Below are positions 1 to 39,921 of a stretch of DNA of 39,921 bases, piece by piece (the stretch's first letter is position 1; each line of letters begins with the position of its first letter). The position numbers were made by a program, and so were the translations under genes. Origin of the DNA: Elusimicrobiota bacterium (GTDB lineage: Bacteria; Elusimicrobiota; Elusimicrobia; Elusimicrobiales; UBA9959); the NCBI GenBank assembly GCA_009773155.1, contig WOVA01000028.1, positions 1-39,921 on the forward strand. The letters run 5' to 3'. The notes beneath the pieces are model-generated. The model ran no database searches. It was not told the origin of the DNA and saw only the letters and a list, made by a program, of their open reading frames with translations.

Positions 1-108
1 TACGGGTACTGCGGCAATACGAAAAGGAGGCCTAGCTAAAGAATTACGACGGAGTAACGCCGGGTGATTTCATGCTCATTCTTGGATTAGAAAATGCTTA
101 CCCGGGCT
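1..108. other. Left edge, no gene recognised
   Basis: Short stretch before the stop codon of the first minus-strand gene. All three plus-strand frames close within about 70 bases, so a downstream end of a gene lying to the left is possible but cannot be identified. I see no RNA gene, repeat or promoter here. Confidence 0.3.
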
Positions 109-585
109 TCAGGGCTTGCCAGAGGAGAACAGGGCCGCGGCTTCCGCGGGCGAGCGCAGGGCGCAGAGTTTGTCGATGAACGGGGTCTGGAAGGTGCGGG
201 CCATGGAGGCCAGCATATTGAGGTGCTGCTGGAAGAAAGGCGGCTTACCGGGGGAAAGCAGCAGTACGGCGGCCCTGACCGCGTAGGGAGAGGCGGGGTC
301 CTTGAGGCCGGCCGGGATCACGGCCATAGCGGCGTGAAAATCGGGCAGGTCCGGCAGTTTGGCGTGCGGGATATAGAGGCCGGTCTCCAGGACATTGTTG
401 AGCTTCTCCACCTCGTTGAGGCGGTCCACCAGGGCCTTCTCGCCTATCACTTCGGCCACCCGGGGGTGCAGTTTGGAAGCGAGGAAAGCGACCAGACCGG
501 GCCTGTCGCAGGGCCCTTCAAGGTAGAAGATGTTATCGTAGGACAGCAGCGAGGCGAGGGTTGCGGAATCCTGTTGCTTCATCAT
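109..585 (-). CDS. PTS EIIA type-2 (PtsN-like) domain protein
   Basis: The protein has 158 residues, the normal length for a stand-alone fructose/nitrogen-type EIIA domain. The motif around residues 69-76 (GLYIPHAK) contains the phospho-accepting His74 expected for this fold. A central acidic/hydrophobic helix (residues 50-65) precedes it. Such proteins either pass phosphate to a sugar permease or, when alone as here, act as nitrogen or potassium regulators. No EIIB, EIIC, HPr or EI gene is in the window, so a regulatory role is more likely. Two adjacent ATG codons open the frame (583-585 and 580-582), and no clear Shine-Dalgarno sequence is visible. It is divergent from the BadF-like gene, with a 37-base intergenic gap. 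Confidence 0.75.
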   Translation of the reverse strand: MMKQQDSATLASLLSYDNIFYLEGPCDRPGLVAFLASKLHPRVAEVIGEKALVDRLNEVEKLNNVLETGLYIPHAKLPDLPDFHAAMAVIPAGLKDPASPYAVRAAVLLLSPGKPPFFQQHLNMLASMARTFQTPFIDKLCALRSPAEAAALFSSGKP

Positions 586-622
586 AATAAAGGCGCCGAA
601 GGACTTATGCTATCATTAGTCC

Positions 623-1450
623 ATGCCGCCCGTCAAACCCCGGGGAATACCGGCCGCGGCCGGCGCCGACAGGGGCGCTTCCTGGACCAGGCTATGCGCC
701 GTTGACCGCCGCGGGCGGGTCCTTGGACAGGACCGCCTGCCCTCCCGGGCAATAAAGTCTTTCCCCATAATGATAAAGGATTTCCTGGACCGCCGCGGGG
801 CACCTCCCGGGGTCCCGCTATTCGTGGCGACCCGGAGGGCCTTCTCACAGGCATGGAAAAAGGAATTCATAACTTCGTCCCTGGCCGGGCGGGCCGAAAC
901 CGTGGGAGTGATATCGGACGCCGAGGCGGCATACGGAGCGGCGCTGGGCGCCAGGCGGGGAGTCCTTGTGATAGCGGGAACCGGCTCGGTGGCCCTGGCG
1001 CCGGACGGCCGCGGGAGTTTTATCAAAGCCGGCGGCCACGCCCCCGAAGGCGGCGACCCCGGGTCCGGGCTCTGGCTGGGCCTGGCCTGGCTGAAGCTGA
1101 AGAGGCGAAAGATTCCCGCCGGGGCCGGCGCGGCCGGTAAGGCCGCGGCTTTCGCCGCCGAAGTGGTTAAAAAAGCGCGGGGGGGCGACCCGGCGGCGCT
1201 GGAGCTGGCTGAACTGGCCTGGACCGAGCTGGCCGCGCTGGCGGCCGAACTGCGCGACGACGGCTTCCTGCCCGGCGGGCGCGGCCCCCTGCCCGCGGCC
1301 CTGTGGGGCGGCCTCACGGACGATTCGTGGTTCCGGGCCGGCCTGGTCCGGACCCTGGAGAAGCGCCTCTCACGGAAAATAAAAGTCTTCCGCCCCGCCC
1401 TGCCGCCCGAACTCTTCTGCGCCCTGAAAGCTTTAAAAGGGGTAAAATAA
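623..1450 (+). CDS. BadF/BadG/BcrA/BcrD-type ATPase (N-acetylglucosamine kinase-like)
   Basis: This 275-residue ASKHA-fold protein is of the family that includes N-acetylglucosamine kinase and the BadF/HgdC activators. Visible motifs are the acidic phosphate-2 region (VISDAEAAYGAALG, about residue 96), the adenosine/phosphate loop (LVIAGTGSVA, about 113) and GGDPGSGLWLG (about 138). These match the sugar-kinase branch better than the Fe-S-carrying activator branch, because no CxC or cluster motif is seen. The N-terminal phosphate-1 loop normally reads DGGGTKT, but here it is GADRGASWTR. Either it is divergent, catalytic activity is altered, or the true start differs. The gene stops just before the 422-bp inverted-repeat element. 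Confidence 0.7.
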   Translation: MPPVKPRGIPAAAGADRGASWTRLCAVDRRGRVLGQDRLPSRAIKSFPIMIKDFLDRRGAPPGVPLFVATRRAFSQAWKKEFITSSLAGRAETVGVISDAEAAYGAALGARRGVLVIAGTGSVALAPDGRGSFIKAGGHAPEGGDPGSGLWLGLAWLKLKRRKIPAGAGAAGKAAAFAAEVVKKARGGDPAALELAELAWTELAALAAELRDDGFLPGGRGPLPAALWGGLTDDSWFRAGLVRTLEKRLSRKIKVFRPALPPELFCALKALKGVK

Positions 1451-1456
1451 TGGAAC

Positions 1457-1878
1457 AACTATGCCGGGCTGCCGGGGACTCACCACGAAAAAACAGCGTC
1501 CCCGGCTCACCGTGGGGACACGCGCTCGTCACGGTTCGCTTTTTCCGGGCCCACCTTCGCTTCGCTCGGCCGGGCACGAACTCGGCCTGCGCGCATAGCG
1601 CGCTAGGCCTCAGACATTCATGCCCGTCCGGCAGTGCCGGTTCCCTCGCTCAGCTCGGGGAAAAAGCTCCTCATGTTCCTCGCCGCGTGTCCCCATGGTG
1701 AGCCAACCTGTCCAGCGTCCCATAAGGAGACAGCCGGGGGAGACGGGGCGGCAGCCTGGCAAAACCTTCGCGAAGGCCCGAGCTTGCGTAAGCGCGAGGG
1801 CCGAGTGAGGAGGAGAGCGCACGGTGTGCGCGACCCGCGTTTTGCGGGCTGCCGCCCCGGCATGCCCCCGGCATAGTT
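1457..1878. repeat. 422-bp inverted-repeat-bounded intergenic element
   Basis: The stretch between the BadF-like and inositol phosphatase genes has no convincing coding frame. It is framed by perfect 12-bp inverted repeats, AACTATGCCGGG at 1457-1468 and its complement at 1867-1878. Inside lies a second inverted repeat with 21-bp arms and one mismatch (1504-1524 against 1684-1704). The right third folds as a multi-stem domain, listed separately. No target duplication is obvious at the edges. It may be a miniature non-autonomous element or a structured repeat of this genome. It ends 10 bases before the next start codon, so it supplies that gene's entire leader. Confidence 0.6.
1745..1858. ncRNA. 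Candidate structured RNA or multi-stem DNA fold
   Basis: A perfect 12-bp outer stem, GGGGCGGCAGCC (1745-1756) with GGCTGCCGCCCC (1847-1858), encloses four small hairpins in series. They are an AACCTT..AAGG stem near 1764-1777, a GCTT..AAGC stem near 1782-1793, GCGCAC..GTGCGC near 1817-1831 and CCCGC..GCGGG at 1834-1848. This is a closed multibranch layout. The last hairpin shares two bases with the outer stem, so not all helices can form together. No known RNA family is recognised. It could be a structured transcript, a leader of the following gene, or simply the folded arm of a mobile repeat. Confidence 0.35.
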
Positions 1879-1888
1879 ATACCGATTT

Positions 1889-2728
1889 ATGACGCCTGAA
1901 AAACTGCTCAGAGAGATACTGCTGTCCTGCGGAAAGATACTCAAGGCCAGATTCGGCAAAGTCGGCTATTCCCTCAAAGGCCGCGCCGACCTCCTCACCG
2001 CCGCCGACCTCGCCTCCCAGAAGAACGCCATCGCCCTCATCCGGCGCCATTTCCCGGACCACGGCCTCCTCGCCGAAGAAGGCGTCGACACCTTCAGGCC
2101 CGGCCGCCCCGCCTGGATCATAGACCCCCTCGACGGCACCACCAACTACGCCCACGGCTTCCCGGCCGCCGCCGTCACCGCGGCCTACTACGACGGCGGT
2201 GAGATCAGGACCGGCGGCACCCTCGACCCGTTCCGCGGCGAGCTCTTCTTCGCCGTAAAGGGCCGCGGCGCCTCGCTCAACGGACGCCGCATCCGGGTCT
2301 CCCGCGCGCCGGTACTCTCAAAATCGCTGCTGGCCACCGGCTTCGCCTACGACCGCGGCGAGAAGGCGGAGTTCTACTGCTCGTTCTACGCGGAATTCCT
2401 GAAGCTCTCCCACGACATACGCCGCATGGGCTCGGCGGCGCTGGACCTGGCCTGGACCGCCTGCGGCCGCCTGGACGGCTACTGGGAATTCAACCTCAAG
2501 CCCTGGGACGTGGCCGCGGGACTATTGCTGGTGAAGGAAGCGGGGGGAAAGGTCAGCGATTTTTCGGGGAAAGGCTGGAAGGTTCCGACGGAGTTCGGGC
2601 CTCAGACACTGGCCGCCAACGGCAGGCTGAACCGGGCCATGCTGGCGGTTATAGGTAAAAAACTGCGTCAGGGCAGCCCGCGCAGCAGTTTGTCGGCCAG
2701 GCGCCGCGCCGCGCCCGCCAGGGCGTAG
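1889..2728 (+). CDS. Inositol monophosphatase family protein (SuhB-like)
   Basis: This 279-residue protein is a metal-dependent phosphatase of the inositol monophosphatase / fructose-1,6-bisphosphatase superfamily. Metal ligands are plain: the EE pair at 63-64, the WIIDPLDGTTNY block with Asp79 and Asp82, and the C-terminal PWDVAAG block with Asp207. The substrate (inositol phosphate, a nucleotide such as PAP, or a sugar phosphate) cannot be told from sequence. The last 20 codons run over the 3' end of the convergent PorV-like gene, a 61-base tail-to-tail overlap. The basic Arg/Ala-rich C-terminal tail from about residue 262 is therefore probably non-homologous extension. The start ATG has no obvious Shine-Dalgarno sequence. 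Confidence 0.9.
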   Translation: MTPEKLLREILLSCGKILKARFGKVGYSLKGRADLLTAADLASQKNAIALIRRHFPDHGLLAEEGVDTFRPGRPAWIIDPLDGTTNYAHGFPAAAVTAAYYDGGEIRTGGTLDPFRGELFFAVKGRGASLNGRRIRVSRAPVLSKSLLATGFAYDRGEKAEFYCSFYAEFLKLSHDIRRMGSAALDLAWTACGRLDGYWEFNLKPWDVAAGLLLVKEAGGKVSDFSGKGWKVPTEFGPQTLAANGRLNRAMLAVIGKKLRQGSPRSSLSARRRAAPARA

Positions 2729-4059
2729 CCGTCGGCCGCCGTCTCCACCGCCGAAGAGACGGCCTTGCCGCCGGCGGAATCCACCAGGACCGCCTCTATC
2801 CTGTAACCATCATTTTCGTCGAAGAAGACCGTGCCGTGCGCCACGCGGGCCGCGCCCAGCGCCCTGCCCAGCGCGGCCAGCTCGGCGTAGGACGGGGACT
2901 CCTGGCCGGTCAGAAGCCTGCGCTCGGCGTCCGTGAACCCGGACGAGGAGCGGGGGATAATTTCGGCGCCGAACCCGGAGAACTGCTCCTCGAGCTGCCT
3001 TGACACTACCAGCCCCGCGCCGCCGCCGGCGAAAGAGGCCACTACCGTCCTGGCCGTGCTCCGGCCCGCGGAAGGCTCCCCGGCGGACCTGGCCGATGCG
3101 GAGCCCAGCAGCCAGCTCAAAGTTACGCGGTGAGTGGAGCCCAGGTCGCCGTAGGGCACGAAAGCGTAGTCGAAAGCGGCGGCGCCCAGTCCCAGGCCGA
3201 AGCCGCCGCTGATAGAGCCGGCCGCCCCCAGGTCGTCGAGGCTCTTGCTGCTGAACCCCGCGCGCAGCGCGAAGGAAGCGGCGGAACCGAAAGGCACCCC
3301 ATACTCTCCTCCCATTATGAAATAGGGCGCGTGGTCGACCGGCATCCTGCCGTCGGCCATCAGTCTGAAACCGCCGGCGTAGCGCCAGAGAAGGCCGGCG
3401 GCCAGTTCCAGCGGCAGGGGGTCGCTTTCCTCCTCGTACTTGAGCGGCGTGCCCAGGTTGCGCAGCGTCAGCGCCATATCCGCGCCGTCCCTGCGGCGGG
3501 AATAGCTCATGTAGCCCAGGTCCACGGCGGCGCCTAAGGCGGAAACGTCGCCCAGCGCGCTGCGTATGCCTTTGAGGGAAAAGCCGAAGCCTCCGTCGCG
3601 CAGCGGGAAGGCGGCGGAGACGAAAAGCGCCGCGTCATAATGGGTGAAGCTGCCGCCATAGTCGCCGCGCGCGTCGAGGAGATCGAGCTTGCCGCCGGAG
3701 CCGAACACCGCGCCGGCCGACCAGGTGGTCCCGCCCGAGCCCGGAATGGAAACGGCCAGCGAGGCCCTGTAAGCGGACTCCAGCAAGGACTCGTAACCGG
3801 AGACGGCGTAGGCGCCGCGCAGGCCGGCCAGGGCCGCCGGGTTAAAGAAGACGGAATCCGGAGCGGGCGCCGCCAGGCCGCCGCCGCCCAGCGCCTCTAT
3901 CCTGGCCGCCGGGGGGGATTTAAGGAAAGCCGCCGCGGTGGTGCCGCGCGCGTCGTCGGAAAAAGCGCCGTCGGGCAGCAGACCGGCCCGGGCCGCCGCC
4001 GGCGCCAGAAGAAGCGCGGCGGTCAGGAGACGGTGTATCGGACTGCCCAGGATCTTCAC
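2668..4059 (-). CDS. PorV/UPF0164-like outer-membrane beta-barrel with C-terminal CsgG/FlgO-like domain
   Basis: The 463-residue protein begins with a GTG-initiated signal peptide (basic start, hydrophobic 11-20, AARA cleavage context near residue 25). Residues 45-320 carry the PorV/PorQ/UPF0164 pattern: an early SVFFNPAALAG motif, many alternating Gly/aromatic strands and a 'LRNLGTPLKY' strand. Residues 335-463 are a separate alpha/beta domain (start TVVASF, then SRQLEEQF and a late 'ARRLADKLL' helix). That domain resembles the CsgG/FlgO-type periplasmic domain of lipoproteins that assemble outer-membrane pores. It is the last gene of a minus-strand trio, 10 bases after the small anchored protein. 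The barrel call is good; the tail-domain call is tentative. Confidence 0.65.
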   Translation of the reverse strand: MKILGSPIHRLLTAALLLAPAAARAGLLPDGAFSDDARGTTAAAFLKSPPAARIEALGGGGLAAPAPDSVFFNPAALAGLRGAYAVSGYESLLESAYRASLAVSIPGSGGTTWSAGAVFGSGGKLDLLDARGDYGGSFTHYDAALFVSAAFPLRDGGFGFSLKGIRSALGDVSALGAAVDLGYMSYSRRRDGADMALTLRNLGTPLKYEEESDPLPLELAAGLLWRYAGGFRLMADGRMPVDHAPYFIMGGEYGVPFGSAASFALRAGFSSKSLDDLGAAGSISGGFGLGLGAAAFDYAFVPYGDLGSTHRVTLSWLLGSASARSAGEPSAGRSTARTVVASFAGGGAGLVVSRQLEEQFSGFGAEIIPRSSSGFTDAERRLLTGQESPSYAELAALGRALGAARVAHGTVFFDENDGYRIEAVLVDSAGGKAVSSAVETAADGYALAGAARRLADKLLRGLP

Positions 4060-4069
4060 TTAAAGGAGG

Positions 4070-4582
4070 TTATTTCCGCTTCAGGTCGGAGACCAGGTAT
4101 TCGAGCCTGCCCTTTATCTTTTCCTTGTCCAGGCTGTCGAGATCGGACAGGATGTCCTCGAGGAACTTCACGGTGAACTCGGAACTGATCCGCTCGGCGC
4201 CCAGTTTATTCTCCAGCTTCCCCATCCTGGCGTCGAGCGACTTGAGCGACTCGTAGATGCCCATCACGAAAGTCTCGGCCGGGGAATGTTCCTCGGGCGC
4301 CTGCTCCTGCGCGACGGAGGGTTCCTCGGCGTAGCCCTCCGCGGGCGCCTCGGCCGGAACTTCGGCGGCCGGCTCATCCCCGGCCGGCGCGGAGAAAAGC
4401 TCGCCCTGCGGGGTTTCCTGCGCGGGAGCTGTTTCCAGCGGCTCGTCCTCCAGCTCGGAGCGGTTGGCCAGCTCCAGGTAGCGCCTTATCGAATAGATAA
4501 GGAGAAAAAGACCGAGGCCCAGCCCGACGGCGGCCAGGTAGAAGTAAGGATCGGTCCAAAGCGAATAGACGCTGAATTTCAC
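4070..4582 (-). CDS. Small membrane-anchored protein with acidic linker and C-terminal coiled coil
   Basis: I do not recognise this 170-residue protein. A single transmembrane helix at about residues 13-31 (FYLAAVGLGLGLFLLIYSI) is followed by a Glu/Ala/Pro-rich disordered stretch (40-105). A helical C-terminus (106-170) has heptad-like repeats, suggesting a short coiled coil. The start is GTG, overlapping the TGA of the upstream MBL-fold gene in a GTGA arrangement, so translational coupling is likely. The single-span anchor, long flexible spacer and coiled coil suggest a scaffold or tether at the inner membrane. That role is inferred only from architecture. Confidence 0.6.
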   Translation of the reverse strand: MKFSVYSLWTDPYFYLAAVGLGLGLFLLIYSIRRYLELANRSELEDEPLETAPAQETPQGELFSAPAGDEPAAEVPAEAPAEGYAEEPSVAQEQAPEEHSPAETFVMGIYESLKSLDARMGKLENKLGAERISSEFTVKFLEDILSDLDSLDKEKIKGRLEYLVSDLKRK

Positions 4583-5424
4583 AGTAGTATCTCCTGTCCT
4601 GCCCTGACCGCGAAAACGGACGAGGGCGCGGCCTCCCTCCCGGAAAGCTGGCGGCCGCAGGATTCCACGATGGAGTCCAGTTCCGCGTCGCCGCGGTCCT
4701 GGTTGTGATGAAAGAAGCCCAGCGAGCCGACGCCGGCCGCCACCGCGAGCTCCATGGCCTGCCCATGGGTCGAGTGGCCCCAGGTGCGGTGGACCGGGTA
4801 TTCCTCTTCGGTATAGTCGGAGTCGTGCACCAGCAGGTCGGCCCCGCGGGCGAAAGCGGCGTAGTCCTCGAAGCTGCGGCCTCCCTCGTGGCGGTGGCCC
4901 AGTTCGTTGTCGGTGAGGAAAACAAAAGTCTTGCCGTCCTCGCTGAACTTGAACCCGAGGCCGCGGTTGGGATGGCTGATCTCTATCGGCTCCACCTTCA
5001 TCGAACCTATCTCCAGCCCCCTGGCGCAGATCGGCGCGAAATTGAACGAGGCCGAGATCTCCTCGAACTTGACCGGGAAGCCCGGCGGGCGCATGGTCTT
5101 GCTGACTATCTCGCGCAGCGGCTCCTCCTCGGAGAAGGAGCAGCCCATCATCGTTATGGCGACTTTCCTGCGGTAGATCGGCGCGAAGAAGGGGAAGCCC
5201 AGCACATGGTCCCAGTGCGAATGGGTGAAGAGCATCGTGAACCGGGAGAGCCCTTCCTTGAGCAGTTCCTTGCCCAGCAGCCTGATGCCGGAGCCCGCGT
5301 CTACGATCACGAGCTCGCCGGAGGCGGCGCGTATCTCCAGGCAGGTGGTGTCCCCGCCGTATTTCAGGTATTTCTCACCCGATACGGGTATGCTGCCGCG
5401 CGCGCCCCAGAATTTTATTTTCAT
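4579..5424 (-). CDS. MBL-fold metallo-hydrolase (PhnP / RNase Z-like)
   Basis: This is a 281-residue metallo-beta-lactamase-fold hydrolase. The zinc motif THSHWDH falls at residues 67-73 (His68, His70, Asp72, His73). The N-terminus, KIKFWGARGSIPVSG, and the following GGDTTCLE strand are typical of the subgroup holding cyclic-phosphodiesterase-like enzymes and response-regulator-linked MBL proteins. Later ligands are seen in EISHPN, FLTDNE and the HSTHGQAMELA block. It probably hydrolyses a phosphodiester or similar bond in the cytoplasm; the substrate is unknown. It is the first gene of the minus-strand trio and faces the glycosyltransferase gene across a 125-base divergent gap. Confidence 0.85.
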   Translation of the reverse strand: MKIKFWGARGSIPVSGEKYLKYGGDTTCLEIRAASGELVIVDAGSGIRLLGKELLKEGLSRFTMLFTHSHWDHVLGFPFFAPIYRRKVAITMMGCSFSEEEPLREIVSKTMRPPGFPVKFEEISASFNFAPICARGLEIGSMKVEPIEISHPNRGLGFKFSEDGKTFVFLTDNELGHRHEGGRSFEDYAAFARGADLLVHDSDYTEEEYPVHRTWGHSTHGQAMELAVAAGVGSLGFFHHNQDRGDAELDSIVESCGRQLSGREAAPSSVFAVRAGQEILL

Positions 5425-5549
5425 ATGTGCTTCCGGAAGAGTCCATATTAATATAAATCCCGGGTTCTTTACAATAAGAGGTACCGGCGCGGCGCCCTTG
5501 CGGCTCCTTTTTCAATTTATTATCATCAGTTCCAGCCGGGGCGGCACTA

Positions 5550-7214
5550 ATGGGGAAACCTTCAGGAGAAAAGATCATCGCTTTCGCGGTTCCAGCCGCG
5601 TTCTTCGCTTTTTTCCTGCTCAACGGCTGGGCCTCCGGCTTCGCCTTCCCGCTGAACGACGACTGGTCCTACGCGATGGCGGCCGAGAGGCTGCTGAAAG
5701 ACGGCGTCCTGCGCCTCTCGGACTGGGCTTCCGCCACGCAGGTCCTGCACCTGGCCGGGGGAGCCCTCTCCGCCCTTCTCTTCGGCGAGGGTTTCCAGTC
5801 CCTTCGCCTCTACACGGCGCTCTGCGCCTGCGGCTCGGCCTGGCTGATGTTCCGAATCTGCGCGGGCCTGGGCGCCTCTCCCGCCGTCTCGGCGCTGCTG
5901 TCCGCCGCGCTGGTATTCAACCCCCTGTCCGTCCTGCTGGGCAACTCCTTCATGACGGACATGACCTACCTCTTCTGGATGCTGCTCTCGTTCCGGCTCT
6001 TCACTCTTTTCCTGGAGCAAGGCCGGGAAGGGCTGCTGCTGGCGGCGGGGGCCGCCGCGGCCGGAGCTTACCTGACGCGGCAGCTGGGCATCTTCCTGCC
6101 GCTGGCCTTCACGCCGCTGCTGCTGGCGCGCCCGGACAAGGGGAGGAAGCTGGCCCTGCTCTGGGCGCTGCCTCTGGCGGCCTTCACCGGTTACCAGGTC
6201 TGGTTCAACTTTTTTCACGGCCCCACCTGGGCCTCGGTGAACTATGTTTCCGGCTCCACGCTGGCTTATCTTTCCAAACCGGGCCATTTCCTTGTCGAGA
6301 GCCTCACGCGGCTGCTGGCCCTGCTGCTGGAGACCGGGTTCTTCCTGCTGCCGGCCGCGGCCGGGCTCGCCGTGGCCTTTCCCTCTTTTTTCAACCGCAA
6401 CCGCTTCCCTAACCGGTTATCCAAGGCGGCCGTGGTGCTGGCGGTGCTGGCCCTGGGTTTTTTCGCTTACATGGAAGGCCCGCTGCCGGTGCTGGAGAAC
6501 AGCCTGCACGGGGGAGGCCTGGGAACGCTGACGCTGGCCGGACAGCCCGAGAAAGTCTCCGGCTTCTTCGCCTCGGCCTGGTTCTGGAAGTCCGCCACGC
6601 TGCTGGCCGCCGCGGCCGCCGCCGTGCTGGCCAGCGCCTCCGCCCTGGCCTTCCGCTCCGGCGAGCCGGCGCTGAAGGCCCTCGCCTGGGCCTCGCTGCT
6701 GCAGCTGGCCGCCTCGCTGGCCGGCGCCAAATTCTTCGACCGGTACCTGCTGGTCTTCTTCCCGTGGTTCCTCGCCTCGGCGGCCTACGCCTCCAGGCAC
6801 GCCAGATTCTCCCGCGCGGCGGCGGCCGTCCTGCTGCTGGCCGCGGCGGGCATATCCTGGGCGGGGATAAGGGACTACCTGTCCTGGAACAGGGCGAAGT
6901 GGGAGATAGCGGCCGCGGCTTCCGCGGCGGGCTACGCGCCGGCGGAGATAGCCAACGGTTTCGACTTCAACGCCTGGCATTCCTACGACGAGAACATGGC
7001 CTCGCTGCGAAGCCTCAAGCCGCTGAAATCCATAGGGGAATGGGACTGGCAGAAGGTCAACGACTACAGGGCCATGGTCTCCTTCGCCCCCAACCCCGCC
7101 TACCGCACCGCGGCGACCATCAAATACGATACGCCCCTCTCCCGGGAGGGGGGCACGCTCTACCTCCTGGCGCTGGACCGCCCGGCGCCGCGATCCCGTC
7201 CCGGTACCCCTTGA
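5550..7214 (+). CDS. Integral membrane glycosyltransferase, GT39/ArnT-like
   Basis: The 554-residue polytopic protein has roughly ten to eleven hydrophobic segments spread along its length. After the first helix comes NDDWSY, the acidic first-loop motif typical of GT-C enzymes such as ArnT and PMT, where an Asp is catalytic. A second loop motif (NSFMTDMTYLFWMLL, about residues 131-145) matches the family's conserved 'D-x-x' segment. Such enzymes move a sugar from a polyprenyl-phosphate donor to lipid or protein on the outer face of the inner membrane. The acceptor is unknown. The C-terminal ~100 residues form a soluble alpha/beta tail. A second GT39-like gene lies at 34210-36426. Confidence 0.7.
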   Translation: MGKPSGEKIIAFAVPAAFFAFFLLNGWASGFAFPLNDDWSYAMAAERLLKDGVLRLSDWASATQVLHLAGGALSALLFGEGFQSLRLYTALCACGSAWLMFRICAGLGASPAVSALLSAALVFNPLSVLLGNSFMTDMTYLFWMLLSFRLFTLFLEQGREGLLLAAGAAAAGAYLTRQLGIFLPLAFTPLLLARPDKGRKLALLWALPLAAFTGYQVWFNFFHGPTWASVNYVSGSTLAYLSKPGHFLVESLTRLLALLLETGFFLLPAAAGLAVAFPSFFNRNRFPNRLSKAAVVLAVLALGFFAYMEGPLPVLENSLHGGGLGTLTLAGQPEKVSGFFASAWFWKSATLLAAAAAAVLASASALAFRSGEPALKALAWASLLQLAASLAGAKFFDRYLLVFFPWFLASAAYASRHARFSRAAAAVLLLAAAGISWAGIRDYLSWNRAKWEIAAAASAAGYAPAEIANGFDFNAWHSYDENMASLRSLKPLKSIGEWDWQKVNDYRAMVSFAPNPAYRTAATIKYDTPLSREGGTLYLLALDRPAPRSRPGTP

Positions 7215-7246
7215 ACTTGAACCCGGACCCCCGGATTTAATAAGAT
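7211..7246 (+). promoter_or_regulatory. Possible promoter for the lipid-synthase operon
   Basis: TTGAAC occurs twice in a row; the second (7217-7222) is followed after 18 bases by TAAGAT (7241-7246) in a locally AT-rich stretch. This is the only sigma70-like site in the 205 bases before the synthase. It predicts a leader of about 165 bases, in which I see no riboswitch or other recognised element. The match to consensus is partial. Confidence 0.35.
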
Positions 7247-7419
7247 ATATAAATGGAGTCTCCCTACTGAGCAACAAGCCCGGTGCAGGGCCGCTTTTGC
7301 CCGCTCCACACCCTTTTTACCCCTGAAATGAGCAAGACCTACATCCCCAGACAGTCCCGAGTCACCGGCCCCCTGCCAGCGACCCGCGGGCTGTGCCGCC
7401 ATGGAGGCGAAACACAAAT

Positions 7420-10400
7420 ATGAACAATGAAAAAATAGCGATAGTCGGCCTCGGCATAATAGCCCCAAAGGCCCTCAACAAAGACCAGTTTTGGAACAAT
7501 GTCCTGGAGGGCAGGAACTGCCTCTCCGAGGTCCCGGCCGACCGTTGGGACTGGCGCCTCTACTACGACGCCGACCGCAAAGCCGCCGACAAGACGTATT
7601 CCAGGATAGGCGGCTTCATCGAGGGCTTCAAATTCGACCCTATCAGGTACAAGATCCCGCCGACCATAGCGGACCAGATCTCCCGCCTCCAGCAGATGAC
7701 CGTCGAGGCCGTCCGCATGGCGTTCGAGGATTCCGGCTACGATAAGAAGCCTTTCAACAATACCAGGACCGCCGCCGTCATCGGCAACGCCATGGGCGCC
7801 ATGCGCAAGGAGATCACCGACCTGCGCGTTTACAAGTTCTACAACGAGGACATCCTCCGCAAGACCGCGTCCTTCTCCTCCCTGCCCCGCGCGACGCAGG
7901 AGGCGATGATACGGGAGTTCGAGGCCGGCATCGACAACGGCATCATAAAGATCACCGAGGACACCATGCCCGGCGAACTGTCCAACGTGACGGCCGGCCG
8001 CATAGCCAACCTCTTCAACCTCAACGGCCCCAACATGACCATGGACGCGGCCTGCGCCTCCTCGATGGCCGCGCTCGATTACGCCGTCATGGGCCTGCGC
8101 GCCGGCAAGTTCGACATGGCCGTGGCCGGCGGCGCCGACGAGATGATGAGCGCGCCCGCCTATGTGAAGTTCTGCAAGATAGGCGCGCTGTCGGCCGACG
8201 GCTCCTACGCCTTCGACGCCCGGGCCAACGGCTTCGTCATGGCCGAGGCCGTGGCGGTCTATCTGCTTAAGCGCTTCTCCGACGCCGTGCGCGACGGGGA
8301 CAGGATATACGCGCTCATCAATTCCGTGGGCGCCTCTTCCGACGGCAAGGGCAAGGGCATCACGGCCCCCAACCCCAAGGGCCAGAAGCTGGCCATCGAG
8401 GCCGCCTTCGCGGGCCTCGACTACGGTCCCGGCGACGTGGACCTGGTGGAGTGCCACGGCACCGCCACCGTGGTGGGCGACGCGGCAGAGGGGGAGACGC
8501 TCAAGGAAGTGTTCGGCCCCCACCTGAAGGGCCGCAAGCTCGGCATCACCTCGGTCAAATCTCAGATAGGCCACTCCAAGGCCGCCGCCGGCGCCGTCAG
8601 CCTGGTCAAGACCGCCCTGGCGCTGCACCACAAGACGCTGCCGACCTCGATAAACTTCGAGCAGCCCAACCCGAAGATAGACTTCAACCTCTTCCGGGTC
8701 ATAACCAAACCCGAGCCGTGGAACAAGAGCGGCATACGCCGGGCCAATATCTCGTCTTTCGGCTTCGGCGGCACCAACTTCCACGTGACCATGGAAGAGT
8801 ACGCCGGCCAGAAACCGGAGACCACGGCCGTCCGGACCGCCTCCGTCGCCGCTGCTCCCATGACCGAGAACCCCAAGGCTCCGTTCTCCGCCCTGCAGGG
8901 CGAAGCCGTCACCTTCACCGGCTCGACGCCGGCCGACGTGGTGAAGAACGCCAGGGCCGGGGCCGCCGCCGTGGTCTCGAAGTGGCCGGAGAACTACCCT
9001 CTCGCCGTCTACGCCCAGCCGTCGATGGTTAACACCAGGGGCCCCTGGGGCGTCTCCATAGTCGCCAAGTCCCCTAAAGACCTCGCCGACAAGATAGAGT
9101 TCATGGCCACGAACGCCCGGGACGAGGCCTGGAGCGAGCCGCCGCTCAACTTCAAGCTCAAGGGCATCTATACTTTCAAGGCCGGCGTGAACCAGGCCAA
9201 GGTCGGCCTGCTGTTCCCCGGCCAGGGTTCCCAGTACGTCGACATGATGCGCGACCTGGCCGCCAAGTACCAGGTGGTGCAGTCCACCTTCGACGAGGCC
9301 GACGTCATACTGGAGAAGATGATCGGCGTGCGCCTGACCGAGGCCATCTGGTCGAAGCCCGGCGAATCCAGGGAAGACCTGGCTAAGCGCGAGGCCGCGA
9401 TAAAGCAGACCCAGCTCACCCAGCCTTCGATGATGACGGCCGACATAGCGATGTACCGGCTTTTCCGCGAGTTCGGCATAAAGCCCGACATGGCCATAGG
9501 CCATTCGCTCGGCGAATACGCCGCCGCCACCGCGGCCGGCATCTTCAGCTTCGAGAACGGCCTGCGCGCCGTCACCAACCGGGCCAAGGAGATGGCCAGC
9601 GTCAAGGTCGCGGACCCGGGCAAGATGGCCTCGGTGGCGCTTGGCTGCGACAAGGTGGACGCGGAGCTCAAGAAGATAAAGGGCTACGTTATCTGCGCCA
9701 ACAAGAACTGCCCGCTGCAGACCGTCATCGCCGGCGAGGCGAAGTCAGTCGAGCACGCCGTGCAGCACTTCAAGGATATGGGCGTCGAGGCCGGCGAGAT
9801 ACCGGTCAGCCACGCCTTCCACTCCGAGATAATCAAGTCGGCCATGGGCCCGTACCGCAGGTTCCTCGAGAGCATACCGATAAAGCCCGCCGACATGAAG
9901 ATCCTCTCCAACGTGACCGCCGACTTCTTCCCGACGGACACCCAGGGCATCTACGACATGCTGATCAAGCAGATGACCAGCCCGGTCGAGTTCATCAAGC
10001 AGCTCGAGCGCATGTACGACGAGGGAGTGCGCACGTTCATCGAGTGCGGCCCCAAGCGCGTGCTCAGCGCCTTCGCCACTGCCACGCTAAAGGGCCGGCC
10101 CGATATCACGGTGCTGGCGTCCAACCATCCCAAGCGCGGCGGCATCACCGAGCTCAACGACCTGCTGGCCAACATGACGGCCCTCGGCATCCCGGTCAAC
10201 TGGGACGGCAAGGCCCCGCGGCAGGGCGGGACCTTCTTCAATCCCTATTACCAGGGCTGGGCGCTGCAGACATCAGGAGGGGACACCATGCGGCATGGTG
10301 TCCCAGTTCCGCTCCCCTCGTCGGCGCTGCCGGCCGACAAGGCCTCCTTCGCCGAGAAGTACGGCTTCAACTTCAACCCGATAGCCATCTCCGGCGTGGC

Positions 10401-12375
10401 GGGCGGTTCGCCCGGCACGAAGGACGACTTTTTCAGGGAACGCAGCCTCGACGAGATACTCGAGGGCCGCAACATGATCGAGCCCATACCGCAGGCCTGG
10501 CGCGAGCAGCAGGTGGACAAGAACATACTGCGCGTGGTGAAGGCGGCCGACGGTTCCGGCAGCATAGAGCGGATAAATTCCTCCGACCAGGCCATAAAAC
10601 TCTCCGCGCGCAAGGGGACCTTCGACCTGCAGAAGGACTTCGGCGTGCCGCCGACCATAGCCAAGGCCATGGGCTCGGTTTTCAGCATGGCGCTGGCCGC
10701 CGGCGTGCTGGCGCTCAAGGACGCGGGTCTGCCGCTGATCCATTACTACAAGCGCACCACCACGGGCGGCTGGCTGCCCGAGAAATGGGCGCTCCCCGAG
10801 CCGGTGGCCTCCGAGACCGGCGTGATCTTCGCCTCCGCCTTCCCCGTGACCGAACAGATGATAGAGGAGATCACCGGCTACTTCAACTCCAGGTACGGCG
10901 GCGCTTCGGCTGACAGGATGTGGGACGTCTACGACAACCTGGTCGGCCGCCTGAGCGATCCCAAGGACAAGCGCGAGATCCGCGAGTGGATGCGGAAGAA
11001 TTTCCCGGCCGGCGCGCCCGCGGGTTCGCCCGAGGCCTACTCGTTCAGCCAGAACTTCCTGCTGAAAGTGATACCGATAGGCGACAGCCAGTTCGCGCAG
11101 TGGGTCGGCGCCAAGGGCCCGGCCGTGCACATGAGCGCCGCCTGCGCCTCCACGACCCAGGGCGTGCACATCGCCGAGGCGTGGATACGCGCGGGAAAGT
11201 GCAAGCGCGTGGTGGTAGTGGCCGCCGACGACATCACCAACGAGACCGTGCAGCAGTGGACGATGCCGGGCTTCCTGGCCTCGGGTACCGCCACCATCAA
11301 GGAGAACATCGCCGAGGCGGCCCTGCCCTTCGACCGCAGGCGCCACGGCCTGATAGTGGGCTCCGCCGCCGTCTCGCTGGTCATCGAGGACGAGACGCTG
11401 GTGCGCGCCCGCGGCATGAAGCCGCTGGCCCGCCTGCTGCTGACCGAGAGCGCCAACAGCGCCTTCCACGTCACGCGCCTGGACACCGAACATGTCGCCT
11501 CCGTCATGGAGGGCTTCGTCTCCAAGCTGGAGCGCATCTACGGCCTGAACCGCGCCGAGATGGCGCCGAAGACCGTCTTCATCTCGCACGAGACCTACAC
11601 CCCCGCCAGGGGCGGCAGCGCCTCGGCCGAGGTCAAAGCGCTGCGCCGGGCCTTCGGTCCCGCCGCCGACCAGGTGGTAGTCAGCAACGTTAAAGGCTTC
11701 ACCGGCCACACGATGGGCGCCTCGCTGGAGGACGCCGTCGCCGTGCGCGCGCTGAACACCGGCATCATCCCGCCGATAGCCAACTATAAGGAACCTGACC
11801 CGGAACTGGCCGGCATCAACCTCTCCAGAGGCGGCAAATACGACCTGAAGTACGCGCTGCGCTTCGCGGCCGGCTTCGGCTCGCATATGGGCATGTCCTT
11901 CATAGAGAACACCTATACCGCCGGCGAATCCCGCTTCGAGAACGAGAACACCTATAAGGCCTGGCTGGAAGCCGTCTCCGGCGACCCGCAGCCCGAGCTG
12001 GAAGTGGTGCTCAACACTCTCAGGATCAAGGACCGCAAGACCGCCGGCAAAGGCGAGCCGCTCGCCCAGCGCGAGCCCGTAGGCGTGGCTTCGGCCGCGG
12101 CTCCCGCCGTTCACGCGGCGGCGCCCGCCGTCAGACCGGCGACCGGCGCCCGCCGCGGCGCCCGCGACACACGCCGCGCCGATGCCAGCCGCCGGACTCG
12201 GCGAGGAGTCGGTGAAAGCCGAGATCCTCGACATGATAACCGACAAGACCGGCTATCCCAGGGATATGATCGAGCTAGACCTCGACATGGAAGCCGATCT
12301 CGGCATCGATACCGTCAAGCAGGCCGAGCTCTTCGCCGCCATGCGCGAGCATTACAACATACCGCGCAGGGATAA
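7420..12375 (+). CDS. PfaA-like lipid/polyketide synthase, KS-AT-KS part
   Basis: This is a multidomain iterative synthase of the PUFA/secondary-lipid type. The chosen start is ATG 7420, with GGAGG about 12 bases upstream. KS1 (residues 1-460) has Cys212 in AACASS, His346 in CHGTAT and His385 in QIGHSKAAAG. The AT (about 590-900) has FPGQGSQY, Ser696 in GHSLGEY and His801. A second KS-like domain (about 985-1510) has Cys1242 in AACAST, His1390 in SHETYT instead of HGTGT, and His1430 in FTGHTMGAS. A repeat-encoded GDTMRHGVPV insert lies at about 954-963 in the AT-KS2 linker. From about base 12140 the frame is wrong: the last ~75 residues are an out-of-frame reading of the first ACP. The functional polypeptide probably continues into the next two segments by frameshift, or the sequence has an indel. 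Confidence 0.85.
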   Translation: MNNEKIAIVGLGIIAPKALNKDQFWNNVLEGRNCLSEVPADRWDWRLYYDADRKAADKTYSRIGGFIEGFKFDPIRYKIPPTIADQISRLQQMTVEAVRMAFEDSGYDKKPFNNTRTAAVIGNAMGAMRKEITDLRVYKFYNEDILRKTASFSSLPRATQEAMIREFEAGIDNGIIKITEDTMPGELSNVTAGRIANLFNLNGPNMTMDAACASSMAALDYAVMGLRAGKFDMAVAGGADEMMSAPAYVKFCKIGALSADGSYAFDARANGFVMAEAVAVYLLKRFSDAVRDGDRIYALINSVGASSDGKGKGITAPNPKGQKLAIEAAFAGLDYGPGDVDLVECHGTATVVGDAAEGETLKEVFGPHLKGRKLGITSVKSQIGHSKAAAGAVSLVKTALALHHKTLPTSINFEQPNPKIDFNLFRVITKPEPWNKSGIRRANISSFGFGGTNFHVTMEEYAGQKPETTAVRTASVAAAPMTENPKAPFSALQGEAVTFTGSTPADVVKNARAGAAAVVSKWPENYPLAVYAQPSMVNTRGPWGVSIVAKSPKDLADKIEFMATNARDEAWSEPPLNFKLKGIYTFKAGVNQAKVGLLFPGQGSQYVDMMRDLAAKYQVVQSTFDEADVILEKMIGVRLTEAIWSKPGESREDLAKREAAIKQTQLTQPSMMTADIAMYRLFREFGIKPDMAIGHSLGEYAAATAAGIFSFENGLRAVTNRAKEMASVKVADPGKMASVALGCDKVDAELKKIKGYVICANKNCPLQTVIAGEAKSVEHAVQHFKDMGVEAGEIPVSHAFHSEIIKSAMGPYRRFLESIPIKPADMKILSNVTADFFPTDTQGIYDMLIKQMTSPVEFIKQLERMYDEGVRTFIECGPKRVLSAFATATLKGRPDITVLASNHPKRGGITELNDLLANMTALGIPVNWDGKAPRQGGTFFNPYYQGWALQTSGGDTMRHGVPVPLPSSALPADKASFAEKYGFNFNPIAISGVAGGSPGTKDDFFRERSLDEILEGRNMIEPIPQAWREQQVDKNILRVVKAADGSGSIERINSSDQAIKLSARKGTFDLQKDFGVPPTIAKAMGSVFSMALAAGVLALKDAGLPLIHYYKRTTTGGWLPEKWALPEPVASETGVIFASAFPVTEQMIEEITGYFNSRYGGASADRMWDVYDNLVGRLSDPKDKREIREWMRKNFPAGAPAGSPEAYSFSQNFLLKVIPIGDSQFAQWVGAKGPAVHMSAACASTTQGVHIAEAWIRAGKCKRVVVVAADDITNETVQQWTMPGFLASGTATIKENIAEAALPFDRRRHGLIVGSAAVSLVIEDETLVRARGMKPLARLLLTESANSAFHVTRLDTEHVASVMEGFVSKLERIYGLNRAEMAPKTVFISHETYTPARGGSASAEVKALRRAFGPAADQVVVSNVKGFTGHTMGASLEDAVAVRALNTGIIPPIANYKEPDPELAGINLSRGGKYDLKYALRFAAGFGSHMGMSFIENTYTAGESRFENENTYKAWLEAVSGDPQPELEVVLNTLRIKDRKTAGKGEPLAQREPVGVASAAAPAVHAAAPAVRPATGARRGARDTRRADASRRTRRGVGESRDPRHDNRQDRLSQGYDRARPRHGSRSRHRYRQAGRALRRHARALQHTAQG
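10264..10314 (+). repeat. Family A in-frame palindromic repeat, copy 1
   Basis: The core is a perfect interrupted palindrome, GGGACACCATGC at 10280-10291 and GCATGGTGTCCC at 10293-10304 with one central base. It is read in frame as GDTMRHGVPV in the linker between the AT and second KS domains. The outer flanks are more diverged than in copies 2-4, suggesting an older insertion. Confidence 0.85.
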
Positions 12376-12583
12376 TGTCTCGCTCAAGGACTACCCCACC
12401 ATCCGCCACTGCATCAAGTTCGTCCTCGACGAGAAAGGCGGCTCCGCGGCGCCGGCGCCCGCCGCTCAGCCCGCATCGGCGGGGGACACCATGCAGCAGG
12501 GTGTCCCAGTACCATCTGCTCCTGCGCAGGCCGCCGCTCAGCCCGCTCCCGCCGCCGGCGGCGTAGACGAAGGATCTCGGTGA
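12182..12583 (+). CDS. First acyl carrier protein domain of the synthase, in shifted frame
   Basis: This segment encodes a complete ACP domain (helix ESVKAEILDMITDKTGYP, then DLGIDTVKQAEL and LKDYPTIRHCIKFVL) in frame 2, while both flanks are in frame 1. The frame-2 reading extends left of the nominal ATG as a Pro/Ala linker to about base 12140, so this is a domain of the synthase and not a free gene. No Shine-Dalgarno sequence precedes the ATG. The TGA stop overlaps a GTG that opens the next frame. Matching the junction to the first copy, GGATCTCGGTG holds two extra bases (TC) relative to the expected GGATCGGTG. The upstream shift equals one extra base. The phosphopantetheine site is Thr (GIDT), not the usual Ser. 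Confidence 0.7.
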   Translation: MPAAGLGEESVKAEILDMITDKTGYPRDMIELDLDMEADLGIDTVKQAELFAAMREHYNIPRRDNVSLKDYPTIRHCIKFVLDEKGGSAAPAPAAQPASAGDTMQQGVPVPSAPAQAAAQPAPAAGGVDEGSR

Positions 12584-12838
12584 AAACCGCCATCCTTAAC
12601 ATGATAGCCGACAAGACCGGCTATCCCAGGGATATGCTCGAGCTAGATCTCGACATGGAAGCCGACCTCGGCATCGATACCGTCAAGCAGGCCGAGCTCT
12701 TCGCCGCCATGCGCGATAATTACGATATACCGCGCCGCGACAACCTCTCGCTCAAGGACTACCCCACCATCCGCCACTGCATCAAGTTCGTCCTCGACGA
12801 GAAAGGCGGCTCCGCAGCGCCGGCGCCCGCCGCTCAGC
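12212..12838 (+). repeat. Tandem duplication of the ACP-coding unit
   Basis: Bases 12212-12470 are repeated at 12580-12838 with an offset of 368 bases and only scattered substitutions, by eye over 90 percent identity. An offset of 368 is not a multiple of three, which fits the frame difference between the two ACPs. High identity suggests recent duplication or gene conversion, and also marks a place where assemblies can go wrong. Confidence 0.85.
12467..12517 (+). repeat. Family A in-frame palindromic repeat, copy 2
   Basis: The core is GGGACACCATGC (12483-12494), one base, then GCAGGGTGTCCC (12496-12507), with one arm mismatch. The downstream flank AGTACCATCT matches copy 4. It is read in frame with the first ACP as GDTMQQGVPV, within the Pro/Ala linker that follows that ACP. 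The equivalent linker after the second ACP lacks it. Confidence 0.85.
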
Positions 12839-15408
12839 CAGTGCCGGTTCAGCAGGCCCCCGCATCAGCGGTGGCATCCCCCGCTCCCCAGCAGGAGTTG
12901 CCTTTCGACGAGGAGCCCTCGACGGAATACCCCAAGCGCCATATCCGCCATATCCCGGTGATAACCCCGGCCCCCGTGGAGCAGGAGATAATAAGGAAAT
13001 ACTCCTCCTCCCGACCCGTGCTGATCATGGCCTCGGACCTGGCGCTGGCCAAGGCCTACCGCGCCGAGCTGTCCAAGCACCGGATCGACTCCCATATCTT
13101 CATCTCGGAGAAGACCCGGCTGAAGGATTCGCAGGCGCTGGACTGGGCCGATACCGCCGCCGTCGACAAAGCGCTGCAGGACTTCGCCGCGGCCCATCCC
13201 GACACGCAGGGCCTGGTCTACCTGCTGGGCTGCGCCGAGAAGAAGTTCGCGCCCGCCTCCACCGACGCCTACGCGGACTACAACCGCTTCGCGGTGCCGC
13301 TGTTCCTGGCCGCCAAGCATCTCTTCAAACCGCTCAGCGCCGTGGAACCGGGCCTCTCCACCTTCCTGACCGTGGTAACGCGGCTGGACGGCGGCTTCGG
13401 CTACCGGACCGACCAGGTCTACGACCCTATATACGGCGCCATACACGGAGTGGCCCTCTGCCTGCGCAAGGAGCTGGAGAAAACCACCGTGAAGATCATT
13501 GACTTCGCGGCCGGCTCCCCGACGGAGGCGCTGGTGCAGAAGACGTTCTACGAGCTGCTCTACGGCGACAAGCGGCTGGCCATAGGCTACGACGGCGCCA
13601 GGCGCAGCACCATGCTGGCCAAGCCCGAGCTGCTGGACTATTCCCGCGAGCGCACCCCTCTCAAGGGCAAGAAAGTCATAGTCACCGGCGGCGGGCGCGG
13701 CCTCGGCTCGCTGTTCGCCAAGATCCTGGCCAGGCGCTGGAAACCCGAGCTGATACTGATGGACATCATCGAGCTCGGCGCCGGTATAGAGCGCTTCGCG
13801 GCGATGACCGAGGACCAGCTCAAGACCTATAAGAACTCCGAGCTCTGGGCCGAGGTGAAGAAGAAGCACGCCAAGCCCACGCCGGCGCTGCTCGAGCGGG
13901 AATTCACCGCGCTCAGGGACGCGGCGGAGCTCTACCGGACCATGCAGCGGATAAAGGCCGCTGGTTCCAAAGTCTCCTATATCAAGTGCGACCTCAACGA
14001 CCCGGCGGCCTTTAAAGCGGCCGTGGCAGGACTCAAGGCCGCTCACGGCCAGGTGGACGGCCTGGTCCACTTCGCCGGGCTGGAGCGCTCCAAGCTGGTC
14101 TCCGACAAGGCGCTGGAGGAGTTCCAGCTCATCTACAAGGTCAAGGCGCATAGCGCCATGAACTTCCTCAAGTCCGGCCTCGTAAAAGAGAAGGGCTTCT
14201 GGGTGATGATCTCGTCGATAGCCGGCAAGTTCGGCAACCTCGGCCAGAGCGATTACGCCGCGGCCTCCGACTACATCGCCAAGATGTGCGTCTCGCTCTC
14301 CAATAAGGGCGTGCGCGCGCTCAGCGTGGACATGACGGCCTACGCGCTCATCGGCATGGGCGCGCGGCCCGGCGTGGAGGCCTTCCTGAAGTCGCAGGAG
14401 CTGGACTTCCTCTACCCCGAAGAGGGCATGAACGCCGTCGCCGACGAGCTGGCCTACGGCCAGCGGCCGGAGATAGTGCTCAGCGGCAGCCTGGGCAAAC
14501 TGGACTGGGACAGGCAGCTCACCTTCGTCCCCGGCTTTCCCGGGACCTCGCCGTCGTCCTGGCATTTCGCCGAGAAGGTTAAGGCCAATGTGAAGGGCGT
14601 CGAGTTCGCCGCGGAGAAGGAATACTCGATGGAGAAGGACCCCTACCTGACCGATCACTCCATAAACGGCACGCCGTACGTGCCGGGCGTGATGGGGCTG
14701 GAGACCTTCGCCGAATGCGCCGCCGAGTTCTCAGGGCGGGTGCCGTCCTCGCTGGAGGACGTGCGCTTCCAGGTGCCGATAAAGCTGCTGCGCAACAAGC
14801 CCGTCACCGGCCTCATCAACGCCAGGCCGGAAGGCCCGCGCACGGCCATGACCATCTCGACGGAGTTCACCGGGCCCAAGGGCGTCAAGCTGGGCCAGGC
14901 CAGGACCCATTTCAGCGCCAGGGCTTCCTACGAGACGCATAAGCAGTGGGAGGGGGAAGAAAAACCCTCAATACCCAAGGTGAAGAAGTACAAGGTCACG
15001 GCCGAGACCATCTACAAGACCTACTTCCATGGCCCCAGCTTCCGCGTACTCGATGGCATACTGGAACTGGAGAAGGACGGCACGCTGGCCGTCTTCCGCC
15101 GGCCGCAGGCCCCTCTGTTCAAGGGCGAGCGGCCGAAGCTGATCTTCCACCCGCTGGTCGTCGAGGCCGCCTTCCAGGCCTGCGGCTACCGCGACATATA
15201 CTTCGAGAGGAAGATGACTCTGCCCGACTCGGTCGGCCGCGTGACGGTCTACCCGCACGAGAACGAGCCGGACATACTCTACCTCAAGACGGTGTACAAG
15301 GGCCGCGACGGAGAGGGGCGCAGCATATACGACGCCTTCGCCTTCGACGAAGCGCATAACCTGTTCGCGGAAGTGCGGGACTACCTGATGATCCCGACGC
15401 AGATATAG
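12580..15408 (+). CDS. PfaA-like synthase, ACP-KR-DH part
   Basis: This is the C-terminal part of the synthase. The frame opens at GTG 12580, which overlaps the TGA of the preceding segment. Residues 1-85 are a second ACP, again with Thr in DLGIDTVKQ. A Pro/Ala linker follows, then a region (120-360) typical of the structural half of ketoreductases. The NAD(P)-binding KR starts at VIVTGGGRGLG (about 368), with Tyr559 in SDYAAAS. The last 260 residues are a polyketide-type hot-dog dehydratase: His693 in DHSINGTPYVPG (HxxxGxxxxP), HGPSF, and HPLVVEAAFQ in the second half. KR and DH would convert 3-ketoacyl to enoyl intermediates. No enoyl reductase (PfaD) is in the window, so full saturation needs a partner elsewhere. 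Confidence 0.85.
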   Translation: MKTAILNMIADKTGYPRDMLELDLDMEADLGIDTVKQAELFAAMRDNYDIPRRDNLSLKDYPTIRHCIKFVLDEKGGSAAPAPAAQPVPVQQAPASAVASPAPQQELPFDEEPSTEYPKRHIRHIPVITPAPVEQEIIRKYSSSRPVLIMASDLALAKAYRAELSKHRIDSHIFISEKTRLKDSQALDWADTAAVDKALQDFAAAHPDTQGLVYLLGCAEKKFAPASTDAYADYNRFAVPLFLAAKHLFKPLSAVEPGLSTFLTVVTRLDGGFGYRTDQVYDPIYGAIHGVALCLRKELEKTTVKIIDFAAGSPTEALVQKTFYELLYGDKRLAIGYDGARRSTMLAKPELLDYSRERTPLKGKKVIVTGGGRGLGSLFAKILARRWKPELILMDIIELGAGIERFAAMTEDQLKTYKNSELWAEVKKKHAKPTPALLEREFTALRDAAELYRTMQRIKAAGSKVSYIKCDLNDPAAFKAAVAGLKAAHGQVDGLVHFAGLERSKLVSDKALEEFQLIYKVKAHSAMNFLKSGLVKEKGFWVMISSIAGKFGNLGQSDYAAASDYIAKMCVSLSNKGVRALSVDMTAYALIGMGARPGVEAFLKSQELDFLYPEEGMNAVADELAYGQRPEIVLSGSLGKLDWDRQLTFVPGFPGTSPSSWHFAEKVKANVKGVEFAAEKEYSMEKDPYLTDHSINGTPYVPGVMGLETFAECAAEFSGRVPSSLEDVRFQVPIKLLRNKPVTGLINARPEGPRTAMTISTEFTGPKGVKLGQARTHFSARASYETHKQWEGEEKPSIPKVKKYKVTAETIYKTYFHGPSFRVLDGILELEKDGTLAVFRRPQAPLFKGERPKLIFHPLVVEAAFQACGYRDIYFERKMTLPDSVGRVTVYPHENEPDILYLKTVYKGRDGEGRSIYDAFAFDEAHNLFAEVRDYLMIPTQI

Positions 15409-15413
15409 CCGCG

Positions 15414-16118
15414 ATGGGCGCGAGGGCAGTATTCGCCGCCGCCGACGGAGAAGGCTTCTCCGCGGCGGCGGCTCGTTTCCGGGCCGGCCCCTGCTCCGTG
15501 GTCCTCGTAAAGGACCTCTCGGCCCCTTCACCCGCCCCATTCCTGTCCCCTGTCGAGCAGGCCGCCTGTGACGCGCTTAAAATACCCAAGAGAAAGGCCG
15601 AATGGCTCGGCGGCAGACTGGCGGCCAAGCTGGCCGGCGCCGGGGCTTTTTTTCCGGAAGTCCCGCTCAGGGAAATAGAGGTGCGCCGCGAACTTACCGG
15701 CAGCCCCTTCCTGGCATGCCGGGGGGAAAGGAGCCACGTCTCCATAAGCCATTCCGCCGGGGTCTGCGGCGCGGCCGCCGGCCCGGATTTCCTGGGCCTC
15801 GACATAGAGGAAACCGCCCCCAGGCACCCGGGCTGGTACCGTGACTATTTCAGTCCCGCCGAGCGGGAAGGGAAGGACGAGGCGGCTATGACCGGCCTCT
15901 GGGCCGCCAAGGAGGCGCTGTTCAAGGCCCTGGGCCTGGGGCTCTCCTGCGACACGCTGGACGCCGACCTCTCCGGCCCGGAACCCGTCCTCAGGGGCAA
16001 GGCGCTGGCCCGCTGGGATGAACTCGGCCGCCCGGCTTTCGTCCTGGAGAGCTTCCACCCCGCTCCCGGGCTGGAAGGCCGCGTAGTATTTGCCAAAGAA
16101 CGTTCAAATAAGAGATAA
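15414..16118 (+). CDS. Sfp-type 4'-phosphopantetheinyl transferase
   Basis: This 234-residue protein is a Sfp-family transferase that loads phosphopantetheine from CoA onto carrier domains. Motifs in order are RRELTGSPFL (about 91-100), SISHS (110-114), LGLDIEE (127-133, Mg ligands Asp130 and Glu132) and WAAKEALFKALG (163-174, catalytic Glu-Lys). It starts five bases after the synthase stop, so it is co-translated and almost certainly serves the adjacent ACPs. That makes their Thr-for-Ser site noteworthy. The length matches the Sfp group (about 220-240) rather than the short AcpS group. Confidence 0.9.
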   Translation: MGARAVFAAADGEGFSAAAARFRAGPCSVVLVKDLSAPSPAPFLSPVEQAACDALKIPKRKAEWLGGRLAAKLAGAGAFFPEVPLREIEVRRELTGSPFLACRGERSHVSISHSAGVCGAAAGPDFLGLDIEETAPRHPGWYRDYFSPAEREGKDEAAMTGLWAAKEALFKALGLGLSCDTLDADLSGPEPVLRGKALARWDELGRPAFVLESFHPAPGLEGRVVFAKERSNKR

Positions 16119-16170
16119 TATATATTCCTTTTAAGGGTCCAGGCCGGTCCGCCGGCCCGCACGGAGGATT

Positions 16171-17796
16171 ATGCCGGATCTCAACGACGAAGCGATAAGA
16201 GCCCCCCAGAACTCTGACAAAAAAGTCCATCCCAAGAAAGTGCGCCCCGTCTCCGAATCCCTGGTAAAGTACCGGGCTCTGCGCGCTCAGGCCGAAGCCG
16301 GCGGCCCGCCCGAGAAGATAGAGGCGCAGAAGAAGCGCGGCAAGCTTACCGCCCGCGAGCGCATCGCCTACCTGCTCGACGAAGGCTCTTTCCAGGAGAT
16401 AGGGCTCCTGATGGAGTCGCGCTGCACCGATTTCGGCATCAAGGACAAGCATATCAAGGGCGACGGCGTAGTGACCGGCTTCGGCAAGGTCAACGGCCGC
16501 CCGATCGCGGTATTCTCCGAAGACTTCACGCAGCTGGGCGGCTCGCTGGGCCGCACCCACGCCGACAAGATAGCCCGCATCATGGACATGGCCAGGGACG
16601 CCGGCGTGCCGGTGGTCGGCATACTGGATTCCGGCGGCGCCCGCATACAGGAGGGCGTGGACTCGCTGGACGGCTACGGCGAGATCTTCCTCCGCAATAC
16701 ACTCTCTTCCGGCAAGATACCGCAGATCTCGGTCATCGTCGGCCCCTGCGCCGGCGGCGCGGTCTATTCCCCGGCCCTGACCGACTTCGTCTTCATGGTA
16801 AAGGGCATCAGCCACATGTTCGTGACCGGCCCCGAGGTGGTCAAGGCCGCCACCGGAGAGGAAGTGGATTTCGAGACCCTCGGCGGCGCGCAGACCCACT
16901 CCAGCAAGTCCGGCGTCTGCCATTTCATGGCCAATTCCGAGCCCGACTGCTTCCGGCAGGTCAAGGAACTGCTCGACTTCCTGCCCTCCAACAGTTCCGA
17001 GCCGGCGCCCGCCATCGAAACCAAGGACTCGCACGACCGCAAGGTCCCGCTGCTGGAGAAGCTCTGCGAGATGGACCCCCGCAAACCCTACCGCGTGCAC
17101 CATATCATCTGGTGGCTGGCGGACGACCACAAGTTCATGGAAGTGCATCACGGCTACGCCAGGAACATCGTGATCGGCTTCATGCGCCTGGGCGGCCGGG
17201 TGACGGGCGTGATCGCCAACAACCCGTCTCACATGGCCGGGGCGCTGGACATCAACGCCTCCGACAAGGCGGCCCGTTTCATCCGTTTCCTGAACTGCTT
17301 CAACATCCCGATACTGACGCTCGTAGACGTGCCCGGCTACTGGCCCGGCGTCGCCCAGGAGCACGGCGGGATAATCCGTCACGGCGCCAAACTGCTCTAC
17401 GCCTATTCCGAGGCCTCGGTGCCCAAGGTGTCGCTGGTACTGCGCAAGGCCTACGGCGGCGCCTACATCGCGATGAATTCCAAGCTGATGGGGGGGGATT
17501 TCAACTTCTCGCTGCCGTCTGCGGAGATAGCGGTCATGGGCCCGCGCGGCGCTATCGAGATACTTTATTCCAAACAGATAAAAGAGGCCAAGGACGAGGA
17601 ACGCGACGCGCTCAAGGCGAAGCTGGCAAAGGAATATTCGGACAAGTTCGCCTCGCCCTACCAGACGGCCTCGACCGGCTCGATAGACGAAGTCATAGAG
17701 CCGGCCTCGGCCCGTGCCACTCTGATAGACGCCTTCGAGCTGCTGCGCGGCAAGAAGCGGCGCGACAGCGGCGGCCCGGGAAACATCCCGCTGTAG
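16171..17796 (+). CDS. Acyl-CoA carboxylase / methylmalonyl-CoA carboxyltransferase beta-type subunit
   Basis: This 541-residue protein is a biotin-dependent carboxyltransferase of the PccB/MmdA/12S family, at normal family length. Characteristic blocks are GKLTARERI and LLDEGSF near residue 60, GGSLGRTHADKI, ILDSGGARIQEGVDSL, GPCAGGAVYSPALTDF (N-terminal oxyanion hole), VTGPEVVKAATGE, then VTGVIANNPS, VDVPGYWPG, RKAYGGAYIAMNSK and AEIAVMGPRGAIEIL (C-terminal half). It transfers carboxyl between biotin and acetyl-, propionyl- or methylmalonyl-CoA; residues deciding the substrate cannot be read with confidence. A GGAGG Shine-Dalgarno sequence lies 5 bases upstream. Its place after the synthase and PPTase suggests supply of the malonyl- or methylmalonyl-type extender, but a general metabolic role is equally possible. 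No biotin carrier or carboxylase subunit is nearby. Confidence 0.9.
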   Translation: MPDLNDEAIRAPQNSDKKVHPKKVRPVSESLVKYRALRAQAEAGGPPEKIEAQKKRGKLTARERIAYLLDEGSFQEIGLLMESRCTDFGIKDKHIKGDGVVTGFGKVNGRPIAVFSEDFTQLGGSLGRTHADKIARIMDMARDAGVPVVGILDSGGARIQEGVDSLDGYGEIFLRNTLSSGKIPQISVIVGPCAGGAVYSPALTDFVFMVKGISHMFVTGPEVVKAATGEEVDFETLGGAQTHSSKSGVCHFMANSEPDCFRQVKELLDFLPSNSSEPAPAIETKDSHDRKVPLLEKLCEMDPRKPYRVHHIIWWLADDHKFMEVHHGYARNIVIGFMRLGGRVTGVIANNPSHMAGALDINASDKAARFIRFLNCFNIPILTLVDVPGYWPGVAQEHGGIIRHGAKLLYAYSEASVPKVSLVLRKAYGGAYIAMNSKLMGGDFNFSLPSAEIAVMGPRGAIEILYSKQIKEAKDEERDALKAKLAKEYSDKFASPYQTASTGSIDEVIEPASARATLIDAFELLRGKKRRDSGGPGNIPL

Positions 17797-17797
17797 C

Positions 17798-17998
17798 CTA
17801 AAACTTGCAGGTTACTGAACCTCCTATGGTCCGGTTGATATAATCCGTTACCTCCCCGAGTGACCCGGGATCGCCCGCTCTGTTGGTTTTTTGTCCTTCG
17901 TATTTATAGTTGAGTTTAAGACGGGCCGCCTTGGACAGCTTTAAGGCAATACCCGCCTGATACGTATTTTTCCGGTCCGTTCTTCCCTTATTAGGCAG
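17798..17998 (-). pseudogene. C-terminal remnant of an outer-membrane beta-barrel protein
   Basis: An open stretch of 66 codons on the minus strand ends at TAG 17798-17800 and has no start. An in-frame stop at 17999-18001 closes its upstream side. The reading shows alternating polar/hydrophobic strands (YQAGIALKLSK, RLKLNYKYEG) and ends TIGGSVTCKF, with the terminal Phe that BAM-recognised barrels carry. Upstream sequence in the other frames shows no matching continuation. I infer a decayed barrel gene whose front was lost, possibly when the neighbouring toxin-antitoxin island arrived. Short length keeps confidence moderate. Confidence 0.45.
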
Positions 17999-18027
17999 CT
18001 ACGCGGCCCAAACCGCTCTGGATTTTT

Positions 18028-18057
18028 TTGCCGGGAACGGTCAACACAAGGTATAAT
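18028..18057 (+). promoter_or_regulatory. Probable sigma70-type promoter of the MNT/HEPN pair
   Basis: TTGCCG (18028-18033), an 18-base spacer and a perfect TATAAT (18052-18057) lie just before the nucleotidyltransferase gene. This predicts a start of transcription near 18064 and a leader of about 22 bases. It is the best -10 match in the window. Confidence 0.55.
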
Positions 18058-18085
18058 ATCAAAATTGTGTGTTTCCTGCAGATTT

Positions 18086-18490
18086 ATGATACGCATTATA
18101 AAACAGCTTGATAATTTCTTTTCGTCAAAACGGGAGGTTCTGGCCGTGTACCTTTTTGGTTCATGGGCCGCGGGAAAATCCAGAAAAAACAGCGATGCCG
18201 ACGTAGCGGTATTACTCAGCCCGGCAACCGCTAAAAAAGCTTTTAAGTTACAGATGTGCTGGCAGGAAGAATTGGCGCGGATTTTAGGCATAGATGTAGA
18301 TCTGGTCATACTTAACGAAGCCGATCCTTTACTGAAATTCCAGGTTTATTCAAAAGGTCTGCCGGCGTATATTAAAACACCTGCTTCAGCCGAAAAACTT
18401 AAATGGCGCGCAATAGGCGAATACTGGGACTGGATACCCAGCCAGAGAATTTTGGAAAAAATCGCTTTGGCCCGGATGGGGAAATATTGA
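18086..18490 (+). CDS. MNT-type nucleotidyltransferase, antitoxin of HEPN/MNT pair
   Basis: This 134-residue minimal nucleotidyltransferase has the motif GSWAAGKSRKNSDADVAV at residues 25-42, giving the GS and DxD catalytic residues (Asp37, Asp39). In HepT/MntA modules this protein neutralises the HEPN toxin by adding nucleotides to a tyrosine near its active site. I chose ATG 18086 because translation from the upstream TTG adds an unrelated Cys-rich heptapeptide. The DNA here is visibly more AT-rich than the operons on both sides, with different codon choice, pointing to horizontal acquisition. It is separated by only two bases from the toxin gene. Confidence 0.85.
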   Translation: MIRIIKQLDNFFSSKREVLAVYLFGSWAAGKSRKNSDADVAVLLSPATAKKAFKLQMCWQEELARILGIDVDLVILNEADPLLKFQVYSKGLPAYIKTPASAEKLKWRAIGEYWDWIPSQRILEKIALARMGKY

Positions 18491-18492
18491 CT

Positions 18493-18942
18493 ATGGACAA
18501 AGAACTTATAAGCCGAAAAACCGTTCAGTTGGAAAGGGCGCTAAGCAGAATTGCCGGACACATAGGCCGTAATAGCGCCAGCTTTTCCACCGACTATGAC
18601 GCGCAGGATATCGTCTACCGTAATTTTCAGATTGTCGTTCAAAACTGCGTGGATATCGCCAGTCATATAATAGCCGCCGAAAAATTTGAGATTCCGCGGA
18701 CCATGGGGGAATCTTTTGATATCTTAAACCGGCATGGGATAATACCTGCCGCTATGGCTAAAGAACTCAGGAATATGACTGTACTGCGGAATATAATAGT
18801 GCATGACTATACTCGCATAAAAATTGAAAAAGCCTATCCTCTCCTTAAAAACTCCTTAAAAGCGCTTCCCAAATTCTGCCGCACAATATTTAATAGATCC
18901 AAACTGCCGCATCATAAATCGAAAAATAATAGGAAAATTTGA
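18493..18942 (+). CDS. HepT-like HEPN toxin (DUF86)
   Basis: This 149-residue all-helical protein has the HEPN ribonuclease motif RNIIVHDY at residues 99-106, that is RxxxxH followed by the Tyr two positions later that MntA enzymes modify. An upstream helix with DYDAQDIVYRNFQIVVQ is typical of the DUF86/HepT group. It starts two bases after the antitoxin stop. The last ~20 residues are a basic tail (KSKNNRKI end) that may be extra to the fold. Predicted activity is RNA cleavage when unrestrained. The antitoxin-first order is normal for the family. Confidence 0.85.
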   Translation: MDKELISRKTVQLERALSRIAGHIGRNSASFSTDYDAQDIVYRNFQIVVQNCVDIASHIIAAEKFEIPRTMGESFDILNRHGIIPAAMAKELRNMTVLRNIIVHDYTRIKIEKAYPLLKNSLKALPKFCRTIFNRSKLPHHKSKNNRKI

Positions 18943-19026
18943 AGTCCCGCCGGTTTTTTTGTTATCATAGAGCGCAGACGCAGCCGTAAATAGTCCGTCC
19001 GTCGTGATTTTTGAGATTACAGCCGG

Positions 19027-19045
19027 CCCCGGGCCCCGCCCGGGG
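19027..19045 (+). promoter_or_regulatory. GC hairpin in the hydrogenase operon leader
   Basis: CCCCGGGC and GCCCGGGG form a perfect 8-bp stem with a three-base loop. It sits 11 bases before an AAGGA Shine-Dalgarno sequence (about 19055) of the first antiporter-like gene. No U-tract follows, so it is not a simple terminator. It could stabilise the message or affect translation initiation. Confidence 0.35.
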
Positions 19046-19066
19046 ACCGCCGACCAAGGATAAAAC

Positions 19067-20497
19067 ATGGACCTCGTCACCATAATGAAAACAGCGGTTT
19101 TTGCGCCCCTATTGGGCGCTTTTTTAATCCCTGTCGCCGCCAGGATCTCGCCGGCGGCCAGGAATATCCTGGCCGTATCCCTCGGCCTGATAACCTTCCT
19201 GGCCGCGGCCGCGCTGCTGCCCAAAGCCCTCGCCGGCCAGGTGGCGGCCTACACGCTGGCTTTTCCGCTGGGCTTCGACCTGACGCTCTCCGCCGATATG
19301 CTGGCGGTCTTCATGGCGGCGGTCTCCTCCTTCACCAGCGCGATCATCCTGATCTACTCGGTCGACTACATCTCGCACTACGAGAACCAGACCGAGTACT
19401 ACACGATGGTCGTCCTGTTCCTCGGCTCGATGATGGGCCTGGTCTTCTCCATGAACCTGGTCTGGATGTACGTGTTCTGGGAACTGACCGGCTTCGCCAG
19501 CTGGAGGCTCGTCGGGTTCTTCCGCAAGGACGCCGACGTGCAGAAGGCCAACAAGACCATCATGGTCACGGTCTTCGGCGCTCTCTGCATGCTCACGGGC
19601 ATACTGATGATCTACTTCGCCAACGGCACGATGGACCTGCGCCACCTGCGGGGCGAGACGATCTCCACGCTGGCCGCCGTACTGATAATGGCCGGCATCC
19701 TCTCCAAGTCCGCCACGCTGCCGTTCTCGACCTGGCTGCCCGACGCCGGCGTCGCGCCGTCCACCGTCACCGCCCTGCTGCACGCGGCCGTGCTGGTCAA
19801 GATCGGCGTCTACGCCTACGCCCGCATCTTCGGCGTGACGGTGGTGGTCGCCGACGGCTTCTACTACGGCGTGCTCGTGATCGCGGGCTTCAGCGCGCTG
19901 ATCGCGGCCGGGGCCGCGATGGTCGAGAAGGACATCAAGCGCATCATCGCCTATTCCACGGTGAGCCAGATAGGCTTCATCTTCCTGGGCCTGGCCGCGG
20001 GCGGCAAGACCGCCTTCATCGGCGGCCTCCTCTACATACTGATGCACAGCGTCGCCAAGGGCGGCCTGTTCCTCTGCGCCGGCATAATCGAGCAGAAGAC
20101 CCACACCAAGGACATCACCAAGATGGGCGGACTCTTCCGGGCCATGCCCGTCACGGCCGTCTCTTTCGCGCTCTGCTCGCTGTCGGTCATGGGCATACCG
20201 CCTTTCGGCGGCTTCTTCAGCAAGTTCCTGGTGTTCCGCGGCGCGGCCGAGACCGGCAGCCTGTTCGTGCTGGCCGTCTTCCTGGTCGGCGCGGTCATGA
20301 CGCTGCTCTACCTGATCCGCCTGTTCTATCTGGTCTTCCTCGGCGAGGAGAAGCAGGGCGCGCCCCGCGAGGGCTCCTTCACGATGGTGGCCAGCGTGGC
20401 CTTCCTGGCGCTGCTGGGCCTGGCGCTGGGCGCCTTCGTCCATTACCCGGCCAATTACGCTGAAATACTGACTTCCCAGATAGGAGCGATAGAATGA
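19067..20497 (+). CDS. Antiporter-like membrane subunit 1 (NuoL/HyfB-like)
   Basis: This 476-residue polytopic protein of the proton-translocating Mrp/NuoL/M/N family is the first gene of the hydrogenase operon. Helix motifs visible are WELTGFASWRLVGF (the conserved Glu of TM5), KSATLPFSTWLPDA (Lys of TM7 and the HxWLPDA-type loop, here STWLPDA), TALLHAAVLVKIGVYAYAR (TM8, His and Lys) and VEKDIKRIIAYSTVSQIGF (broken helix before TM9-10). These residues make up the proton channel. It lacks the long lateral helix of true NuoL and is closer in length to NuoM/N or MrpA N-terminal units. Its stop overlaps the next ATG (ATGA). Confidence 0.85.
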   Translation: MDLVTIMKTAVFAPLLGAFLIPVAARISPAARNILAVSLGLITFLAAAALLPKALAGQVAAYTLAFPLGFDLTLSADMLAVFMAAVSSFTSAIILIYSVDYISHYENQTEYYTMVVLFLGSMMGLVFSMNLVWMYVFWELTGFASWRLVGFFRKDADVQKANKTIMVTVFGALCMLTGILMIYFANGTMDLRHLRGETISTLAAVLIMAGILSKSATLPFSTWLPDAGVAPSTVTALLHAAVLVKIGVYAYARIFGVTVVVADGFYYGVLVIAGFSALIAAGAAMVEKDIKRIIAYSTVSQIGFIFLGLAAGGKTAFIGGLLYILMHSVAKGGLFLCAGIIEQKTHTKDITKMGGLFRAMPVTAVSFALCSLSVMGIPPFGGFFSKFLVFRGAAETGSLFVLAVFLVGAVMTLLYLIRLFYLVFLGEEKQGAPREGSFTMVASVAFLALLGLALGAFVHYPANYAEILTSQIGAIE

Positions 20498-22362
20498 CCC
20501 TCCTCAGCCTCCCCGTACTTCTCCCGCTGATAGCCGGCGTACTCATCCTGGCGATCTCCGAAAAGACCCGCTGGCTGCGCGAGCTGCTGGCGATAGGCGT
20601 GACGGCCGTCTGCTTCCTGGCCGCGCTCAACGCCCTGGCGCCGGCCCTGCTGGGCCAGCACTACCAGTTGACGCTGCCCTGGCTGGGCGGCGGCATGGAC
20701 TTCTCGCTGAAGGCCGACCAGCTCAGCGCCTTCACGCTGCTGGCCGTCTCGTTCTTCTCGCTGCTGGTCTCGTTCTACGCCTTCAGCTTCCCGGACAAGG
20801 GCAAGGCCAAGTGGTTCTATTTCAACCTGCTGCTGACCCAGTCCTTCGCCGCCGGCGCCGCCCTGGCCGACAGCCTGCTGACCCTGCTCTTCTTCTGGGA
20901 AGGGATGCTGATCTTCCTTTACACTTTCATCGTGCTCTCGCGCGACACCGCCGGCGCCAGAGCCACCGCCATGAAGGCTTTCCTCATCAACGCCGTCACC
21001 GATCTCTGCCTGCTGCTCGGCGTCGGAATAACGGTCTACCTCGCGGGCACCATGAGCATGTCGGAGATCTCCGCCGAGAAGCTCACGCTCAACGGCTGGG
21101 GCGGCCTGGCCTACGTGCTCATGCTCATAGGCGCTCTGTCCAAGGCGGGGGTCGTCCCGTTCCACACCTGGATCCCCGACGCCGCCGCGGACTCGAGCGC
21201 CCCGTTCATGGCCTACGTTCCGGCCGCCGTCGACAAACTGCTGGGCATCTACTTCCTCGCCCGCATCTCCATCTACCTGTTCCAGCTCAACGGCACCATG
21301 CAGATGGTGCTGATGACCATCGGCGCCCTGACGATAATAATAGGCGTCATGATGGCCTTCGTGCAGAAGGACTACAAGCGCCTCCTGTCCTACCACGCCG
21401 TAAGCCAGGCGGGCTACATGGTCCTGGGCATAGGCACCCTCAACCCCATCGGCATCGCGGGCGGCCTGTTCCACATGATCAACAACGCCGTGTATAAATC
21501 CTGCCTGTTCATGACCGCCGGCGCGGTGGAGCGGCAGGCGGGCACCGGCGACCTGGGCAGGTTGGGCGGCCTGTTCCGGGCCATGCCGATAACGGCGGTC
21601 TGCTTCCTGATAGCGGCCGCGGCCATCTCCGGCATAGCTCCGCTCAACGGCTTCTTCTCCAAGGAGCTCATCTACAAGGGCACGCTCGAGACCGGCTGGA
21701 CGGCTTTCTTCATAGTCGCCGAGGTCGGCTCGCTGCTGACGCTGGCCTCTTTCCTCAAGCTCGGCCACTCGGTCTTCTTCGACAAGCGCCCGGACAATCT
21801 TAAGGACGTAAGCGAAGCGCCGTTCTCGATGCTGCTGCCGATGCTGGTCCTGGCCGCCGTCTGCGTGGTCTTCGGCTTCGGCGCCACGATACCGGTGACC
21901 TACCTGATAGGCCCGGCGCTGGACAACCTCGCTCTGTTCCCCGAGTACGCGCTGTCGGGCTTCCACCTGGACAACCTGTTCCTGATGTCGGTCATCGTGG
22001 TCCTGGGCGCGGTCATGAACCACGTCTACGGCTACTCGGCCGCCAGGGGCAGGGCCAGCAAGGCCTCTGACCACATCCACTACGCGCCCGTGCTGGGCTG
22101 GCTCTACGCCCTGGCCGAAAAGAGGTTCTTCGACCCCTACGAACAGCTCATGAAGCGCGTGCCGGATTTCTCGGCCCTGCTCTACAAGGCCGACCGCTTC
22201 TTCGACTGGCTCACCGACGGACTGCCGGTGGCGGCGACCGGGAAACTGAGCGGGCTTTCGCGCCGCTTCCACGGCGGTTCCTACCCCGCCTACATGGTGC
22301 TGATGGGCCTGGCGATGACGCTTTTTGTGCTGTTCACCGCGAATTCCGGAGGGATAAAGTAA
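20494..22362 (+). CDS. Antiporter-like membrane subunit 2 (NuoL-like, long form)
   Basis: This 622-residue member of the same family has WEGMLIFLYTFIVLS (TM5 Glu), KAGVVPFHTWIPDAAADSS (TM7 Lys and HTWIPDA loop), a TM8 segment with VDKLLGIYFLAR, and KDYKRLLSYHAVSQAGYM. The 130 residues beyond the 14-helix core include amphipathic stretches and a final hydrophobic helix (YMVLMGLAMTLFVLF). That resembles the NuoL C-terminal arm that clamps the membrane domain. The third antiporter gene begins directly after its TAA with no spacer. Confidence 0.85.
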   Translation: MTLLSLPVLLPLIAGVLILAISEKTRWLRELLAIGVTAVCFLAALNALAPALLGQHYQLTLPWLGGGMDFSLKADQLSAFTLLAVSFFSLLVSFYAFSFPDKGKAKWFYFNLLLTQSFAAGAALADSLLTLLFFWEGMLIFLYTFIVLSRDTAGARATAMKAFLINAVTDLCLLLGVGITVYLAGTMSMSEISAEKLTLNGWGGLAYVLMLIGALSKAGVVPFHTWIPDAAADSSAPFMAYVPAAVDKLLGIYFLARISIYLFQLNGTMQMVLMTIGALTIIIGVMMAFVQKDYKRLLSYHAVSQAGYMVLGIGTLNPIGIAGGLFHMINNAVYKSCLFMTAGAVERQAGTGDLGRLGGLFRAMPITAVCFLIAAAAISGIAPLNGFFSKELIYKGTLETGWTAFFIVAEVGSLLTLASFLKLGHSVFFDKRPDNLKDVSEAPFSMLLPMLVLAAVCVVFGFGATIPVTYLIGPALDNLALFPEYALSGFHLDNLFLMSVIVVLGAVMNHVYGYSAARGRASKASDHIHYAPVLGWLYALAEKRFFDPYEQLMKRVPDFSALLYKADRFFDWLTDGLPVAATGKLSGLSRRFHGGSYPAYMVLMGLAMTLFVLFTANSGGIK

Positions 22363-23796
22363 ATGACCATTAGCCTCCTTCAGTACATGCTCATACCGCT
22401 GTTCTCGGCGCTCCTGATACCTTTCGTCGCGCGCAGGCGCGGCAGGCTGGCCGAGATCTTCGCCACTGTAACGCTGCTGGCCGGCCTGATAAACATAGGC
22501 TGGACGCTGCTCAACCCCGCCGTGCTGGCGTCGGGCTTCTCGGCTCTGGGCGAGGACGGCTTCTCGCTGCTGATGATCTTCACGATCTACCTGGTGGGGC
22601 TGTGCGTCGCCTTCTTCTCCGCCTCCTACGGCGACGGGCGGGGGGTGAACACCGCCTACTTCTACCCGCTGCTGCTGGTCTCCGTGTCGGCGATGTGCGG
22701 CGCCGTGACCTCCACCGACTTCTTCACGCTCTTCATCTTCGTGGAAGTCCTGGCCGTCGCCTCCTTCGCGCTGATGACTTCCGACGACACGAAGGAAGGG
22801 ATAGAGGGCGCTGTCAAATACTACCTGCTGACCTTTCCCGCCTCGGCGGTGATCATGCTGGGCCTGGCGGTCATGCTGCTGAGCGCCGGCACCTTCTCCT
22901 TCGACAGCATAAGGATAATAATCTACTCCGGGACCTCCGGCCCGGCCCTGATCTTCTCGCTGGCCCTGATGCTGCTGGGCTTCCTGGTCAAGTCCGGAGT
23001 CGTGCCGTTCCACGTCTGGACGCCCGACGCCTACCAGGGCTCCTACGCGCCGGTCTCGGCCTTCCTGGCCGGCATAGTCACCAAGATCTCGGGCGTCTAC
23101 GCCGTGGTCAGGATAGCGATGTTCCTGCGCCTCTTCGAGACCGGGGCCTTCCGCCTCTCCGAGGTCCTGATGTTCCTGGGCATGGTCACCATAGCGGTAG
23201 GGGCCATCGCCGCGATGAAGCAGGACGACTTCAAGCGCATGCTGGCCTTCTCCAGCATCAGCCAGACGGGCTACATCGTGCTGGCGGCCGGCCTGGCCAC
23301 CCCGCTGGCCTTCATCGGCGCCATCTTCCACCTCTTCAACCACGCCACCTTCAAGACCGTCCTGTTCCTCAACAGCGCCAGCCTGGAGAAGGCGACCGGG
23401 ACCAGGGACATGAACAAGCTGGGCGGCATGGAGCACGCGATGCCCTGGACCTCCTGGACCTCGGTCATCGCGATGCTCTCGACGGCCGGTGTGCCGCCGC
23501 TGTCTGGCTTCTGGAGCAAGATCATCATCATCATCGCGCTCTGGGACGCCGGGGCTGTCACCTACGCCGTGCTGGCGCTGCTCTTCAGCGCGCTGACGCT
23601 GGCCTACTTCGTGGTCATGCAGCGCAGGATCTTCTTCGGCAGGAAGAGCCCCGCCGCCGAGGCCGCCGCCGAGGTCTCGCCGGCCCTGCTGGCGCCGGCC
23701 GTGCTCATGAGCGCGGTCATAGTGGCCGCCGGGCTGTTGTTCCCCTATTTCTTCAGCTATCTGGCTGAAACCATAGCCTCGAGGATGGTGTTATGA
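22363..23796 (+). CDS. Antiporter-like membrane subunit 3 (NuoN/MrpD-like)
   Basis: This 477-residue polytopic protein has FVEVLAVASFALM (TM5 Glu), KSGVVPFHVWTPDAYQGSYAPVSAFLAG (TM7 Lys and the HVWTPDAYQGAP-type loop characteristic of NuoN) and KQDDFKRMLAFSSISQTGYIVLA. With the two preceding genes it gives three putative ion-pumping channels, the same count as respiratory complex I. The stop overlaps the next start (ATGA, 23793-23796). Confidence 0.85.
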   Translation: MTISLLQYMLIPLFSALLIPFVARRRGRLAEIFATVTLLAGLINIGWTLLNPAVLASGFSALGEDGFSLLMIFTIYLVGLCVAFFSASYGDGRGVNTAYFYPLLLVSVSAMCGAVTSTDFFTLFIFVEVLAVASFALMTSDDTKEGIEGAVKYYLLTFPASAVIMLGLAVMLLSAGTFSFDSIRIIIYSGTSGPALIFSLALMLLGFLVKSGVVPFHVWTPDAYQGSYAPVSAFLAGIVTKISGVYAVVRIAMFLRLFETGAFRLSEVLMFLGMVTIAVGAIAAMKQDDFKRMLAFSSISQTGYIVLAAGLATPLAFIGAIFHLFNHATFKTVLFLNSASLEKATGTRDMNKLGGMEHAMPWTSWTSVIAMLSTAGVPPLSGFWSKIIIIIALWDAGAVTYAVLALLFSALTLAYFVVMQRRIFFGRKSPAAEAAAEVSPALLAPAVLMSAVIVAAGLLFPYFFSYLAETIASRMVL

Positions 23797-24284
23797 TCGA
23801 ATACAGGGAATTCCTCTACGTCGCCGTAACGCTCTGCGCGCTGGCGGCCGTGATGTCGAAGAACATGCTGACCTCGGCCATAAGCCTGGCCGCGATGAGC
23901 GTAGGCGTCGCGCTGATCCTCTTCGACTTCAACGCGCCGTGGGCCGCGGTCTTCGAGCTCTCGGTCTGCGCCGGCCTGATAACCGTACTCTTCATCAGCG
24001 CCGTCAGCCTGCTGCGCAAGGAGGAGGCCTTCTTCGCCGAGGACCGCACCCGCTTCCGGCTGCTGCCGCTCTTCGCGCTGATAGTCGCCATCGGCGGCTG
24101 GATAGCCGGCTGGCCGTTCTTCGAAGCCCTGGCCGACTACGCCAGGTTCGGCGCCCGCGGGCAGTCGCTGGGCTCCATGCTCTGGGAGACCAGGCGGATG
24201 GACCTGCTGGGACAGATAGCTATACTCGCCGCCGGGGTGCTGGTAATAAACTCCGTGTTCGCGGTGAAAAAGGCGGAAAAATGA
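23793..24284 (+). CDS. NuoJ-like membrane subunit
   Basis: This 163-residue protein has about four or five hydrophobic helices. The helix VFELSVCAGLITVLFISAVSL (about 49-69) corresponds to TM3 of NuoJ, which carries the pi-bulge in complex I and MbhD/E-type subunits in hydrogenases. Its length is between NuoJ and the shorter Mrp-type homologues. It overlaps both neighbours by four bases (ATGA), so it is tightly coupled in the operon. Confidence 0.7.
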   Translation: MIEYREFLYVAVTLCALAAVMSKNMLTSAISLAAMSVGVALILFDFNAPWAAVFELSVCAGLITVLFISAVSLLRKEEAFFAEDRTRFRLLPLFALIVAIGGWIAGWPFFEALADYARFGARGQSLGSMLWETRRMDLLGQIAILAAGVLVINSVFAVKKAEK

Positions 24285-24586
24285 GCGCTTCATTCGCGAC
24301 AGCCTGGTATTTCGCGGCCCTGCTCTTCTTCATCGGGCTCTACTGCATGGCGGCGTCCCGGAACCTGCTCCGGCAGCTGATAGGGCTGGAGGTAATGTCC
24401 AAGGGCTCGCTGCTGGCGATCATCGCCAGCGGAGCGATGTCCAACCTGTCGCTGGCCCAGGCCGTCATCATAACGATGATAGTCATAGAGGTGGTCGTGG
24501 TCGCGGCCGGCCTGGTGCTGCTGGTCAAGACCTACCGCGTCACCGGCGGCGTGGACGTCTGGAAACTCTCTTCGCTCAAAGGCTGA
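24281..24586 (+). CDS. NuoK/HyfE-like membrane subunit
   Basis: This 101-residue protein with three helices starts at ATG 24281, overlapping the NuoJ-like stop. It contains LIGLEVMSKGSLLAII, the NuoK-type helix with the conserved Glu at the centre of the membrane proton path, and a second helix QAVIITMIVIEVVVVAAGLVLL with another conserved Glu. Length and motif match NuoK/MrpC. It was recognised from the operon frame; the longer overlapping frame starting at 23939 is a shadow. Confidence 0.85.
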   Translation: MSASFATAWYFAALLFFIGLYCMAASRNLLRQLIGLEVMSKGSLLAIIASGAMSNLSLAQAVIITMIVIEVVVVAAGLVLLVKTYRVTGGVDVWKLSSLKG

Positions 24587-24590
24587 AAAT

Positions 24591-24920
24591 ATGGAAATAT
24601 TCCTTTCACCCCCGGTTGTTTTCATAGTCGCGCTGCTCTCCGCCATGGCCCTCTCCGAGTTCTTCGCGGGCTGGGCCCCAAAAGGGACCGAGTCCGCCGG
24701 CAAGGAGCTGCCCTACGCCTGCGGCGAGGACGTGCCCGCCGAGAAGGTGCTGCCGGACTACCAGCGCTTCTTTCCTTTCGCGATCTTCTTCACGCTGCTC
24801 CACGTGGCCGGCCTGATGCTGGCGACCTGGGGCCTCAACCCCACGGCCGGCGGCTTCGAACTGGTGCTGGCCTATGTCGGCGCCGTGGCCGTGATACTGG
24901 CAATGCTCTTCCTGGGATAG
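24591..24920 (+). CDS. NuoA-like membrane subunit
   Basis: This 109-residue three-helix protein has KELPYACGEDV (about 38-48), matching the PYECG loop of NuoA that lies near the quinone cavity, and RFFPFAIFFTLLHVAGLM as the second helix. The usual DxE in that helix is replaced by LHV. NuoA-type subunits are found in complex I and are absent from classical Hyc/Hyf/Ech hydrogenases, so its presence makes this complex more complex-I-like. The NuoA assignment rests mainly on the Cys loop and size. Confidence 0.65.
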   Translation: MEIFLSPPVVFIVALLSAMALSEFFAGWAPKGTESAGKELPYACGEDVPAEKVLPDYQRFFPFAIFFTLLHVAGLMLATWGLNPTAGGFELVLAYVGAVAVILAMLFLG

Positions 24921-24923
24921 AAC

Positions 24924-25367
24924 ATGAAAACCACAAGCCTCAAAGAGAAGATAATAACCTGGTCCCGGGTGAAGTCTCCCTGGATACTGCATTTCAACTC
25001 GGGCGGCTGCAACGGCTGCGACATCGAAGTCGTCGACGCGCTCACCCCGCGCTACGACCTGGAGCGCTTCGGCATACAGCTCAAGCCCACGCCGCGCCAC
25101 GCCGACGTCATGGTGGTCAGCGGCCCGGTCACGCGCCAGCAGATCAAGCGCATCAAGCGCATCTACGACCAGATGGCCGAGCCCAAGTTCGTCGTCGCCG
25201 TCGGCGCCTGCGCCTGCTCGGGCGGCGTCTTCGACGGCTGCTACTGCGTCTCGCCCGGCGGCCTGGACAAGGTCGTGCCGGTATCCGCCTATATACCCGG
25301 CTGCCCCGTCAGGCCCGAGGCCGTGATAGACGGCGTGGTCAAGCTGCTGGGCAGCCTGCAGAAGTAA
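24924..25367 (+). CDS. Group 4 hydrogenase small subunit (NuoB/HycG-like)
   Basis: This 147-residue Fe-S subunit carries the proximal [4Fe-4S] cluster next to the Ni-Fe site. Ligands visible are Cys29 and Cys32 in SGGCNGCDIE, Cys96 in GACACSGG and Cys127 in IPGCPVRPE. CxxC spacing at the first pair is the hydrogenase form; complex I NuoB has two adjacent cysteines instead. The protein is short, with no signal peptide or distal-cluster domain, as expected for membrane-bound group 4 enzymes facing the cytoplasm. Confidence 0.9.
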   Translation: MKTTSLKEKIITWSRVKSPWILHFNSGGCNGCDIEVVDALTPRYDLERFGIQLKPTPRHADVMVVSGPVTRQQIKRIKRIYDQMAEPKFVVAVGACACSGGVFDGCYCVSPGGLDKVVPVSAYIPGCPVRPEAVIDGVVKLLGSLQK

Positions 25368-25377
25368 GGAGAAAGAC

Positions 25378-25917
25378 ATGTCAGAGCTCGAACTGGAAGA
25401 ACGATTCAAGAAGCGCCTCGAAGAGAAATTCGGGGGGGATATCACGGAGCTGACCATACAGCGCCGCCGCCGCCTCTGGCTCACCGTCAAGCCGGAGAGG
25501 CTCGTAGACATGATGCGCTTCCTCTGTTCGGAGATGGAGTTCAACCATCTCGCTACCATCACCGGCATGGACCTCGGCGAGAACCTCGCCGCCTTCTACC
25601 ACGCCACCGACCAGCACAATATCATAACCGTCCGCGCCCTGACGCCGCGGGCCAACCCGGCCGGTCGCAGTGCTCCCGGCACCGACTGCGGCGAAAGCCG
25701 CCCTGTTCCGTCGCTGCCCACCGTGCGCGACGTGTTCCCCGGAACCGAATCCTACGAGCGCGAGCTCGAGGACCTTTTCGGAATAAAGATAGAAGGCCTG
25801 CCGCCCGGCCGCCATTACCCGCTGCCGGACGACTTCCCTCCAGGCCAGCACCCGCTGCGCAAGGACTGGAAGCTGACCGACGCCTACCCGGAACCCGCCG
25901 TCAAGGAGGCCAAATAA
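25378..25917 (+). CDS. NuoC-like hydrogenase subunit carrying an in-frame repeat
   Basis: The 179-residue protein corresponds to NuoC, or the N-terminal part of HycE. The signature is the C-terminal run DVFPGTESYERELEDLFG, then GLPPGRHYPLPDD and HPLRKDWK, which contacts the large subunit. Between ALTPRAN and SLPTVRD the family normally has a short loop. Here 18 extra residues (starting PAGRSAPGTDCG) are encoded by family B repeat copy 1 (25657-25710). The remaining sequence is intact and the frame stays open, so the insert is probably tolerated as a surface loop. The stop TAA overlaps the large-subunit ATG by one base. Confidence 0.85.
   Translation: MSELELEERFKKRLEEKFGGDITELTIQRRRRLWLTVKPERLVDMMRFLCSEMEFNHLATITGMDLGENLAAFYHATDQHNIITVRALTPRANPAGRSAPGTDCGESRPVPSLPTVRDVFPGTESYERELEDLFGIKIEGLPPGRHYPLPDDFPPGQHPLRKDWKLTDAYPEPAVKEAK
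25657..25710 (+). repeat. Family B in-frame repeat, copy 1 (54 bp)
   Basis: This 54-base unit begins CCGGCCGGTCGCAGTG and ends CCTGTTCCG, exactly 18 codons in phase with the host gene. It matches copy 2 (39397-39450, opposite strand) at 52 of 54 positions. It contains a small GCGGC-GAAA-GCCGC hairpin near its right end. The two host genes are unrelated. Confidence 0.9.
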
Positions 25918-27119
25918 TGTCCAAGATAAGCATACCCCTCGGCCCGCAGCATCCCGGCCTCAAGGAGCCGATCAACTTCGGTCTCGTCCTGGAGGGCGAG
26001 CAGATAGACAAGGCCACGGTCAACCTGGGCTATAACCACCGCGGCGTGGAGAAGGCCGCCGAGGAACGCACCTACATACAGGACATCTACCTGATAGAGC
26101 GCGTCTGCGGCATCTGCTCCCACTCCCATGTCACCTGCTACATCACCTGCGTCGAGGAGATAGCCAAGGCGGAGATCCCCGAACGCGCCAAGGCGATACG
26201 CGTCCTGGTAGGCGAGCTGGAGCGCATACACAGCCACCTGCTGTGGCTGGGCATAGCCGCCTATGAAATAGGCTTCGACACCCTGTTCATGTACGTCTGG
26301 CGCGACCGCGAGCACGTGCTGGACTGCCTGGAGCTGGTCGGCGGCAACCGCGTCCATTACTCCATCAACACGCTCGGCGGCGTCCGGCGGGACATCACCC
26401 CCGAGATAAAGGCCGAGCTCCTCAAGAGGATAGACATACTCGAGGCCCGCACCAAGTACTACACCACGCTGGCCACCGAGGAGACCACGGTCCTGGTCCG
26501 CACCCAGAACGTGGGCATGCTGCCCAGGGACCTGGCCATAAAACTGGGCGCCTGCGGCCCCACGGCCCGCGCCTCCGGCGTGGCCCGCGACGTCCGCAAG
26601 GACGAGCCCTACCTCATCTACGACAAGCTGGACTTCAAGCTGATCACTCACGACACCTGCGACGTCTTCGGACGGGTGGTGGTGCGCGTGCTGGAGACCG
26701 TTGAGTCCTGCAAGATCATCCGCCAGGTGCTCAACTACCTGCCGGAAGGCCCCATCTCCATCAAGGTGCCGTGGAAGATCCCCGCGGGCGAGGCCGTAAA
26801 CCGCTACGAGGCGCCCCGCGGCGAGGACATACACTACGTCAAGGGCAACGGCACCGACAAGCCCGAGCGCGTCAAGGTGCGCGCCCCCACCCTGGCCAAC
26901 TACCACGCCGTGCCCCATATGCTCGAGGGCGGCTGGCTGGCCGACGTGCCGCTGGTCATAGCGGCCATTGACCCGTGCATGTCCTGCTCCGACAGGGCGC
27001 TGATAACCGACAGGGCGGCCGCCACTTCCGCGGTCTGGTCCTGGGAGCAGATGCGCCGCAACGGCATAGAGTTCTACAAGCGCCGCGGCGTGGACTTTTC
27101 GAAAGTGACTCTAAAGTAA
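25917..27119 (+). CDS. Group 4 [NiFe] hydrogenase large subunit (NuoD/HycE-like)
   Basis: This 400-residue catalytic subunit has both Ni-binding cysteine pairs: Cys64 and Cys67 in ERVCGICSHSH, and Cys354 and Cys357 in DPCMSCSDR. It is therefore a hydrogenase and not a quinone reductase or an Ehr-type relative that has lost these residues. The start reads IPLGPQHPGLKEP, as in the NuoD family. After DPCMSCSDR there are 40 more residues. In HycE an extension after the equivalent Arg is removed by a maturation protease, so cleavage after Arg360 is possible here. No maturation genes (hypA-F, protease) are in the window. Confidence 0.93.
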   Translation: MSKISIPLGPQHPGLKEPINFGLVLEGEQIDKATVNLGYNHRGVEKAAEERTYIQDIYLIERVCGICSHSHVTCYITCVEEIAKAEIPERAKAIRVLVGELERIHSHLLWLGIAAYEIGFDTLFMYVWRDREHVLDCLELVGGNRVHYSINTLGGVRRDITPEIKAELLKRIDILEARTKYYTTLATEETTVLVRTQNVGMLPRDLAIKLGACGPTARASGVARDVRKDEPYLIYDKLDFKLITHDTCDVFGRVVVRVLETVESCKIIRQVLNYLPEGPISIKVPWKIPAGEAVNRYEAPRGEDIHYVKGNGTDKPERVKVRAPTLANYHAVPHMLEGGWLADVPLVIAAIDPCMSCSDRALITDRAAATSAVWSWEQMRRNGIEFYKRRGVDFSKVTLK

Positions 27120-27138
27120 TCAAGGAGCCGATAAAGAA

Positions 27139-28089
27139 ATGGCTATAGAGAACATACTGCTGGCTCTCTTCTACGTGCTGATCTTCCCCGGGATGTGGTT
27201 CCTGGCGGCCTACGGCATGACGCTGGAATGGGTGGACCGCAAACTGGGAGCCGTGCTCCAGAACCGCGTCGGGCCGCCGTGGTTCCAGCCGATGGCCGAC
27301 TTCTTCAAGCTGGTCTCCAAAGAGGTCATCATCCCCAAGGCCTGCGACGGCGTCATGTTCCGCAACCTGCCCTACTTCGCGGTGGCGGGCGTGACCGCGG
27401 CGATGATGATGATCCCGGTCTGGAACGGCGCGCTGTTCTCGTTCGAAGGCGACCTGATAGCGGTCATCTACCTCCTGACTATACCCACGGCCACGTTCTT
27501 CCTGGCCGGCTGGAGCTCGACGAGCCCCTACGCGGCCATCGGCTCGATGCGCGTCCTGACGCAGCTCTTCGCCTACGAAGTGCCGCTGATGCTGGCGCTG
27601 ATAGGCCCGGCCATACTGGCGGGCACCTGGAATATAACCGCCATCTCCGAGTTCTTCGCGCGCAACCCGGCCTATATGCCGGCGCAGATACCCGGCTTCC
27701 TGGTGGCGGTGCTGGCGCTGCAGGGCAAGCTGGAGCGCCTGCCGTTCGACAGCCCGCACGCCAAGACCGAGATAGTAGGCGGGCAGTTCACCGAGTACAC
27801 GGGACGCCTGCTGGCCTTCTTCAACATGGCGGTCAGCATGGAGATGGTCGTCGGGGCCGCGCTGCTCAACGCGGTGTTCCTCGGCGGCGGCCTCGGCCTG
27901 ACAGGAATAGGGGCCTTCGCCCTGTTCATGCTCAAGACCTTCGGTATCGTCCTGCTGCTCGTAGTGCTGCGCGTGCTGATGGCCCGCATACGCATAGAGC
28001 AGATGGTCAACTTCTGCTGGCAGATACTGGCGCCGCTGGCGATGGCGCAGATAGTCTTCGATATCTTCCTTAGGATAAAGCTGGGGTAA
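27139..28089 (+). CDS. NuoH/HycD-like membrane subunit
   Basis: This 316-residue, eight-helix protein connects the hydrophilic and membrane arms. Motifs are WVDRKLGAVLQNRVGPPWFQPMADFFKL (residues about 31-58, the NuoH 'ERK...QxRxGP' block) and LERLPFDSPHAKTEIVGGQFTEYTG (about 196-220, acidic loop near the quinone or substrate cavity). Both are conserved from complex I to hydrogenases. An AAGGAG Shine-Dalgarno sequence lies upstream in the 19-base gap after the large-subunit gene. Confidence 0.9.
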   Translation: MAIENILLALFYVLIFPGMWFLAAYGMTLEWVDRKLGAVLQNRVGPPWFQPMADFFKLVSKEVIIPKACDGVMFRNLPYFAVAGVTAAMMMIPVWNGALFSFEGDLIAVIYLLTIPTATFFLAGWSSTSPYAAIGSMRVLTQLFAYEVPLMLALIGPAILAGTWNITAISEFFARNPAYMPAQIPGFLVAVLALQGKLERLPFDSPHAKTEIVGGQFTEYTGRLLAFFNMAVSMEMVVGAALLNAVFLGGGLGLTGIGAFALFMLKTFGIVLLLVVLRVLMARIRIEQMVNFCWQILAPLAMAQIVFDIFLRIKLG

Positions 28090-28096
28090 AAAGAAC

Positions 28097-28534
28097 ATGA
28101 AAAAAACACCAGGCAGGGCGTTGTTCGAGGCGTTAAGGCAGCTTTTCAAGCAGCCGGCCACCAGCGCCTATCCTTTTTCCAAGGCGAAGCTGCAGCCCAA
28201 ATTCAGGGGCCGCATAGACTTCGAATCGGCGAAGTGCATAGGCTGCAAGATGTGCGTGCGCGTGTGCCCGGCCAAGGCGCTGGAGATCGTCCTCTCGGCC
28301 GACCAGCCCGCCGCGCCGGCCGCATCAGCGGGGGACACCATGCAGCATGGTGTCCCAGTACAATCTCAGGCCCCGGCGCCGGCCAAAAAGAAATTCGACT
28401 GCGTCATGCACCTGGACCGCTGCGTCTACTGCGCCCAATGCGTCGAGGTCTGCCCCAAGAAGGCGCTGATCTCCACCGACGACTTCGAGCTGGCCCAGCT
28501 GGACCGCAAGGTCCTCAGGCGCCACTACAAGTGA
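28097..28534 (+). CDS. NuoI-like two-[4Fe-4S] ferredoxin subunit carrying an in-frame repeat
   Basis: This 145-residue polyferredoxin relays electrons to the small subunit. Cluster 1 is CIGCKMCVRVCP (Cys47, 50, 53, 57) and cluster 2 is CVYCAQCVEVCP (Cys109, 112, 115, 119). Between them a Pro/Ala-rich insert (about 67-98) contains the 17 residues of family A copy 3 (PAASAGDTMQHGVPVQS, bases 28316-28366). All eight cysteines are kept, so both clusters should form. The longer linker could still change packing between them. It is the last gene of the operon; a GC hairpin without a U-tract follows at 28543-28582. Confidence 0.9.
   Translation: MKKTPGRALFEALRQLFKQPATSAYPFSKAKLQPKFRGRIDFESAKCIGCKMCVRVCPAKALEIVLSADQPAAPAASAGDTMQHGVPVQSQAPAPAKKKFDCVMHLDRCVYCAQCVEVCPKKALISTDDFELAQLDRKVLRRHYK
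28316..28366 (+). repeat. Family A in-frame palindromic repeat, copy 3 (51 bp)
   Basis: A perfect interrupted palindrome (28332-28343 with 28345-28356) sits inside a 51-base unit that matches copy 4 nearly base for base. The unit is exactly 17 codons, in phase with the ferredoxin gene, and lies between the two cluster motifs. Confidence 0.9.
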
Positions 28535-28542
28535 ACCCCGCC

Positions 28543-28582
28543 CGCCGGGAAGGCCGTGCCTGGCGGGGCGGCTTTCCCGGCG
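28543..28582 (+). terminator. Inverted repeat at the end of the hydrogenase operon
   Basis: CGCCGGGAAGGCC (28543-28555) pairs with GGCTTTCCCGGCG (28570-28582), a 13-bp stem with one G-T wobble and a 14-base loop. It begins nine bases after the NuoI-like stop. No run of T follows, so it may be an attenuator, an mRNA-stabilising end or a factor-dependent stop. The MscS gene begins 42 bases later with its own GGGGGAG Shine-Dalgarno sequence. Confidence 0.4.
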
Positions 28583-28624
28583 GCTGATTTACGGCGGGGG
28601 CGGAACTCGGACAAGGGGGAGACC

Positions 28625-29683
28625 ATGGAATTTCTTTCAACCAGATACTTCGGCAACACCGTAGCGGATTATCTCTACGCGGCGGCGGTGTTCGGCATCG
28701 TCCTGGCCGGGCTCTACCTGCTCCGCTCATTCGGCATTTCCCGCCTCAGGGAGCTGGCTAAAAAGACCAAAACCGATCTGGACGATCTACTGGTAGACCT
28801 TATCTACGCTATAAAAGCCCCCGAGTACCACCTTATCGCCCTCTACGCGGCGGTCAGGTACCTGGAACTGCCGCCGGCCTTCCATAAGGCGCTTTTCTCG
28901 GTAATACTGGTGGTGCTGGCCTTGAGGGCGGTGACGCTGGCCCAGCGACTGCTGGATTACTGGCTGGAGAAGTTCACGTCCGAACGCTACACGGACCAGG
29001 CCGTGCGCGAGACCGTGCTCAAGAGCGCGCGCGCGGTACTCAAGACGCTGCTGTGGGTGACCGCTTTTATTTTCGTCCTCAGCAACCTGGGCGTCAACGT
29101 CTCGGCCGCCCTCGCCGGCCTGGGCATAGGCGGCGTGGCGGTGGCCCTGGCCGCCCAGGCGATACTGGGCGATCTGTTCAACTTCTTCGTCATACTCCTG
29201 GACAAGCCTTTCCGGATAGGCGATTTCGTCATCCTCGACGACATGATGGGCACCGTCGAGCATATCGGCCTCAAGTCCACCCGCGTGCGCAGCCTGGGAG
29301 GGGAGCTCATCATAGTATCCAACTCGCGGATGCTGACCGGCGGCCTGCGCAACTACAAGGCGATGCAGCAGCGGCGGGTGGTTTTCAAACTCGGCGTGAC
29401 CTACCAGACGCCCCTGGAGAAACTCCGCCGCATACCGGAACTGATAAAGGCGGCGGTGGCCGCCGTCCCCGACACCCGGTTCGACCGCTCCAACCTGCAG
29501 GCTTACGGGGCGTATTCCGTGGATTTCGAGACGGTCTACTATGTGACGGTCGCCGACTATAACGTCTACGCGGCCGACCATGAGGCGGTCCTGCTGAAGA
29601 TAGGCGAAGCCTTCGCCGCCGAAAAGATAGAGTTCGCCTACCCGACGCAGACGCTTTTCGTAAACAAGCAGCAGGAGGTTTAA
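28625..29683 (+). CDS. MscS-family mechanosensitive ion channel
   Basis: This 352-residue small-conductance mechanosensitive channel has N-terminal helices at about 18-36, 60-80 and 90-110. The pore-lining TM3 is seen in SAALAGLGIGGVAVALAAQAILGDLFNFF, with Ala/Gly packing. The beta domain follows (FRIGDFVILDDMMGTVEHIGLKSTR, then IIVSNSRM), and then the alpha/beta C-terminal domain. It is longer than E. coli MscS, with extra N-terminal helices, as in the YnaI-like size class. It would release solutes from the inner membrane under tension. The start ATG 28625 follows AAGGGGGAG. Confidence 0.9.
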   Translation: MEFLSTRYFGNTVADYLYAAAVFGIVLAGLYLLRSFGISRLRELAKKTKTDLDDLLVDLIYAIKAPEYHLIALYAAVRYLELPPAFHKALFSVILVVLALRAVTLAQRLLDYWLEKFTSERYTDQAVRETVLKSARAVLKTLLWVTAFIFVLSNLGVNVSAALAGLGIGGVAVALAAQAILGDLFNFFVILLDKPFRIGDFVILDDMMGTVEHIGLKSTRVRSLGGELIIVSNSRMLTGGLRNYKAMQQRRVVFKLGVTYQTPLEKLRRIPELIKAAVAAVPDTRFDRSNLQAYGAYSVDFETVYYVTVADYNVYAADHEAVLLKIGEAFAAEKIEFAYPTQTLFVNKQQEV

Positions 29684-29686
29684 AAG

Positions 29687-30571
29687 ATGAAAAGGATATT
29701 CCTCGCGCTTTGCGCGGCGGTCCTGGCCGCCGGTGGCGGCACCGGTCCCCTGGCCGGCACGGCCTCGGCCGCGCAGAAGCCCACGGTCTCGGTGACCGTC
29801 AACGGCTCAAAGATAACCGCCGACGACGTCGCCGGGCGCCTCTGGTGGAACAACGCCGAGCGCACCATACAGGACCTGATAGACGAGGCGCTCATCCTCC
29901 AGGAAGGCCGCCGCCTGGGCGTGAAGCCGTCCCCCGAGGAGACGGAGGCCCGCCTGAAGGCCATAGCCGGCTCCCACGGGGGGGAGAAACAGATGGAGCA
30001 GGCCCTCAAGGGCATAGGCTACTCCCGTGGTGACCTGCGGGACCTCATCGAGCGGCAGATAACGCTCAGGGATACCGCCATAAAGGCGGCCGGCATAACC
30101 GTAGGCGACGAACAGGCTAAAACTTTCTACGACGCCAACAGGGACTCGCTGGCGCGGCCGGAAAGCGTGACGCTGCGCCAGTTCTTCGCCGGCAGCCGTC
30201 CGGAGGCCGAAGAGGTCCTGCGCCTGCTCAATACGGGCGCCGATTTCGCCACCCTGGTCATGCTCAAGGCCTCCGACGAGAACCTCAAGCGCGCCGGCGG
30301 CTCCCTCGGCCAGATAAACAGGGGCGTCCTGCTCCCCGAGCTTGAAACGGAAGTATTCGCCCTCACCCCGGGGAAATACACCGGCGTGATCCCCACGGGG
30401 TCCGGCTTCAGCATCTTCAAGTCGGAGGACTACCGCCCCCGCGCGGTACCAGAGTTCGGGACCGTCAAGGAGGAGCTCAAGGCGCTCATCCTCAACCAGG
30501 CCGTGGCCCAGGCCACCAGGGACCTGACCGCGCGCCTCAGGCAGTCGGCTAAAATAGACGTAAAGCGCTAG
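29687..30571 (+). CDS. Periplasmic peptidyl-prolyl isomerase, SurA/PpiC-like
   Basis: This 294-residue protein has a signal peptide (MKRIFLALCAAVLAAGG, likely cleaved after about residue 27 at ASA). A SurA-type N-terminal helical domain follows (VNGSKITADDV, then QDLIDEALILQEGRRLGV). One parvulin domain spans about 160-255 (SVTLRQFFAGS, FATLVMLKASDENLKRAGGSLGQINRGVLLPELETEVFALTPGKYTGVI). It probably folds or escorts outer-membrane proteins. It starts three bases after the MscS stop and ends before a strong terminator. Confidence 0.85.
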   Translation: MKRIFLALCAAVLAAGGGTGPLAGTASAAQKPTVSVTVNGSKITADDVAGRLWWNNAERTIQDLIDEALILQEGRRLGVKPSPEETEARLKAIAGSHGGEKQMEQALKGIGYSRGDLRDLIERQITLRDTAIKAAGITVGDEQAKTFYDANRDSLARPESVTLRQFFAGSRPEAEEVLRLLNTGADFATLVMLKASDENLKRAGGSLGQINRGVLLPELETEVFALTPGKYTGVIPTGSGFSIFKSEDYRPRAVPEFGTVKEELKALILNQAVAQATRDLTARLRQSAKIDVKR

Positions 30572-30596
30572 CCTCCGGGCCTGCGCAGAAAAAAAA

Positions 30597-30628
30597 AGAC
30601 CCCCGGCTCAGGGCCGGGGGTCTTTTTT
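30597..30628. terminator. Bidirectional intrinsic terminator
   Basis: An 11-bp perfect stem, AGACCCCCGGC (30597-30607) with GCCGGGGGTCT (30613-30623), and a five-base loop is flanked by A-runs on the left and T-runs on the right. It therefore works on either strand. It lies between the convergent PpiC-like gene and the eight-gene minus-strand cluster. Confidence 0.95.
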
Positions 30629-30646
30629 ACGCCGGGCTGGTCCGGC

Positions 30647-31420
30647 TCAGTGGGCAGGTTCCTGCCCGCCGTTCTTCTTAGAGAGGACCAGCTTGTCCAG
30701 GACGAAGTACGCTACCAGAAGGCCGAGCACCACGTGCGTCGCGTAGAAGTAGCCGGAGCCGGAGTATTTGTAGAGGTCGTCGAAGCGGCCGTAGAGCAGC
30801 GAGAAGCGGCCCATGACGGTGTTGCCGAAGGCCGCCCCGAAGTAGAGCATCAGGAAGTAGATGCCGATATTGGAAGCCTTCTTGACCACCCCCTTCTGCT
30901 CGACGGAGAAGAAGAAGTAGAACAGCACGCAGATGAATCCGAAAGCGATGATAGCGCCGTTGACCATGGCCCAGAAGCCCGCCCCTCCCGCGAAAGGCGC
31001 GATGGTGCCGCCTATCTGGCGCAGGAAGTTGGTCGTGATCTCCAGCGGTATCACCAGGCCGGCGCCGTAGCCCATAATGAACGTGAAGCCGTAGCGGGAG
31101 ATCCAGGAGATCCTGGGGAAGAACTGCGTCATCAGCGAGAGCCCGAGGACGGTCGGTATCAGCACCACGAACTGTCCGTCCATCAGCGCGTCCCACACCC
31201 TCGGCTTCCAGGTCTGAAAGAATGTCACCTGGAACACCCAGCCCATGCCCGCGCCCAGGTAGAGGTGCTCGGCCACCTTGAAGAACGGGTTATCCTTATA
31301 GAGGAAGCTGTAGATACAGAGGGTAAGGCCGGCGGCCATCCAGCCGCCGAAGATCATCCAGCCGGGGGTCACCGTGAACAGCCCCGCGAACCACTGCCAG
31401 ATATTAGCCAGAAATTCCAT
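30647..31420 (-). CDS. Seven-helix membrane protein of unknown function
   Basis: This 257-residue polytopic protein is one I do not recognise. About seven helices are visible, at residues 18-37, 45-68, 84-100, 110-135, 150-172, 185-205 and 225-245. Loops hold conserved-looking motifs such as YKDNPFFKVAEHLYLGAG and GRFSLLYGRFDDLY. It is the last gene of a tightly packed minus-strand cluster. Spacing is nine bases from the upstream gene, and the bidirectional terminator follows. By context it is probably one integral subunit of a membrane assembly with the three genes upstream. Confidence 0.6.
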   Translation of the reverse strand: MEFLANIWQWFAGLFTVTPGWMIFGGWMAAGLTLCIYSFLYKDNPFFKVAEHLYLGAGMGWVFQVTFFQTWKPRVWDALMDGQFVVLIPTVLGLSLMTQFFPRISWISRYGFTFIMGYGAGLVIPLEITTNFLRQIGGTIAPFAGGAGFWAMVNGAIIAFGFICVLFYFFFSVEQKGVVKKASNIGIYFLMLYFGAAFGNTVMGRFSLLYGRFDDLYKYSGSGYFYATHVVLGLLVAYFVLDKLVLSKKNGGQEPAH

Positions 31421-31429
31421 TTTCGCTCC

Positions 31430-32257
31430 TTAAAAATACTTCAGGACCAGCATTATGATGTTAGAGGTCACGATGAGGATTATGACCAGGATATGCGCCA
31501 GGCTGAGCGAGTCGATGCCGGAAGTGCCCTTGTCGAGCTCGTTTATCAGGCTCTCGTAATCCGCCGCGCCCTTCATGCCGCCGATCAGGCCCTTGAGCTG
31601 GCCGGTCTGAAGGTAGGGGCCGTAGCCGGGCTGGCTGACCGCCGTCACGCCGCCGGCCATAGGGAAATTATATTTGTCGCCCACGTAGGCCACCCAGGCG
31701 TCCAGCAGGGCGGTGCCCGTGACGCATATCCCGAGGGACATGTCCTTGACGCTGTGTATGCCCTTCATGACCTCCATCTCGCGGGTCGGGGCGCCGTTGC
31801 GGTCCTTGTCGTAGATGGCGTACATGTCTATGCCCAACTGCGTCATTACCGCCTGGGGCTTGGGCTGATAGGGGAATATCACGTAATCTTTGCCGTAGAC
31901 TTTGGCCGGGGCTATGTCCTTGGGTATGCGCTCGGCTATCTCCTCTATCATGCCGGTAGCTCCGGCGTTGAGGGTAAAGATGCCTATGCGGTGGTTCAGG
32001 CGGAAAGAGTGCTTCACCAGCGCTATCGCCTGCGGATGCAGCTCCGGGCGGGTCGCCGGGTCGTAGTCCAGGGACATCAGGATGAAAGAACCAGCCGGCA
32101 GGCTCTCTATGTGGTTGTAGATATTAACCACGTCCTTGCCGAGGTTCTTATTGGGCAGACCCAGCGGCCTGACGATGGGGAAGAACAGCACTATGGCCAG
32201 GGCCAGGAATATCAGCCGCCTGTCTATCTTAAGGAATTTTTCCAGTGTGCTCTTCAT
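31430..32257 (-). CDS. Membrane-anchored alpha/beta protein with two terminal helices
   Basis: I do not recognise this 275-residue protein. One helix lies at about 13-30 (RLIFLALAIVLFFPIVRPLG) and one at the extreme C-terminus (LAHILVIILIVTSNIIMLVL). Between them is a roughly 215-residue soluble domain with an alternating beta/alpha pattern (GSFILMSLDYDP, RIGIFTLNAGATGMIEEI, DYVIFPYQPKP). If the first helix is an uncleaved signal, the domain faces the periplasm. The gene begins one base after the upstream stop. Confidence 0.6.
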   Translation of the reverse strand: MKSTLEKFLKIDRRLIFLALAIVLFFPIVRPLGLPNKNLGKDVVNIYNHIESLPAGSFILMSLDYDPATRPELHPQAIALVKHSFRLNHRIGIFTLNAGATGMIEEIAERIPKDIAPAKVYGKDYVIFPYQPKPQAVMTQLGIDMYAIYDKDRNGAPTREMEVMKGIHSVKDMSLGICVTGTALLDAWVAYVGDKYNFPMAGGVTAVSQPGYGPYLQTGQLKGLIGGMKGAADYESLINELDKGTSGIDSLSLAHILVIILIVTSNIIMLVLKYF

Positions 32258-32258
32258 G

Positions 32259-32927
32259 TCAGTCCTTTCCCATGTACTGGCGTTCTATGCCGAAGATTAT
32301 CTTTAGAGCCGTGACTATAGCGCCCACGGCCAGGCCCATCATGATGCCGCGGCGGCCCGCGACCACGGGCACGCTCATCAGCCATTCGACTATGTCGGCG
32401 ACGAGCACGTTCGTCCACCCCAGCGCGCCGTCCCACATCATCTGACCGAGCGGCACTTTCCCTATGATCATGATAAGCGCGGCGATGAAAAGCACCGCGG
32501 CCTGCGGGGACTTGATGCGGAAAGCGCGGTAGGCGGTGGAGACGATGTAGAAGGCCAGTACCGAGAACATCGTGCCGGAAAGGGCGTTGAACACGAACCT
32601 GTAAGCCCAGCCCAGGCTGGTCAGGCTGGCCCCGTCAAGCTGCTGCCCCCAGCTGACGAAAGCCGGCACCACCATCATCAGGAAGCCGATATAGACGAAG
32701 ATGCTGTAGCCCCAGCCGGGAACGCGGCGGCGTATCTTGTTGTAGTGGGAGAAGAAGAGGCTCAGCAGGCCCAGCAGGAAAGCGAAGCCGAATACTATGT
32801 TCTCCCACTTGTTGATCCCCTCCATGTACTTCTCGGAGACGGGGTGGGGGACATAGTATGAGCTCAGCGTGAGGAAGCCCACTACGAAGCAGATGAGGAG
32901 GGGGATTTGTTTTTTTATCAGTGTCAT
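32259..32927 (-). CDS. Six-helix membrane protein of unknown function
   Basis: This 222-residue polytopic protein has about six helices (8-28, 42-64, 72-92, 104-130, 138-160 and 170-215, the last perhaps split). No family is recognised. The start is one base after the DUF6754-like stop and the stop is one base before the next start, so the three genes form one translational unit. This spacing supports stoichiometric co-assembly. Confidence 0.6.
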   Translation of the reverse strand: MTLIKKQIPLLICFVVGFLTLSSYYVPHPVSEKYMEGINKWENIVFGFAFLLGLLSLFFSHYNKIRRRVPGWGYSIFVYIGFLMMVVPAFVSWGQQLDGASLTSLGWAYRFVFNALSGTMFSVLAFYIVSTAYRAFRIKSPQAAVLFIAALIMIIGKVPLGQMMWDGALGWTNVLVADIVEWLMSVPVVAGRRGIMMGLAVGAIVTALKIIFGIERQYMGKD

Positions 32928-32928
32928 A

Positions 32929-34161
32929 TCAATAAGCCTTGAAGAGCTGCTCCACTACCTTTATCAGAGGCTGCCAGCCGAACCAGGCGCCGGCCGCCAG
33001 CAGTATCGAACCCGCCACGACCGAGACCATTACGAAGGCCTTGCCGAAGTCCTGCACCTTCAGCGTGCTCAGCAGCATGGGCTCCTTGGAGAGGTAGGCC
33101 CCGGCGGCGTAGAGTTCCTCTCCTATCAGCGTGTAGTCGCAGGAGGTGAAGAAGAACGGCAGCTGCGATTCCTGCTCGGTGCCGGCTATCTGGATGGCGC
33201 CGGTGGTGGCGCCGACCTCGGCCAGCAGCAGGGACTCGGCCATGAAGTGGCCGATGAAGAAGCAGGCGGCCGGCTTCTCGCGGTGTATCATGCCGTCCAC
33301 GGAGGCCGCGTAGGAGAACTGGTCGTTGCTGACGAAGAAGTTGATGTCGTCGCGGTAGGAGTCCGGGCGCTCCATCTCCAGGTAGGACTGCTTCACGACT
33401 TCTTTGCAGACGGTCATGACTATCGGGTCGAAGTGCGGGACCTTGAGCTGGGTGTCGTACTGGGCGACCTTGCGCGCCACCTCGCCAAGTATGGAAGTGG
33501 AGGCGATCGTGGGGACCAGGCTCATCTGGCCTATGCCGGTCGAGTAGAAGATCGGGCGGCCCATCTCGGTGGCGCGGCCTATGGCCTCGTCTATGGCGTC
33601 CAGTCCGGCGATGCGGCGGATGAACAGCCCCTTGCGCCTGGCGTGGGAGACTGTCCAGAAGAAGCCTATGGTTATGGCCAGCATCAGCAGGAAATTATTG
33701 AGGCGGGCCGCGTTGAACCAGTTCCCTTTTATGACGGTCCTGACGGGCTCCGTCTCTGCCGACGCCGCGCCCCTGACCATGCGCAGTTTGAAATCCAGTT
33801 CCTGCGGCTTGTCCAGCCGGCCGAAAACCGCGGAAGTGTCGAGCCTGACCGCGTTGCGGCCGGCCGCCGGACTCCAGGCCCAGAAAGGCCGGTTGAAATC
33901 GCTTTCGGACTTCGCTTCGGCCTTAAAATCCGCCAGCTTGACCCAGGCCGGTTTGGCGGGATCGGAGACATAAACCTCTATGACCGCGCCCGCGGCGGCC
34001 GAACCGGGCGAGTCCCAGCGCAGCAGGGCGGCGCCGCCGGCGTCGCCGGGCATATCGGCGGCCGTAAAACCCGTGAGAGGGGGTAGAACGGCCGGCGGCT
34101 TGGCGGCGGAAGAGAGGGCGGTGAGGAACAAAAACGGCAGGAATAATGGGATTTTTTTCAT
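32929..34161 (-). CDS. DUF6754-like protein with signal peptide and FN3-like domain
   Basis: The 410-residue protein has a signal peptide (KKIPLFLPFLFLTALSSAA), then a beta-rich FN3-like periplasmic domain (about 25-155: ALLRWDSPGSAAAGAVIEVYV and LDFKLRMVRG). A membrane helix follows at about 168-186 (LLMLAITIGFFWTVSHA), then a conserved 190-residue domain (GLDAIDEAIGRATEMGRPIFYSTG, ASTSILGEVARKVAQYD, FFIGHFMAESLLLAEVGA). A C-terminal helix lies at about 375-395. From memory this middle domain matches proteins labelled DUF6754; I could not check this. With one helix after the signal, the conserved domain should be cytoplasmic and the FN3 part periplasmic. Confidence 0.6.
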   Translation of the reverse strand: MKKIPLFLPFLFLTALSSAAKPPAVLPPLTGFTAADMPGDAGGAALLRWDSPGSAAAGAVIEVYVSDPAKPAWVKLADFKAEAKSESDFNRPFWAWSPAAGRNAVRLDTSAVFGRLDKPQELDFKLRMVRGAASAETEPVRTVIKGNWFNAARLNNFLLMLAITIGFFWTVSHARRKGLFIRRIAGLDAIDEAIGRATEMGRPIFYSTGIGQMSLVPTIASTSILGEVARKVAQYDTQLKVPHFDPIVMTVCKEVVKQSYLEMERPDSYRDDINFFVSNDQFSYAASVDGMIHREKPAACFFIGHFMAESLLLAEVGATTGAIQIAGTEQESQLPFFFTSCDYTLIGEELYAAGAYLSKEPMLLSTLKVQDFGKAFVMVSVVAGSILLAAGAWFGWQPLIKVVEQLFKAY

Positions 34162-34176
34162 AATTTTCCGTCCCTA

Positions 34177-34205
34177 AATATACAATTAATAGGAAGCCTT
34201 TGCAA
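34177..34205 (-). promoter_or_regulatory. Possible internal promoter before the DUF6754-like gene
   Basis: Read on the minus strand, TTGCAA (34205-34200), a 17-base spacer and TATATT (34182-34177) lie in the 48-base AT-rich gap after the glycosyltransferase gene. Transcription would start near 34170, leaving a leader of only about 10 bases that includes a GGGACGG Shine-Dalgarno-like stretch. This would let the four-gene membrane set be expressed apart from the MutL-like genes. Confidence 0.4.
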
Positions 34206-34209
34206 GAAA

Positions 34210-36426
34210 CTACCGCTCCCCCTCTATTCCGCGCATCACCACGTCCCTGACCAGGTTGAAGGCGGGCTGCCGCCCCGGTTTTTCGGCCGCTATCTCGTAG
34301 ACCGCCACGCGGTTTACGAAGCGGCCGGCCTCGGTCTCGGTCCAGCCCTGCAGTTCCACGGCGTGACGGTCCCAGAAATCGTAGAAATTCCTCCTGGCGG
34401 CCGCGTCCCAGTAAAAAGTACGATAGCCCCGGCCCAGCCTTATCGCCTCGGCCACGTTGAGCACGAGGTGGGTAATGCCGGCCCCGGCCATGAGCTCATA
34501 AAGCTCGCGCCCGCTCCTGGAGGCGGCGGAGAGTTCCACGACGGGGTTGAGGTCGAACACAGAGGAGGCGAGGTACTGCCTTTGCAGGTAGAAGGTCCTG
34601 GCGTCGCCGATGACCAGGACACGGGCGTCCGCCGGCAGGTTCCGGTTGATATAGTCGTAAGCCCGCCAGGAGCTGTAGGCGTGGCCTGGCCTGGTCTTCG
34701 GCAGGAATTCCTCGCGGCTCTCCGCGCCGGTCGGCACCAGATGCCTGCCCTGGGAATTGAAGATGATCAGACCCCAGGCCGCCGAAACGCAGAAAGAGGC
34801 CAGCATGGCCCAGCGTACCCCGGCTTTAAGCCCGGTCCGCTCCCGGCCGGCCAGCGCCCCGGCCAGCAGCACTCCGGCGGCGGGAAGCGCGGGCATCAGG
34901 AAGCGCACCATCGAAGAAGAGAAGGACCAGGTGAGCCATACCGTGAGGAAATAGGCCCAGAGCGGGGGGGCCGCGGAGGACGGAGCGGCGAGGAGGAAGC
35001 AGACCGGCAGCAGCGCCAGGAACAGCGGCGAAAAGAACTCGGAATTGGCGACCTTTCCCATGGTCGTCGCCCACGGATGCATAAGCCAGCGCCCGGGCTC
35101 GAATCCGCCCATCTGCCGCGTCTCGCCGAGGAAGCCCTTTATCTTCTCCGGGCTCGAAAGAGGGTCCGCGCCGAAGACGGTCGTCATGAAAGGATAGACG
35201 GGATTGCCCTTGTAAGCCCAGTTCCTGGCCAGCCAGGGCGCCACCACCAGCGCCGCTATGAGGCCGGTAAAAGCCAGTTCCTTGAGCATGGCGCGGTCCA
35301 GGCGCCGCTCCTTCGCCAGGTAGGCCGCGCCGGCGCCCAAGGCCGGGAAAAGCCCGGTGTACTTGGTCCCCATGGCCATGCCGGCCATGAGTCCGGCCAG
35401 CGCCAGCCAGCCGTAGCGGCCTTCTCCTTCCGCCCGCAGGGCCGAGTAAAGGGCCAGCGTCGAGAAAAGGGTCAGCAGCGTGTCGGTGCCCGCCGACCAG
35501 GAGGCCACCATTACGTGCGTGACGGCGTAGAAGAGGGCCGCGGCCCAGAGGCCGGCCCGGCGGCCGTAAAGGCGCCGCCCCAGCGCGAAAGCCGCCAGGG
35601 CCGAGAACAGGCCGGCGGAAAAATTCAGGAGTTTGGCGCAGGTGTCCCCGTTAAAGAAAAGCGCCGCGGAATAGAGCAGGCCGTGCGCCATCGGCAGATT
35701 GGAGTAAAGATTGTAGGGGATATGTTCTATCCCGCCGGCGAGGTTATAGGCGTTGGGCGCGGCCAGGTGGTAGACCAGGGCGTCGTAGAATATTTCCGGC
35801 CCCAGGGCGGCCGTCAGGTTGACCAGCAGCACCCCGGCGAGAAGGAGGAGAAGGAGCATGTCGGCGGCGGAGAGAGACTCACCGGCCGCATCAGCGGGGG
35901 ACACCATGCGGCATGGTGTCCCAGTACCATCTGCGCCCGCGAAGCCCCGGCGGGCTCTTTCGAGATGGACGAAAAGCCCGAAGCCGGCCAGGCCGGCGCC
36001 GCAGGCCATGACGGCCCATTTGTAAAGAAGGCCTGTGAAGCCAAGAACGGTGAAGGCAAGAGAAAACACCGCCAGGCCGGCACCGAACGAGAAGATCAGC
36101 CTCTCCAGCCGGGTGGAGCCGCGGTAGAAAAGCCGAGACAACAGGCCTCCCGCCATGACCGCGGCCGCGGCAAAGACGCAACCGGCCAGCAGGGAAGAAG
36201 CCGCGGCGGCGGAGGCTTTAAAAGAAACCGGGAAATACTGGAAGGGGGAAAGGGCGCGCGCCAGCAGGGAACTTTCTGGCAGTAAGGAGGAATAATGCGA
36301 GAAGAGGACGAACCCTCCCCAGCCGAGAACGGCGGCCCAGGCCAGCCAGGCGGGGAAGCGGGCGGGCTCCGCCTGAACGGGAGCCCGCTCCGCTTTCCTC
36401 TCCACTTTACGGTGCTTCTTTCCCAA
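34210..36426 (-). CDS. Large GT39-like membrane glycosyltransferase
   Basis: This protein of about 738 residues has many helices. A first-loop acidic motif GPEIFYDALVYHLAAPNAY (catalytic-type Asp) is followed by NLPMAHGLLY and SWSAGTDTLLTLFSTLALYSAL, typical of GT-C dolichyl- or polyprenyl-phosphate-dependent enzymes. The C-terminal ~150 residues form a soluble alpha/beta domain. I start at TTG 36426, one base after the upstream stop. GTG 36405 is an alternative. The ATG at 36510 would overlap the upstream gene by 83 bases in an unrelated frame. Family A copy 4 encodes a loop insert (ADGTGTPCRMVSPADAA) after the fifth or so helix. The acceptor is unknown. Confidence 0.7.
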   Translation of the reverse strand: MGKKHRKVERKAERAPVQAEPARFPAWLAWAAVLGWGGFVLFSHYSSLLPESSLLARALSPFQYFPVSFKASAAAASSLLAGCVFAAAAVMAGGLLSRLFYRGSTRLERLIFSFGAGLAVFSLAFTVLGFTGLLYKWAVMACGAGLAGFGLFVHLERARRGFAGADGTGTPCRMVSPADAAGESLSAADMLLLLLLAGVLLVNLTAALGPEIFYDALVYHLAAPNAYNLAGGIEHIPYNLYSNLPMAHGLLYSAALFFNGDTCAKLLNFSAGLFSALAAFALGRRLYGRRAGLWAAALFYAVTHVMVASWSAGTDTLLTLFSTLALYSALRAEGEGRYGWLALAGLMAGMAMGTKYTGLFPALGAGAAYLAKERRLDRAMLKELAFTGLIAALVVAPWLARNWAYKGNPVYPFMTTVFGADPLSSPEKIKGFLGETRQMGGFEPGRWLMHPWATTMGKVANSEFFSPLFLALLPVCFLLAAPSSAAPPLWAYFLTVWLTWSFSSSMVRFLMPALPAAGVLLAGALAGRERTGLKAGVRWAMLASFCVSAAWGLIIFNSQGRHLVPTGAESREEFLPKTRPGHAYSSWRAYDYINRNLPADARVLVIGDARTFYLQRQYLASSVFDLNPVVELSAASRSGRELYELMAGAGITHLVLNVAEAIRLGRGYRTFYWDAAARRNFYDFWDRHAVELQGWTETEAGRFVNRVAVYEIAAEKPGRQPAFNLVRDVVMRGIEGER
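35882..35932 (-). repeat. Family A in-frame palindromic repeat, copy 4 (51 bp, reversed)
   Basis: The palindrome core (35898-35909 with 35911-35922) and flanks match copy 3 almost base for base on the plus strand. The host gene runs on the minus strand, so here the repeat is translated from its other strand as TGTPCRMVSPADAA. The frame stays open, showing that the unit is readable in both orientations. Confidence 0.9.
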
Positions 36427-36427
36427 C

Positions 36428-37552
36428 CTATTTTTCCAGAACTTCGATATTGGCCCTGGGAACGGTGAGCCTGGTGCCGTCGGCCAGCTGCACTTCCAGC
36501 ACGCGGACATGGCTCTCGCTGGCGCACCTGGTCAGCTCGGGCGGCAGCGACAGTACCGTGCCGATCACCCCGAAGTGCGGCGCCCGGATTATGCGCACGG
36601 GGTCGCCGGGCTCTATCCAGCCGCGGCCCTCCTCGCGCTTGCACTCCTTGACGTCCTTGGGATAGCCGGGGACGATGATCTCCGGGCGCATGACGCCGGC
36701 GCGGATCTGCGTGGCCCCGCTGACGCTGGCGTTCTCGCCGTTGCGCGAAGCCAGCTGCTTGAAGGTATACTCCGCCATCGGGATCAGGCCGAACCCCTCG
36801 GTTACGATGAGGGTGAGGCCTATCTTCTCGGTGCCGGTCACGGCGACGCCTATATCGTAGCCGAGGATCTGGCGCAGGTCGCGGTCGTGTATGCCGCCCA
36901 CTACGATGGCGTGGACCCCGGCCTCTATGGCGCGCTTGATCGTGGCCAGGCCGGCGTGCTTGCCGCCTATCACGATCTTTCCCTTATGCACGTCCTTGAT
37001 ATGCTCCGGGGTCAGTTCCTCGTCGGGCGTCTCTACGGCTATCGCTATGGGGCCGTTGGTCTCGCCCCCGATACCGAAGATGCCCTGTATGAAAGTGCCC
37101 TCGGTCTCTACGGTCACGCCGAAATTGGGGTGGACCTCCACGACCTTGCCCTTTATGTAGGACTGCAGCGGCAGCACCTTCGGGGGCTCGCGCAGCAGCA
37201 TCTGGCCCGTGATCCCGGAGACGCTGTCCACGGTGCCGGTTATCGGCGACTCGACCGTGGTCTTGAACCACTTTATGAGGGGCTTGTTCTCCGCCAGTAT
37301 ATCGCCCTTCTTCACCGGGTCGCCCGCCTTCTTGAGCAGGAAGGGAGAGATCTCCTCCGGCGTGACCGAGAGGCGGTTGGCTATATTGACCGGGAAGACC
37401 TTGCCTGGCAGCTCGGTCTGCGCCACCACGTCGGTGGAGGCGACCTCCTGCCCCTCCTCCGCGAGGACCTTGCCGGGGATGGGGAGCACCCGCCGCTTGC
37501 GCAGCACGGTGCAGGGTATAACTTTGAGTCCGGGTGTATATGCGTGAGCCAT
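36428..37552 (-). CDS. Barrel-sandwich (biotinyl/lipoyl-like) plus KOW-like protein
   Basis: This 374-residue soluble protein lies next to the MutL-like gene. Residues 15-120 show two barrel-sandwich half-motifs (VLAEEGQEVASTDVVAQTELPG and AGDPVKKGDILAENKPL, then VESPITGTVDSVSG), as in RnfC/NqrA or biotin-carrier folds. No MKM-type modified lysine is seen. Residues 135-300 are an alpha/beta region with Gly-rich GIFGIGGETNGPIAIA and AIVVGGIHDRDL. The C-terminal 70 residues read like a KOW/SH3 barrel (WIEPGDPVRIIRAPHFGVIGTV). I infer a structural partner of the MutL-like ATPase; no catalytic motif is evident. Confidence 0.55.
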   Translation of the reverse strand: MAHAYTPGLKVIPCTVLRKRRVLPIPGKVLAEEGQEVASTDVVAQTELPGKVFPVNIANRLSVTPEEISPFLLKKAGDPVKKGDILAENKPLIKWFKTTVESPITGTVDSVSGITGQMLLREPPKVLPLQSYIKGKVVEVHPNFGVTVETEGTFIQGIFGIGGETNGPIAIAVETPDEELTPEHIKDVHKGKIVIGGKHAGLATIKRAIEAGVHAIVVGGIHDRDLRQILGYDIGVAVTGTEKIGLTLIVTEGFGLIPMAEYTFKQLASRNGENASVSGATQIRAGVMRPEIIVPGYPKDVKECKREEGRGWIEPGDPVRIIRAPHFGVIGTVLSLPPELTRCASESHVRVLEVQLADGTRLTVPRANIEVLEK

Positions 37553-37577
37553 AATTTTCTCCTTGGTCGCCGCGCCG

Positions 37578-39371
37578 TCAGGCCGGGTACATCTCCATGG
37601 CCTTGTACCATTTGTTCAGTTCGGATATCCGCCTGGCGTGCGCCTTGGGCAGCTCGAAGGGCCTGCCGCGGCCGTCCAGGACCAGGCCGACCTGGCCGCC
37701 CTCGCACTTGGCCTCGCGGGAATTGCCCGGGCCGGCGCCGACGTCGAACCCCTTGGCGGGCCTGAGGACCATCTTCCCATTGGCCTGCGCGAAAGGCAGG
37801 TGTATAAGTTCGCCGAAGCGCAGCGTGCCCGAGACCGGCTTGCCTCCTTCGGGCAGCAGTTCCCAGTCCAGTATGTTCGCGCCTTCCCTGGCGAGGCCTT
37901 TGGGGGCGACGCAGGTGCCCAGGCGCACCAGGCAATCGTGGTAGAACACGTCCAGCGCGGCCTTCTCGCTGATCTGCGACAGCACGCCCAGGTGCGGCAT
38001 CATGAAGATGGAGTCCACGGCGAACATCGTCACGCCCTCGGGCTGGTAGGCGTCTATCATCATCATCATCGACTGGGTGCGGCGGGGGGAGTGGGCCAGG
38101 ATGCCGCCGGAGCCTATGATGTAGTCCAGGTGCATGAGGCTTATCAGGCTCTGCCCGCTGGCGGTCTGGTCGAAGGCGTCGGAGATGGAGCGCTCCTGCT
38201 GCACGCCCTTGAGGCCGACGGCCAGCGCCTTATGCTGGTCGAAGGCCAGGCGCAGCGCCTCGCGGCTGACCGCGTGCTCCACCTGCAGTTCCTCGACCGT
38301 CTGCGGTATCGTCGTCGGGCGGATCATCTTGTTCTTTAGGCGGTTGCGCAGGTCCTGCTCCTCTATGTCGAAGGGCAGCCAGCGCAGGATGTTGGGCAGG
38401 CCGGCCTCGGCCATCACGTTGGAGATGGAGTAGCTCATGCCGAGGTTGGCGCTGACCGTGCGGTTGAAGACCCCGGTGAAAACGCTGAACACGTCGGTGG
38501 TGGCGCCGCCGATGTCCACGGCCAGCACGTTGAAGTTATTGGCCTTGGCGAACTTCTCGGTCATCGTGCCTACGGCGGCCGGCGTGGGCATGATGGGGGC
38601 GCCGACCATCTTCATAAGCTTCGGGTAGCCCGGGGCCTGCTGCATGACGTGCTCCAGGAAGATGTCGTGGATCTTGTGGCGGGCGGGCATCAGGTTCTCG
38701 CGCTCGAGCACGGGGCGGAGATTTTCGGTCACTATCAGCGCCGTCTGCTCGTCGAGGATCTCCTTTATCTGCGGCTGCGCCTTGTTGTTGCCGGCGTAGA
38801 TGACGGGGAGCTTATAGGAGGCCCCCAGGCGCGGCTTGGGGTCGGCGGCCTTGATGAAGTGGGCCAGCTCCACCACGTGCGTCACCGTACCGCCGTCCGT
38901 GCCGCCGGAGAGGAGCATCATGTCGGGGCGCAGCTGGCGGATGCGCTCTATCTTCTCGTGGTCCGCGCGGCCGTCGTTGGAGGCCAGCACGTCCATGACT
39001 ATGGCGCCGGCGCCCAGCGCGCAGCGCTGCGCGGACTCGCCGGTCATCGCCTTGACGGCGCCCGCGACCATCATCTGCAGGCCGCCGCCGGCGGAGGAGG
39101 TGGAGACGTAGACATCCACTCCGATATTGCCGTCGGCGGGGGTTATGATCGTCTCGCCGTCGAGTATCTTCCGGCCCGAGAGCTCCTCGACCTCGGTTAT
39201 CGCGTTGAGCACGCCCTTGGTGACGTCCTCGAAAGGGGCCTCTACGGTGGTGGGGGCCTCGCCGCGGAAGGTCTGGCGGTAGGTATCGCCCTTCTTCTCT
39301 ATAAGGATGGCCTTGGTGGTGGTGCTGCCGCAGTCGGTGGCGATGATTATCCGGGGTTCTTTATTTTCCAT
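37578..39371 (-). CDS. MutL/GlmL-like ASKHA ATPase
   Basis: This 597-residue protein resembles glutamate mutase component L (MutL/GlmL). It has the actin-like ATPase signature ATDCGSTTTKAILIEKKG at residues 11-28 (phosphate 1) and AVDIGGATTDVFSV near residue 300 (phosphate 2). LSGGTDGGTVTHVVELA and SGGILAHSPRR are further Gly-rich loops. In clostridial clusters MutL sits with the B12-dependent mutase subunits GlmS and GlmE. Neither is here, and all neighbours are membrane proteins. I chose ATG 39371 because GGAGAG lies five bases upstream; a longer reading would run back through the upstream gene's repeat. Confidence 0.8.
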   Translation of the reverse strand: MENKEPRIIIATDCGSTTTKAILIEKKGDTYRQTFRGEAPTTVEAPFEDVTKGVLNAITEVEELSGRKILDGETIITPADGNIGVDVYVSTSSAGGGLQMMVAGAVKAMTGESAQRCALGAGAIVMDVLASNDGRADHEKIERIRQLRPDMMLLSGGTDGGTVTHVVELAHFIKAADPKPRLGASYKLPVIYAGNNKAQPQIKEILDEQTALIVTENLRPVLERENLMPARHKIHDIFLEHVMQQAPGYPKLMKMVGAPIMPTPAAVGTMTEKFAKANNFNVLAVDIGGATTDVFSVFTGVFNRTVSANLGMSYSISNVMAEAGLPNILRWLPFDIEEQDLRNRLKNKMIRPTTIPQTVEELQVEHAVSREALRLAFDQHKALAVGLKGVQQERSISDAFDQTASGQSLISLMHLDYIIGSGGILAHSPRRTQSMMMMIDAYQPEGVTMFAVDSIFMMPHLGVLSQISEKAALDVFYHDCLVRLGTCVAPKGLAREGANILDWELLPEGGKPVSGTLRFGELIHLPFAQANGKMVLRPAKGFDVGAGPGNSREAKCEGGQVGLVLDGRGRPFELPKAHARRISELNKWYKAMEMYPA

Positions 39372-39753
39372 TTTTCTCTCCGTTCTTCTCTCCGGCCGGA
39401 TCAGGGCGGCATTCGCCGCAGTCGGTGCCGGGAGCACTGCGACCGGCCGGGGGTGCTTCCGGCTCGAGACGCTCTATAAGGTACGAAACCGCGCTGGGGT
39501 TCTCCAGCATGTCGACTATCTTCTGCGCTTCCTCTTTCTTGAAGAGGATCGTGATAAAGGGCATCAGGAAGACCAGCGCCTGCGAGCCGATATTATGGAG
39601 GGGGCGGCTGCTCTCCACGGCCAGGGCCGCCACCTGTCCCAGGGAACGTTCCCTGATCCTGGCGGCTATCTTTTCCAGTAGGGCCTTCTCCTCTTCCGTG
39701 ACCGGCTTATGGGAAGGCAGGCTGAAAGCGTTTTTCCAGAAAGGGTCCTTCAC
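39361..39753 (-). CDS. Small conserved-looking membrane protein before MutL, with repeat-derived tail
   Basis: This 130-residue protein starts at GTG 39753 after GGGAGG and is the first gene of the eight-gene cluster. A helical N-terminus (TEEEKALLEKIAARIRERS) leads to one hydrophobic segment, IGSQALVFLMPFITILF (about 55-71), and a helix EEAQKIVDMLENPSAVSYLIERLE. From about residue 102 the sequence comes from family B copy 2 (PAGRSAPGTDCGECRPDP), followed by a Glu/Lys/Asn tail. The stop lies 11 bases inside the MutL-like gene. I do not recognise the family; position suggests a membrane anchor for MutL. Confidence 0.6.
   Translation of the reverse strand: MKDPFWKNAFSLPSHKPVTEEEKALLEKIAARIRERSLGQVAALAVESSRPLHNIGSQALVFLMPFITILFKKEEAQKIVDMLENPSAVSYLIERLEPEAPPAGRSAPGTDCGECRPDPAGEKNGEKNGK
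39397..39450 (-). repeat. Family B in-frame repeat, copy 2 (54 bp)
   Basis: This is the complement of copy 1 (25657-25710) with two differences in 54 bases. Read with its host gene it occupies exactly 18 codons in the same phase as copy 1, giving PAGRSAPGTDCGECRPDP. It lies just before the MutL-like start, at the C-terminal end of the small membrane protein. Confidence 0.9.
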
Positions 39754-39780
39754 AAACCTCCCGCGCTTGGTCGCGTGTTA

Positions 39781-39809
39781 ATATTAGAAAATAATACACG
39801 GGGCCGCAA
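39781..39809 (-). promoter_or_regulatory. Possible promoter of the eight-gene minus-strand cluster
   Basis: On the minus strand TTGCGG (39809-39804), a 17-base spacer and TAATAT (39786-39781) precede the first gene, predicting a start near 39774 and a leader of about 20 bases. The -10 region is in a clearly AT-rich patch. The -35 match is weak beyond TTG. Confidence 0.4.
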
Positions 39810-39840
39810 CCCCCGGAAAGGGCCTGTAGTAATTTTTTTA

Positions 39841-39921
39841 AAATGTCCGCTTTGCGGCAAATAGAAATGTCCGGTTTAAATGGTAAAAACTCCTTGTTCC
39901 AAAAGGACGAGGAGGCACGAT
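39841..39921 (+). mobile_element. Probable left end of an IS21-like element (partial)
   Basis: AAATGTCCG occurs twice at 24-base spacing (39841-39849 and 39865-39873), separated by TTTGCGGCAAATAG. Multiple short terminal repeats of this kind are typical of IS21-type ends. A GAGGAGG Shine-Dalgarno sequence (39909-39915) is placed correctly for an ATG whose first two bases end the window, presumably the transposase gene. No transposase protein can be read here, so the call rests on the end pattern alone. Confidence 0.4.

Follow-up and report, generated by a model that had tools for sequence, protein, structure and literature searches.

Position and structure of the element

The window, by which we mean the whole stretch of 39,921 nucleotides that was analysed, contains a 438-base noncoding gap between two plus-strand reading frames (623-1450 and 1889-2728). 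One of these neighbours encodes a BadF/BadG ATPase domain, the other an inositol monophosphatase. The first-pass annotation had described in this gap a single unit with perfect 12-bp ends, a nested 21-bp inverted repeat, a four-hairpin domain closed by 12 bp, and more structure than expected by chance. All of the repeats do lie inside the spacer (Table 1) and the 12-bp ends are perfect complements; comparable ends are legible in many of the 10 other aligned long copies. The nested repeat is present with one mismatch, so that 20 of its 21 positions pair. The multibranch domain is closed by 12 perfect pairs (1744-1755 with 1848-1859), and this closing stem and two inner hairpins were found in most aligned copies, but the small CTTCGCGAAG hairpin was found in only 3 of 21 aligned copies.

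The excess of structure over chance was also borne out. The predicted fold of positions 1440-1890 had a z-score of -8.05 and none of 100 shuffled sequences was as stable, while the longest perfect inverted repeat in 1451-1888 was 13 bases, compared with 7-11 in 60 shuffles. Several copies of the element lie no more than about 200 bases from a contig end, as an assembly artefact might, but the shuffle tests contradict chance palindromes and the same element was found in assemblies from several projects; an origin by chance or misassembly can practically be dismissed. An intrinsic terminator was sought in 1300-2000 and none was found. Elsewhere in the window, a long reading frame (12580-15408) encodes ketoreductase and polyketide dehydratase domains (Pfam) and lies near a carboxyltransferase gene (16171-17796).

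Table 1. Features of the intergenic element, in window coordinates
Feature	Position	Strand	Sequence or remark
Whole element	1457-1878		422 bp, intergenic, from an Elusimicrobia bacterium
Outer/B module	1457-1503 and 1705-1878		palindromic, encloses A
Left terminal inverted repeat of outer element	1457-1468	.	AACTATGCCGGG
Right terminal inverted repeat of outer element	1867-1878	.	CCCGGCATAGTT
Module A, long hairpin	1504-1704	-	20/21 arms; solo copies elsewhere; strand as suggested by A-C/G-U counts
A outer arm, left	1504-1524	.	sequence differs from copy to copy, complementarity mostly kept
A outer arm, right	1684-1704	.	pairs with 1504-1524
A core	1553-1644	-	covariance model R1, 68 bits, E 3e-23; this copy belongs to the sequences R1 was built from
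One side of conserved internal loop	1578-1583	-	GAACTC (minus: GAGTTC), invariant in A2
Other side of conserved asymmetric internal loop	1609-1619	-	CTCAGACATTC (minus: GAATGTCTGAG)
Small hairpin of A	1628-1640	.	CCGGCAGTGCCGG; one pair swapped from G-C to C-G in 5/49 copies
Module B conserved 5' boundary	1722-1741	+	ATAAGGAGACAGCCGGGGGA
Module B multibranch domain	1744-1859	.	outer 12-bp stem with two-sided changes

Copies and modular structure

A BLAST search of 41 genomes gave matches in 11, counting the genome of the window, with at least 20 in this genome and at least 19-24 in each of three congeners; no more than 16 candidates were scored in any genome, so these numbers are lower bounds, and they count pieces rather than copies. 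Shorter hairpin parts were matched in other genera of the same family. There was no BLAST match in 16 genomes of the order's other family; within that family the covariance model R1 had three weak matches, all in G098. One conserved pattern of the A core located nine copies in the genome of the window, at places with 0 or 2 mismatches; when up to 3 mismatches were allowed, the pattern also gave 4 control matches. R1, for which up to 36 candidates per genome were scored so that its counts are lower bounds, likewise found nine, and more in each of the three congeners. The element is thus not single-copy, and its stems are conserved (see below); the opposite of both had been named by the first-pass annotation as the result that would speak against it.

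Thirty-five loci were read individually. Module A often occurs alone (L009, L012, L016, L027, L036 and others), module B also occurs alone, and the composite is found too. Two modules, both also found separately, are thus a better description of the 422 bp than a single unit. One locus (L020) is an outer element without A; as remnants of the arm are present there, both a pre-insertion state and a deletion are possible. The solo A copy at L012 (G000:C66:46177-46365) occupies a gap whose counterpart in the congener G001 measures only about 10 bases, and the genes beside it resemble NADH dehydrogenase subunits by eye.

Distribution across phyla

A gapped version of the A pattern was found in 58 stretches of GTDB genomes, mostly from Elusimicrobia, and also from Patescibacteria, from the betaproteobacterium Rivibacter subsaxonicus, and from a gammaproteobacterial bin. 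One match from the Verrucomicrobia (L088) resembles coding sequence and probably arose by chance. Read on the reverse strand, the tip of A has the signature cGAGGAnTGTyTGAG-[hairpin]-CGAGTTCc, which recurs in other Elusimicrobia, Patescibacteria and Proteobacteria. Distant carriers have TGCGGAACTCG-[hairpin]-CTCARACAGTCCTCGC, or a sequence close to it, at the tip, and their long arms vary with each copy yet pair at every site. A looser tip pattern was found in 10 of 11 genomes, against none for the reversed control; the genome missed was that of the window, where the copies differ at the last bases.

Under strict filters, R1, whose source sequences include some of these copies, matched at least 18 of 119 Elusimicrobiota genomes and at least 14 of 48 genera. 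R1 also gave 26 matches in G044 and 27 in G048, genomes of 0.9 and 0.8 Mb, 11 in G042, three in G043 and two in G049. The element is patchily distributed across genomes. Plasmid and phage records contained no match to the Rivibacter copy or the IMG/VR copy, and viral contigs gave no match with the first pattern and one with the second. One contig binned as Bacteroidetes (L113, JAGVVH010000312.1) has an Elusimicrobia-type copy of A and is likely misbinned. Proteobacterial copies (L125, L126, L090, L151 and L236) lie near further inverted repeats of the types CTTTCTCTTGCGTGCCCAAGAGAAAG and GGGCACCC, which suggests another composite of like design.

Conservation of the stems

Covariation was found in both modules. 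In 21 distinct copies of B, 11 of the 12 pairs of the outer stem showed two-sided changes with pairing kept, and broken stems occurred in a few copies, such as L020, L028 and L032 (L041 was left out of this alignment for N or length). Among 49 distinct copies of A, two-sided changes were carried by 11 of the 25 pairs that are common to the predictions for both strands. The cross-phylum alignment A2, made up of 45 of 87 distinct sequences, had two-sided changes at 14 of 17 pairs; in total there were 118 two-sided cells compared with 42 in shuffles, and the covariation score was 0.409 compared with 0.142. The cells of A2 were paired in 82.5% of cases, a value that dropped to 29.8-50.3% when the partners were slid. 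L088, L113, L085, L138 and L156 were left out of both A1 and A2. Since the stems change in sequence while staying paired, it seems to be the folded shape, rather than the sequence, that is kept. Multiple copies and base pairs that survive changes on both sides support the suggestion of the first-pass annotation that this is a non-autonomous mobile repeat, a structured RNA, or both.

Likely strand of the fold

In the plus sense, the mismatches of A were A-C 18 times and G-U 3 times in the congeners, and A-C 21 times and G-T 7 times in the arms of the Patescibacteria group. This excess of A-C corresponds to wobble pairs on the reverse strand, so the counts favour a fold of A on that strand. The evidence is moderate, because the model pairs of A2 taken alone and the B stem (A-C 27, G-U 24) have no clear strand bias and the copies are related. 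The reverse strand was also the better predicted RNA fold in 25 of 27 copies from the Patescibacteria group and 42 of 45 from the congeners. Part of this advantage came from the constant core: for the arms alone, the reverse strand was better rather than worse in 20 versus 6 copies of the Patescibacteria group, 34 versus 10 of the congeners, and 4 versus 4 of the other Elusimicrobia. Read on the reverse strand, the internal loop has GUYUGA facing GA, a combination that could form tandem G-A pairs in the manner of a kink-turn.

These wobble counts and folding preferences, together with the covariation and the invariant unpaired bases, would suit a class of structured RNA with the reverse strand as the RNA, for example a protein-binding hairpin with a kink-turn-like loop, that is multi-copy by coincidence. 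Such a class would have to accommodate the even split of the arms in the other Elusimicrobia, the contribution of the constant core to the folding difference, and the lack of strand bias in the A2 pairs and the B stem. It also finds no counterpart in Rfam, where the window had no match at the gathering score and 13 carrier loci had none except one tRNA. Known Rfam RNAs were rejected as an identity for the element; the sub-threshold matches to miRNA, snoRNA and leader families that appeared at permissive E-values look like chance.

Gene setting

The setting of the copies was counted with genes called by a home-made gene caller. The Patescibacteria group comprised 27 copies, three of which came from a MAG named only 'bacterium' (G050); a co-directional gene preceded the element in 24, genes on both sides were co-directional in 22, and one copy lay between divergent genes. 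Among 50 copies from the genus of the window, 12 had both genes in the same direction as the element, 13 had both in the opposite direction, 12 were in convergent gaps and three in divergent gaps, and 10 had no called gene on one side. The corresponding numbers for 34 copies from five other Elusimicrobia genomes were 10, 10, 7 and 2, with five lacking a gene on one side; this set includes at least one spurious core match (L218:2190), and the core was missed in 3 of 36 loci from genomes other than G042. The tally for G042 contains a spurious match and was not used. Divergent gaps were the rarest two-sided setting in all three sets (3/50, 2/34 and 1/27).

Orientation relative to the genes was neutral in Elusimicrobia. 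This neutrality, and the fact that orientation can differ at one site, speak against the element being an RNA class transcribed from the reverse strand, as does the position of the favoured strand in the Patescibacteria group, where in 24 of 27 copies it would lie antisense to the gene before the element. Taking both sides together, we consider a structured RNA rather unlikely. On the 1.24-Mb contig C3 of the Patescibacteria genome G042, all 11 R1 matches are on one strand and GC skew is negative at 10 of the 10 places read, so that orientation to replication and orientation to transcription are not separable there.

Dynamics at orthologous sites

Three sites were followed in the congeners. 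The element is present in G000 and G002 and absent from G001 at all three and from G003 at one, no match being found in G003 at the other two. Sites without the element hold short spacers, and the identities of the flanks at the three sites gave no decision between loss and gain. Target duplications had been proposed by the first-pass annotation as something to look for alongside further copies and covariation, both of which were found; none was recognised when three empty sites were read, in congeners that have diverged.

In the spacer of the window, A is inverted in G002, and reduced and inverted in G001. Inversion between orthologous copies was seen by both flanks for one pair and by one flank for five more, and other copies keep their orientation. 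Core identity was 60 to 96% at eleven same-orientation orthologous pairs. Three of these were only 60-68% identical, under the 76% mean of 150 random non-orthologous pairs, which indicates that conversion or repeated insertion is mixed in, with some sites keeping the element and others having swapped subtype.

In five places of G002, all of them close to the end of a contig, A gives way at one exact point to an identical foreign end. The cut point lies after ...GGGGAAAAA[G/C]CTT (L042, L084, L113, L176-L180), and the same foreign end was found on one contig of a Bacteroidetes-named bin with the same sample prefix (WAS). This end probably belongs to a multi-copy insertion sequence that targets A; it runs into the contig end, and the coding part of the putative insertion sequence lies beyond.

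Search for a partner enzyme

Y1 transposases are the known partners of REP sequences, and they were found in 22 of 25 genomes of the family. Six Y1_Tnp neighbourhoods in G000-G002 contained no BLAST match to the element (0/6), and Y1_Tnp was undetected in 5 of 13 carriers, although these genomes may simply miss contigs. When R1 was run over 18 Y1 loci, which represent 17 genes, there was a single clear match, in G076, and a marginal one (L055, E 0.058); Y1 genes of the remaining genomes were compared by position only. The G076 copy (L237:1777-1864) lies upstream of a Y1 gene (L237:2376-3038), at a distance of about 510 bp. An inverted repeat of its own, GGGGACGGTTCTATTT / AAATAGAACCGTCCCC, brackets this gene, and the copy lies outside those ends, with no good R1 match on the other side of the gene. 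A Y1 gene flanked by the repeat, as in RAYT-mobilised REPs, was thus not found at these loci. RAYT/Y1 as the general partner was rejected on the six neighbourhoods, the five carriers and the position of the lone G076 copy. These searches yielded no partner enzyme.

The perfect ends, the long copies elsewhere with related ends, and the presence or absence of the element at given sites are what a conventional MITE would show, one in which the 422 bp moves whole by its 12-bp terminal repeats and a DDE or Y1 transposase and the internal folds are incidental. Incidental folds do not account for two-sided changes in both the inner and the outer stems, and movement as a whole does not account for modules found apart. 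No transposase was found with these ends, nor was a target duplication recognised at the three sites. We regard a conventional MITE as improbable.

Proposed mechanism

The reading that we hold to be probable is a new family of mosaic intergenic hairpin repeats resembling REP/BIME, in which selection would act on the folded strand and some enzyme would spread the copies in trans. The 422 bp would be hairpin module A set inside an outer palindromic element that carries the multibranch module B. Such elements would be non-autonomous, their spread being driven by a trans-acting enzyme that is probably not always a Y1/RAYT transposase. This enzyme would recognise a folded single strand with the conserved asymmetric internal loop (5'-GUYUGA opposite GA, with possible tandem G-A pairs). 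Once inserted between genes, the hairpin may do no harm or may serve as a 3'-end or intercistronic structure, a role we infer and one that would fit both the rarity of divergent settings and the usual position of Patescibacteria copies shortly after stop codons.

A bolder version can be offered tentatively, as possible rather than probable. It holds that Elusimicrobia, Patescibacteria and Proteobacteria share an undescribed folded-strand element, with a fixed asymmetric loop and arms of free sequence that must pair; its fold would be selected on the strand antisense to neighbouring genes, and the loop would be the recognition site of a widespread enzyme acting on single-stranded hairpins, either to move or to process them.

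REP-like repeats are common, and the element bears on the spread of those families that lack a dedicated transposase. The sharply defined cross-phylum signature, the presence and absence of copies, the inversion at sites and the hint of a strand preference make the questions of enzyme and strand testable. In addition, the covariance model can be used to annotate spacers in Patescibacteria, where a genome of about 0.8 Mb can hold as many as 27 matches.

Comparison with known systems

No description of the element was found in Rfam 15 or in the open literature among the matches listed, mostly by keyword searches, and no literal signature string was found in the open literature. In the available text of PMC3733652 the term 'elusimicrobi' does not occur, and neither it nor 'patescibacteria' occurs in that of PMC12306157. 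Paired, covarying structure is a property shared with Rfam families.

The closest likeness is to REP/BIME sequences. As described in the available text of PMC3733652, REPs are mostly located between co-directional or convergent genes, some lie within longer palindromes, and the CGTC families have no dedicated transposase. The element is likewise intergenic, palindromic and multi-copy, and likewise was found without a dedicated transposase. It works like a REP/BIME mosaic, with multi-copy intergenic palindromes in mosaic arrangement, but falls outside both REP families considered. Neither GTAG nor CTAC occurs in 1457-1878. CGTC REPs are described in the same text as a CGTC tag with an 8-9 bp stem that has AT residues first and a 4-5 base loop, whereas the CGTC at 1625 precedes CCGGCAGTGCCGG and is not followed by an AT-first 8-9 bp stem. 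REPs also serve as targets of insertion sequences, according to the available text of PMC1525189; similarly, the repeated foreign end enters A at a fixed point in G002, if it is indeed an insertion sequence. REPs are 20-40 bp in length, whereas the element is much longer, with long co-varying arms. Its new features are a conserved asymmetric internal loop carried on freely varying arms and its spread across phyla.
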